Assembly: GCA_031274765.1 (NCBI GenBank)
Contig: JAISPR010000048.1
Coordinates: 1-44,081 of the forward strand
DNA length: 44,081 bases
Direction: 5' to 3'
From: Nitrososphaerota archaeon
Lineage (GTDB): Archaea; Thermoproteota; Bathyarchaeia; Bathyarchaeales; Bathycorpusculaceae
The notes beneath the pieces were generated by a model. The model searched no databases. It was not told the DNA's origin and worked only from the letters and a program-made list of their open reading frames with translations. Position numbers and translations under genes: made by a program. Shown here piece by piece: positions 1-44,081 of this stretch (position 1 is its first letter; every line of letters begins with the position of its first letter).

Positions 1-170
1 AGCATGACTTCAACAAATCATCCAGTCACTTAAACGGCAAAAAGCGCTTAGCAACTCACACTTCTTAAAAATTTACCGATCTCAAATTATTTGCTCTATA
101 ACCAGCCCAAAAAACAACAATTTAAGGCTCATACATATTTTATCACAAACAAAAGTTAAACCCCCACTCA
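1..170. other. non-coding stretch downstream of rimI
   Basis: AT-rich sequence between the window edge and the 3' end of the leftward acetyltransferase gene. I see no gene, RNA or repeat in it. Confidence 0.4.
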
Positions 171-650
171 TTACGATATCTTTTTTGTCATAACATAAGC
201 ATCTTCGCCATCGCTGTAGTAACCATTAATGGTACGGGTTATTTCAAAACCTAATTTTTTATACAATGAAATCGCAGCTTCATTGGTGACACGGACCTCT
301 AGAAAACCCTGCTTAGCCTTATAGTACTCCATACCCTCTAGAGCCTTTTTAATAACTGCCTGTGCAACACCTCTGCGTCTGTATTGGGGCATAACCGCAA
401 TCGAAACTACATGGCCTTTGCGTACTAAACCACCGAAGCCAAAATTAGATAAGCCCATTTCAATACGGCACATGATATAGCCGACAATTTTCCCATCTTG
501 TTCAGCTACAATAAAAGTTTCGGGGAATCGCTGATGAAGGTCTACAAAGAAGAAATCCGTATAGTTTTCCGGGAGGCAAGCCCTATTGGTCTGCATGACA
601 TTTTGGAGATCTCCTGGGCTGAATTTGCGTAGCATGAATGTTGTGTGCAT
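171..650 (-). CDS. rimI: GNAT N-acetyltransferase, RimI/Ard1-like
   Basis: A 159-residue single-domain GNAT protein, the usual size for archaeal RimI. It should transfer an acetyl group from acetyl-CoA to protein N-termini. The fold is visible in order: an N-terminal segment with an FFVDLHQRFPETF block, strand VGYIMCRIE, the acetyl-CoA loop VSIAVMPQYRRRGVAQAV (Q/RxxGxG/A-type motif, about residues 80-97), then LEVRVTNEAAISLYKKLGF near residues 117-135, the motif typical of RimI. The first ATG is at 650, but a second at 635 gives the family-like start MLRKFSPGDL and lies a more usual distance from the TATA-like element at 659-672, so the true start may be 635. It is followed at a short distance by larA on the same strand. 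The exact substrate cannot be read from sequence. Confidence 0.85.
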   Translation of the reverse strand: MHTTFMLRKFSPGDLQNVMQTNRACLPENYTDFFFVDLHQRFPETFIVAEQDGKIVGYIMCRIEMGLSNFGFGGLVRKGHVVSIAVMPQYRRRGVAQAVIKKALEGMEYYKAKQGFLEVRVTNEAAISLYKKLGFEITRTINGYYSDGEDAYVMTKKIS

Positions 651-658
651 CGTTTCGC

Positions 659-672
659 CTTATTTAAAAAGA
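659..672 (-). promoter_or_regulatory. TATA-like element upstream of rimI
   Basis: On the minus strand the sequence reads CTTTTTAAATAAGG, an archaeal TATA-like box. Its centre lies about 30 nt from the second possible rimI start, which fits a leaderless transcript. Confidence 0.45.
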
Positions 673-725
673 ATTTATGTGTTTAGACTTAAAGGTTACG
701 CTTCGGGGGTATCTGTTGTGACTTT

Positions 726-2006
726 TTAGTTTTTGTTTTCTTCGGGTGTTCTATACACTGGAAGCGTGCTGTTGCCCTGCGGCATTGCCCAGACGCGTGA
801 GGCAGAACCTGTAATTTTAAATGCCTCATTTAAAGCGTCGTTTATTGCTCTGGCCGTTTTAAGTTTAAAAATACTAGTGGCATAGAAATCCGGCATGACT
901 GATACCAATATGATTTGATGGTTGAGCAAGGTTTTTAACAAATAATATGCTCTTTGCCCTCCCACTGCAAAGTTACGTTTGACCTCGCGTTCAACGTTTT
1001 TTATTTCGTTGAGTCGTGTCATCCAGTCATAGAACACTTGATTGCCATAGCCCTCAATGCATTCAGCCACTAAAATGATAACTCCGCCCCGTTTCACAGC
1101 ATCCAACGATGCATCCATGCCCTTGAGGGCTTGGTAGAGGGTTAAATCCCATGGGTGGCCGCCTGCACTTACTACAATGATGTCCGAACGGCGGTCTACT
1201 GTAACCCTATATATCTCATCCACAAGTTTAACGGCCGACAGAAACGCGGCTTCCAAGTCTCCCGCGAAAGCTTTGATAATTTCTCCTTTTTTGTTTTCAA
1301 CAATGTTAACTATAAAATCTACTTTTGCTAAACGTGCTGCTTCGGTCATGTCTATGTGAACAGGGTTGTTTTCAAGGTTGCCTGCTGTAGAATTGGAGTT
1401 GATAAGTAAGGCGTGGTTTTGTCGGATGGTCTCTGTACCAGCTATTGCGGGTAAGACACTTTTTCGTCCGCCTCCGTAGCCCGCATAGTAGTGGTATTGG
1501 ACATCCCCGAGAAGCACTTTGACATCTGCTTCTGCAAAGACGCGATTAATATGTACTTTGTTGCCGTGTGTTTTGGTAGTACCGATATAGACTAAGTCAG
1601 GGGCTGAGGCATTATGATTTATGACTCTAATTCGATTTATGGCTTCACCTAAGAGTTGTTTTGCTTCTTCAGGTTTCACTGCTCGGTGGGTTCCGCATCC
1701 AAAAATAACTGTAATGTTTTCGTCTTTAACGCCTGCGGTGTTGAGTTCGAGGAGCACTGGTAGAAGCATTTGTTCACTTGATGCGTTACGGGTGGCATCA
1801 TCGACGACTATGGCGACTATCGATTGAGGTTTAGCGATTTCGCTTAGGCGCTTGGATGCAATAGGTTCTTTGAGTGCACGTTCGATTTCAGCTTTCTGAT
1901 CGACGGCACTTGGATGTTCTTTGGGTTCAATGGTGCCCAGCAGATTTCGAGCTGGAATTCGAACACACACATCGGTTTTTCCGTAGGGAAGCCAAACATC
2001 AACCAT
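726..2006 (-). CDS. larA: LarA family (DUF2088) nickel-pincer racemase/epimerase
   Basis: LarA enzymes racemise lactate or related 2-hydroxyacids using a nickel-pincer nucleotide (NPN) bound to a lysine. The family motifs are present: FGCGTHR (the catalytic-type His of LarA), the block YHYYAGYGGGRKSVLPAIAG with the His and the NPN-binding Lys, and the following QNHALL His. The C-terminal domain contains HPWDLTLYQALKG. Length is about 426 residues from the ATG at 2006, which gives a family-like N-terminus MVDVWLPYGKT; an in-frame TTG at 2060 would add 18 residues that look non-homologous. No larB, larC or larE is nearby, so cofactor synthesis must be encoded elsewhere. Many LarA homologues act on hydroxyacids other than lactate, so the substrate is open. 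Confidence 0.85.
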   Translation of the reverse strand: MVDVWLPYGKTDVCVRIPARNLLGTIEPKEHPSAVDQKAEIERALKEPIASKRLSEIAKPQSIVAIVVDDATRNASSEQMLLPVLLELNTAGVKDENITVIFGCGTHRAVKPEEAKQLLGEAINRIRVINHNASAPDLVYIGTTKTHGNKVHINRVFAEADVKVLLGDVQYHYYAGYGGGRKSVLPAIAGTETIRQNHALLINSNSTAGNLENNPVHIDMTEAARLAKVDFIVNIVENKKGEIIKAFAGDLEAAFLSAVKLVDEIYRVTVDRRSDIIVVSAGGHPWDLTLYQALKGMDASLDAVKRGGVIILVAECIEGYGNQVFYDWMTRLNEIKNVEREVKRNFAVGGQRAYYLLKTLLNHQIILVSVMPDFYATSIFKLKTARAINDALNEAFKITGSASRVWAMPQGNSTLPVYRTPEENKN

Positions 2007-2123
2007 GAGGGTCACTGCTGATTTATGTATTCGGTGTATGAAACTATTAAGCCTTGCCAACTGATATGTTAACAGTTCTTTGTTGATGAAGTTGGTTTTA
2101 GTGGAGTGCTCTGTTTAGAATGC

Positions 2124-3233
2124 CTATGTTTTCCAGTTGGGACCTGTTTTTTTGCCCAGTAAAAGCACCTGAACATGTCCTGCTACAATGATAAACATCC
2201 AGATTGCCGAATAGAAAAAGTAGTACACAAACATTTCTTGGAGTTTCATTTCGTGGAAACCAAGCTTTCGGGAGAATCCATAGAAAACAGCCGTGGTTAC
2301 TGCAAAACCTGATATAGAAATTAACAGAATTTTGAGAATATCTGCAGTTGCTAATGAAACTAAAAAAATCGGTAATGCAATATTGAATTTAACTGAGAGA
2401 AACAATGAAAAAATCAGTAACGAATTGTACATCCACAGACTTGGCACAAGTACATTGAGAAAAATTACCGTCGCTGAAGGATAGAGGACAAACAGGCTGG
2501 GAATAAAAACCTGCGGTTTATTGACGAAACGGAGTGCTAATTGCTTATACCAGTCTTTGAGCCAAAGTGCCTGTCCAATTGCCCAGCGTCTGCGTTGTGT
2601 ATACCACATGTACCAGTCATTATGTACTATTGTTTGAACTTCCACATCTTGTGAGTAGGCAAACCGGCTGTCTTCTAAAAATGCGCGAGTGGCTATATCT
2701 ATATCCTCTGCTACAACCTTACGAAAACCATGTAATTTTTCAAACATCTCACGCTGGATGGCAAATGCCGCGCCATTAACTGCTGGACATCTTTGCATAA
2801 AACGTGAAGCTAACCATGAATTGATATTAAAAGTAAGATACTCATAATATGCCATTTTAGAAAGAAACGATTTATTTTTGGTGACGCGTTTTTTAATATC
2901 TAAAATGTCGATATGTTGCATTTCAGCAATAATCTTTTTGAGGTAATCGTGGTCAGCAGGGATATCCACATCAGAATCTAAAAACAAAAGCACTCTGCCA
3001 GTAGACAAGCTAACCATACTGTTTAGCGCATTAACTTTGCCGGTACGCTCATGATTCACGATGAATTTGACATTCTCTTTTTCAAATCTCCTGAGTTTAT
3101 TACAAAATTCCTCTGTGGGCTCATCAACAGTTATGAAGATTTCTTTAGAAACATTCTGCGAAACAAGTGTGGCAAGCATCTCTTCTACTTGTTTTGATTC
3201 TTTGTAGATGGGAATAAAGATGCTTATGTCCAA
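2124..3233 (-). CDS. family 2 glycosyltransferase, membrane-bound
   Basis: An inverting GT2 glycosyltransferase of 369 residues. It starts with the GT-A fold strand ISIFIPIYKES, has the nucleotide-sugar/metal motif FLDSDVD (DSD at residues 86-88), the general-base ED pair in VVAEDIDIA (176-177), and the QRRRW motif (213-217) typical of processive or polyprenol-using enzymes. About four hydrophobic helices follow residue 240 (VFIPSLFVLYPSATVIFLNV onwards). It most likely transfers a sugar at the cytoplasmic face of the membrane, for glycolipid, polysaccharide or N-glycan precursor synthesis. The start codon is TTG. It lies upstream of larA on the same strand with a 110-bp gap. Donor and acceptor are not evident. 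Confidence 0.85.
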   Translation of the reverse strand: MDISIFIPIYKESKQVEEMLATLVSQNVSKEIFITVDEPTEEFCNKLRRFEKENVKFIVNHERTGKVNALNSMVSLSTGRVLLFLDSDVDIPADHDYLKKIIAEMQHIDILDIKKRVTKNKSFLSKMAYYEYLTFNINSWLASRFMQRCPAVNGAAFAIQREMFEKLHGFRKVVAEDIDIATRAFLEDSRFAYSQDVEVQTIVHNDWYMWYTQRRRWAIGQALWLKDWYKQLALRFVNKPQVFIPSLFVLYPSATVIFLNVLVPSLWMYNSLLIFSLFLSVKFNIALPIFLVSLATADILKILLISISGFAVTTAVFYGFSRKLGFHEMKLQEMFVYYFFYSAIWMFIIVAGHVQVLLLGKKTGPNWKT

Positions 3234-3345
3234 GCGTTAATCCCTCTGAAATCTAATATAAAACTATGTTGTTATTCTTCAGAGAGCTTTTTAAGTTTAT
3301 TCTTAATTCTGACAATTAAATCATCATTTGAAAGCAAAGTTTTAT

Positions 3346-3357
3346 TCTTTTATACGG
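3346..3357 (+). promoter_or_regulatory. TATA-like element upstream of the PP-loop gene
   Basis: TCTTTTATACGG lies 62-73 nt before the first ATG of the rightward PP-loop gene, in the divergent gap with the glycosyltransferase. Confidence 0.4.
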
Positions 3358-3418
3358 TAACATTAACAAGCAGGCGTCACTAACCAATTGGATTCTGTTT
3401 TTAGACAGGTAAATTATT

Positions 3419-4474
3419 ATGCCGCAAAATAACCTACATCCTGTTATGACTAAAGTTAAAGCGATAAGTTTGCTATCCGGTGGTCTTGACAGTATCCTTG
3501 CTACAGAGTTAATAATGCAACAAGGAATCGATGTGATTGCTTTTAACGTGAGAAGTCCTTTTTGTCTTTGTAAAAAAGACGGATGTGCTGCGGTGGATGC
3601 TGCTAAACAGTTAAACATTCCCCTCAAGATGGTTGCTGCTGGAAATGATTATCTGCGGATACTTCGCAATCCCAAACATGGTTACGGTCGAAACATGAAT
3701 CCCTGTATTGACTGCCGTATCTTTTTGTTTAAACAAGCTAAAAAATATGCCCGTGAAATTGGTGCCGGCTTTTTATTTACCGGTGAAGTTCTTGATGAAC
3801 GTCCAATGTCCCAACATTATTCTGCACTCAAACTTATCGAAAAAGAAGCTGGTCTTGAGGGCAAAATTTTGCGTCCTCTATCTGCACGTTTGTTACCTGA
3901 AACTGAAGCAGAAAAAAAAGGGTTAGTTGAGCGCTCTAAACTTCTCGATATCCAGGGACGTTCCCGTAAGCCTCAGTTTAAACTTGCCGAAGAATTTAAC
4001 CTCAAAGATTTTCCCTGTCCCTCTGGTGGGTGTCTTTTAACTTATGAGGAATACGCTAAAAAAATTCGCGACCTCTTTAGCCATAAAAAACATGTGTCTA
4101 TGGCTGATATCTCTTTGCTACGCGTGGGTCGGCACTTTCGTTTTGGCAAAAACAAAATCATCGTAGGCCGTGATGAATCTGAAAACAAAATTTTGATGGC
4201 ACGTCAAACTATGCGTGAATTCTCTTTTGAGTTATCTGATATAGTGGGTCCAGTGTCGCTTTTACAGGGTCCTAAAATTAAAAAAGCCGTTGAAATTGCT
4301 GCCCAACTCACTGCTTTTTATTCTGATGCTAAAATCGGTGCAGTCAAAGTTAATTACGGTAGAGAAAAACGTGACCTCTCAGTAGTGGTGTCTTTGCCAG
4401 ATAAAGTTGATGTGGATAAACTTCGCGTTGGATGCGACGAAAAACCAAAAAAGATGCCCTCGCATAATAGTTAA
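3419..4474 (+). CDS. PP-loop ATPase, tRNA-thiolation (MnmA/ThiI-like) family
   Basis: A 351-residue protein with the PP-loop LLSGGLDSILA (SGGLDS at residues 20-25), which binds and adenylates with ATP. Conserved cysteines follow: C49/C51/C56 in SPFCLCKKDGC, C96/C99 in MNPCIDCR, and C200/C205 in CPSGGCLLT. The blocks GAGFLFTGEVLDERPMSQ and LRVGRHFRFG are characteristic of a prokaryotic family usually annotated as a tRNA thiouridylase or as a MnmA-like protein. The likely role is sulfur transfer to a tRNA uridine, with cysteines holding sulfur or an Fe-S cluster. Both the first ATG and one nine codons later (3446, MTKVKAISLLSGG) are possible; the latter matches a typical compact N-terminus. Family identity is clear; the modified position is inference. 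Confidence 0.75.
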   Translation: MPQNNLHPVMTKVKAISLLSGGLDSILATELIMQQGIDVIAFNVRSPFCLCKKDGCAAVDAAKQLNIPLKMVAAGNDYLRILRNPKHGYGRNMNPCIDCRIFLFKQAKKYAREIGAGFLFTGEVLDERPMSQHYSALKLIEKEAGLEGKILRPLSARLLPETEAEKKGLVERSKLLDIQGRSRKPQFKLAEEFNLKDFPCPSGGCLLTYEEYAKKIRDLFSHKKHVSMADISLLRVGRHFRFGKNKIIVGRDESENKILMARQTMREFSFELSDIVGPVSLLQGPKIKKAVEIAAQLTAFYSDAKIGAVKVNYGREKRDLSVVVSLPDKVDVDKLRVGCDEKPKKMPSHNS

Positions 4475-4593
4475 GACCGAATTGCGTGTGATTTTGTATT
4501 TGGTTGTTTGGTCGAGTTTTGTATTTGGCTGGTGATGGTGCTTTTCTGTATCCTCTATGCACAAATCGGTGCTTGATGCTGAGATATACTTCT

Positions 4594-4697
4594 GTAGGTA
4601 ACCTCCGAAAACCCATTTCAGAAAATCAAACAACACAGTTGGAGGGTTTTTAGCAAACGATTTTTGGAAAAATATAGGTTTTCGGAGGTCGCCTGTA
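4594..4697 (+). repeat. repeat family B, copy 1 (MITE-like)
   Basis: About 104 bp bounded by inverted ends GTAGGTAACCTCCGAAAA and TTTTCGGAGGTCGCCTGTA. It matches copies at 21091-21190 and, in reverse orientation, 43105-43208. No coding capacity. It sits in the gap between the PP-loop gene and the YkgJ-type gene. Confidence 0.8.
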
Positions 4698-4770
4698 TAT
4701 TGAGCTGCATTTGTTATGAACTGTTTTTGTGTGTTGTGAGGAAAGCTTGAAACCATTTGGTGTCAAGTCT

Positions 4771-5340
4771 ATGTTGATACCCATGGATGCTACCTTCTAT
4801 GTGCACATAGAATTCAAAGCTAAAACTGGTGGCTGGTCAGTTAATTTACCGTTTCTTTGTAGCAAATGTGGGCTATGTTGTACCCTTGATGATTTTCTAA
4901 CTGCTGGCAAACTCAAAAGCTATCCCCCAAACTTTCAAGCTCATATTAGAACCCATAAGCTCTATGAGGAACTGGGTAAACGCTGGGCAGCAGATCCAGT
5001 TAAATACGATCGCTATATTACCCAAACACCCTGTCCTTTTCTCTTCGATAGGATTTGCTCTATTTATGAAATCCGTCCGGAAGGATGCCGCCAATTTCCC
5101 AATACTTCTTTTGGTATGCTAACACAAAACTGTGAATCTCTCAATCGATTTAAACGGCAACTTGCAGTGCTGAAACAGGGTAAATCAACAAAAATTTTTC
5201 GTCACTTTGTTGAAACACCAATTATATCTGTACAGTATACAAAGAAGCAGTATCAAAGATGTTTGGCCAAACTATGCAACGCAGGTATGACAGAGGCTGA
5301 ATTGAGCCTGTTTTGTGAGTTCAACAAAAAGACGTTCTGA
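4771..5340 (+). CDS. YkgJ-type cysteine-cluster (Zn/Fe-binding) protein
   Basis: A protein of about 189 residues with the YkgJ signature: N-terminal CSKCGLCC, then CPFLFDRICSIYEIRPEGCRQFP, and a further NCESLNRF. These cysteines are thought to chelate Fe-S or zinc. YkgJ family proteins are widespread and poorly characterised. Two in-frame starts are possible: GTG at 4729, close to the end of repeat B copy 1, or ATG at 4771, chosen here because the added residues (MCCEESLKPF) look unrelated to the family. It is followed by a convergent Mrr-like gene 13 bp away. Confidence 0.75.
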   Translation: MLIPMDATFYVHIEFKAKTGGWSVNLPFLCSKCGLCCTLDDFLTAGKLKSYPPNFQAHIRTHKLYEELGKRWAADPVKYDRYITQTPCPFLFDRICSIYEIRPEGCRQFPNTSFGMLTQNCESLNRFKRQLAVLKQGKSTKIFRHFVETPIISVQYTKKQYQRCLAKLCNAGMTEAELSLFCEFNKKTF

Positions 5341-5353
5341 TGGTGTGTATCGG

Positions 5354-5749
5354 TTAATGGTTAAATTTCTTGAGTATTTTCCTAAAGTTGGCTGACTTGG
5401 CTATAAGTTGCTTATATGTTTTGAGCTCAACAAATGAGCAATTTTTTTTACACCAAGCCATTGCGTCTTCACTAAAGTTGGTGTTGACAATAAGTAAACC
5501 CCCGTCAACTTCTGCATTTTCTCTGGCAAACGCAACTTTTGAACAGAAATATTGTACCTCTTGAATATCAGCACTATCTTTGCATTCTATGAGTAATTTC
5601 TGAACACCTTTGGGTTGATGTATTACTGCATGGATATAGGTTGCTCTGGTGTGCAGGGCAGGCTTGAGCTTAGTGCAATATCCCATCTGATTAAAAAGAT
5701 TTTCAACTGTTTCTTCAAAAGTTTTGCCACTCTGCAGATTGTATGACAT
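5354..5749 (-). CDS. Mrr-like restriction-endonuclease-fold protein
   Basis: A 131-residue single-domain protein of the PD-(D/E)XK/Mrr_cat type. Helix FEETVENLFNQMGY (11-24) matches the fold's first helix, and LLIECKDS (E55-C-K57) is the ExK half of the catalytic motif, followed by VDGGLLIVNTNFSEDAMAW. The position normally held by the catalytic aspartate (in an xxDvv strand) appears to be H40 in YIHAVI, so the nuclease may be inactive or altered. It could act on DNA, in defence or recombination. There is no methylase or helicase partner nearby. Confidence 0.65.
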   Translation of the reverse strand: MSYNLQSGKTFEETVENLFNQMGYCTKLKPALHTRATYIHAVIHQPKGVQKLLIECKDSADIQEVQYFCSKVAFARENAEVDGGLLIVNTNFSEDAMAWCKKNCSFVELKTYKQLIAKSANFRKILKKFNH

Positions 5750-5970
5750 CCCTAATTCCCCTCTCTTAAATAAAAAAACAGTTCCTTTATTAGGCTTATG
5801 GCCAACTGTCTATTTTTCCCCAATGAGCTGTAGGCGATTCAAAAATACCGTCTATTATTTGCAAGCCCAACAGCTTTTCATGCATCAACAAAAAACTGCT
5901 CAAAAAATACCGACACAACAAAACACCAAAATGCTAACCGCCAAAATTCATCCAATCTACAAATCCCCCC

Positions 5971-6075
5971 AGACTGTCCAAAAACTAGGAAAAATCCCTA
6001 AAAAACAAGAAAAGAACCAATTTTCTCCATCCGTTTACACCAAAAACACAAAAAATCATAGTTTTCGGACAGTCT
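5971..6075 (-). repeat. repeat family A, copy 1 (MITE-like)
   Basis: 105 bp starting AGACTGTCCAAAAACTA and ending TAGTTTTCGGACAGTCT, an inverted pair. By internal sequence it is reversed relative to the copies at 15603, 42200 and 43552. It is flanked by C-runs on both sides. It lies only about 20 bp from a second, interrupted copy. Confidence 0.8.
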
Positions 6076-6096
6076 CCCCCACAAAAATCCAATCCC

Positions 6097-6373
6097 AGAC
6101 TCTCCAAAAACGTTACTACTCAGCAAAGGTATATAATGTTACTTTTCACCCATAAACCGCTATGCATAGTGGTTTTTTTGCAAAAATATGATTGTGAAAT
6201 AAGGAAAATAAGAACAAACATTACATAGGGTTATTTTATTGTAAAAACACTACGTAGTGGGACATGCTGAGTCGTAACCCAAAACTATCAAACTCCTTGA
6301 AAAGCAAGAAAAGAACCGATTTTCTCCCCCGCTTTCGACAAAAACACAAAAGTTCTATTTTTCAACCAGACTC
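6097..6373 (-). repeat. repeat family A, copy 2, interrupted by an E element
   Basis: Left end AGACTCTCCAAAA (from 6097) is separated from the rest of an A element (CTATCAAACTCC ... AACCAGACT, to 6373) by the E element at 6112-6278. Without E and an imperfect 8-bp duplication (CCAAAAAC/CCAAAACT) the A sequence is about 102 bp, the expected length. The core CAAGAAAAGAACCGATTTTC is shared with other A copies. Confidence 0.7.
6112..6278 (+). repeat. repeat family E, copy 1 (MITE-like)
   Basis: 167 bp with inverted ends GTTACTACTCAGCA and TGCTGAGTCGTAAC. It matches the reverse complement of the outer parts of 43079-43347 along nearly its whole length, for example GCAAAAATATGATTGTGA and AGGAAAATAAGAACAA. 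It contains the small palindrome CCGCTATGCATAGTGG. It is inserted in a family A element. Confidence 0.8.
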
Positions 6374-6482
6374 CTCCACTGATAAATAATCAACGCCTAA
6401 TTTGCTACATCATCTGGGTGCTCAATGGAGCAATTCTTAATTACTGCATTCACCAAGACTTTGATTTGAGGAAACAGAAAAA

Positions 6483-7544
6483 ATGGCAAAGATTGATTTC
6501 GGCGGCGTCCAAGAAGACGTCATCACCCGGAAAGAATTCACAATAGCACAAGCCCAACAAATCCTAAAAAACGAAGTTATCGCCACAATCGGATACGGCA
6601 TACAAGGGCGTTCCCAAGCACTAAATATGCGTGATAATGGAATTAAAATCATAATAGGCCAACGCAAAGACTCCAAAACCTATCAAAAGGCAATAGACGA
6701 CGGCTGGGTTCCCGGTGAAAACCTCTTCAACCTCGAAGAAGCTGCCCAACGCGGAACCATCAAAATGATACTACTAACCGATGCAGCACAAAAAGAAGAA
6801 TGGCCAAATATCAAAAGGGGACTCAAAAAAGGTGACGCTCTCTATTTCAGCCACGGCTTTAGCATAGTCTTTAAAGAACAAACCGGTGTTATCCCTCCAG
6901 ACGATGTAGACGTCATACTAGTCGCCCCCAAAGGCAGTGGTACCTCAGTACGACGAAACTTTGTAGACGGGAGCGGCATAAATAGCAGTTTTGCAATCTT
7001 TCAAGATGCCACAGGTAAAGCTACCGAACGCACTAAAGCTCTAGGTATTGCTATCGGCTCAGGTTATCTTTTCCCAACAACTTTTGAAAAAGAAACCTAT
7101 AGTGATCTAACCGGAGAACGTGGTACACTTATGGGTGCTATCGCAGGTATTATCGAAGCCCAATACAGTACTCTACGTGAACATGGTCACAGCCCAAGTG
7201 AAGCTTTTAATGAAACAGTAGAAGAACTTACCCAGAGTCTTATTCGTTTAGTCGATGAAAATGGTATGGATTGGATGTACAATAACTGTAGTGAAACTGC
7301 CCGTATTGGTGCTCTGCGCTGGAAGGAACGTTTCCGCTCAGCAACTAAACCCGTATTTGACTCTCTTTATGAATTAACTGCCGCCGGTGAAGAAAGCCGT
7401 ATCGTACTAGAGCGTAGTAAAGAAAGCAATTATAAGCAAAGGCTTGCTGATGAGCTCCAAGCTATGGGTTGTAGTGAACTTTGGCGCACTGGTGCAACTG
7501 TGCGGAGTCTTCGGCCAAACAAGCAAAAAGAGCAAAAACAATAA
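6483..7544 (+). CDS. ilvC: ketol-acid reductoisomerase
   Basis: Converts acetolactate or acetohydroxybutyrate to dihydroxy acids with NAD(P)H and Mg2+, in valine, leucine and isoleucine synthesis. The 353 residues contain the Rossmann motif IGYGIQGRSQA (37-47), a long cofactor-specificity loop GQRKDSKTYQKAIDDGW (59-75) whose Arg/Lys/Ser suggest NADPH, and the metal-binding motif SDLTGERGTLMGAIAGIIEA with D207 and E211, then the C-terminal NCSETARIGALRW block. The family's all-helical C-terminal domain is complete. The start ATG is preceded by GAGGA about 10 nt upstream. No other branched-chain genes are adjacent. The loop resembles the yeast or Bacteroidetes branch of the family rather than the shorter class I loop, which might reflect transfer; this is inference from memory. 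Confidence 0.92.
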   Translation: MAKIDFGGVQEDVITRKEFTIAQAQQILKNEVIATIGYGIQGRSQALNMRDNGIKIIIGQRKDSKTYQKAIDDGWVPGENLFNLEEAAQRGTIKMILLTDAAQKEEWPNIKRGLKKGDALYFSHGFSIVFKEQTGVIPPDDVDVILVAPKGSGTSVRRNFVDGSGINSSFAIFQDATGKATERTKALGIAIGSGYLFPTTFEKETYSDLTGERGTLMGAIAGIIEAQYSTLREHGHSPSEAFNETVEELTQSLIRLVDENGMDWMYNNCSETARIGALRWKERFRSATKPVFDSLYELTAAGEESRIVLERSKESNYKQRLADELQAMGCSELWRTGATVRSLRPNKQKEQKQ

Positions 7545-7560
7545 TCTCTTCTTCTTCTTT

Positions 7561-7718
7561 TTACTCATGTTGCCGGTTGGTTAAAAATTGTGTTGAATTA
7601 TTTATAGGGTTGTTTGTGGTGAAGCTTATGATCTTGTTGTTTATTCGCCGTGTTTTTTGCAAACGTGTTGTGGATAAAAATATTTTTGTCATGTTTTAGG
7701 ATAAACTGTCAAATGTAA
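7561..7718 (+). repeat. repeat family D, copy 1 (MITE-like)
   Basis: About 158 bp, left end ACTCATGTTGCCGGTTGG and right end AAACTGTCAAATGTA, with internal GTTGAATTATTTATA shared with the copy at 21261. This is the most diverged of the three full-length copies. It directly follows ilvC. Confidence 0.55.
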
Positions 7719-7906
7719 AATATGTTATATTTTTATCTCTTTTTTGTGTATGTGTTTTTCAATTCTTTTTTTTAAGGTTGTTCAATTCGTCTGTTTTTAT
7801 TTTTCTTTCTTCATCGGTTTTAATATGGGCCAAATTGAAAAAATAAATTGTACTTTCGAGTTGCATGCGATGGACAGTTTATGACCATCGGGAGATGCAG
7901 AATAAT

Positions 7907-7918
7907 CTTTTTATAAGG
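7907..7918 (+). promoter_or_regulatory. TATA box of the secreted-protein pseudogene
   Basis: CTTTTTATAAGG is centred about 24 nt before the ATG at 7937, the distance of a leaderless archaeal promoter. Confidence 0.5.
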
Positions 7919-7936
7919 TAATGTCGGAATGTGTGT

Positions 7937-8694
7937 ATGCGAAAAATAGTGCTTTCATTGTTTATTTTTGTGATGGTAAGTTTAATGATGGCCGGAGTTT
8001 TTGCTACCATTCCAAAACCATCGGTCCCCGAATTCACTGTAGAGCTTGTTGATTTATCCTATGATATGCCGGCAAGCACTACACAGGATCCTATACAGGA
8101 CAGACTATAATTAATCCCACAAAACACGTTGATAATAGAACATTAGAGTTTACAATTAAAAATCAGCCATTTACACCCTATAACGATACTACCCTCGGTC
8201 GTAACATTAAGCTTTACTATAATATACAAATGAAAGGACATTTTGGAGAAGACTGGCGTGGACTCTATTATTCAGGTGAGTATCCCGAACAATCAGGTTC
8301 TGAATATACAAAAATATCTGTGCCCCTTAGTCCACAGTATAGTGCGTCACTATGGTTACCCTCTGATTCTTCTGTTAAGGTGGATTTTAGAGTCGAAGCT
8401 TTGATTGGGTATTTTTATCGTACAATAGATTTCGCGTCTCAGGGGCGTTTTGATGGCGAAAAAAGTGACTGGAGTAGTATAAAATCTGTAACCATACCTG
8501 AGGTTAACGCTTCTGTAGCGTTTCCAAGTTCTTCAGGTCTACCCTCGCAGCATTCCCCCTTGGAGTCTTTTCTGTCTGTTGTTGATTCGGGGATGTTTTT
8601 TGTGTTGGTTGGTGTTGTGGTTGTGGTGTTGGTTGTTATTGTGTTAGTGTTGCTGGGTGTGATTGTGTTTTTACATAAACAAAATGATCCGTAA
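7937..8694 (+). pseudogene. secreted, membrane-anchored protein with one frameshift
   Basis: The first frame (7937-8110) encodes a signal peptide MRKIVLSLFIFVMVSL followed by AGVFATIPKPSVPEFTVELV and stops at 8108-8110. The second frame picks up at about 8092 with YTGQTIINPTKHVDNRTLEF, KNQPFTPYNDTTLG and KGHFGEDWRG, and runs to 8694. One missing base near GATCC (8088-8092) would restore a single protein of about 250 residues. The C-terminus has a valine-rich transmembrane helix (FVLVGVVVVVLVVIVLVLL) and a short HKQNDP tail. The whole resembles a family of archaeal cell-surface proteins with an extracellular beta-rich domain and C-terminal anchor. It may be a true pseudogene, an assembly error or, less likely, a programmed frameshift. 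Confidence 0.7.
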
Positions 8695-9244
8695 TTCTCG
8701 GGTGAATTTTCTATCTACGCTATTGTGGTTTAATGGTTTGTTTCTAAACTATATTTTGTATGTAGAAATGGTGAGTTTGATGAGATTTAATTGTATTAAA
8801 AACTACGCTTAACGGGGATTATGGATTTATAAATTTTGTAGTGTTTGGATCACGTGAGTACATGCATGTAAGCATGTGTATAAATTATATTTGTTGAACA
8901 AAAATAACGCGAAAATTTAAATTTCAACTAAAAACGCACAAAATAAAGATATGTTTCGTTGAAAGTTAACACATACTAAATTTTAGTTGTGTGAGATAAA
9001 TATGTGTTTTCATTTTTTTTACTGTGAGTTTTTTCTGATGGATTTTTCTCAAAAAAACGGGTTATTCATAGTAGCGTTTACTGGAGATAATTGCTTATGT
9101 GGCTGTGGTTTTGAGTTTTTGGGTTGAGTATTTTTCCTGGTTTGAGCTTGTGTATGGTTTGTAAAATGTTTGTGACTCGAGCTTTGGCAGTTAAGCTGAA
9201 TTTATGATATAAAAATGATGGTAGATTGTTTGTGTCGTTGAGAT
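8695..9244. other. intergenic region, partial diverged repeat
   Basis: No gene seen. Around 8858-8930 a stretch with GCATGTAAGCATGT and AAATTTAAATTTCAAC resembles 10131-10192, where the corresponding pieces are GCAAGCATGT and GAATTTAAATTCCAAC. The rest is AT-rich without recognisable structure. Confidence 0.4.
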
Positions 9245-10000
9245 TTATAATTCTCTGCTACAAGTAGGGCAGGTAGGGTTTTTTGTAATGTCTATGGTGG
9301 TGAAGTTCATGTCTGTGAAGTCGCATACTAAAAGTTTGCCGATAAGTGGTGTGCCTGCTCCAGTGATAAGTTTGATGGTTTCAAGGGCTTGGAGATTTCC
9401 TATGGTGCCTGCAGTTGCGCCCATGATGCCCCGTGTATCACCTGTAGTGTATGTGTTTTGATTATTTGGAATTAAACATTCAAGACATCCCGTTTTTGGG
9501 GGTTGAAACACCGTGAGGTTGCCTTCTAAGCCAATTGCAGCACCAAAAACATAAGGTATTCCCCGTTTTATGCAGGCACTGTTGACAAGATGTCGTGTGG
9601 GCATGTTATCTAAACCGTCTACCACAACATCCACATTATGTAAAAGATGTTCAATGTTGTGTGCGTTAATGTTTTCTACAATTGCCTCAACCAATATGGT
9701 TGGATTGTGTTTCTGTAGCTGTTTAGATGCGGCTTTCGCTTTGAGGTAGCCGAGATCATCGTGGGTATAGAGGATTTGGCGGTGTAAATTGTGTGGTTCA
9801 AGAATGTCTTGATCGATTACTCGGATATAACCAACTCCTGCAAGTGCTATATAGAGCGAGGAAACTGAACCCAAACCGCCAACACCCATAACTGCAACCC
9901 TGGCATTTGAAAGCTTCTGTTGTCCTTTCGTGCCTATTTCTTTTAACATTATTTGATGTCTATAAAACTGTCTTGCAAATCTTGTATCTGCCATATCCAT
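9245..10000 (-). CDS. ThiF/MoeB/HesA family E1-like adenylyltransferase
   Basis: A 251-residue E1-like enzyme that adenylates the C-terminal glycine of a ubiquitin-like sulfur carrier (MoaD, ThiS or SAMP type). Visible are the ATP-binding MGVGGLGS (38-45), the acidic strand end RVIDQDILEPHNLHRQ (60-75) with the family's NLxRQ, VVDGLDNMPTRHLVN, and two zinc-binding CxxC pairs, CLEC (around 173) and CPTC (244-247). Size and motifs fit archaeal UbaA/MoeB-type proteins used for molybdopterin, thiamine or tRNA thiolation. GGAG lies about 10 nt before the ATG at 10000. No carrier gene is adjacent, so the pathway is undetermined. Confidence 0.85.
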   Translation of the reverse strand: MDMADTRFARQFYRHQIMLKEIGTKGQQKLSNARVAVMGVGGLGSVSSLYIALAGVGYIRVIDQDILEPHNLHRQILYTHDDLGYLKAKAASKQLQKHNPTILVEAIVENINAHNIEHLLHNVDVVVDGLDNMPTRHLVNSACIKRGIPYVFGAAIGLEGNLTVFQPPKTGCLECLIPNNQNTYTTGDTRGIMGATAGTIGNLQALETIKLITGAGTPLIGKLLVCDFTDMNFTTIDITKNPTCPTCSREL

Positions 10001-10800
10001 TCATTCAGTTCTCCAGTTATATTGATGGTAGTGCTAATTTGCCCATAAAACTATTCGTTCTCACAATAATGCGACTTAAAATGTAATTCTCGCCAAATCT
10101 TTAGTATGTGTTAATTCATGTAAGTACATGCAATGAACCTGGTATGCAAGCATGTTTATTGAATAAAAACCGTACAGGAATTTAAATTCCAACCTGAACT
10201 CTACGAATTACGCTACATAAACCGATTTTAAAGCCAAAACCAACCCCCAAATCAACAACCAATAACAAACCACAAATAAAAATACGCTACAGATACGCTA
10301 CAGCATCGAAAGGAAATTTTGCAGAGGTTCTATTTTATGATGAATGAGTTGAATGGCGAATAGCTGTTATTTGACATATCACCCTGCAGATAACCTTGTT
10401 TATAGTTAACGAATTTATATAATCGGGACCTTGACCTTTTTAATAAAGCCTTGTTGCGGTTAGAACTTTATTAGTGGCTGGTTTGCAGTTTGCACCTGTT
10501 TATGCAAAAATGTGTGTTTTGACAAGCGGTTTGAAATACCACAAGTCTTGTGGCTAAATAATTTATCAGAAACACTCTTTGCCTCGCAAATTTGTTTCAG
10601 TTAGGTTATATCCATCATCAACTGTATCTGCACATGAACAAGTTTCTGTTTTATGTTATGAAAATTGACAGTGTGTATTTTTTGTGGTTTTCCAATTATT
10701 ATTTTTGAAATTGAACTATATTGGATTTCGTTACTACGCAGTGTGCCACTTAGACTTAAAATAGTGTGCCCGTGAAGGTTTTGCAGTAAAAACATTAATC
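10001..10800. other. intergenic region with no supported gene
   Basis: About 800 bp of AT-rich sequence. It has the second copy of a diverged repeat at 10131-10192 (see 8695-9244). I see no coding pattern with a plausible start, and no tRNA-like fold. Confidence 0.4.
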
Positions 10801-10914
10801 AGACGGTGCAAAAAGTCAAAAAATAATATTACTAAACACTGCAGGCAATGTATATCTCCTTGGTTGCTGTATGTTGTGGTCTTGGTGAATTTTATCGGAG
10901 TTTTTGCGCAGTCT
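10801..10914 (+). repeat. repeat family C, copy 1 (MITE-like)
   Basis: 114 bp from AGACGGTGCAAAAAGTC to TTTTTGCGCAGTCT. It shares the right half, including GTATGTTGTGGTCTTGGTGA, with copies at 17215 and 25076. It ends about 30 bp before the DUF2795 gene, so it supplies that gene's immediate upstream sequence. Confidence 0.8.
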
Positions 10915-10947
10915 GATATGTTGAATTTAATTGTGGAGGTGAACTGG

Positions 10948-11169
10948 TTGGTTAGAAATGAAGATGCGACGGCGCAGGTATATGCTAACCCGGCAAAAAT
11001 TCAACATAGTCTAAAAGGAGCTCACTATCCATCCCATAAGAGCGATTTAGTCCGGCTTGCAAAGAGTAACAGCGCTCCAAGTGATGTCATGGATGCTTTG
11101 GCTGTACTTCCTAACAAAGCGTATGCCTCTCCAGCAGATCTCATGAAAGAAATCGGCAAAAAAGAGTAA
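10948..11169 (+). CDS. DUF2795 domain protein
   Basis: A small protein of 73 residues. The segment AKIQHSLKGAHYPSHKSDLV followed by RLAKSNSAPSDVMDALAVLP and NKAYASPADL matches the DUF2795 pattern (helix, hY/FPaskxdLv, GAPxDVhdaLxxLPdxxYxsPxdv). Function is unknown; the domain occurs in small soluble proteins of archaea and actinobacteria. The start chosen is TTG at 10948 because GGAGGTG lies six bases before it; an in-frame ATG at 10918 abuts the end of a family C repeat. A still longer reading frame from 10864 is created by the repeat and is not part of the gene. Confidence 0.75.
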   Translation: MVRNEDATAQVYANPAKIQHSLKGAHYPSHKSDLVRLAKSNSAPSDVMDALAVLPNKAYASPADLMKEIGKKE

Positions 11170-11231
11170 TTGTAGATAATCTGATTTCTCTTTTTAATTT
11201 TCATTTTTTATTTATAAATTTATAAGTAAAT

Positions 11232-11392
11232 ACTTACATTCGACGGTTTGGGAAAAAAATATTTGGAATTGTTTATATTACAGGTTGTTGCGTGTTTTTG
11301 GTTATTTTTACAATGGTTTTCTTATTTTTTCGAATATTTTTTGAGCATGATTTAATTTTTGGCTGTTTTAGGTCAAACTGCCGAATGTAAGT
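11232..11392 (+). repeat. repeat family D, copy 2 (MITE-like)
   Basis: 161 bp with the clearest D ends: ACTTACATTCGACGGTTTG at the left and CAAACTGCCGAATGTAAGT at the right, inverted repeats matching at 17 of 19 positions. It shares GGCTGTTTTAGGTCAAACTG with the copy at 21261. Confidence 0.75.
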
Positions 11393-11750
11393 GAATATAT
11401 TTTTCAAAAAGTAGTTTTTAATTGTGATGAGAGTTTGTGTGTTTTTTGTGGTTTCTTGTTTTTTGTCTGAGGTTAGGCGTGGGCATGATCTGTTGCTTGT
11501 GCGTTGGGGTTATTTGTTAAAACCATCATGCCTGCTGAACAGTACCGCTAAATATCTGCTCTTTGCGGTTGGTTATATCGTAACGGTGCAGGCGTTATGT
11601 GTACATTTCTTTATACAAGTAAGGCTTTGTGCACTTTTTTTGTCTGATAGATCGTTGAGTTTACATCAAACATAAGTATTTTGAAATCATACCTTTCAGA
11701 TGCCTAACAGGCAAGCACTTCTTTTAAAAAAACTAATAGAAGGTAAAAAA
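11393..11750. other. upstream region of the surface-protein gene
   Basis: 358 bp without a supported gene. It should contain the promoter of the following gene; a GAAGGT ribosome-binding-like sequence lies at the 3' end, 6-7 nt before the ATG at 11751. Confidence 0.4.
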
Positions 11751-14225
11751 ATGAAATATATAAAAAATAGACAAACAAAACTTTTAGCATACCTTATAAC
11801 AACGCTACTTTTAGCATCTATTACTATCGCAGCATCCCCGCCAGCAATAGCTATTTCTAGCCCAGCGCTATCTGCATCACACGGTAATGCTGGTGACACA
11901 ATAACTGTACTAGGCACTGACGCACAGCCAGGCAGCCAAATAAACATCTTCTGGGAAAACGCAAATCCTACAAATCGGCTAACCACATTCTACGCCATCG
12001 GTTCTGGTGCTTACTCAGGGGAAATAAACATCCCTGTTGTACCCGCAGGCGCATACTACATAATAGTTCAGGATTTCAACGGAATGGCCGGATCAATATT
12101 CACCATCGAACCAAAAATAACCATAGCACCCGCACTTGGAATACCAAACGATACCATTCATGTTTCCGGTACAGGCTTTGCTGCTAATGCAAATATAACC
12201 CTCAATTTTGGTGGTGCTCCCTTTACCACGATTCTTCAAACCATAACAACTGATGCATCCGGAACATTCTCTGCAACTTTTAGCGTCCCCAACCAACCAT
12301 ATGGCTCCTACAACATCTATGCATCTGACTCCATAAACACCGCATCCGCCCCATTCACAATAGGTGCCTCTATTGATATAGACAAAGCCCAAGGCTCAGC
12401 AGGAACTGTTGTAACCCTAACTGGAAGAGGATTCACAGCCACAGAAGGAACCAACATAGCCGTAACAATTAATTCATCTGAACTCCCTGTAGTTTTACCA
12501 ATTAAAACAGCCGCAGACGGAACATTCACTGGACAAGTAATCATCCCAACCCTACCCGCTGCCCCATATCAGATTTCAACCTCAGACGGAACCATCACAG
12601 CATCAGCACCCTTTAACGTTACAGTCACCAGCGGTATTACCCTATCCCCAAAGACAGGCGCTCCTGGTATTCAGACAGTGCAAATTTCAGGCAATGGCTT
12701 CACCGCTAAAGCAGGCACACCCGTTACTGTACAAATTGGACCACTTATTTTGGGTACCTACACCACCGACATAACAGGCACTTTCACAGGAACCTTTACA
12801 GCCCCAACACTATTTCCCGCTGTATACACCGTCACAGCCAAAGATGCCAACGGGCTAGTCGCATCCACCCAATTCCAGACAACGTTGACCGCTCTTGCAG
12901 TAACTCCAACAACCGGCGCAACGGGCGCAACTGTCACACTCACAGGGTTTGGGTTTACTGGCAAAACCGCAAACATCACAATCGACGGCACTTTACTATC
13001 AGCTATATCTGTTGGTGATCCTCAAACATCTGGAACTCTCCTGGGTGGCGCAAACTTTGTTGTTCCCACTCTTCCAGCTGGCACCTACACAATAACTGCT
13101 ACAGACACTGACGGCCTAACCGCACAAACCACCCTTAGCATAACCTCTACTAGTACAGTAACGCTCAATCCCACAATCGCATCACCTGATACTACAGTTA
13201 ATGTGGCGACACGATGGTTCGAACCATATACTATGCTTACCTTTACCCTCAAAAACGCAACATACAGCACAGACATTTATCCGGCTCCTAGCACAGGATT
13301 TGGCGGTACTACAACCAATGCAACAGGTGACTACATGGGCACCTTTGTGGTTCCTCTAACTTGTAACTTTGGCAACTATGTCCTTAGCATTACCAGTGCA
13401 CACGGTTTAACAGCTGAAGTTCCACTCACTGTTTCACCGATGAATATCGCAGTTGCTCCACGTCAATCGCAGTATGCTCAAGGTGAAACTGGCACCTTCA
13501 AGGTCACCAGCGAATTAAATACGCCGGGTTCAATTGTTCTCACTGATCCTAACGGTTTTACTTTTGATGTACTCGCTGTTAACTTGCAAAAAGCTGGTGG
13601 TGCTTACACCGATCCTTACATAACCTTCCGGTTGCCAAGTGATGCACCAGTTGGAACTTGGAGCTGGACAGCCGACTTTACTGCATATGGCGGTTATACA
13701 GAGGCTGGTCACTTTACAGTCGTTCCAGCAGTTTCACTCCCCAGTGCAGGAATCGCAAGTTCCACAAAAATCGGCACCTCAGATGATGGCACTGTCCAAA
13801 ACGATTCTCCAAAAACAAACTATCCCATAGATACCCCGAGTGCTACTGATTCAAATGAAGTAACAAACGCTGATAAATCTCAAGAAACATCAAACTCTGG
13901 CGCATCAAGCTCAACTGATTCAACAAATGCTGTGGTGGCAAACAAATCTAGTGCAAGCACAGATCCAAATACGGAAACACAAAATGAATTCATAGCTTCT
14001 TCCAATGTAGCTGAAACCGCTATAAAAACATCAACTACAACAAGTTCAATAGCAACATCCATTGCTTTAACACTATTGATTGCAGGGTCCATAGCTAGTT
14101 TTGCCATGCTTGGTTTACGGTACAAATGTGTGCCTTTTTCTGCTGTAGCTCAGATAATAACCCGTTGCCAGAAAATTATAAAACGGTTAGTTACTGGTGT
14201 TGCTAACATAAAAATTTCCCTCTAA
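11751..14225 (+). CDS. cell-surface protein with tandem IPT-like Ig-fold repeats
   Basis: An 824-residue secreted protein. The N-terminus is a signal peptide (KLLAYLITTLLLASITIAAS, then PPAIAIS). Six repeats of about 85 residues follow, each built as strand-rich units such as GDTITVLGTDAQPGSQINIF, GATVTLTGFGFTGKTANITI, SGTFSATFSVP, and endings like PAGTYTITATDTDGLTA; they resemble IPT/TIG-type folds. A seventh, different beta domain (ASPMNIAV onwards) has TFKVTSELNTPGSIVL and WSWTADFTAYGGYTEAGHF. Then comes a Ser/Thr/Asn-rich stalk of about 110 residues and a C-terminal membrane helix (SIALTLLIAGSIASFAMLG) with a basic cytoplasmic tail. It is probably an S-layer-associated or adhesion protein. 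The start at 11751 is preceded by GAAGG and gives a proper signal peptide; the longer frame from 11700 does not. Confidence 0.8.
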   Translation: MKYIKNRQTKLLAYLITTLLLASITIAASPPAIAISSPALSASHGNAGDTITVLGTDAQPGSQINIFWENANPTNRLTTFYAIGSGAYSGEINIPVVPAGAYYIIVQDFNGMAGSIFTIEPKITIAPALGIPNDTIHVSGTGFAANANITLNFGGAPFTTILQTITTDASGTFSATFSVPNQPYGSYNIYASDSINTASAPFTIGASIDIDKAQGSAGTVVTLTGRGFTATEGTNIAVTINSSELPVVLPIKTAADGTFTGQVIIPTLPAAPYQISTSDGTITASAPFNVTVTSGITLSPKTGAPGIQTVQISGNGFTAKAGTPVTVQIGPLILGTYTTDITGTFTGTFTAPTLFPAVYTVTAKDANGLVASTQFQTTLTALAVTPTTGATGATVTLTGFGFTGKTANITIDGTLLSAISVGDPQTSGTLLGGANFVVPTLPAGTYTITATDTDGLTAQTTLSITSTSTVTLNPTIASPDTTVNVATRWFEPYTMLTFTLKNATYSTDIYPAPSTGFGGTTTNATGDYMGTFVVPLTCNFGNYVLSITSAHGLTAEVPLTVSPMNIAVAPRQSQYAQGETGTFKVTSELNTPGSIVLTDPNGFTFDVLAVNLQKAGGAYTDPYITFRLPSDAPVGTWSWTADFTAYGGYTEAGHFTVVPAVSLPSAGIASSTKIGTSDDGTVQNDSPKTNYPIDTPSATDSNEVTNADKSQETSNSGASSSTDSTNAVVANKSSASTDPNTETQNEFIASSNVAETAIKTSTTTSSIATSIALTLLIAGSIASFAMLGLRYKCVPFSAVAQIITRCQKIIKRLVTGVANIKISL

Positions 14226-14229
14226 ACCC

Positions 14230-14252
14230 TTTTTTTATTTTTTGTTTTTTGT
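14230..14252 (+). terminator. T-run terminator after the surface-protein gene
   Basis: Runs of seven and six T immediately after the stop codon fit intrinsic archaeal termination. Confidence 0.4.
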
Positions 14253-14377
14253 TCAGTTTTTTTGTTCAGTTTTTTTGTTTTTTGTTCATCTCTTTTTTAG
14301 GATATCTAGAGTTCTACAGTTACATGTTGTTTGGGGAAAATTCTAAATGTGAGAGCGCCCAAATATGGTTGATGATT

Positions 14378-14779
14378 ATGACTGAAAAAGTAGATCCGAT
14401 TAAACTACACAAAGACGCTAATGCATTAATGGAAACCGGCAAATATGTCGAAGCACGTGACCTCTTTGACAAAGCTGCTGAATTCTACTACAAAGGCCAG
14501 AATTATTTCGGCTCTGCCGAGATGAACTATAAAGCCGGAGAGTGTTCAGCCCATCTCAAAGAATACCAAAAAGCAGTGGAATTTTTCCTTAAATCTGCTG
14601 ATATCTCATTAGCTAAGGGTTTTGAGCGCTATGGTATAAGCGCCCTTGAGAACACCAAAGAGAATCAAAAAGCGCTGGGTAACATCAAAGAAGTCGAAGA
14701 ATTGAGCAAAAAAATTGATGCGCTCAACAAAAAGCAGCAGGAACCTGAAGACGAATCCAGTTTTTCAGTGTTCTCATAA
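14378..14779 (+). CDS. small TPR-like (SNAP-like) helical-repeat protein
   Basis: A soluble, all-helical protein of 133 residues. Repeats such as LHKDANALMETGKYVEARDL and NYKAGECSAHLKEYQKAVEF, with A-x-x-x-Y-x-x-A spacing, are tetratricopeptide-like and resemble the pattern of SNAP/14-3-3-type helical repeats. The tail is acidic and coiled (NIKEVEELSKKIDALNKKQQ). The ATG at 14378 is used because upstream in-frame codons (MFSFFVQFFCFLFISF) are T-rich leader. It probably mediates protein-protein interaction. The partner is unknown; neighbours give no clue. Confidence 0.65.
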   Translation: MTEKVDPIKLHKDANALMETGKYVEARDLFDKAAEFYYKGQNYFGSAEMNYKAGECSAHLKEYQKAVEFFLKSADISLAKGFERYGISALENTKENQKALGNIKEVEELSKKIDALNKKQQEPEDESSFSVFS

Positions 14780-14953
14780 TCTGTTTCTTTTTTCAAAATA
14801 TCTTTCTGTCGCTCTTTCTTTTTTCAGCAAATTTCTTGGAATCAAAAAATAGTATAAGGGTACCGCCGAAAATTTTTTAGTCGTCATACGATACAATATT
14901 GCAACAGGCACATACAATGCACGAACACAAATATCTATAAAAACAACATAATG

Positions 14954-15250
14954 CAAAAATTAATCCAAATAAAAGACTCACATGAAAAATTAACAAAACA
15001 CATAAGTACTAAGCACATCCATCCCGCAACAAAAAACAATCCACCCCAACACACAATCCAAAAAAAGTAAACAAACCAAGATACAACCCAACCTCATGTA
15101 CAAAACCCTCTCCAAAACAAATACAACATCTCAAACAACCAAACCCAACCATAAAACAACCGCCGCTCCTTCCGCCGCTTCCTAACATATCAACCAACAA
15201 CAAAGCCCAATCCATATGGGACTCCAAAGAAGCTAGCAAAAACAGAATCG
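14954..15250. other. amino-rich (A+C) tract on the plus strand
   Basis: About 300 bp dominated by A and C on the plus strand, so G+T-rich on the minus strand. It stops where the IS5-type remnant begins. Open frames on the minus strand here reflect scarcity of A and are not supported as genes. Confidence 0.5.
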
Positions 15251-15545
15251 ACAAAAAACCTGATCATTTTACTCCGTTTTTAGAGCAAAAAGGTGCAATA
15301 AAGCATGAGGGTTCCATATTGATGTTTCCTTTGTTGATGTGCCCGTCAGCGTTATGTGTGAAGAAAACAAATAAATAAAAGTCGGCTAAACTTCAACAAA
15401 ATGGTAAAACAAACCCTAATCTAGTCCAAAAAAACGTTGATGCGTGTTGGACGAAGAAAAATGACGAAGTTCATTATGGGTATAAGGGATATGGAAGTGG
15501 ATGAAAAAGTCAAGTGGATTGCGGGTTTTGTAGTTGTGTTTGTTT
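15251..15545 (+). pseudogene. IS5-type transposase remnant
   Basis: Fragments of a DDE transposase readable in shifting frames. DKKPDHFTPFLEQKGAIKHE and GSI lead into IDVSFVDVP, which matches the first catalytic Asp region of IS5-type enzymes. After a further frame change comes NPNLVQKNVDACWTKKNDEV and HYGYKGYG, equivalent to the family's DArWTkK...hyGYKnH block with the second Asp. Next is VDEKVKWIAGFVV, in another frame. Several frameshifts and stops make it a dead gene. Its 3' part becomes G+T-rich, and a family A repeat follows at 15603. Family assignment is from remembered motifs. Confidence 0.7.
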
Positions 15546-15602
15546 TGATGTATGTTGGTTGAAAGTTTGTGGTTTTTTTCTGGTTGAGCGGAGGGGTGTG
15601 GG

Positions 15603-15707
15603 AGACAGTTTAAAAACTAGATTTTTTCGTGTTTTTGGCGGAAATGGGCGGAGAAAATCGGTTTTTTTCTTGTTTTTCTGGGATTTGTGTTAGTTTTCGG
15701 ACAGTCT
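15603..15707 (+). repeat. repeat family A, copy 3
   Basis: 105 bp from AGACAGTTTAAAAACTA to TAGTTTTCGGACAGTCT, containing GGAGAAAATCGG and CTTGTTTTTCTGGGATTTG as in the 42200 copy. It lies in a G+T-rich tract just 3' of the transposase remnant. Confidence 0.8.
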
Positions 15708-15897
15708 GGAGGTGTTCTGTTATTTGTGTTTGGTTAGTATTTTGGTTTTGTTTGTTGGGTGTGGGTATGGTCAAGTAGTATTGTTGTGTCTTGATATATG
15801 GGGTAAAACAGGTTTTCTGGGGTCCCCCTAAGTATAGTAGCTGATGTGGCTGGTAGTCGAACAATTCTTAAACATCTTAGTTTACTATATACCCGAG

Positions 15898-16845
15898 ATG
15901 CTGGATATGGAAACTTGGGATGTTATAATCATAGGCGCCGGATCAGCAGGTTTATCTGCTGTTATATATGCTGTACGAAGCGGGCTCAAATCATTGGTTT
16001 TAGATGAGCAATTTGCCGGAGGCGTAATTGCCAATGTTCCAATAATTGTTAACTATCCTGGATTTTTAGAAATTAGTGGGGCTGAACTGGCACAAAAAAT
16101 GACTGACCATGCACGTAAACTTGGTGCAGTTGTTCATGATATCGAGGCTGTAACCGCTCTTAACCTCCAAGGTGAAACTAAAATTCTAACTACTTCTGTA
16201 GCCACATATGGTGCTAAAGCAGTAATCATTTCCATGGGTTCTCATCATAAAGAAATCGGTGTAAAAGGCGAAAAAGAATTTCGTGGTCGGGGCGTAAGTT
16301 ACTGTGGGGTCTGTGATGGGCCATTCTTTAAGGGTAAACGGGTTTTTGTGGTCGGCGGAGGAAACTCGGCTTGTATAACTGCGTTATATCTCTCAGGCTT
16401 AGCTGTGCAGGTTACTGTTATCCACCGTCGCGAAATATTTCGGGCAGAAGACTCGCTTATAAAAGAAATTGCAGGTAAAAATAACATCAAAATTCTCTGG
16501 AACACTGAAATTCAAGAAATCAAGGGTGATAAACAAGTCCGTACTGTTATTTTACAAAACAACAAATCAGGGCAAACCAGCGAAATAGAAGCTGATGCAG
16601 TGTTTATCCAAATCGGCGAATCTCCCAACAGTCAACTCGTAGCTGCCAGTGGCGTCGAAATAGATAAATATGGATACATAAAAATCAATGTCCGCCAACA
16701 AACCAACCTCAACGGTGTATTTGCTGCGGGTGATGTAACTAATCATCCCATTAAACAGGTTGGTACTGCTGTCGGGCAGGGTATCACAGCGGCCTTGGAA
16801 GCATACGCATACATCCGTCGACCATATTATAAAAATGATCGATAG
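15898..16845 (+). CDS. trxB: thioredoxin-disulfide reductase (TrxB-like flavoprotein)
   Basis: Reduces thioredoxin-like proteins with NAD(P)H through FAD and a redox disulfide. The 315 residues contain the FAD-binding VIIIGAGSAGLSA at the N-terminus, the active-site CGVC followed by DGPFF (Cys about 136 and 139, the position of CATC in classic enzymes), the second dinucleotide motif FVVGGGNSACITALYL with HRREIFRAE, and the C-terminal FAD motif GVFAAGDVTN. HRRxxxR suggests NADPH, but specificity in archaeal homologues varies. ATG at 15898 (MLDMETWDVIIIG) is chosen because the longer frame from 15844 adds residues unlike the family. No thioredoxin gene is adjacent. Confidence 0.88.
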   Translation: MLDMETWDVIIIGAGSAGLSAVIYAVRSGLKSLVLDEQFAGGVIANVPIIVNYPGFLEISGAELAQKMTDHARKLGAVVHDIEAVTALNLQGETKILTTSVATYGAKAVIISMGSHHKEIGVKGEKEFRGRGVSYCGVCDGPFFKGKRVFVVGGGNSACITALYLSGLAVQVTVIHRREIFRAEDSLIKEIAGKNNIKILWNTEIQEIKGDKQVRTVILQNNKSGQTSEIEADAVFIQIGESPNSQLVAASGVEIDKYGYIKINVRQQTNLNGVFAAGDVTNHPIKQVGTAVGQGITAALEAYAYIRRPYYKNDR

Positions 16846-16918
16846 CGATAAAAAATGGTCTACAGAATCGTGACAGCAATGTCCAAACTATAAACAATAG
16901 GAACAAACTTCAATATCA

Positions 16919-17020
16919 GACTGTGCAAAAGTCAAAACAACATTACTAAACGCTACGGGCAACAAATACTCTTTTTCTGTTGTTGTATTGGGGTCTTGGT
17001 GATTTTTATCGGAATTTAAG
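16919..17020 (+). repeat. repeat family C, copy 2, right end lost
   Basis: Begins AGACTGTGCAAAAGTC and runs through GTATTGGGGTCTTGGTGATT to GGAATTTAAG, where the right terminal repeat is missing. It is diverged and followed 200 bp later by copy 3 in the same orientation. Confidence 0.65.
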
Positions 17021-17214
17021 TTGATATCTAAACTGCACAATAACACTTGATTTTATGAACTGGATTTATTTTGTTATTTTTGATAATTTTTCACCAATTC
17101 TTATATTTACTTGGATAAAATAGACTTAAACACAAACAAATGAAACAGGCTTTATTTGCGAGTGCGCAGAGAACCTAATACATACAATAAAAATAATTTT
17201 TTCATTTATAGTCC

Positions 17215-17330
17215 AGACTGCGCAAAAGTCAAAAAACAACATCACTAAACATTGTAGATAGCGTACAACCCGTTACTTATTGCTGTATGTAGTGGTCTTG
17301 GTGAATTTTATTGGAGTTTTTGCGCAGTCT
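17215..17330 (+). repeat. repeat family C, copy 3
   Basis: 116 bp with perfect ends AGACTGCGCAAAA and TTTTGCGCAGTCT. It reads through in one frame as MLYVVVLVNFIGVFAQS, also seen in copy 1; the frame does not continue into any conserved protein, so this is chance coding. Upstream of the redox operon. Confidence 0.85.
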
Positions 17331-17552
17331 GAGTCTGGAATTGTTTACTTCACATATGAACTCTTGTCGATGTCAGGTGTCTGTTGTAGGATGAAAACCC
17401 GAGAAATATCCCTTACCTGTTGTGCAATAGATGTTTTTAGCTTTTTTCAGAGTAAGAATTATATGATTCTAAATTCCTTTTGCTGTTCATGCTTTTAGCC
17501 AGTATGCTAATGCATTAAAAATTAACACGGGAAACAAGGAGACTTACTGTCA

Positions 17553-18761
17553 ATGAATGAGAAGTGTCTTGCAGCAGTTGAAATTAATCAAGACTTATGC
17601 AGTCGATGTTATGTCTGCAAATCCATCTGTCCCTATCAAGCTATAAAAACCGATGCGACAGAAAAAGTGGAAATAAATCTTGAAGACTGCCAAGTTTGCG
17701 GTATCTGTTATAGTGCTTGTCCATCTTCAGCTATAAAAATACAATATTATACATACGACAACCTGATTAACTACCTAACCCACGCCCAAACAAAAACTCC
17801 CAAAGCTGAAACTTTGGTCATGATGTGTCGTGGTAACTCGCCAAACACAGGAGAAGTCAAAAAAATTCTACAAGAGCAGGGTTTACAGACTGACAATTAC
17901 CTCTCCCTTCGTTTGCCCTGCGCTGGCCGAGTCCCAACAGATTTCATATTCAAAGCCCTTGAACAGGGTGTAAAAAACATCATATCCATCCAATGTGAAG
18001 ATTCCTTCTGTCGCTACAAAGAAGGCACCAAAATTAACACCCGTAGGTTCACTCTGGCAAAAAACGTTCTTAACCAACTCGGATATGATAAAAACACCCT
18101 AAAAGTCATCAAATTCAGCCGCAAAGCAGTTTACAACGTATTGGACTGTGTGGGCTGTGACAAATGCATCTTTATTTGCCCCTATGATGCCCTAGAGTTT
18201 GAATCCTTTGCTACTCCAAAGGTGAACCATACAAAATGCATGGGCTGTGGTGCCTGTCAACTGGTTTGTCCACATCATGCTATACAAGTAGAAGGATTTG
18301 AATTTGAAAACATTCTCAAACGCTACAGCCATACTGCCGAAGCAATCAAAGCCAAAAGCAACGGTCCCACAGTGCTGGCGTTTATTTGTCAATGGTCCGA
18401 ATTCTCTGCCCTAGATAACCCCCTACAAACGTTTGAGGGCAAAAACATACTGGCCATTGAAGTTCCCTGCTTTAAATCCCTTGACCCTGTTCATGTTATT
18501 AACGCTCTTAACTGCGGGTTTGACGGTGTGATAGGTATTGTCTGTCCATCAAAGGACTGCAAACTACAAGAAGGCAAAGACACTGCTGAGCGTAATTTAA
18601 ATGTCATATTTGATGTACTCAAAAAGAAGAATCTACTTGACCGCTTTGTGCTCTATGGGGAGAATCCGAAATGTAGCGGTTCTTTTGAGCAGACACTAAA
18701 TGCTTTCTATAAAAAAATATCCAATATAATATCCAAAGAAAAAACAGAGGTCAAAGAATAA
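17553..18761 (+). CDS. tandem ferredoxin-MvhD (FlpD-like) fusion protein
   Basis: A 402-residue cytoplasmic electron carrier built as two similar halves. Each half has a 2[4Fe-4S] ferredoxin region (CSRCYVCKSICP and CQVCGICYSACP; then CVGCDKCIFICP and CMGCGACQLVCP) followed by an MvhD/FlpD-type domain (VMMCRGNS, LPCAGRVP, QCEDSFCRYKEG; then AFICQWSE, VPCFKSLD, CPSKDCKLQEG). MvhD passes electrons between hydrogenase or formate dehydrogenase and HdrA. Stop and next start overlap in ATAATG, so it is co-translated with nfnA- and nfnB-like genes. AAGGAG lies about 11 nt before the ATG. I infer that it feeds electrons to or from the Nfn pair. Its usual partners HdrABC or MvhAG are not in the window. 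Confidence 0.8.
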   Translation: MNEKCLAAVEINQDLCSRCYVCKSICPYQAIKTDATEKVEINLEDCQVCGICYSACPSSAIKIQYYTYDNLINYLTHAQTKTPKAETLVMMCRGNSPNTGEVKKILQEQGLQTDNYLSLRLPCAGRVPTDFIFKALEQGVKNIISIQCEDSFCRYKEGTKINTRRFTLAKNVLNQLGYDKNTLKVIKFSRKAVYNVLDCVGCDKCIFICPYDALEFESFATPKVNHTKCMGCGACQLVCPHHAIQVEGFEFENILKRYSHTAEAIKAKSNGPTVLAFICQWSEFSALDNPLQTFEGKNILAIEVPCFKSLDPVHVINALNCGFDGVIGIVCPSKDCKLQEGKDTAERNLNVIFDVLKKKNLLDRFVLYGENPKCSGSFEQTLNAFYKKISNIISKEKTEVKE

Positions 18762-19606
18762 TGTACCCAATTATTAATAAAACAGAGTTAGCCCCCAAAA
18801 TCAAACTTTTCGAAGTCAAAGCACCCGATGTCGCTGCAAAATCACACCCTGGGCAATTCTTAATTGTTATTCACGGCGAAAAAGGTGAGCGCATCCCGTT
18901 AACCATCTGTGGATATGATCTCAAAAATGGAACGGTTTCTTTTGCATTTCATGAAGTCGGCAAAACCACCCAAGATCTTGGCAAACTTGAACCAAACCAA
19001 GAAATCGACAACGTCACTGGCCCCCTAGGCAATCCCTCAGAGATAAAAAATTTTGGTAAAGTGCTCTGTGTTGGTGGTAGCGTTATGATTGCTCCTTTAC
19101 TTTTGCAGGCTAAGGCTCTAAAGGAAGCGGGGAATCATGTTACCACTCTTTTGGGTGCCCGATGCAAAGACTTTATTATGCTCGAAGATGAGGCTAAGGG
19201 TTACAGTGACAAAGTCTATATTGCAACTGATGATGGCTCTAAGGGAAATAAAGGTCTAGATTTTCTAGTTGAATTACTTAAAACAGAAAAATTTGACCGT
19301 TGTATTGTTATGGGGCCTGTTATTCTTATGAAAGATATTAGCGCGATAACTAAACCCTACGGTATTCCAACAGTGGTCACTTTGACGCCTATAATGATTG
19401 ACGGTATGGGTATGTGTGGTGTTTGTCGTGTTACGGTTGGCGGTAAAATGCTTTTTGGATGTGTCGATGGCGCTGAATTCGATGGACATCTCGTTGATTT
19501 TGATGAGTTAATCCTACGGCAACGCACTATGCTTCCCGAGGAACGGTTAAGCAGTGTGCTCGCAGAAATGAATGGAGGCTGTAAGTGTGGCAGAAACAAA
19601 ACCTAA
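18761..19606 (+). CDS. nfnA: NfnA-like FAD/[2Fe-2S] oxidoreductase subunit (PyrK family)
   Basis: Small subunit of an NfnAB-type NADH-dependent ferredoxin:NADP+ oxidoreductase, which uses flavin-based electron bifurcation. The 281 residues show an FAD-binding beta-barrel (HPGQFLIVIHGEKGERIPLT), NAD-binding region (GKVLCVGGSVMIAPLLLQAK), and a C-terminal [2Fe-2S] site DGMGMCGVCRVTVGG with a third Cys in FGCVDG; the family uses one Asp and three Cys. It is also related to PyrK and to sulfide dehydrogenase SudB. It overlaps nfnB by 20 nt, as expected for obligate partners. A role in archaeal redox balance is inferred. Confidence 0.82.
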   Translation: MYPIINKTELAPKIKLFEVKAPDVAAKSHPGQFLIVIHGEKGERIPLTICGYDLKNGTVSFAFHEVGKTTQDLGKLEPNQEIDNVTGPLGNPSEIKNFGKVLCVGGSVMIAPLLLQAKALKEAGNHVTTLLGARCKDFIMLEDEAKGYSDKVYIATDDGSKGNKGLDFLVELLKTEKFDRCIVMGPVILMKDISAITKPYGIPTVVTLTPIMIDGMGMCGVCRVTVGGKMLFGCVDGAEFDGHLVDFDELILRQRTMLPEERLSSVLAEMNGGCKCGRNKT

Positions 19607-20996
19607 ACCGAAATTAAATAAAAAAGCCATTGATATGGCTAAACAAGAACCCGAGGTTCGCAACAAAAATTTCAGTGAAGTTGCGTTGGGATACACTGAG
19701 TCTGAGGCTCAAGAAGAAGCAAGCCGATGTTTGGGTTGTCCTAAACCTATGTGTCAATCGGGGTGTCCTGTTGAGGTTCCTATTCCTCAATTCATTAAAT
19801 GTATTAAAGAAAAAAATTATGCTGCCGGTATTCAAATTATAAAAACAAAAAACGCTTTACCTGCAGTTTGTGGACGGGTGTGTCCACAGGAAGTTCAGTG
19901 TCAAGCAAAATGTATCATAGGGCGTGTGGGTGAACCTGTGAGTATCGGACGGCTTGAACGGTTCTTGGCTGATTGGGAACAAAAAAATGGTGCCCAACTG
20001 CCGCCTAAAGTACCTCTAAGTGGCAAAAAAATCGCTATTATCGGTGCAGGTCCCGCTGGTCTTACAGTTGCAGCTGACCTTGTTAAGCTTGGACACGAAA
20101 TCACCATGTTTGAAGCCCTACACATCGGTGGCGGCGTACTTTCCTATGGCATTCCTGAATTTCGCTTACCCAAAGCCATCGTAAACAATGAAATCAGTTA
20201 TGTCCAAAAACTTGGTGTTGACCTCCGGCTTGGCAATCTGATAGGGCGTATCCACACTATCCCTGAACTCTTGAAAAACGGTTATGATGCAGTTTTTATT
20301 GGTAGTGGTGCAGGTCTTCCGCAATTCACTGGTTGCCCCGGTGAGAATCTAGGCGGCATCTATAGTGCTAACGAATTTCTTATCCGTGTTAATCTCATGA
20401 AAGCATTTCAATTTCCCGAATATGATACCCCTATACGTATTGGTAAACAAGTTGTGGTCATAGGCGGAGGTAACGTTGCTATGGACTGCGCAAGAAGTAG
20501 CATACGGCTTGGTTCCAAAGTTTATTTGCTCTATCGTCGTGGACGCGAAGAGCTCCCCGCGAGACATGAAGAAATTGAGAACGCCGAAGAAGAAGGGCTA
20601 AACTGTAAGTTTTTATCGGCGCCCGTAGAGTTTTATGGTGATGCTAAGGGTTGGGTGAGAGCCATGAAATGCATTGCCATGGAACTCACTGAACCTGATG
20701 CTAAAGGTAGACGGGGAGTCAAAGCTGTACCTGGTTCAGAATTTATCATAGACGTTGATACCGTTATCATCGCTATTGGTCAAACCCCTAACCCCATAAT
20801 CCAACGTACTACCGATGGCCTTCAAAGTGACCCCCGATACGGTACCATTACTGTTAACGAAGTCGGCAAAACTAGTCTTGATGGTGTTTATGCGGGTGGT
20901 GATGTTGCCACAGGGGCGGCAACTGTTATTAGTGCTATGGGCGCAGGTAAACGTGCCGCCAAAGCTATACATGAATATCTGCTCAACAAAAAGTAA
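19587..20996 (+). CDS. nfnB: NfnB/GltD-like NADPH flavoprotein with two [4Fe-4S] sites
   Basis: Large subunit partner of the preceding NfnA-like protein, in the glutamate-synthase small-subunit family. The N-terminus holds the cluster cysteines CLGCPKPMCQSGCP and CGRVCPQEVQCQAKC. The FAD motif IIGAGPAGLTVAADL, the NADPH motif VVIGGGNVAMDCARS with LYRRGREELPA, and the terminal GVYAGGDVATGAATV are complete. Length from the chosen start is 469 residues. The start is GTG at 19587: GGAGG lies 8 nt before it, inside the end of nfnA, while the longer ATG frame from 19572 has none. Glutamate synthase itself is absent, which supports an Nfn-type or sulfide-dehydrogenase-type role. Confidence 0.85.
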   Translation: MAETKPKPKLNKKAIDMAKQEPEVRNKNFSEVALGYTESEAQEEASRCLGCPKPMCQSGCPVEVPIPQFIKCIKEKNYAAGIQIIKTKNALPAVCGRVCPQEVQCQAKCIIGRVGEPVSIGRLERFLADWEQKNGAQLPPKVPLSGKKIAIIGAGPAGLTVAADLVKLGHEITMFEALHIGGGVLSYGIPEFRLPKAIVNNEISYVQKLGVDLRLGNLIGRIHTIPELLKNGYDAVFIGSGAGLPQFTGCPGENLGGIYSANEFLIRVNLMKAFQFPEYDTPIRIGKQVVVIGGGNVAMDCARSSIRLGSKVYLLYRRGREELPARHEEIENAEEEGLNCKFLSAPVEFYGDAKGWVRAMKCIAMELTEPDAKGRRGVKAVPGSEFIIDVDTVIIAIGQTPNPIIQRTTDGLQSDPRYGTITVNEVGKTSLDGVYAGGDVATGAATVISAMGAGKRAAKAIHEYLLNKK

Positions 20997-21002
20997 TTCC
21001 CC

Positions 21003-21030
21003 AAATTTTTATCCCTTTTTGGTTAAACCT
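21003..21030 (+). terminator. T-run after the redox operon
   Basis: AAATTTTTATCCCTTTTTGG just after the nfnB stop codon fits an archaeal T-run terminator. Confidence 0.35.
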
Positions 21031-21090
21031 TTTTATTTTAAGGTGTAGTGATATACTGAGTTATTGTTTGTATTCTATGTTTGTATATTT

Positions 21091-21190
21091 AGGTGACCTT
21101 CCAAAAACACTCTTTCAGAAAACTAAGCCGTATAGTTGCACGGTTTTTAGCAGACGATTTTTAGAAAATTAGGTTTTCGGAGGTCGCCTA
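21091..21190 (+). repeat. repeat family B, copy 2
   Basis: 100 bp from AGGTGACCTTCCAAAAAC to TTTTCGGAGGTCGCCTA. The right half (GACGATTTTTAGAAAATTAG) closely matches copy 1 (ACGATTTTTGGAAAAATA). Same orientation as copy 1. Confidence 0.75.
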
Positions 21191-21260
21191 CACTAATTGT
21201 ACGCCTCCCAAGTAAGTGCTAAAAAGTTAGTCCCCAAGAAATATTTAAAAAATTAATTTG

Positions 21261-21422
21261 CTACTCATGTTTGGTAGTTTGAGAAGAAAATATGTTGAAT
21301 TATTTATATTGTTTATTGTTGTGAGTTTTTTGGTTATTTTTATAACGTTTTTCTTATTTTTTGAATATTTTTGGGTGATAATTTATATTTTGGCTGTTTT
21401 AGGTCAAACTGCTGAATGTAGG
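21261..21422 (+). repeat. repeat family D, copy 3
   Basis: 162 bp, left CATGTTTGGTAGTTTGAG and right GGTCAAACTGCTGAATGTAG. The interior shares TGAATTATTTATA with copy 1 and TTTTTGGTTATTTTTA with copy 2. Confidence 0.7.
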
Positions 21423-21616
21423 TTGCGGCAGTTTGTTTGATGGAAATACCCTGAGTTTTTATCCCCGCAAATAGATTTGGGCTTGTGGTTAGAAAAATTA
21501 TCCAAAAACGATTATCGTTATACTGCATCCTAAGTGACATAGTTCCGCAAAATGTATGCAAAGAAATTTTTCGTTTCAGCCATACAGTAATATAGCCTCA
21601 GTCAACACTATGCAGT

Positions 21617-22333
21617 ATGCGTAAGATTAAAGCGTCGAGTAACTATCTTAGAAACCAAACCCACAAAAATCTAGCTAAGGCTGTTTTGTGTGTTTTGATT
21701 TTTATGTGTGTTCTTTTTATGCTTGTGTGTAGAGCTATTTCTATTCTTGAATGGGATATGTTTGCTTGGGCGGGGTTGGTTTTTTTGGCGGTTCCTATCG
21801 GTGCTTTTTGTTATTACTTGCGTAAGTATCGTATCTTTAGTGGTGGTTGGGCAGGTGAAAAACAGGTTGCTCAGCATCTCACTCGTAATTTGAGTGATGA
21901 TTATTATCTCATAAATGATTTGTATTTGCGTGAAGGTGGTGGCGATATAGATCATGTGGTTTTGGCTCCCGGGGGTATATTTGTGTTAGAAACTAAGAAT
22001 TGGAGCGGTAACATAGCTGTTAGTGGTGATGTGTGGCAGCGGAGGGGTAAACGTAATTTTAATTCAAGTCCCAGTCGTCAAGTCAAACGTAATGTCCAAA
22101 AGATGCAGCGTATACTTGCGGGGTTGTCGGTTTTGCGGTCTGGGGAGATTTGGGTGGAGGGTATTGTGGTTTTAACTAATCGGTATGCATCGGTTCATCT
22201 CAATGGTTCTTCTGTATCGGTTCTCAAAGTGCAACAGCTTTCTAGTTATATTATGTCTCGGGGTAGTTCTAGGCGGTTTTCGCGGGAGCAACTTGAAGCT
22301 ATTGGGCGTGAGATTGCCCGACAAAAAGCTTAG
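21617..22333 (+). CDS. NERD-domain membrane protein
   Basis: A 238-residue protein with two N-terminal membrane helices (VLCVLIFMCVLFMLVCRAIS and FAWAGLVFLAVPIGAFCYYL) and a cytoplasmic NERD domain. The nuclease-like core is seen as GWAGEKQVAQHL, GGGDIDHVVLAPGGIFVLET and KNWSGNIAV, i.e. the D, E and K positions of a PD-(D/E)XK-type site are all present. NERD stands for nuclease-related domain; activity is mostly untested. Its 3' end overlaps the convergent gene by 35 bp. Links to DNA processing or defence are inference only. Confidence 0.8.
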   Translation: MRKIKASSNYLRNQTHKNLAKAVLCVLIFMCVLFMLVCRAISILEWDMFAWAGLVFLAVPIGAFCYYLRKYRIFSGGWAGEKQVAQHLTRNLSDDYYLINDLYLREGGGDIDHVVLAPGGIFVLETKNWSGNIAVSGDVWQRRGKRNFNSSPSRQVKRNVQKMQRILAGLSVLRSGEIWVEGIVVLTNRYASVHLNGSSVSVLKVQQLSSYIMSRGSSRRFSREQLEAIGREIARQKA

Positions 22334-23021
22334 GCTGTTTGGGTTTAGGCGGTGTTATATTGAGCCAGGATCGACGTTTTACGAATATGAGTGATGTTAT
22401 GCCTGTTATGAAGAGGCTGACGATGACAAACGAGTTTGGGAGTGCTCGGGTGCTATTTTGAATTGTCGAGAACAGGATGGAGAGGCTACAGTAGAATGCG
22501 AAAATTCCAGTTATGAACTGAGTTATGTGAAGTGTCATTTTCACTTGACAAGCTTTGTATTTTATCCAATTTAAACTTGTTTCAATGCGTTTTGAAACAT
22601 CTGGTAAATCATCTAGTAACAACACTATGCCTCCCAACAAAAACACCCGCCCAATAGTCACAGCTATTGAAATATCATCCACAAAAAAAAGACTCAGAAG
22701 CGAAACCGGTGTAAAAAATACTACATAAATCGAAGCGATAACTATCACAAAAATACCATAAACATAATGATGAAAGAGAAACCGGCCGGTATGAAGTACC
22801 CGCCCGATGGCGGCACAATGGAAAATATTAATCGCCGCCGCCGCAAGCGCAAACCAAAACAGATTACCGTTAACCAAAAAAGGTTCATAGGGTTGCCAGT
22901 GGGGATAAGAACGATAATAACCGTGGATGATGCCTGCAACAGTGACTATGCTGATGAGTGCATTAAAAATTAATGCAAGACTGAAAATTTTCTTAAGAAT
23001 TGTCTTGACTGCTTCGGGCAT
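22299..23021 (-). CDS. multi-pass integral membrane protein of unknown function
   Basis: 240 residues with about six hydrophobic helices, for example LALIFNALISIVTVAGIIHG, FWFALAAAAINIFHCAAIG, YGIFVIVIASIYVVFFTP, VFLLGGIVLLLDDL, ITGIFAFYCSLSILFS and SFVIVSLFITGITSLIFV, with a basic tail. I do not recognise the family. A His-rich loop (HTGRFLFHHYVYG) lies between helices. It overlaps the 3' end of the convergent NERD gene by 35 bp. The coding frame is supported by length, start codon and membrane-protein pattern. Confidence 0.65.
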   Translation of the reverse strand: MPEAVKTILKKIFSLALIFNALISIVTVAGIIHGYYRSYPHWQPYEPFLVNGNLFWFALAAAAINIFHCAAIGRVLHTGRFLFHHYVYGIFVIVIASIYVVFFTPVSLLSLFFVDDISIAVTIGRVFLLGGIVLLLDDLPDVSKRIETSLNWIKYKACQVKMTLHITQFITGIFAFYCSLSILFSTIQNSTRALPNSFVIVSLFITGITSLIFVKRRSWLNITPPKPKQPKLFVGQSHAQ

Positions 23022-23496
23022 ACCTATCGTTTAATCCTGTTCACTCTTTTATATCCGATGTTTGTTTACCCAACTTTTTATAATTACCGCCTATCCGCCC
23101 CGAAATTTCAAGCCAAAAAAGCAAGGTTAACTATTTGAATTCCAAAACTTTTTGCCTTATGCGAAAGAAAAATATCAAAATTTTCAAACAATTTTTTAAT
23201 TACTATATTAAATATTTGCGGACATTATTAATAACCTTTTTATTGTCTCATGACTTTTCACAAACCAAACATTCTACTTTAAAATACTTATCCGGTAGTT
23301 TCATACATTCCCCATGTTTTCACATTGCAGAAATAACCGCTTCAAAAAAGTATTACCATAACACTCTATGCTCCTCTATCAATTGAACACAAAAATCACC
23401 TGCGCCATAATTCCCCTAATCAAGGCCGTCAGTGATGTATTTTTACAAATTCCCAAGTTTTATTAAGCAGACCTTATAAACATCCAAAGAAAGAAC
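23022..23496. other. divergent promoter region without a supported gene
   Basis: 475 bp, AT-rich, between two divergent genes. ACCTTATAAA at 23471-23480 and TTTTATTAA at 23459-23467 are possible TATA boxes for the following AIM24-type gene. An 83-codon open frame inside lacks a conserved look. Confidence 0.4.
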
Positions 23497-24195
23497 ATGA
23501 ACTTCGAAATAAAATACAAACCCTCCTATGCCATGTTAGTAACAACACTCAACCCAGGCGAAACCATAACCGCCGAATCAGGCGCTCTAACCTACATGAC
23601 TCCAAACATTGAAATCCATACACGTAAACGTGAAAAAAGTCTGCTGGGAAGTATAGGACTTAGTATAATTGGCGGTCAATCATTTTGGGTAAACGACTAT
23701 ACCGCACAAAACAGTGCAGGCGAAGCCGCATTCGTAGCCGCACCTGTAGGGGACATCAAACAGCTCAACATAACGCCCGGACACGGCTATATCATACAAA
23801 AATCCGCATACCTTGCCTCCACACAGGGCATAAATTTAGATATCAAATGGGAAGGCTTCACTAAAGGTCTCTTTGGACAAGGCGTATTTATGATTAAAGC
23901 CACCGGCAATGGGCCTCTTTTCATCAACACATTTGGCGCCATCGATACCCACACCCTTCAACCCGGACAAACTCTAATCGTAGACAATTTTCATCTCGTG
24001 GCTTTCAGCGAATCCTGTAGCTATAAAGTCAAAAAAATAGGCGGCCTAAAAGAAACCCTGCTAAGTGGTGAAGGACTAGTCACCCAAATAACTGGGCCTG
24101 GAGAAATACATATCCAAACCAAAAACCTTCGCGAATTCACCGAGTGGCTCTGGACACTCCTCTCTCCCAAGGTCAACAGCCAACGTTCACGATAG
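23497..24195 (+). CDS. AIM24 / TIGR00266 family protein
   Basis: A 232-residue beta-rich protein of the TIGR00266 (AIM24) family. Features are MNFEIKYKPSYAMLVTTLNP, GETITAESGALTYMTPNIEI, the glycine-rich LLGSIGLSIIGGQSFWVNDY, GHGYIIQKSAYLAS and LQPGQTLIVDNFHLVAFSES near the middle, and LLSGEGLVTQITGPG near the end. The family forms a double-psi-like or tryptophan-RNA-binding-protein-like beta fold; the biochemical role is unknown, although yeast Aim24 is mitochondrial. It is followed by two tandem DUF5518-type membrane proteins. Confidence 0.85.
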   Translation: MNFEIKYKPSYAMLVTTLNPGETITAESGALTYMTPNIEIHTRKREKSLLGSIGLSIIGGQSFWVNDYTAQNSAGEAAFVAAPVGDIKQLNITPGHGYIIQKSAYLASTQGINLDIKWEGFTKGLFGQGVFMIKATGNGPLFINTFGAIDTHTLQPGQTLIVDNFHLVAFSESCSYKVKKIGGLKETLLSGEGLVTQITGPGEIHIQTKNLREFTEWLWTLLSPKVNSQRSR

Positions 24196-24249
24196 AACAA
24201 ACTTTTTATCCTATTTTTGTTTTAGCAACAGATAACTGGACGTGGAAAT

Positions 24250-24606
24250 TTGGGTAATATCGGATTTGGGGCATTCATTGGTTTTCTGATAACTGTCGTT
24301 ATAGGTATGATCTACCCCGGAGTTGGGCACATTATAGGGGCTTTCTTGGGCGGTATAGTCGCTGGCCTAATTGCCCGCGGTATACTTGGCGGGGCCATAG
24401 CCGGAGGTATAGCGGGTATATGTAGTGCCATTGTTTTAGTTGTATTTGCTTTTGTTGGCTTTATCTTCTATGCCCCCGCAGATGGGGGGTTTATCGGTGC
24501 ATTGGTCAGCGGTATCACTGGCGCGGCGTTGAGCATCATAGTTGCTGTAGTTAGTATAGTTGTTTGCGTTATTGGCGGTTTTATTGGCGGTCTTATAAGC
24601 CGATAG
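24250..24606 (+). CDS. DUF5518-type glycine-rich membrane protein, copy 1
   Basis: 118 residues, almost entirely hydrophobic, with four glycine-zipper helices: FGAFIGFLITVVIGMIYPGV, GAFLGGIVAGLIARGILGGA, AGGIAGICSAIVLVVFAFVG and IVAVVSIVVCVIGGFIGGLI. The family is common in archaea and unstudied. The start is TTG at 24250. The neighbouring gene at 24674 is a paralogue with the same layout, so this is a local duplication. Confidence 0.7.
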   Translation: MGNIGFGAFIGFLITVVIGMIYPGVGHIIGAFLGGIVAGLIARGILGGAIAGGIAGICSAIVLVVFAFVGFIFYAPADGGFIGALVSGITGAALSIIVAVVSIVVCVIGGFIGGLISR

Positions 24607-24673
24607 ATTGTTTGTAGTTGTGCAACCCCGCCAACAAAGCCTAAACAATATCTTTGTTCTGGTGTGTTTTGAG

Positions 24674-25072
24674 ATGAACACTTTGGCTAGTATATGGTTA
24701 GGTGCATTTGCAGGATTTTTGTTAACTACGATTCTTGGTTTTTTGATTCCTGGTATAGGTACTTTAATAGGTGCATTTGTTGGCGGGGTTGTTGCAGGTT
24801 TAATTGTTCAAGGTGCCGGTCGTGGGCTTGTTGCCGGCTTTTTAGCCGGTATATTTGGGGGTATAATACTTGGAATGTTATCAGTATTTGGTTTAGCCTT
24901 AATTGGCGGACTCACAAGTGGTCCTTTGGGTGCATTAACCGGTGGTTTAGCGGGGTTGGCTGTTGGTTTAGTTGCTATTTTGCTTGCGGTTCTTGCAGGT
25001 GTTGTTTCAGCGATTGGGGGTTTTATTGGCGGAGCTCTTAGACCGCGTCGTAATCGCCACAACTATTCATAG
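24674..25072 (+). CDS. DUF5518-type glycine-rich membrane protein, copy 2
   Basis: 132 residues, paralogous to the preceding gene: LGAFAGFLLTTILGFLIPGI and GAFVGGVVAGLIVQGAGRGL parallel its first two helices, and SAIGGFIGGALRPRRNRHNY ends it with a basic tail. ATG at 24674 is chosen because it aligns the first helix with copy 1. A family C repeat begins 4 bp after the stop codon. Confidence 0.7.
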   Translation: MNTLASIWLGAFAGFLLTTILGFLIPGIGTLIGAFVGGVVAGLIVQGAGRGLVAGFLAGIFGGIILGMLSVFGLALIGGLTSGPLGALTGGLAGLAVGLVAILLAVLAGVVSAIGGFIGGALRPRRNRHNYS

Positions 25073-25075
25073 TGT

Positions 25076-25191
25076 AGACTGTGCAAAAAATCAAAAAACA
25101 ATGGCGCTAAACGTTACAGGTAGCGCATATCCCTCGTCTATTGCTGTATGTTGTGGTCTTGGTGAATTTTATCAGAGTTTTTGCGTAGTCT
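25076..25191 (+). repeat. repeat family C, copy 4
   Basis: 116 bp from AGACTGTGCAAAA to TTTTTGCGTAGTCT, with the internal GCTGTATGTTGTGGTCTTGG of the family. Same orientation as the other C copies. It begins 4 bp after the second DUF5518 gene. Confidence 0.8.
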
Positions 25192-25201
25192 GAGTATTAA
25201 T

Positions 25202-25420
25202 CTATTTATCTGCCGCGAGATGGTCTGTGGAGTTTAGTCTGTTATCGGGTGGTTTTGAAAACAGTATCTCATATGGAGCAGTTTCTATTTTTTCTAACTC
25301 TGGGTTTGTTATTTTGTAACTATGCAGTCGTAAAAAACGCAGTATACGTCTATTTTTGAAATTAAAGTCAAAATGTGCGAAATTGCTGCGCGCATAAATT
25401 CTGTTGTTTGCGTATTTTAG
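25202..25420 (-). pseudogene. possible gene fragment without a start codon
   Basis: A minus-strand frame of 72 codons reads as protein-like sequence (YANNRIYARSNFAHFDFNFK, RILRFLRLHSYKITNPELEK, ETAPYEILFSKPPDNRLN) and stops at 25202. There is no ATG, GTG or TTG upstream before a stop, so it would be a decayed 3' end. I do not recognise the protein. It may also be chance. Confidence 0.3.
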
Positions 25421-25575
25421 CTATATTTTTGTTTTCTGCCATCAAAACCACTACATCTGGTGTTTAAATCTCAATTTGTCACCCATATTTACGGCTGAAT
25501 AGGTACAAAAATTGTTTTTCTATGGTTCTTTGGTAGTTTAGGTAGTTTTCCTTTTATAGGAAGGTTTTTAGTATA

Positions 25576-25586
25576 GTTATTATATG
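25576..25586 (+). promoter_or_regulatory. TATA-like element of the proteasome/exosome operon
   Basis: GTTATTATATG lies about 44-54 nt before the psmA ATG, followed by a short leader with GTGAGG about 10 nt before the start. Confidence 0.4.
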
Positions 25587-25604
25587 AGACTGTGAAAAAG
25601 TCAA
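25587..25604 (+). repeat. fragment resembling the left end of repeat family C
   Basis: AGACTGTGAAAAAGTCAA (from 25587) matches the first 18 bp of the C elements with small changes. It lies in the leader between the putative TATA box and psmA. It may be a relic, or chance. Confidence 0.35.
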
Positions 25605-25629
25605 TAGAGTAAAGTGAGGTTAATACGTT

Positions 25630-26358
25630 ATGTCTGTATTTGCAGCACCAGGAGCATATGATCGTGCAATAACTGTTTTCTCGCCTGACGGCAGGCTTTT
25701 CCAAGTTGAATACGCAATGGAGCTTGTTAATCGAGGTGCCACAATTGTGGGCATCCAAACCTCAGAAGGCGTCGTTCTGGGGTCAGAAGAAAACATAGAA
25801 GTCCTAGAAGAAGCAGGATATTCATGGAAAATTTTTCGCGTAGACGACCACATTGGAGCAGCCATCGTCGGTTTAAGCTCTGATGCGCGGGTCTTAATTG
25901 ATCAAGCTCGTATCTACGCGCAGAGCAATAAACTAACCTATGACGAACCAATCGACATAGAAGTCGTCACCAAACGTATTTGCGATATCCAACAGATGTA
26001 CACTCAACATGCAGGTGTGCGGCCTTTTGGTGTTTCGCTGATTTTTGGCGGAGTCGACAAAACCGGTTCACGCGTATTCGCAACACATCCAAGCGGAACA
26101 TACCGCGGAGTTAAAGCCACTGCATTAGGCGCAGGCAGAGACACCGTCATAAACATCCTAAAAGAAGAATACAAAGACGACCTAAGTCTAGACAGTACCA
26201 TAAAACTGACTGTTAAATGCCTTGTTAAAGCGCTAGAAACCCGACAATTGCCGCCAAGAATCAAAATTGCAGTTATTCCAATATCAACAAAGAAAATGGA
26301 AATGTTAAACGACAATACAGTGGAAGACTATATCAAAGAGCTGGGTTCAAGCAAGTGA
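25630..26358 (+). CDS. psmA: proteasome subunit alpha
   Basis: Forms the outer heptameric rings of the 20S core particle, gating substrate entry. 242 residues. The N-terminal gate segment has YDRAITVFSPDGRLFQVEYA, the alpha-subunit signature (ending FQVEYAMELV), then GATIVGIQTSEGVVLGSEEN. VRPFGVSLIFGGVD and TYRGVKATALGAG are conserved. No propeptide or catalytic Thr, as expected for alpha. First gene of the cluster psmA-sdo1-rrp4-rrp41-rrp42-rpl37ae, an archaeal arrangement known to link proteolysis, ribosome maturation and RNA decay. Confidence 0.95.
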   Translation: MSVFAAPGAYDRAITVFSPDGRLFQVEYAMELVNRGATIVGIQTSEGVVLGSEENIEVLEEAGYSWKIFRVDDHIGAAIVGLSSDARVLIDQARIYAQSNKLTYDEPIDIEVVTKRICDIQQMYTQHAGVRPFGVSLIFGGVDKTGSRVFATHPSGTYRGVKATALGAGRDTVINILKEEYKDDLSLDSTIKLTVKCLVKALETRQLPPRIKIAVIPISTKKMEMLNDNTVEDYIKELGSSK

Positions 26359-26365
26359 CAATAGC

Positions 26366-27052
26366 ATGAGCGAAAAGTTCACAGTCGCGCGCTTAACCAG
26401 AGAAAATGAACACTTTGAAATCCTAGTTAAACCCAATAAAGCGCTGGAATACCGTAACGGTAAAATATCTTCTATAACGGAGGTTTTAGCCGCTGAAACG
26501 GTTTTTAGTGACGCAAACAAGGGAACCAAAGTCTCCGAAGATGCAATGACTAAAGCGTTCAAAACTGTCGATCCGCTCAAAATCGCAGATGAAATTCTAA
26601 AGAAAGGAACCCTCCAGCTTACAACAGACCAAAGAAGAAAAATGATTGAAGATAAACGCAGACAAGTAATCGACTTTATTTCTCGCCAGGCAGTTGATCC
26701 AAAAACTAATCTGCCTCATCCACCCCTGCGTATAGAAAATGCTATGGAACAAATCCGTTATGCTATCGATCCATACAAAGCCATTGAGGAGCAGGCTAAA
26801 GATATCGTAAAACTTCTTCGTCCGATTCTGCCGCTAAAAGTTGAACAGGTTAAAGTTGCAATCAAGATTCCCACACAGCACGCTGCTAGAGCATATGGGA
26901 CCATCAAAACGTTGGGCACTATAAAACATGAGGAATGGCGTGGTGACGGCTCATGGTATGGCGAGTTAGAGTTGCCTGCAGGTGCATATGCTTCGCTTTT
27001 AAACAAACTAGGTGACGCGACCAAGGGAAGTGGAGAAGCAAAAATAATCTAA
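26366..27052 (+). CDS. sdo1: ribosome maturation protein SBDS (Sdo1)
   Basis: SBDS family protein, 228 residues, acting in late 50S maturation; in eukaryotes it releases eIF6 with EFL1. Three domains are evident: FYSH-like N-terminal domain (TVARLTRENEHFEILVKPNK, ALEYRNGK, VFSDANKGTKVSEDAM), central helical domain (DQRRKMIEDKRRQVIDFISR, HPPLRIENAMEQIRYAIDP), and a ferredoxin-like C-terminus (LPLKVEQVKVAIKIP, WYGELELPAGAYASLLNKLG). It starts 7 bp after psmA, in its usual position next to the exosome genes. Confidence 0.93.
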   Translation: MSEKFTVARLTRENEHFEILVKPNKALEYRNGKISSITEVLAAETVFSDANKGTKVSEDAMTKAFKTVDPLKIADEILKKGTLQLTTDQRRKMIEDKRRQVIDFISRQAVDPKTNLPHPPLRIENAMEQIRYAIDPYKAIEEQAKDIVKLLRPILPLKVEQVKVAIKIPTQHAARAYGTIKTLGTIKHEEWRGDGSWYGELELPAGAYASLLNKLGDATKGSGEAKII

Positions 27053-27080
27053 ATAATAAATATGAAGAAAAGGTGATTTT

Positions 27081-27794
27081 ATGCCAACATTCTTTGAAAA
27101 AAAACAACTCGTGACACCCGGAGAATTGCTCGCTGAAGGCGACTATTTGCCCGGTGAAAATTCGTATGTGGAAAACGGTAAAATTTATGCCGCAAGAATT
27201 GGACTCGTAGACAGTGACAACAAAAAAGTCAACGTGGTTGCACTTAGGGCTTTTTATGTACCTAAAACAGGTGACATCATCATTGGCACCGTCGTCGAAG
27301 TGGGTTTTAACGGTTGGACCGTAAATATTCAAGCGCCCTACACGGCACTTTTGCGTGCTTCAGATGTATTGAGTCGACCTTTTAAGCCTCAAAACGATGA
27401 GCTCTCAGCAGTTCTCAATGCAGGTGACTTAATTGTTGCCAAAATCGCATCATATGATCGTGCCCATGATCCTCAGCTTACAGTTGCAGAGCCCGGGTTG
27501 GGGAAGATTACGCGTGGTCAAATTCTCAAGGTAACTCCGACGAAGATTCCCCGTATTATTGGCCGAAAAGGGTCTATGATATCTATGATTAAACAAGAAA
27601 CCAACTGTCAAATTATTCTTGGTCTTAACGGTGTGATTCTAGTTACTGGTAAAACCCCTGAAAATGAAGAGGTTGCCATAACGGCTATTCGTAAAATAGA
27701 AGAAGAATCTCATACCAGCGGCTTAACTGACCGCATCACACAGTTATTGAAAGAACAAAAACAACCAATTACTTTGGAGGAAACACAACAATGA
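27081..27794 (+). CDS. rrp4: exosome complex RNA-binding subunit Rrp4
   Basis: Cap subunit that binds RNA and guides it into the Rrp41/Rrp42 ring. 237 residues in three parts: N-terminal domain ([20 protein letters not shown]), S1 domain ([40 protein letters not shown]), and a KH domain ([39 protein letters not shown]). The stop overlaps the start of rrp41 (ATGA). Good GGTGATTTT spacing before the ATG. Confidence 0.94.
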
Positions 27795-28525
27795 ATGAAA
27801 AATCTGATAAATTAATCGATAAAAAAGGCATCCGTGGAGATGGAAGAAAAGCGGATGAGCTTCGCCCAGTTAAACTTCAAGTCGGCGTACTTCCAAACGC
27901 AGACGGTTCAGCATATATCGAACACGGTAAAAACAAAATTTTAGCTGCTGCATTTGGGCCAAGAGAAATGCACCCCAAACATTTGGCGCAAGCGGATCGT
28001 ATGGTTCTGAGATGTCGTTACCATATGGCTCCCTTTAGTGTGCAGGAGCGTAAATCTCCTGCTCCTTCACGTCGCGAAGTCGAATTGTCTAAGGTCATAA
28101 AGGAATCTCTTGAACCCGCATTGTTTTTGGAACTCTATCCACGTACAGGTGTGGATGTTTTTATTGAAGTTCTGCAGGCAGACGGTGGAACACGATGTGC
28201 AAGCATTACGGCTGCTGCGTTAGCGATTGCTGATGCGGGTGTTCCCATGAAAGACCTTGTTGTTGCATGTGCGGCAGGTAAAGTTGATGATACGGTAGTT
28301 CTTGATCTTTATGATGCGGAAGATAAATTGGGTTCTGCTGATGTCCCTGTGGCATGTATGCCAAACTTAGATGCTGTTACTCTGCTTCAGATGGATGGTG
28401 TTTTGTCACCTGATGAATTCGAAAAAGCAGTTAGTATGGCTATGGACGGATGTAAAAAAATTTATGAAGTGCAGAAGGAAGCATTAAAGACAAAATATAT
28501 GGTTGTTAAGGAGGTTGACGAGTAA
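27791..28525 (+). CDS. rrp41: exosome catalytic subunit Rrp41
   Basis: Phosphorolytic 3'-5' exoribonuclease subunit, RNase PH fold, 244 residues. Seen: [70 protein letters not shown], the phosphate-binding region [18 protein letters not shown], and acidic active-site residues in [20 protein letters not shown]. It pairs with Rrp42 to form the hexameric ring. GGAGG lies about 10 nt before ATG. Stop overlaps rrp42 start in TAATG. Confidence 0.95.
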
Positions 28526-29319
28526 TGTCTTCACTTGTAACTAAAGTTAAACTAAAACAAATAGAGCAGCTTGTCGAAAAGGGTCGACGGTTTGATGATC
28601 GTGGATTAATGGATACCAGAGAGATAAAGATTGAGCAGGGTGTAATTGAAAAAGCCGAAGGTTCTGCTCGTGTTTTTCTGGGTAAAACTGAGGTTCTTGT
28701 TGGTGTTAAAGTTGAAACTGGTGAGCCATTTCCAGATACTCCCAATGATGGTGTAATGACTGTTAATGCCGAGCTTGTACCGCTTGCGCACCCTGATTTT
28801 GAGCCTGGGCCCCCCGATGAGAAAAGTATTGAGCTTGCACGTGTCGTTGATAGGGGTATAAGAGAATCTCATGCTATCAGTACAGAGAAACTTTGTATTG
28901 AAGCCGGCAAAAAGGTTTTTGTCGTATTTGTTGATGTGTACGTCTTAAATCATGACGGTAACCTTATTGATGCGTCTGCGTTAGCGGCTATGGCGGCGCT
29001 AATGAACACCAAGATACCAAACTACGAAATTAAAGACGACGGTGAACTCAAAATTAAACAAGGCTACACTCCATTGCCCATGAAAAGCCATCCTATCACT
29101 GTTACAATAGGCAAAATCAATAACAAACTCGTCGTTGACCCTGGACAAGAAGAGGAATCGGTTATGGACTCGCGTATAACTTTTGCAATCAATGAGGACG
29201 GTAATATCTGCGCCATTCAGAAAGGCGGCTCAAGCTTTTTTAAACCACAACAGATTTTAGAAGCATCAAAGATTGCTCTGGACAAAGTCGCAGAACTGCG
29301 CAAGAAACTCAACTGGTGA
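28525..29319 (+). CDS. rrp42: exosome subunit Rrp42
   Basis: Non-catalytic RNase PH-fold partner of Rrp41, 264 residues, needed for ring assembly and RNA binding. Seen: LVEKGRRFDDRGLMDTREIK, RVFLGKTEVLVGVKVETGEP, NAELVPLAHPDFEPGPPDEK, ARVVDRGIRESHAIS and VYVLNHDGNLIDASALAAMA. Its stop overlaps the GTG start of rpl37ae (GTGA), so the cluster is translationally coupled. Confidence 0.95.
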   Translation: MSSLVTKVKLKQIEQLVEKGRRFDDRGLMDTREIKIEQGVIEKAEGSARVFLGKTEVLVGVKVETGEPFPDTPNDGVMTVNAELVPLAHPDFEPGPPDEKSIELARVVDRGIRESHAISTEKLCIEAGKKVFVVFVDVYVLNHDGNLIDASALAAMAALMNTKIPNYEIKDDGELKIKQGYTPLPMKSHPITVTIGKINNKLVVDPGQEEESVMDSRITFAINEDGNICAIQKGGSSFFKPQQILEASKIALDKVAELRKKLNW

Positions 29320-29663
29320 AAAAGTTGCCCAAGACAAAGAAAGTAGGTTCAACCCGAGGTTTCGGTCCTCGGTACGGTTCCACAGTCCGAAAACGTTACG
29401 TTAAAGTCATAGCTGATCTTAAAAAACCACACAGATGTCCCCAATGTGGTTTTGTTCGCGTTAGACGCGTAAGCGTTGGCGTTTGGCGATGCCGTAAGTG
29501 TGAGTACACTTTCGCAGGAGGCGCATATATGCCTAACACGAAACTCGGAACCATTGCAAGGCGCGCCGCAAAGGGTGCGCAGGTTGAAGTCGTTCATAGA
29601 ACGGCTGTTGCCGTCGAAACTGACTCAGTTGAGCCGGCAATCGAAGAAGAAACCACCGAGTAA
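29316..29663 (+). CDS. rpl37ae: large ribosomal subunit protein eL43 (L37Ae)
   Basis: Zinc-binding protein of the 50S subunit, 115 residues. The zinc ribbon is CPQCGFVRVRRVSVGVWRCR followed by KCEYTFAGGAY, i.e. two CxxC pairs. N-terminal VGSTRGFGPRYGSTVRKRY is typical. The C-terminus carries an extra acidic tail (VETDSVEPAIEEETTE) beyond the usual length of about 90. GTG start in a 4-nt overlap with rrp42. Confidence 0.93.
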   Translation: MKKLPKTKKVGSTRGFGPRYGSTVRKRYVKVIADLKKPHRCPQCGFVRVRRVSVGVWRCRKCEYTFAGGAYMPNTKLGTIARRAAKGAQVEVVHRTAVAVETDSVEPAIEEETTE

Positions 29664-29693
29664 CCTTCTTTTCTTATTTTATCTATTTTTTAT
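29664..29693 (+). terminator. T-rich terminator after eL43
   Basis: CTTCTTTTCTTATTTTATC and further T-runs follow the stop codon directly, in the usual form of an archaeal terminator. Confidence 0.35.
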
Positions 29694-29724
29694 TATTGAT
29701 GTTTTTTAATGGTGCTGTGATGTT

Positions 29725-29982
29725 ATGTCAAAGTGTGCAGATGCTTCTATCCGTTTAAAATTTAATTCAGAAAAGCAACTTGACGCTTTACTGGTTGCGT
29801 TGATGCCTGAGATTGAGACATTTCTTACACACCGATCAACAGTAAAACTCTTGAAAGAAAGATGTTGTCTTATTTTGACAGTTACGGCAGAAGATATAAT
29901 TGCACTCCGTGCCACTTTAAACGCTTATCTATATTGGGTTCATTCATCATTAAAAGTCATTGGTGTGCTTGAAAATTCATAG
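29725..29982 (+). CDS. pcc1: KEOPS complex subunit Pcc1
   Basis: Small dimerising subunit of KEOPS, which makes t6A37 in ANN-decoding tRNAs. 85 residues. ASIRLKFNSEKQLDALLVAL with MPEIE, HRSTVKLLKERCCLILTVTA and EDIIALRATLNAYLYWVHSS match the Pcc1 pattern (the DxxALRAxLNSYLRW motif is decisive). It follows eL43 at 61 bp; in many archaea rpoP (RNA polymerase subunit P) lies between the two, and a prefoldin gene follows. Neither is present here. Confidence 0.85.
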   Translation: MSKCADASIRLKFNSEKQLDALLVALMPEIETFLTHRSTVKLLKERCCLILTVTAEDIIALRATLNAYLYWVHSSLKVIGVLENS

Positions 29983-30347
29983 TGAGAAAATTGAATTTTA
30001 ATTTTGATTGCATCTGCCTGGTTGTTAGCTGACTTTATTTATGTCTCTATCAAGGCATATGCTGTTTTTAGTAGCTGATGTTGTTTATGTTTGTGTAGTG
30101 TGTTAATTTTTGTCAAAAGTTTTTTAACTTTTTATGATTAACTTATCGGTGTCGGGTTTTTAACGGCTCTGGCTATGTGTTCTGTTTCTTGTTTGTGCCT
30201 GTGGCTTGTAGATACGCGGGATTTTATTTTTTTCTTTGTGATTCATCAGGCTGTAAATAAGTCATGTTCCTCCTAATGGGGAAGGTTTAAATAAAGACTG
30301 GCTCATTTCGTATATGCTTCAAGCTAAAAAACGGATGAAAATTCAGC
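29983..30347. other. promoter region of the uS13 operon
   Basis: 365 bp without a gene. It contains the TATA box at 30284-30294 and a 5' leader. I see no tRNA-like or repeat structure. Confidence 0.5.
30284..30294 (+). promoter_or_regulatory. BRE/TATA promoter of the uS13-RpoN operon
   Basis: GAAGGTTTAAATAAAG contains a purine-rich BRE-like stretch and TTTAAATA, about 54-64 nt before the ATG of rps13. Strong match to archaeal promoters. Confidence 0.6.
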
Positions 30348-30830
30348 ATGTCACAGGAATACCGTTATATTGTTCGTATCATGGGCACAGACGTGCAGGG
30401 TACCCTTAAGGTATCTTACGCAGTTGCGCATGTCAAAGGCATTAGTTCCAGTCTCTCAAATGCAGTGATCAGGAAGGCGGGCGTAAACCCTGACCTTCGT
30501 GTCGGTTTAATAGCTGACTCTGATGTCAGCAAAATTGAAGATGTTATCCGAGATCCAGTTAAATACAATATCCCTGGTTGGATGTTTAATCGTCGAAAAG
30601 ACAGCGACACTGGTAAAGATCTGCATGTTTTAGGAGCAGACTTAGCTTTTAAAATTAAAACTGATATTGATGGCGCTAAAGAAATTAGGTCTTGGCGTGG
30701 ATATCGTCATGCTTACAGCCTGAAGGTTAGAGGACAACGAACAAAAACTACCGGTAGAGCGGGTAAAGCCTTGGGTGTTAAGAAAAAGACTCTGATGCAA
30801 AAGTCCGGTTCTTCTGATGGAGGCAAATAA
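30348..30830 (+). CDS. rps13: small ribosomal subunit protein uS13
   Basis: 160-residue 30S head protein contacting 50S and tRNA. Seen: [57 protein letters not shown], and the C-terminal [20 protein letters not shown] with [13 protein letters not shown]. Head of the conserved block rps13-rps4-rps11-rpoD-rpl18e-rpl13-rps9-rpoN. Confidence 0.96.
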
Positions 30831-30832
30831 GC

Positions 30833-31423
30833 ATGGGCGATCCAAAGAAACAACGTAAAAAATTTGATACGCCTCGTTTTCGCTGGCGTAAAGATGTTCT
30901 CCAAGAAGAGCTTAAACTCTTGGGGCAGTATGGGTTACGTAATAAGCATGAACTCTGGAGGCATAAAACTACTCTATCAAAAGCCAGAGGTATTGCCCGT
31001 TCACTCATCAGTGAATCTGCTGAAGCACGCGTAAAGATGGAAAGCGAGCTTCTGGCGCAGCTTAAAAAGAAGGGTATCCTACAGGAAACTGCAGTGCTTG
31101 ACAATGTGCTTGACTTAACAATCGAAGACATATTAGAACGTAGACTACAGACCATAGTTTTCCGTAAAGGATTAGCACGTACTATATTCCAAGCGCGTCA
31201 GCTTATTACACACGGACACATAACTATCGATAACCGTCGAGTAACTATTCCTGGTTATATTGTGCTAAAAGATGATGAAGCCAAAATTATTTACTCGCCA
31301 GAAAGCGTAGTAGCAAGACAGGAACACCCTTTGCGTCTTGGACTATCAGTAGTAGCTAAGCAACCCGAAATCCGACAACCTATGAGAGGTCGTAGAGGTG
31401 GACGTGGAGGCGGCAGATTTTGA
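30833..31423 (+). CDS. rps4: small ribosomal subunit protein uS4
   Basis: 196 residues; binds 16S rRNA early in assembly. Seen: [40 protein letters not shown], and the S4 RNA-binding domain [40 protein letters not shown]. The tail is RGG-rich ([13 protein letters not shown]). GGAGG lies 10 nt before ATG. Confidence 0.95.
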
Positions 31424-31830
31424 GTAATATGGCCAACAGTAAACGAAACGAAAAATGGGCAATTGTTCACATATTTAGTTCCTACAATAACACGTTAATC
31501 CATATAACTGACATATCTGGTGCAGAAACTATTGCGCGTACCACTGGCGGTATGTTTGTCAAAGCTGACCGTATGGAATCTTCACCATATGCGGCTATGC
31601 GTGCTGCAACAGGGGCTGCCGAAATTGCACGTGACAAAGGCGTTACAGCTATACACATCAAAGTTCGTGCACCCGGTGGAAGTGGTCCAAGAACCCCTGG
31701 ACCTGGTGCACAAGCCGCGATTCGTGCCTTAGCAAGATTCGGTTTCCGCATTGAACGCATCGAAGAAGTTACGCCGATTCCTCACGATGGAACACGTAGA
31801 CCTGGCGGCAGAAGGGGACGAAGAGTTTAA
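31420..31830 (+). CDS. rps11: small ribosomal subunit protein uS11
   Basis: 30S platform protein near the E site. Core: [79 protein letters not shown], ending [16 protein letters not shown], with the conserved basic tail. Two starts are possible: TTG at 31420, which overlaps the uS4 stop and lies nine bases after GGAGG, or ATG at 31429. The Shine-Dalgarno spacing favours TTG, though GGAGG also codes for the uS4 tail. Confidence 0.95.
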
Positions 31831-31894
31831 ACTCTTTTATATCTCATGTTTAAGGGGAAAAATACAAATAATACACCGAAATATCCCTATTGGC

Positions 31895-31903
31895 CATATA
31901 AAA
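31895..31903 (+). promoter_or_regulatory. internal TATA-like element upstream of rpoD
   Basis: CATATAAAA sits about 32-40 nt before the rpoD ATG in a 104-bp gap, suggesting a second promoter within the operon. Confidence 0.45.
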
Positions 31904-31934
31904 ATTATTGTAACCTTATTGGAGTGTTAGGCAA

Positions 31935-32750
31935 ATGAAAATAGAAGTCTTGGAGAAAAATGATACTGACTTACGCATAGTTGTTAAGGATGCGGACGTT
32001 CCCTTAATGAATGCTTTGCGTCGTTTAGCACTCGCTGAGGTTCCTTGTATGGCAATCGAAGAAGTCGTCATGATAGAAAACAGCTCAATTCTCCAGGATG
32101 AAATTATTGCGCACCGTCTCGGATTAACACCCCTTCGATCAAATCTTGACACTTATGATACTCCTGAAGAGTGTGAATGCCAAAGCGAATTCGGCTGTCA
32201 AAAATGTCGTGTCACTCTAACCTTAGATGCCGAAGCCAAAGATGCCGCACGAACAGTTTACAGCGGCGAAATTATCTCGGAAAATCCCGAAATAATTCCC
32301 GTATCTGATAAAGTTCCAATTGTAAAACTGGCTAAAAATCAAAAACTTAAACTTGAAGCATATGCACGACTCGGCAGAGGTAAAACTCATGCTAAATGGC
32401 AACCTGTATCTATGTGTGCCTATAAATATTACCCTAAAATCACCATACCTGAAGAAAAATGCTCCCTATGTCAAAAATGCGTTGACATCTGTTCTAAACA
32501 GGTTTTCACAATCAAAAACGAAAAGATTGAAGTAAAAGACCTTCTAAAATGTACACTATGCATGGACTGTGTTGAAATCTGCCCACAAAAAACCAATATC
32601 CTCAAAATCGAGTGGGAAAAAAACTGGTTCATCATGAATGTTGAATCTACAGGTACTCTTTCCCCTGAACGTGTACTACAGGAAGCGACAAAACTTTTAG
32701 CTAAACAATTAACAGAGTTTGAAGAACAAATCAAGGCTGAACAACAATGA
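31935..32750 (+). CDS. rpo3: DNA-directed RNA polymerase subunit D, with ferredoxin-like domain
   Basis: Rpo3 (subunit D) dimerises with Rpo11 to start polymerase assembly. 271 residues. The dimerisation part has VPLMNALRRLALAEVPCMAI, EEVVMIENSSILQDEIIAHR and LGLTPLRSNL. An insert domain has two complete [4Fe-4S] motifs, CSLCQKCVDIC and CTLCMDCVEIC followed by P. Many archaeal subunits D keep one, two or no clusters; both are intact here. NWFIMNVESTGTLSPERVLQ is the end of the conserved core. The stop overlaps rpl18e (ATGA). Confidence 0.95.
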   Translation: MKIEVLEKNDTDLRIVVKDADVPLMNALRRLALAEVPCMAIEEVVMIENSSILQDEIIAHRLGLTPLRSNLDTYDTPEECECQSEFGCQKCRVTLTLDAEAKDAARTVYSGEIISENPEIIPVSDKVPIVKLAKNQKLKLEAYARLGRGKTHAKWQPVSMCAYKYYPKITIPEEKCSLCQKCVDICSKQVFTIKNEKIEVKDLLKCTLCMDCVEICPQKTNILKIEWEKNWFIMNVESTGTLSPERVLQEATKLLAKQLTEFEEQIKAEQQ

Positions 32751-33109
32751 GAGAAACTAAAACCACTAACCCCCAATTAATCGAACTTATCCATGTGTTG
32801 CGTAAAACAAGCAAAGAGCAAGACGCCCCAATTTGGCTTGACGTAGCAGACTATTTAGCAAAAACACGTAGCAACCGGGTCGCTGTGAACCTGAGCAACA
32901 TCAACAGAAACACCGAGAGCTCAGATGTAGTGATTGTTCCAGGCAAGATTCTCGCCTCAGGCACACTTGATCACTCTATAACCGTTGCCGCCTTTGAAGC
33001 TTCTACTGCCGCAAAAGCCAAACTGAAAACCTCAAAATCAACATATATCCCAATTTCAGAGCTTTTGGTAAAAAACCCCAAAGGCTCAAAAGTAAAAATC
33101 ATCCGGTGA
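32747..33109 (+). CDS. rpl18e: large ribosomal subunit protein eL18
   Basis: 120 residues; 50S protein of the archaeal/eukaryotic type. Seen: NPQLIELIHVLRKTSKEQDA, PIWLDVADYLAKTRSNRVAV, NLSNINRNTESSDVVIVPGK, ILASGTLDHSITVAAFEAS. Coupled to rpoD by a 4-nt overlap and 7 bp before rpl13. Confidence 0.95.
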   Translation: MRETKTTNPQLIELIHVLRKTSKEQDAPIWLDVADYLAKTRSNRVAVNLSNINRNTESSDVVIVPGKILASGTLDHSITVAAFEASTAAKAKLKTSKSTYIPISELLVKNPKGSKVKIIR

Positions 33110-33116
33110 ACAAAAA

Positions 33117-33581
33117 ATGTCCCAAACAACAGCTAAATGCATAAAATCACCCAAGATCACATTAGTGAATGCTGAAGACCAAATCGTAGGTCGTATGTGT
33201 AGCAAAATCGCCAAGTTACTCATAAACGGCGAAGAAGTTATAATACTCAACGCTGAAAAAGCAGTTTTTAGCGGAAAGAAGAAAAGCAAAGTTGCCGAAG
33301 CCCATCTCTTTCTAGAAGTCGGTGCACCCGCACGCGGGCCATTCCATTACCGTAGACCCGACCGTTATCTGCGTAAAACAGTTCGTGGTATGTTACCCTT
33401 TAAACAGCCCAAGGGTCAAACTGCTTACAAACGCCTCAAAGTCTTCATGGGTGTTCCCGCAGAGTTCAGAGATCAAAAAATGGTGTCTTTCACTGATGCC
33501 CAATTAAGCAATTTGAAAGGGCCACATTTCACTCTTGGTGAACTCGCAACCGAAATCGGATGGAGAAACAGGATGGAATAA
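33117..33581 (+). CDS. rpl13: large ribosomal subunit protein uL13
   Basis: 154 residues; an early assembly protein of 50S. Seen: LVNAEDQIVGRMCSKIAKLL, INGEEVIILNAEKAVFSGKK, GPFHYRRPDRYLRKTVRGML, PFKQPKGQTAYKRLKVFMGV. uL13-uS9 adjacency is conserved in archaea and bacteria. Confidence 0.95.
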   Translation: MSQTTAKCIKSPKITLVNAEDQIVGRMCSKIAKLLINGEEVIILNAEKAVFSGKKKSKVAEAHLFLEVGAPARGPFHYRRPDRYLRKTVRGMLPFKQPKGQTAYKRLKVFMGVPAEFRDQKMVSFTDAQLSNLKGPHFTLGELATEIGWRNRME

Positions 33582-33583
33582 TC

Positions 33584-33997
33584 ATGCCAACAACTAAAAA
33601 AGTCCTTGTAGTAAGTGGAAAACGAAAAACTGCCGTTGCCCGTGCCATTATAAAATCCGGCGTCGGCAAAGTCCGTATAAATCTAACTCCCGTTGAAATT
33701 TACGAACCAGATATTGCAAAAGCCAAAATCATGGAGCCGCTCCTACAGGCAGGCGGAGACGTTTGGCAACAGCTCGATATGGATGTAAAAACAAGTGGTG
33801 GTGGTTACATGGGCCAGGCCGAGGCAGCTCGCATGGCTATAGCTAATGGTTTACTTAAATGGACCAAAAGTACCCATATGCGTACCGTTTTTAATGAATA
33901 CGATCGCACAATGGTTGCCGGTGACAGCCGCGCTAAAGAAACCAAAAAATTCGGCGGTGCTGGTGCCCGTTCCAAAGAACAGAAAAGTTACCGATAA
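33584..33997 (+). CDS. rps9: small ribosomal subunit protein uS9
   Basis: 137 residues. [40 protein letters not shown] and the C-terminal [35 protein letters not shown] are typical; the basic tail reaches the P-site tRNA. ATG at 33584 begins [15 protein letters not shown], with GGATGGAA upstream; it follows uL13 by two bases. An earlier in-frame ATG (33560) lies inside rpl13 and is unlikely. Confidence 0.95.
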
Positions 33998-34011
33998 GGA
34001 GAAAAGACACA

Positions 34012-34242
34012 GTGATTATCCCAGTAAGATGCTTCACCTGCGGCAAGTTGGTTGGAGACCGATGGGACGAATTCACACGCCGAATCAAAACAGGTGAAAA
34101 TGTAATTGATGTCCTTGACAGTCTTGGCTTAAAACGCTATTGTTGCCGCCGTATGCTACTATCAAACGTAGAAATCATCGACGAAGTACTTCGTTTCTAC
34201 GAAGAAGCTGAAAAACGTAAAGAAGCCCGCAGCTTTTATTAA
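34012..34242 (+). CDS. rpo10: DNA-directed RNA polymerase subunit N
   Basis: Rpo10, 76 residues, zinc-binding assembly subunit. [20 protein letters not shown] carries the first CxxC pair (CFTCGK) and [20 protein letters not shown] the CC pair of the family. Start is GTG with AAGGAGA about 10 nt upstream. The usual next genes rpoK and rps2 are absent; the operon ends here. Confidence 0.95.
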
Positions 34243-34244
34243 AC

Positions 34245-34260
34245 TTTTTTTATTTTCCTT
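34245..34260 (+). terminator. T-run terminator after rpo10
   Basis: CTTTTTTTATTTTCC starts within a few bases of the stop codon and ends the ribosomal/RNA polymerase operon. Confidence 0.45.
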
Positions 34261-34418
34261 TAACTATCTGCCTTTAAGTCAATTAACCAAGTCAGCATAT
34301 TAATTCATTGATGTTGTGTCCTATGTTGATACAATAACTGATAATATCTTTTGTCTACATGCATTTACAACTATATTTGCATCATTTACTTATCTTAAAA
34401 ACACTAAAGCAAATACGC

Positions 34419-35132
34419 TTATAAAAAAGGCATCAGTGACATATTCTCAAACTCAGGTTCAGCAGTACCCAGCATATAGGTCGAATGTTTTTCCAAGTTT
34501 AATTCTGCTGTATAGGGTGATTTATAGTAAGATAATACCGTGTCCGCAGTACGCAATGTCAGTTCTCTGAGAACCGTGTTTCTCACAGTGTCTTCAGAAT
34601 TGTGATATGTTGCAATGATTATGATTTGGTTTTTCTTAGCAAAATTTGCAAGATAACTCACGATTTGCCCATAAATTCTCTGTACTTCTTCTCTTGGAAT
34701 TGTACGGTCTAAGAATAAACCTGCTATATCCGAGATGACTACAAGTTTTATGGTGCAACTTTTCACTTTTTCTTCTAGTTTATCCATTATAAGCGAAGTT
34801 AACTGATAAGCGGTAAACGCTGCAAAGTTAAAGATACGTTTACGTGCAGTGAGAGGATTTAGGTGGTTAATTTTGGCTAAACGCCTAATATTATCTTGTG
34901 TAAATGTGTTCGCACAGTCGATGTATATGACATTACTTTCCAATCCACCTAATTGGGGTGGAAGTTGAGCTCTGATACAGAGCAAAGTTGTTATGGCGCT
35001 AGCGCCGGCTGAACCGTGGATAACTGCGAATTCACCTATGGTGAACCCTGGAAAAAGATTATCAATTTCAGGTGTATTGAAAGCCAGTTTCTGCTGGGTT
35101 GCTTGGGGTTTAACCATTACGTGCTGCATCAT
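34419..35132 (-). CDS. RecA/RadA-like ATPase paralogue with a degenerate P-loop
   Basis: A 237-residue RecA-fold domain resembling RadB/RadA paralogues. KLAFNTPEIDNLFPGFTIGE matches the region before Walker A. Walker A itself reads IHGSAGASAITTLL (residues 38-51), where the expected GK(T/S) is replaced by A-I, so the lysine is missing. VIYIDCANTFTQDNIRRLAK and the Walker B-like IKLVVISDIAGLF are retained, then TVLRELTLRTADTVLSYYKS. It is probably a non-hydrolysing recombination mediator or regulator. GGAGG lies 6-8 nt before the ATG at 35132. It lacks the RadA N-terminal HhH domain. Confidence 0.7.
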   Translation of the reverse strand: MMQHVMVKPQATQQKLAFNTPEIDNLFPGFTIGEFAVIHGSAGASAITTLLCIRAQLPPQLGGLESNVIYIDCANTFTQDNIRRLAKINHLNPLTARKRIFNFAAFTAYQLTSLIMDKLEEKVKSCTIKLVVISDIAGLFLDRTIPREEVQRIYGQIVSYLANFAKKNQIIIIATYHNSEDTVRNTVLRELTLRTADTVLSYYKSPYTAELNLEKHSTYMLGTAEPEFENMSLMPFL

Positions 35133-35240
35133 TTTTTAGCCTCCGTTTATTTACAGAGACACAATTGACCGCTGACCCTTTTTAAAGCATCCACGAACCG
35201 ACCCTACCGGTGAGGGGAGGGGTAATTGAAAGTGAAAATA

Positions 35241-35567
35241 TCACGCTTGATTAGCTTGTTTTTCTCGAAGTTCTTTTTGAAGTCTAAGCATAGCTGTTGC
35301 CAAGGCTGACAGAAAAATGACTGCAACCGAAAATATAGCAATACCTATTTTGTATGTGAGTTCTATGTCCACATAAAAAATCACCAGCATAGTCACCATC
35401 ATCAGGACTAAAGTAAGAACTTCTTGGATTCCACTAAAACTTTTAAAGTTTCCAAAACTCACACAATCACCTTCACATAGTTGCAGTGTATCAGTGCCGC
35501 ATATTAATTTTCTGTTTATACCCTCATTGTTGTTCTCGATGAATCTGTCTGATTTATCCCTTACCAT
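35241..35567 (-). CDS. small two-helix membrane protein
   Basis: 108 residues. A polar N-terminus with two cysteines (LICGTDTLQLCEGDC), two membrane helices (VLTLVLMMVTMLVIFYVDIE and IGIAIFSVAVIFLSALATAM) and a short charged tail (RLQKELREKQANQA). I do not recognise the family. It is separated from the RadA-like gene by about 108 bp and lies divergent to smc. Confidence 0.55.
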   Translation of the reverse strand: MVRDKSDRFIENNNEGINRKLICGTDTLQLCEGDCVSFGNFKSFSGIQEVLTLVLMMVTMLVIFYVDIELTYKIGIAIFSVAVIFLSALATAMLRLQKELREKQANQA

Positions 35568-35674
35568 ATTATTTAGTCGTAAAGCAGACGATTTAACATC
35601 AAAATTCTAAATACTTGCATGGGTGGGCTAAAAAAATTCACCGCAAGCATCTAAACACCTAAGTGATAACATAA

Positions 35675-35684
35675 GCTTTTATAC
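35675..35684 (+). promoter_or_regulatory. TATA box of the smc-scpAB operon
   Basis: GCTTTTATAC lies about 54-63 nt before the smc ATG. The leader ends with GGGAAAGGGACCAA, a possible ribosome-binding site. Confidence 0.5.
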
Positions 35685-35737
35685 GTATGGTGACGAATGT
35701 TAAAAAGTGCAAGCTTCAGTGAAGGGAAAGGGACCAA

Positions 35738-38700
35738 ATGCCATACATCAAAAAAATCGAGTTAAAAGGCTTTAAGTCTTTTGGGCCCCAGACCATCAAG
35801 GTTAACCTTGATAAAGGCTTTACAGCTATAACGGGGCCAAATGGAAGCGGCAAAACCAATATCATGGACGCACTTCTCTTTTCACTGGGCGAACTCAGCA
35901 CCAAACGTCTCCGCGCAGAAAACAGCGCCAAACTGATTTTCCACGGCTCCGAAAAAGGCGGATTAGAAAAAGCTAAAATGGCCAAAGTTGTAGTCCAATT
36001 TGACAACACCGACGGATTAATGCCTGTAGAAACAAACACTGTTACTATCTCAAGAGAAGTTTACCGCAACGGCCAAAGCGTATACCGTCTAAACGGCCGC
36101 CGCATGAGTCGCACACACATAACTGAAACTCTCTCAATGGCCGCCATATCTAGCATGAGCCAAAACATCATCCCCCAAGGCACCATCACCCGCTTAACCG
36201 ATCTCACATCACTTGAGCGGCGCAAAATTATTGAAGATCTCATTGGTATTGCCCAATACGATTCAGAAAAAACTGAAGCTGAAGAAAAACTACGTGCCGC
36301 TGATATCTCCATTCGGACAGCCATGGGCAGAATTGACGAGGTACAAAAACGCCTAGACGACCTTGAACGTGAACGTAACCAATTATTACGTTATATCTTT
36401 ATCCAAGCTGAAACCCGCAAATTCCAAGCCATAAAAATATCTAGCGCTATAATCCAGCAAAACCAAAAAGTCATCGAAAACACAACCCAAGCACAAAAAG
36501 TGCAAGAACGTGTCGATAAACTTAGAGAACAACGAGACCTGCGGCGAAGTCGACGTCATGAAATCGAAGGTGAATGGCGTAAACTAAGCGGAGAAGGTCT
36601 AGAGCAGGGAGGTAGTGAAGTGTTACGGGTGCAGATTAAAATCGGTGAAGTAAAATCCAAACTCACCGAACTTAGTTCCAAAATTAATTCCGGACAAGCT
36701 AGTCTGGATAGTTTTAAGCGGATAAGAGAAAACAATGCCACTCAGCATGAAACGCTTCAAAAAGAAATTCATGAAAACCGTCTAAAAATACGCCAGTTCC
36801 GTAGTGAACTTGAAAAACTCAAAATCCAACTTGACGAAAAACAGATGCAGCATGAAACGCTGGCCAAAGAAACCGCTCAACTATGGGAAGGGTTAGACGG
36901 AAACAATCAAAAAATCCATAAACTAAACGGTGAAACCGAGGGTTACGTAAAGCGATTGGCGTTTTTGCGTTCTGAATACAAACAAGACAAAGCGGCTTTA
37001 CGCCTTTGTACAGGTAGACTCAAAAGCCTAACAGTTCGAAAAGAAAAATTCATCCAAAGTCAAGCTGAAATCGAAAAATCGTTGGCTGAACTTGAACAGG
37101 TTCAAAGAGACCAAAAAGCACAACTTAAAAATCTTGAAAATACCTTTGAACGTAAAACCCTTCAAAGAGACACAGTATCAAGAGAGATTCTTGAAGCCGA
37201 AAAAATTGCCAGCTCAGCCAAAGATGCCGTCATCGAATTTGCTACTCAACGTAATCTCGCTGCAACTATTGCTGCCGAAGAGAAAGCCTTACGCGGCATC
37301 GAGGAAATGGGTAAAGTTGGGGCCATCAACGGTATCCATGGTAGGCTCCGTGAACTTGTCAAAATCGATAAAACCTATAAAAAAGCAATCGACGCCGCAG
37401 CCACAGGCTGGATGGATGCCCTTGTTGTCAAAGATATCGACACTGCGTTTACCTGTACTGAAACACTTAGACGCATGAAACTGGGAAGAATTAAAATCAT
37501 CCCCCTACAGGGTGCAATAACCCCTAAAAATAAATCAATACCCAAACGCGACGGCATTATGGGTCCATTGAGTGGTTTTATGAAATATGGGGGTAACTTT
37601 GATTTTGCTGTGAACTATGTATTTGGTGATACCGTGGTTGCCACCAATGATAAAGCGGCATTTGCACTCTCTAACGAAGGTTTTCGTGTCGTCACCATAA
37701 ACGGAGATCTTTATGAACCTGGTGCGTTTGAAGGCGGATATTATCGTGCCCCAATAGATTTCTCTACTATAATCCCAAGCGAAAACGCGCTAAAAAGTCT
37801 TGACGAGGCGGTCCGGGCGCTTCAAACCCATCTCACCCAACGAGGCACTGACATTGTAGATATCGAAGAAGAACTTGAACGCGCTAAAACCGATATGGTC
37901 CGATTATCCGAAGGCATTGCAACTCTAGAGCGCGAAATCATTCGTATTCGTCGGGGCGTCAAACGTACCCAATTTAACATCCGTCACATCGATAAATACA
38001 GTAGTAAACTTGAACGTGAAGGGGCCTCCTTTAAGGGCCGTATGACCGTTTATCGTAATGAACGAAGCAATATCCAAACCGGTCTCAAACGTATACACAC
38101 CGAAATCACCTCTTTGCGGCTAAAAACCGATGTGGAACACATCAAGGCGCTAGAAGTGCAGCGTGAAAAATTCGGTGAAGAAGCAAATACCTTGCGCCAA
38201 CGTATAGGTTCTTTGCAAACTGAAATCAACACAAATCAATCTCAATTTGATCATGTTTTGCGTATAAGTTACAAGAACACCAAAATTCAATTAACTAAAA
38301 TGGAACAGCAACAGGTAAAACTGCAAAAAGAAGTCACCGATGCCATTGCTGAACGTGACACAGCCAAAAAAGAGGCTGATGAACTAGAACAAAACCGGGT
38401 GAACCTCTCAAATGCCCTGCTCTCTGCACGTGAAGAAGCCAAAAAGTTTACTTCTCAAATTGATTCAATAGATGCTGAACTTCGCCTGGTTGATGTAGAG
38501 TATGATCAGGCAGATCGGTTGCGAAATCAACTTCAACTCAGTATGGAAACCACCCAGATGCATCTCCATCAGTTTCAAACCCAGCTCAAACAGTACGGTT
38601 ATGAGCAGTTACTGGAGGTTAATGAGCGACAGCTCCAAGATGCAGAAACGACCCTTCGTATGATGCAATTCGAGATGGATCGTATCGGAGCTGTCAACCA

Positions 38701-39292
38701 GCTTGCTGCCCAGCACTACGCCGATCAAATCAGTCGTTACCGTGAGTTGTCGGTCCGTTTAAATGAGCTTGAGCGGGAAAAACAAGCTATCGTCGCATTC
38801 ATGGATGAAATTGAAGCAAAAAAGCGCAAAGTTTTCATGACAGCGTTTGATAAAATCAATGATAGTTTAACTGTTTACTTTAGCAAAATGACTGGTGGCG
38901 GTGAAGCTGTACTGAAACTGGAAAACCCCGATGAACCCTTCACAGGTGGTATAGAGATGATTGTTCAGTTCCCTAACAAGCCCTCTATTGTTGTCAGTGG
39001 CGCAAGCGGCGGTGAACGGTCTATCTCTGCAGTCGCTTTCATATTCTCACTCAAAGAGTTTTCTCCCGCTTCATTTTATATCCTTGACGAAGTAGATGCG
39101 CACCTAGATGCTTTTCACACCACTAAACTTGCTGAAACGTTGCTAGCCGAAGCGGGTCAAACACAGTTTATAGTTATCAGTTTGCGTCCTGAAATGGTTA
39201 ACAAAGCCCAGAAAGTCTATGGTGTCTATGAACGTAACGGTATTTCAAATGTGGTAACTGCCAAATTTCCCGCGGAGGTGTCTGCAAAGTAA
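35738..39292 (+). CDS. smc: chromosome segregation ATPase SMC
   Basis: 1184 residues, full-length SMC that compacts and segregates chromosomes as a dimer with ScpA/ScpB. Walker A GPNGSGKT (33-40); Q-loop and RTHITETLSM region near 125; first coiled coil about 170-515 with RDLRRSRRHEIEGEWRKLSG; hinge about 525-670 (AINGIHGRLRELVKIDKTYK, GFRVVTINGDLYEPGAFEGG); second coiled coil to about 1020; ABC signature SGASGGERS near 1087, Walker B YILDEVDAHLD near 1113, and the His-switch-like region FIVISLRPEM. Its stop overlaps the scpA start (TAATG). Confidence 0.97.
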   Translation: MPYIKKIELKGFKSFGPQTIKVNLDKGFTAITGPNGSGKTNIMDALLFSLGELSTKRLRAENSAKLIFHGSEKGGLEKAKMAKVVVQFDNTDGLMPVETNTVTISREVYRNGQSVYRLNGRRMSRTHITETLSMAAISSMSQNIIPQGTITRLTDLTSLERRKIIEDLIGIAQYDSEKTEAEEKLRAADISIRTAMGRIDEVQKRLDDLERERNQLLRYIFIQAETRKFQAIKISSAIIQQNQKVIENTTQAQKVQERVDKLREQRDLRRSRRHEIEGEWRKLSGEGLEQGGSEVLRVQIKIGEVKSKLTELSSKINSGQASLDSFKRIRENNATQHETLQKEIHENRLKIRQFRSELEKLKIQLDEKQMQHETLAKETAQLWEGLDGNNQKIHKLNGETEGYVKRLAFLRSEYKQDKAALRLCTGRLKSLTVRKEKFIQSQAEIEKSLAELEQVQRDQKAQLKNLENTFERKTLQRDTVSREILEAEKIASSAKDAVIEFATQRNLAATIAAEEKALRGIEEMGKVGAINGIHGRLRELVKIDKTYKKAIDAAATGWMDALVVKDIDTAFTCTETLRRMKLGRIKIIPLQGAITPKNKSIPKRDGIMGPLSGFMKYGGNFDFAVNYVFGDTVVATNDKAAFALSNEGFRVVTINGDLYEPGAFEGGYYRAPIDFSTIIPSENALKSLDEAVRALQTHLTQRGTDIVDIEEELERAKTDMVRLSEGIATLEREIIRIRRGVKRTQFNIRHIDKYSSKLEREGASFKGRMTVYRNERSNIQTGLKRIHTEITSLRLKTDVEHIKALEVQREKFGEEANTLRQRIGSLQTEINTNQSQFDHVLRISYKNTKIQLTKMEQQQVKLQKEVTDAIAERDTAKKEADELEQNRVNLSNALLSAREEAKKFTSQIDSIDAELRLVDVEYDQADRLRNQLQLSMETTQMHLHQFQTQLKQYGYEQLLEVNERQLQDAETTLRMMQFEMDRIGAVNQLAAQHYADQISRYRELSVRLNELEREKQAIVAFMDEIEAKKRKVFMTAFDKINDSLTVYFSKMTGGGEAVLKLENPDEPFTGGIEMIVQFPNKPSIVVSGASGGERSISAVAFIFSLKEFSPASFYILDEVDAHLDAFHTTKLAETLLAEAGQTQFIVISLRPEMVNKAQKVYGVYERNGISNVVTAKFPAEVSAK

Positions 39293-40014
39293 TGGCCTCA
39301 GTTGCGAATTTGGTGACCCGACGGCCCTTTTATTTGCGGCCGCCTTGGAATATTTTGTTTGAACTCAGTAAACTAGAAAAGCTTACCCCTTGGAATGTTA
39401 ACATTGCTTATTTATTACGTACTTTTCTTGTGGAAATGGAGAAAACTGGACCTGAAAAAGTAGATTTTCGTGCGTCGGGGGTTGCATTGGATTCTTCGGC
39501 GTTGATTTATCTCATGAAATCCAAGTTGCTATTGACATTACAAGAACCTCCATCTCAACCGTCCCGAGTGCCAACTGATTTTGTTCCGCCGCCCTTGTTT
39601 TTGCCCCTTCGGCATGAACTCACATCTACAACTATTCAGCATTTACTTGAGGTTTTAGATGATGTTTTAAAGGGTGAAAAACTTTTGTCTCTGCGTCCTG
39701 TGATTGAGCCGCATCCTGTTTTGCCTGCTGTTACTGATTTGTTGCCAAAATTTGACAAGTTTATTGCTGAACTCGAGATGCAAGTGGATAAGCTTTATGC
39801 TTTGTTGATGGAGCGTACGGGTGGGCAGGGTATTATTGATTTCAGTACGCTCTCAAAGGGTGCAACTCGTATTGAAGCCCTTAGAATGTTTATTTATTTG
39901 TTGTTTCTTGCACAAGACGGTTTAGTCAGTCTGTGGCAAAATGAAGAAACTGAAGAGCTCTATATTGCTGTGGGGAAACTAAGCGTTGGAAAATCTGAAC
40001 AATCGTTCCGTTGA
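39292..40014 (+). CDS. scpA: segregation and condensation protein ScpA
   Basis: Kleisin bridging the SMC heads, 240 residues. N-terminal WNILFELSKLEKLTPWNVNI is the kleisin helix region contacting the SMC neck; the C-terminal winged helix contains FSTLSKGATRIEALRMFIYL with LFLAQDGLVSLWQ, which binds the SMC cap. The middle is proline-rich (EPPSQPSRVPTDFVPPPLF). Overlaps scpB by 29 nt. Confidence 0.92.
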   Translation: MASVANLVTRRPFYLRPPWNILFELSKLEKLTPWNVNIAYLLRTFLVEMEKTGPEKVDFRASGVALDSSALIYLMKSKLLLTLQEPPSQPSRVPTDFVPPPLFLPLRHELTSTTIQHLLEVLDDVLKGEKLLSLRPVIEPHPVLPAVTDLLPKFDKFIAELEMQVDKLYALLMERTGGQGIIDFSTLSKGATRIEALRMFIYLLFLAQDGLVSLWQNEETEELYIAVGKLSVGKSEQSFR

Positions 40015-40777
40015 AGAAAACCCTGCTGATCCGATTGTTTCGGATGTTCAAGCGGCGGCTGCCTCTGAGATTACTAAAACTGTTGAGGTTGTACCGAGTG
40101 GGTCATCTGAAAATGTCGAGTCTGCTTTGGATACCGAACAACGTCGTGCCCAAGCTCTAAATCTGCTCGAAGCAGCGCTCTATGTTGCTGGACGTCCACT
40201 GGATATAAACGAGATGTGTCAGGCCGTGGGTAGTCGTAGCAAAAAACGGGTTGTTAGCTATGCGCAGACCCTTATAGAGCAATATAAAGCTCGGAATAGT
40301 CCCTTGGAAATATTGGCGCTCAAAGATGAACGATATGTGTTGCAGGTTAAAGCCGAGTTTACACCGTTGATTAAGCGGTTGGTTAATCGTCCTTTGTTGT
40401 CGTCGGGGCCTCTTAAAACACTTTCTTACATTGCTTATCGTCAGCCCATAACTCAAAAAAGAGTGATTCAAGTTCGCGGGCAACACGCTTATGGTCACAT
40501 CAAATTGTTAAAAGATATGGGTTTGATTATGACTGAGCGGAGTGGGCGTTCTTTGGCTCTTAGAACCACTGATTATTTTGCTGATTACTTTGGGTTAACG
40601 CAGGACATATTGACGTTGAAACGAGATTTGCGCAAGATATTTGGTACTGCTATCAAAGAAGATGCAGTTGAACGGGCCCAGCGTGAAGTTGAGGAAGAAA
40701 AGCAGGCAATGCAGGAGATAGAGGTGTCCCAAGAAGATGGTGACAAACCGTCTGATCAGAGTAGTGGTGACTATTAG
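39986..40777 (+). CDS. scpB: segregation and condensation protein ScpB
   Basis: Kite-type partner of ScpA, 263 residues. The N-terminal 50 residues are low complexity. Two winged-helix domains follow: ALNLLEAALYVAGRPLDINE with MCQAVG; LKTLSYIAYRQPITQKRVIQ, VRGQHAYGHIKLLKDMGLIM and TERSGRSLALRTTDYFADYF. The C-terminus is charged (QREVEEEKQAMQEIEVSQED). TTG start inside scpA; smc-scpA-scpB are thus co-translated. Confidence 0.9.
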   Translation: MENLNNRSVEENPADPIVSDVQAAAASEITKTVEVVPSGSSENVESALDTEQRRAQALNLLEAALYVAGRPLDINEMCQAVGSRSKKRVVSYAQTLIEQYKARNSPLEILALKDERYVLQVKAEFTPLIKRLVNRPLLSSGPLKTLSYIAYRQPITQKRVIQVRGQHAYGHIKLLKDMGLIMTERSGRSLALRTTDYFADYFGLTQDILTLKRDLRKIFGTAIKEDAVERAQREVEEEKQAMQEIEVSQEDGDKPSDQSSGDY

Positions 40778-41150
40778 TTCTGACTGCAAGTAATTGTTGA
40801 TGGCTAAGTTGTAGGTTGTTATTACTTAGAACCTGTGTTCAGTAACGCCTCAGCAATGTATCCTGATTTCTCGGCATTTTTGTACTATATGTGTATGTGT
40901 ATTGATTTTAACTTGATTTTGCGAATAATATTTCAATTAAAGTATTGGTGATGGTTGTTACTATTTTTTACAACACACATTTTTGTTGTGGTGTAATTAT
41001 ACTATACATTGCGCATAAAAATTATGATACAGTCATCATATAAAAAACAAGAGTTAATACACAAAAAACGAATATGGTGTGATATAATAAATAACACGTA
41101 CTAAAAAACGACAAATAATTTTTCAGCCGCGTATATCACAACTTTGACGA
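40778..41150. other. non-coding region after scpB
   Basis: AT-rich, no gene seen. A stem-loop is possible from ACAACAC at 40971 and GTTGTGGTGT at 40984, but it is short. Confidence 0.35.
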
Positions 41151-41174
41151 GAATTCAGGATGTATCCTGAGTTC
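41151..41174. repeat. 24-bp near-perfect palindrome
   Basis: GAATTCAGGAT and ATCCTGAGTTC are separated by GT, matching at 10 of 11 positions. It sits at the border of the amino-rich tract and could be an operator-like or element-end sequence. Confidence 0.5.
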
Positions 41175-41640
41175 CCAGTTTTTAGGCACACGACAAAAAA
41201 CAAAAGACAAAAACAACCCCAAACCAAACCCAAACCAAACAAAAAATTCAAACACTAATGTGTCTAAATTAGACACACAAGCAAACCATTCATCTGCACA
41301 AAAACCATAAACAAACACCAATACGCATACCAAATCACACCATACTACGACCCCAAAACCAAACCTGAACATACCAACACATCCAAAAAACCCACCACAC
41401 AACCCCAGCCCCATAGCCCCCATAGCCAAACACTTCATCACAAAAAGCACAAAAGCAGCCATAGGCAGAAAAAAACAACAAACCACCATCACAAAGTAAC
41501 AAACGAAATCCAAGCTCACATATGCACCATAACCTGCTCAAAACCCCCAAACGACCCACCCGATGGACAATACAAGCCATAGCAGATGAACCATACAACC
41601 CTAAATAATCGACTCCATAACCAACAGTACAGCTTGTGAG
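41175..41640. other. amino-rich (A+C) tract on the plus strand
   Basis: About 460 bp dominated by A and C on the plus strand, G+T-rich on minus. A 17-bp palindrome GTGTCTAAATTAGACAC lies at 41260-41276. Minus-strand open frames of up to 127 codons exist (MSLDFVCYFVMVVCC onwards) but are hydrophobic low-complexity and not convincing as a real gene; they may be a second decayed transposase. Confidence 0.5.
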
Positions 41641-41643
41641 GGC

Positions 41644-42199
41644 ATGAAAAAAACGAAATTAAACCCTAGCTCACCAAAAAAGGGTGCATTCCCAAAGCAA
41701 ATGTTGCTTATGTAGCAAAAATGGAAGATGTCTTGGATGTGTATCAGCGGCCATGATCCTCTTAGACCCGTAGTTGATTGATGAAACCAATAAATAACTT
41801 GTTGAGCAGATTAGGTTCTTTGTGTACTCGGACAATCTCGATGGGTTGATTGTGAGCTGAGCGGGTGGGTGTTGATGTTTTTATGTTTTTGAACTTTGTA
41901 GGTTGGTGTGAAACTATAGTTATTCAAACTTGAGTGGTTATTGATTTTGTTTATGTGTTCAAGTTTATTTTGGATGTGATGTATTTTTTGGTTGATGGGT
42001 TTGTTTTGGTTGTGGGTAATTTGAATGCGTGTGTGGTTGGGGTGTTGTATGGGGTGTTTTGTGTGGAGGAGGCGTGTGGGCTTGTGAGTTGGTTTGAGTG
42101 GCATTATGCTTTTGTGTATGGGGGTTGGTTGGGTGTGGTTGAGATTGGGTTGGGGTTGTGTGTGGTTTGGTGCTTGGGTGTTTGTTTGGGGGTTTGGGG
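41644..42199 (+). pseudogene. IS630-type transposase remnant, keto-hypermutated 3' part
   Basis: The 5' part is readable with frameshifts: KKTKLNPSSPKKG, then IPKANVAYVAKMEDVLDVYQ with RP, then DPLRPVV and IDETNK, as in IS630-type enzymes (MEDVLdvYxrPyDPxrPVVcxDE); the first catalytic Asp (41777-41785) is retained. From about 41930 the plus strand turns G+T-rich, yet the frame still follows the family: VLVVGNLNACVVGVLYGVF for VLVxDNLNTHtpasLYEaF, EEACGLVSWFEWHYAFVYGG for EEArrLvxRlEfHYTPKHGS, WLGVVEIGLGL for WLNMAEIExSxL. The second Asp has become Gly. Most replacements are A-to-G or C-to-T. Ends at the family A repeat at 42200. Confidence 0.75.
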
Positions 42200-42303
42200 A
42201 GACTGTCTAAAAACTAGATTTTTTGTGTTTTTGGTGTGAACGAACGTAGAAAATCAGTTCTTTTCTTGTTTTTCTGGGATTTGTGTTAGTTTTCGGACAG
42301 TCT
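42200..42303 (+). repeat. repeat family A, copy 4
   Basis: 104 bp from AGACTGTCTAAAAACTAG to TAGTTTTCGGACAGTCT. The second half, CTTGTTTTTCTGGGATTTG, is identical to that of the 15603 copy. It interrupts or borders the IS630 remnant. Confidence 0.85.
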
Positions 42304-42357
42304 GTGGGATGTTTTTGGAGTTGTTGGGGTATAGTTTAGTGTCTCTTGTGGTGTAGC

Positions 42358-42545
42358 GGTTGTTTGTTTATTTGTTTGGGTGTGGTGGGTGTGTTAGTTG
42401 GGGTTTTGTTTGTTTTTTGTTTTTTTGGTTGTTGGGTTTGGGTTTGTTTTTGGTGGGTTTGGTTTGTGTTGTTTGGGTTTGGTTTGTTTTGTTTTTGGGG
42501 TTTGTTTTTTGTGTTTTTTGGTTTGTTGGGGTGTTTTGGGTAGGT
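42358..42545. other. 188-bp tract without C and with only three A
   Basis: The plus strand contains only G and T apart from A at 42370, 42396 and 42542. As stop codons need A, all three plus frames stay open; these frames are compositional artefacts, not genes. Confidence 0.9.
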
Positions 42546-42553
42546 CTTGTTTT

Positions 42554-42570
42554 AAACTGCCGAATGTCAG
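42554..42570 (+). repeat. possible right end of a repeat family D copy
   Basis: AAACTGCCGAATGTCAG matches the right end of the D copies at 11392 and 21422. No left end could be found; the preceding sequence is the G+T tract. Confidence 0.4.
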
Positions 42571-42944
42571 TTATATGTCAATGTGAATTTAAGTTGCTAT
42601 AATGAAAAACATAGGCAAGCTTAAAGAAGGAAAACGGAGCACACCCACCTAAAATAGCGAAAAGCCACATTTTGACACGAATTAAAACTGTTTTTGGGTT
42701 TTAAACAAATTTAGCGGCATTATAAATCGTAAAATAACATGTCACTAATATGATTTTTACAAAAAAACAAGTTAGAATTTGACTTAAAATCAAATAACCC
42801 TGCCGTGTTTTATTGGTAGTTTATTTTTCTGAGACGTTTTTGATTTTTAATATCTTTTGAGTGTTTGGTATTTTCCTTCTGCTTTGTTTATTTGGAAGGG
42901 AATGATTTATGAGCGGGTACGATGTATTTGGAATCTGAAGAGTT
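42571..42944. other. non-coding region upstream of tRNA-Val
   Basis: AT-rich, 374 bp. I see no gene; the tRNA promoter should lie at its 3' end. Confidence 0.35.
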
Positions 42945-43021
42945 GGGCCGTTAGTCTAGCTGGCTAGGACGTCGCCCTCACGCGGCGAAGATCACCGGTT
43001 CAAATCCGGTACGGCCCACCA
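42945..43021 (+). tRNA. tRNA-Val (anticodon CAC)
   Basis: Full cloverleaf: acceptor GGGCCGT/ACGGCCC; D-stem GTCT pairing with GGAC; anticodon stem TCGCC/GGCGA with loop CTCACGC, anticodon CAC (reads GUG); T-arm ACCGG TTCAAAT CCGGT. Discriminator A at 43018 followed by encoded CCA (43019-43021). No intron. An E-family repeat lies 57 bp downstream. Confidence 0.95.
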
Positions 43022-43078
43022 AACAACACTCAGTAGTGAGAACATTCATTGAGAAACAAGTGAAGGTATAGTTCAAAC

Positions 43079-43347
43079 GTTACTACTCAGCAGGTTCCCA
43101 CTATGTAGGCAACCTCCGAAAATCTACATTTTTCCAAAGCGCCTGTTGAAAACGGTGTAACTATGTTATTTGTTTTTCTGAAATGGGATTTTTGGAGGTT
43201 GCATGTAGTGTTTTTACAACAAAATGATGCATATATAGTGCTTGTTCTTATTTTCCTTCTGTCACAATCATATTTTTGCAGAAAAACCACTATACATAGC
43301 GGTCTACAAGTGAAAAATAATGCTATACACCTCTGCTGAGTAGTAAC
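43079..43347 (-). repeat. repeat family E, copy 2, interrupted by a B element
   Basis: Ends GTTACTACTCAGCA and TGCTGAGTAGTAAC, flanked on both sides by the 8-bp direct repeat GTTCAAAC (43071-43078 and 43348-43355). Reversed relative to copy 1. Total 269 bp, i.e. 167 bp of E plus about 102 bp of the inserted family B element. Confidence 0.85.
43105..43208 (-). repeat. repeat family B, copy 3, nested in E
   Basis: GTAGGCAACCTCCGAAAA at the left and TTTTTGGAGGTTGCATGTAG at the right. Its reverse complement aligns with copy 1 (CCCATTTCAGAAAA and GGAAAAATGTAG). It lies within the E sequence equivalent to CACTACGTAGTG at 6248-6259. Confidence 0.8.
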
Positions 43348-43551
43348 GTTCAAACAACTTTTGTCCCAATGCTAGTGTTGGGGGAGACTGAAAACCCGAT
43401 AGTTAGATCAGGCGTTCTGTGGTAGGTGTTTGTTAGATAGTTTTGAGATATATCAGTTTGAGGTTTGTGGTTTGTTTTGGATTTTGGAGGGGGGTTGATA
43501 ATGTTTTGGTTGAGTGTGGTTGGTAGGGTGAAGGGGTTGTGGAAGGTGTGG

Positions 43552-43645
43552 AGACTGTTTAAAAATAGAATTTTTGTGTTTTTTGCAGAAATGGGTGGAG
43601 AAAATCGGTTTTTTATTTTTTGGGGTTTTTACTATTTTTTGACAG
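43552..43645 (+). repeat. repeat family A, copy 5, degenerate
   Basis: AGACTGTTTAAAAATAGAAT at the left; the core GGAGAAAATCGGTTTT is kept; right end decayed to TTTTTTGACAG. It lies in a G+T-rich tract. Confidence 0.6.
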
Positions 43646-44081
43646 GCGGGCAGGTTGTGGTTTGTTATTGGGCTGGCTTTTGTGTGGGGTTTTGTGTTTA
43701 GGGTGTGTTTGTGGATATTGTTTGCACTATTGTTTGCTGTGGGGGTTTTTTGTTTTTTGGTTCTTTATTGGGCTGAATAGTTATAATTTTTTAGTTTATG
43801 GAAAGTAAGAATTTTTGTAATATCTGTGATTTGCAATGTTTATTGTGTGTAAGTTTGATAGGTAGACGTTTAATTTGAATATTTTTATAAATTGTCTAAT
43901 GGGTTAAGAAATTTGGAAGTCGGGTGGGTTGAAAAGGGGGTGGTCAGATTAAAACAAAATTGGGCAGTGTGCCACTTTAGAATAGATAATTTGGCGTAGA
44001 ATCAAACCCGTGTTAACTCCATAGATGTTGATAGATTCGTCAAATTTTTAAGGGAAAAACCACGCTTAAATTTATGTACGA
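43646..44081. other. non-coding, G+T-rich then AT-rich end of window
   Basis: No supported gene. 43646-43790 continues the G+T-rich tract; the last 250 bp are AT-rich without recognisable structure. Confidence 0.4.

What the first reader, a model, noticed from the sequence alone, without database searches (positions are those of the whole stretch)
41644..42199. IS630-type transposase remnant altered mainly by A-to-G and C-to-T on its coding strand
From 41934 the plus strand is extremely G+T-rich, yet its translation follows the IS630 transposase pattern residue by residue. Replacements such as D to G, N to G, M to V, T to A or V, A to V, H to C or Y, S to G, R to C or W, P to F, Q to W, E to G are each reachable by A-to-G and/or C-to-T changes on this strand; conserved residues with few mutable bases (W, L, F, G) survive. 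The 5' third of the same remnant is not biased. Ordinary decay would not give such one-directional, one-strand change. It looks like strand-specific hypermutation (deamination of both C and A, or an error-prone copying process) acting on a mobile element, which I do not know to be described in archaea.
Basis: partly seen in the sequence, partly recalled or inferred. Interest (0 to 1): 0.85.

Follow-up and report, generated by a model that had tools for sequence, protein, structure and literature searches.

The report
One-strand mutation of dead archaeal DNA
A dead jumping gene in a termite-gut archaeon has been rewritten by letter changes that hit only one DNA strand (A to G and C to T), and the same one-sided wear is found in other dead repeats across this genome and its termite-gut relatives, which may expose a repair defect or an unknown source of single-stranded DNA in archaea.

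Summary
Window 41934-42199 is the 3' half of an IS630 transposase. It also missed the scale. About 12% of 667 kb sampled from this genome lies in such G/T- or C/A-rich tracts, against 1.4% in a free-living congener. Polarised changes confirm a mutation process: all seven copies of an IS1 element changed in a single direction each (38:0, 37:4, 4:48, 6:40 and so on), the direction set by the locus. It recurs in a second termite-gut clade. So this is not hypermutation aimed at one element, but strand-specific A>G plus C>T change of unconstrained DNA in termite-gut Ca. Bathycorpusculum. Tract-rich genomes lack endonuclease V (deoxyinosine repair), although lifestyle and phylogeny confound this. 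Best reading: deamination of whichever strand is repeatedly single-stranded, with hypoxanthine left unrepaired. What exposes the strand and sets the direction is unresolved. New variant of a known kind.

The parts
41184..42198 (+). IS630-family transposase remnant (whole element body; weak further match after the inserted repeat, to about 42459)
   Evidence: Purine/pyrimidine-space alignment to L102 818-1846 and L111 29-1050: scores 275-338 against 96-136 for reversed controls; joined 41700-42198 + 42305-42600 raises the score from 337.5 to 363
41184..41640 (-). Left half of the element: C/A-rich on + (GT 0.20); changes G>A + T>C 48 against A>G + C>T 22 relative to L102
41640..41860 (+). Crossover of the skew near the middle of the element (already toGT 33 : toCA 7 against L102)
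41860..42198 (+). Right half: G/T-rich on + ; toGT 67 : toCA 6 against L102, 44 : 5 against L111
42199..42304 (+). 105-bp palindromic repeat (MITE1, AGACTGTCTAAAAACTAG...CTAGTTTTYGGACAGTCT) inserted in a G-run inside the GT-rich half
   Evidence: 23-51 copies in the genome; copies sit with their GT strand on the GT strand of the surroundings
42305..42553 (+). G/T-rich tract, including 145 nt (42397-42541) without A or C
43414..43944 (+). Further G/T tract with a decayed MITE1 copy at 43551-43649
14902..15260 (-). C/A-rich tract (GT strand is -), first of a -/+ tract pair
15514..15804 (+). G/T-rich tract with MITE1 at 15602-15708, second of the -/+ pair
5883..6111 (-). C/A-rich tract with MITE1 at 5970-6076 on the - strand

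Best explanation
The remnant is a dead IS630 copy decaying in a genome where unconstrained DNA mutates with an extreme strand asymmetry: A>G and C>T on one strand and almost nothing on the other. Shown: the direction of change, its one-strandedness, that it is set per locus, that it acts on repeats of different families, and that it recurs in a second termite-gut clade. Inferred: the chemistry is deamination of C (to U) and A (to hypoxanthine) on a strand that is repeatedly single-stranded, and loss of endonuclease V leaves hypoxanthine unrepaired, so that A>G is fixed alongside C>T. Weakest, and only my most likely choice: the exposed strand is the one displaced by transcripts that are not translated (read-through, antisense and mobile-element RNAs forming R-loops). 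That would explain why poorly translated mobile-element genes and dead DNA are hit hardest and ordinary genes little.
For: Direction in the window element. Seven of seven IS1 copies are one-sided, the same way in both halves in the two most changed copies split by half; per-copy overdispersion 152 against null 6.9; MITE1 and MITE3 overdispersed, p<=0.0005. Copy direction follows flank skew, Spearman 0.47, p 9e-4. Rates on the hit strand: C>T 15.7%, A>G 6.6%, reverse about 1%, transversions about 1%, weak context. Second clade: G042 repeat copies 23:3 against 1:19 (overdispersion 36 against null 5). G014 (EndoV present, tract fraction 1.4%) shows none. EndoV absent in every genome with at least 70 forty-base G/T-run starts per Mb. 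IS630 elements in other genera have flat profiles. Hypoxanthine replicated before repair gives A:T>G:C, and EndoV acts on it (PMC8438529, PMC4357722).
Against: Direction of tracts does not follow flanking gene orientation (tandem context 80 co-directional, 64 antisense), so the transcription step has no positive support. UDG is present in G000, yet C>T is the commoner change; uracil in single strands cannot be repaired from a complement, but that is an argument, not a test. EndoV loss is confounded with termite-gut lifestyle and IS load; only 4-6 independent contrasts exist and they are not significant. EndoV-negative G041, G018, G017 and G022 have few tracts, and order-level G036/G054/G057 lack EndoV with none or almost none. 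Intact mobile elements are C/A-rich in their 5' half and G/T-rich in their 3' half, which needs exposure of both strands.
Confidence: 0.55

Rival explanations
1. Single-stranded 3' tails: double-strand breaks (transposon excision, breaks at gene or element ends) are resected 5'>3', and the exposed 3' tails are deaminated, as in strand-coordinated mutation clusters of yeast and tumours. An excised element would have its bottom strand exposed in the left half and its top strand in the right half.
For: Predicts exactly the -/+ crossover inside IS630, IS1 and IS1634-like elements. Clustered hypermutation at break-derived ssDNA is known elsewhere (PMC6786661). Unidirectional dead copies would lie to one side of a recurrent break.
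Against: Group II intron RT genes, which move through RNA, show the same 5' C/A to 3' G/T gradient (0.29 to 0.86 at four-fold sites). The outermost 100-150 bp of intact elements are neutral, although tails should be longest exposed there.
Confidence: 0.22
2. An active host defence: a dedicated deaminase or hypermutator, RIP-like, marks mobile elements on one strand.
For: Mobile-element remnants are the clearest victims; dense one-sided change; restricted to IS-rich lineages.
Against: No deaminase of family PF00383 tracks the trait; no RT in tract-rich G042/G044; no sharp sequence motif; 105-bp non-coding repeats and unrecognisable intergenic DNA are affected as well; direction is per locus, not per element.
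Confidence: 0.1
3. Local replication-strand bias: forks pass each locus in a fixed direction and the leading or lagging strand decays.
For: Spectrum (G and T up on one strand) is that of ordinary leading-strand skew and of the heavy strand of mitochondrial DNA (established knowledge).
Against: Direction flips over a few hundred bases within contigs: two repeat copies 230 bp apart on C143 changed in opposite directions (27014-27117 9:1, 27344-27448 0:7). No contig-scale dominance.
Confidence: 0.12
4. Ordinary: the element was always built of such codons, or the tracts are simple low-complexity DNA, so no special mutation process is needed.
For: Intact relatives already have GT-rich 3' halves (0.65-0.73).
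Against: Direct substitution counts, polarised private changes in dead non-coding repeats, flat IS630 profiles outside the genus.
Confidence: 0.05
5. A DNA polymerase that tolerates A.C mispairs copies one strand (template A read as G, template C read as T); no deamination involved.
For: One mispair type would explain both changes on one strand; not excluded by any sequence result here.
Against: No such polymerase bias is known to me; would still need a repeated single-stranded template at each locus.
Confidence: 0.1

Closest known systems
Strand-asymmetric deamination of vertebrate mitochondrial DNA (heavy strand single-stranded during replication)
   Same: C>T and A>G on one and the same strand, giving a G+T-rich strand (established knowledge; not tested here)
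   Different: Here local, direction flips within hundreds of bases, in a chromosome, acting mainly on dead DNA
Strand-coordinated mutation clusters (kataegis) at break-derived ssDNA in yeast and tumours (e.g. PMC6786661)
   Same: One-strand base changes over hundreds to thousands of bases, with strand switches
   Different: There mostly C only, with enzyme motifs (APOBEC) or added mutagens; here C and A, weak context, accumulated over evolutionary time
Repeat-induced point mutation (RIP) of fungi
   Same: Repeats and transposons decay by transitions
   Different: RIP is C>T on both strands with a CpA preference and needs duplication; here A>G as well, one strand per locus, not repeat-specific
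Diversity-generating retroelements
   Same: Directional, strand-specific substitution
   Different: DGRs change A only, to any base, through a reverse transcriptase; tract-rich G042 has no RT
IS630 family (Tc1/mariner-like) insertion sequences
   Same: The remnant is one by alignment to intact members
   Different: Decayed and strand-skewed in two opposite halves

Membership tests
IS630 insertion sequence | DDE_3 transposase sequence | tested here: met
   Found by an intact IS630 protein query (E 4.8e-9); 45-54% aa identity to L111/L098/L102; Pfam itself does not ring on the damaged protein
IS630 insertion sequence | Terminal inverted repeats and TA target duplication | tested here: inconclusive
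   Ends too decayed; left end placed only to about 41184
Strand-asymmetric ssDNA deamination | A>G and C>T in excess on one strand, reverse changes rare | tested here: met
Strand-asymmetric ssDNA deamination | The strand is demonstrably single-stranded | not testable with these tools
   Needs ssDNA-seq, DRIP or native-base mapping
RIP-like defence | Acts on repeats only, both strands, C>T | tested here: not met
   One strand per locus and A>G as well
Dedicated deaminase hypermutation | Candidate deaminase present in affected and absent in unaffected genomes | tested here: not met
   PF00383 in nearly all congeners; other deaminase families not tested
Diversity-generating retroelement | Reverse transcriptase in every affected genome, A-specific change | tested here: not met
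   RVT_1 absent in G042 and G044; C>T is the commoner change
EndoV-deficiency mutator | EndoV missing wherever tracts are abundant | tested here: inconclusive
   True for all genomes >=70 run starts/Mb; Mann-Whitney p 0.005; not significant on independent contrasts; several EndoV-negative genomes lack tracts

The most novel reading that the evidence does not exclude
Archaea of termite guts carry a host process that selectively and repeatedly exposes and deaminates one strand of mobile and dead DNA (both C and A), a prokaryotic counterpart of RIP or APOBEC restriction, which erases insertion sequences by turning them into G/T-only sequence.
Probability: 0.1. Interest if true: 0.9.

Novelty: new variant of a known kind. 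Interest (0 to 1): 0.68.

Why it matters
It gives a sequence-level record, seen in two termite-gut clades, of a strand-specific mutation process in archaea that I found described nowhere (open-access library only). It would make two questions testable: what makes chromosomal strands single-stranded in archaea outside replication, and what endonuclease V does for an archaeal genome. It also warns annotators: G/T-only DNA has no stop codons, so these tracts yield long false genes.

Tried and rejected
Host-gene transcription as the source of tract direction: no association. Contig-scale strand dominance: not found. A genome-wide 5'>3' gradient in host genes: present in G000 (slope p 4e-12) but absent in tract-rich G042, so not the cause. 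The 105-bp repeat as cause: copies lie within tracts with both flanks biased alike and sit in G-runs, so they look like late arrivals. The Ca. B. termitum EndoV pseudogene as a second dead host gene: only 12:6, a young and near-balanced case. EndoQ-like TIGR00375: in nearly all genomes, not informative. Transposition-only explanation: weakened by group II intron genes showing the same gradient. Automatic repeat families inside tracts with consensus GT near 0.1 or 0.9 were ignored as low-complexity alignments.

Full report
What the window is. The window is contig C118 of a 2.50-Mb, 170-contig archaeal genome bin. Its relatives identify the genus: the best named match is Ca. Bathycorpusculum termitum, and other congeners are B. 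acetigenerans, B. hydrogenotrophicum and B. grumuli, in the family Bathycorpusculaceae of class Bathyarchaeia, whose termite-gut members form two separate lineages within the genus (PMC10684969). The finding lies between the SMC-ScpA-ScpB operon (35738-40777) and a tRNA-Val (42945-43021).

The intact IS630 transposase of the same genome finds 41862-42251 in a blind search. The closest relatives are copies in congeners G042 (L111), G020 (L098) and G047 (L102), 45-54% identical in amino acids without gaps. At nucleotide sites where these three agree, 23 of 49 A/C bases are now G/T and only 2 of 123 G/T bases are now A/C (Fisher p about 6e-13). The nearest functional copies are nevertheless already skewed, so the remnant exaggerates a pattern that its family shows.

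In the purine/pyrimidine alphabet, which A>G and C>T leave unchanged, 41184-41759 aligns to the 5' half and 41700-42200 to the 3' half of the same element. The 5' half changed the other way: 48 G>A/T>C against 22 A>G/C>T. The 3' half changed 67 to 6 in favour of A>G/C>T. Each half is thus G/T-rich on the strand that reads outward from the middle. The 105-bp repeat at 42199-42304 was inserted in the G/T-rich half; beyond it the IS630 match continues only weakly.

It is genome-wide. Runs of 40 G/T-only bases number 4150 (overlapping starts) in this genome, 2959 in G042, 1205 in G015, and 0-174 in congeners that keep EndoV; other genera have close to none. About 12% of 667 kb sampled here, 11.5% of 453 kb of G042 and 1.4% of 400 kb of G014 fall in G/T- or C/A-rich tracts. 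Part of the G000 sample was chosen because it held the 105-bp repeat; contigs not chosen for it in the first round gave 7-10%.

It is mutation, and it is one-strand. Seven IS1 copies in this genome were compared with their consensus. All seven are one-sided: 38:0, 37:4, 8:2, 1:6, 6:40, 4:48, 1:24 (A>G + C>T against G>A + T>C). In the two copies with most changes that were split by half, both halves go the same way (13:3 and 19:0; 3:32 and 0:8). So direction is a property of the locus. Two further repeat families are overdispersed in the same manner, and copy direction follows the skew of the flanking DNA. For the pooled rates I kept only one-sided copies of the other families, which inflates contrast; the IS1 family needed no such choice. 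On the hit strand C>T is 15.7% and A>G 6.6% per site, reverse changes about 1%, transversions about 1%, with little sequence context. In G042, from the other termite-gut clade, one family has copies at 23:3 and 1:19. In G014, which has EndoV and few tracts, no overdispersion was seen, though only two small families could be tested.

Element halves. Intact IS630, IS1 and an IS1634-like transposase (named by eye from its sequence, not by a database match) in this genus run from C/A-rich 5' to G/T-rich 3' (four-fold sites from 0.04-0.45 to 0.9-1.0), while IS630 genes in other genera of the family and order are flat, though only one of those is complete. Group II intron reverse-transcriptase genes (called so from RVT_1 and size) show the same gradient, 0.29 to 0.86. 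Because these introns move through RNA, cut-and-paste ends alone cannot explain it. Host genes show it weakly in G000 and not in G042.

Cause. Known chemistry that changes A to G and C to T on one strand is deamination of a single-stranded stretch. EndoV, which starts repair of hypoxanthine in archaea (PMC8438529, PMC4357722, abstracts), is missing from all genomes with at least 70 run starts per Mb: both termite clades and G024. B. termitum retains it as a pseudogene. The association is significant without regard to kinship (p 0.005) but rests on 4-6 independent changes and is not significant on them. Termite-gut life and IS load change together with it. EndoV loss alone is not sufficient: G041 and G018 lack it and have no tracts. 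UDG is present in G000. No deaminase of PF00383 and no reverse transcriptase tracks the trait.

What sets the direction. I could not find it. Neither host gene orientation nor position in the contig predicts it, and it can flip within 300 bp. Untranslated transcription is my preferred source because dead DNA and poorly translated mobile-element genes are hit most, but this step is inference. Break-derived 3' tails are the main rival.

Verdict. Confirmed observation, larger and differently shaped than reported; interpretation partly supported; a new variant of strand-asymmetric deamination, not a proven defence.

Noticed in passing
window 42199-42304, 5970-6076, 15602-15708, 43551-43649 and about 50 copies in the genome: 105-bp palindromic repeat (MITE1) with 17-bp terminal inverted repeats, sitting in G-runs and oriented with the GT strand in nearly all copies; often near contig ends and in closely spaced groups (L067, L071, L085). 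No autonomous partner found.
   Followed up: partly
window 43071-43355 (fragments at L017, L082, L072): A second, 285-bp repeat with 23-bp inverted ends (GTTCAAACGTTACTACTCAGCAG).
   Followed up: no
window 11233-11394 and 21264-21425, 20 or so copies elsewhere: A third, about 162-bp repeat (MITE3) whose copies show one-sided change.
   Followed up: partly
relatives G000-G060: Endonuclease V is lost in both termite-gut clades; G042, G044 and G041 also lack UDG (PF03167).
   Followed up: partly
L225 (G012:C26:7790-8342): EndoV survives as a frameshifted, stop-containing pseudogene in Ca. B. termitum; its changes are near-balanced (12:6).
   Followed up: yes
L322-L330: Group II intron-like reverse-transcriptase genes run from C/A-ending to G/T-ending codons along their length.
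   Followed up: yes
window 41934-42239, 41136-41519; L071 4769-5125: G/T-only and C/A-only tracts lack stop codons and produce long false open reading frames; an annotation hazard.
   Followed up: no
L098 841-1515 (rc): A 225-aa DNA-binding-like ORF beside an IS630 copy whose second half is C/A-rich (Q/T/N/P-rich protein); may be another mobile gene under the same bias.
   Followed up: no
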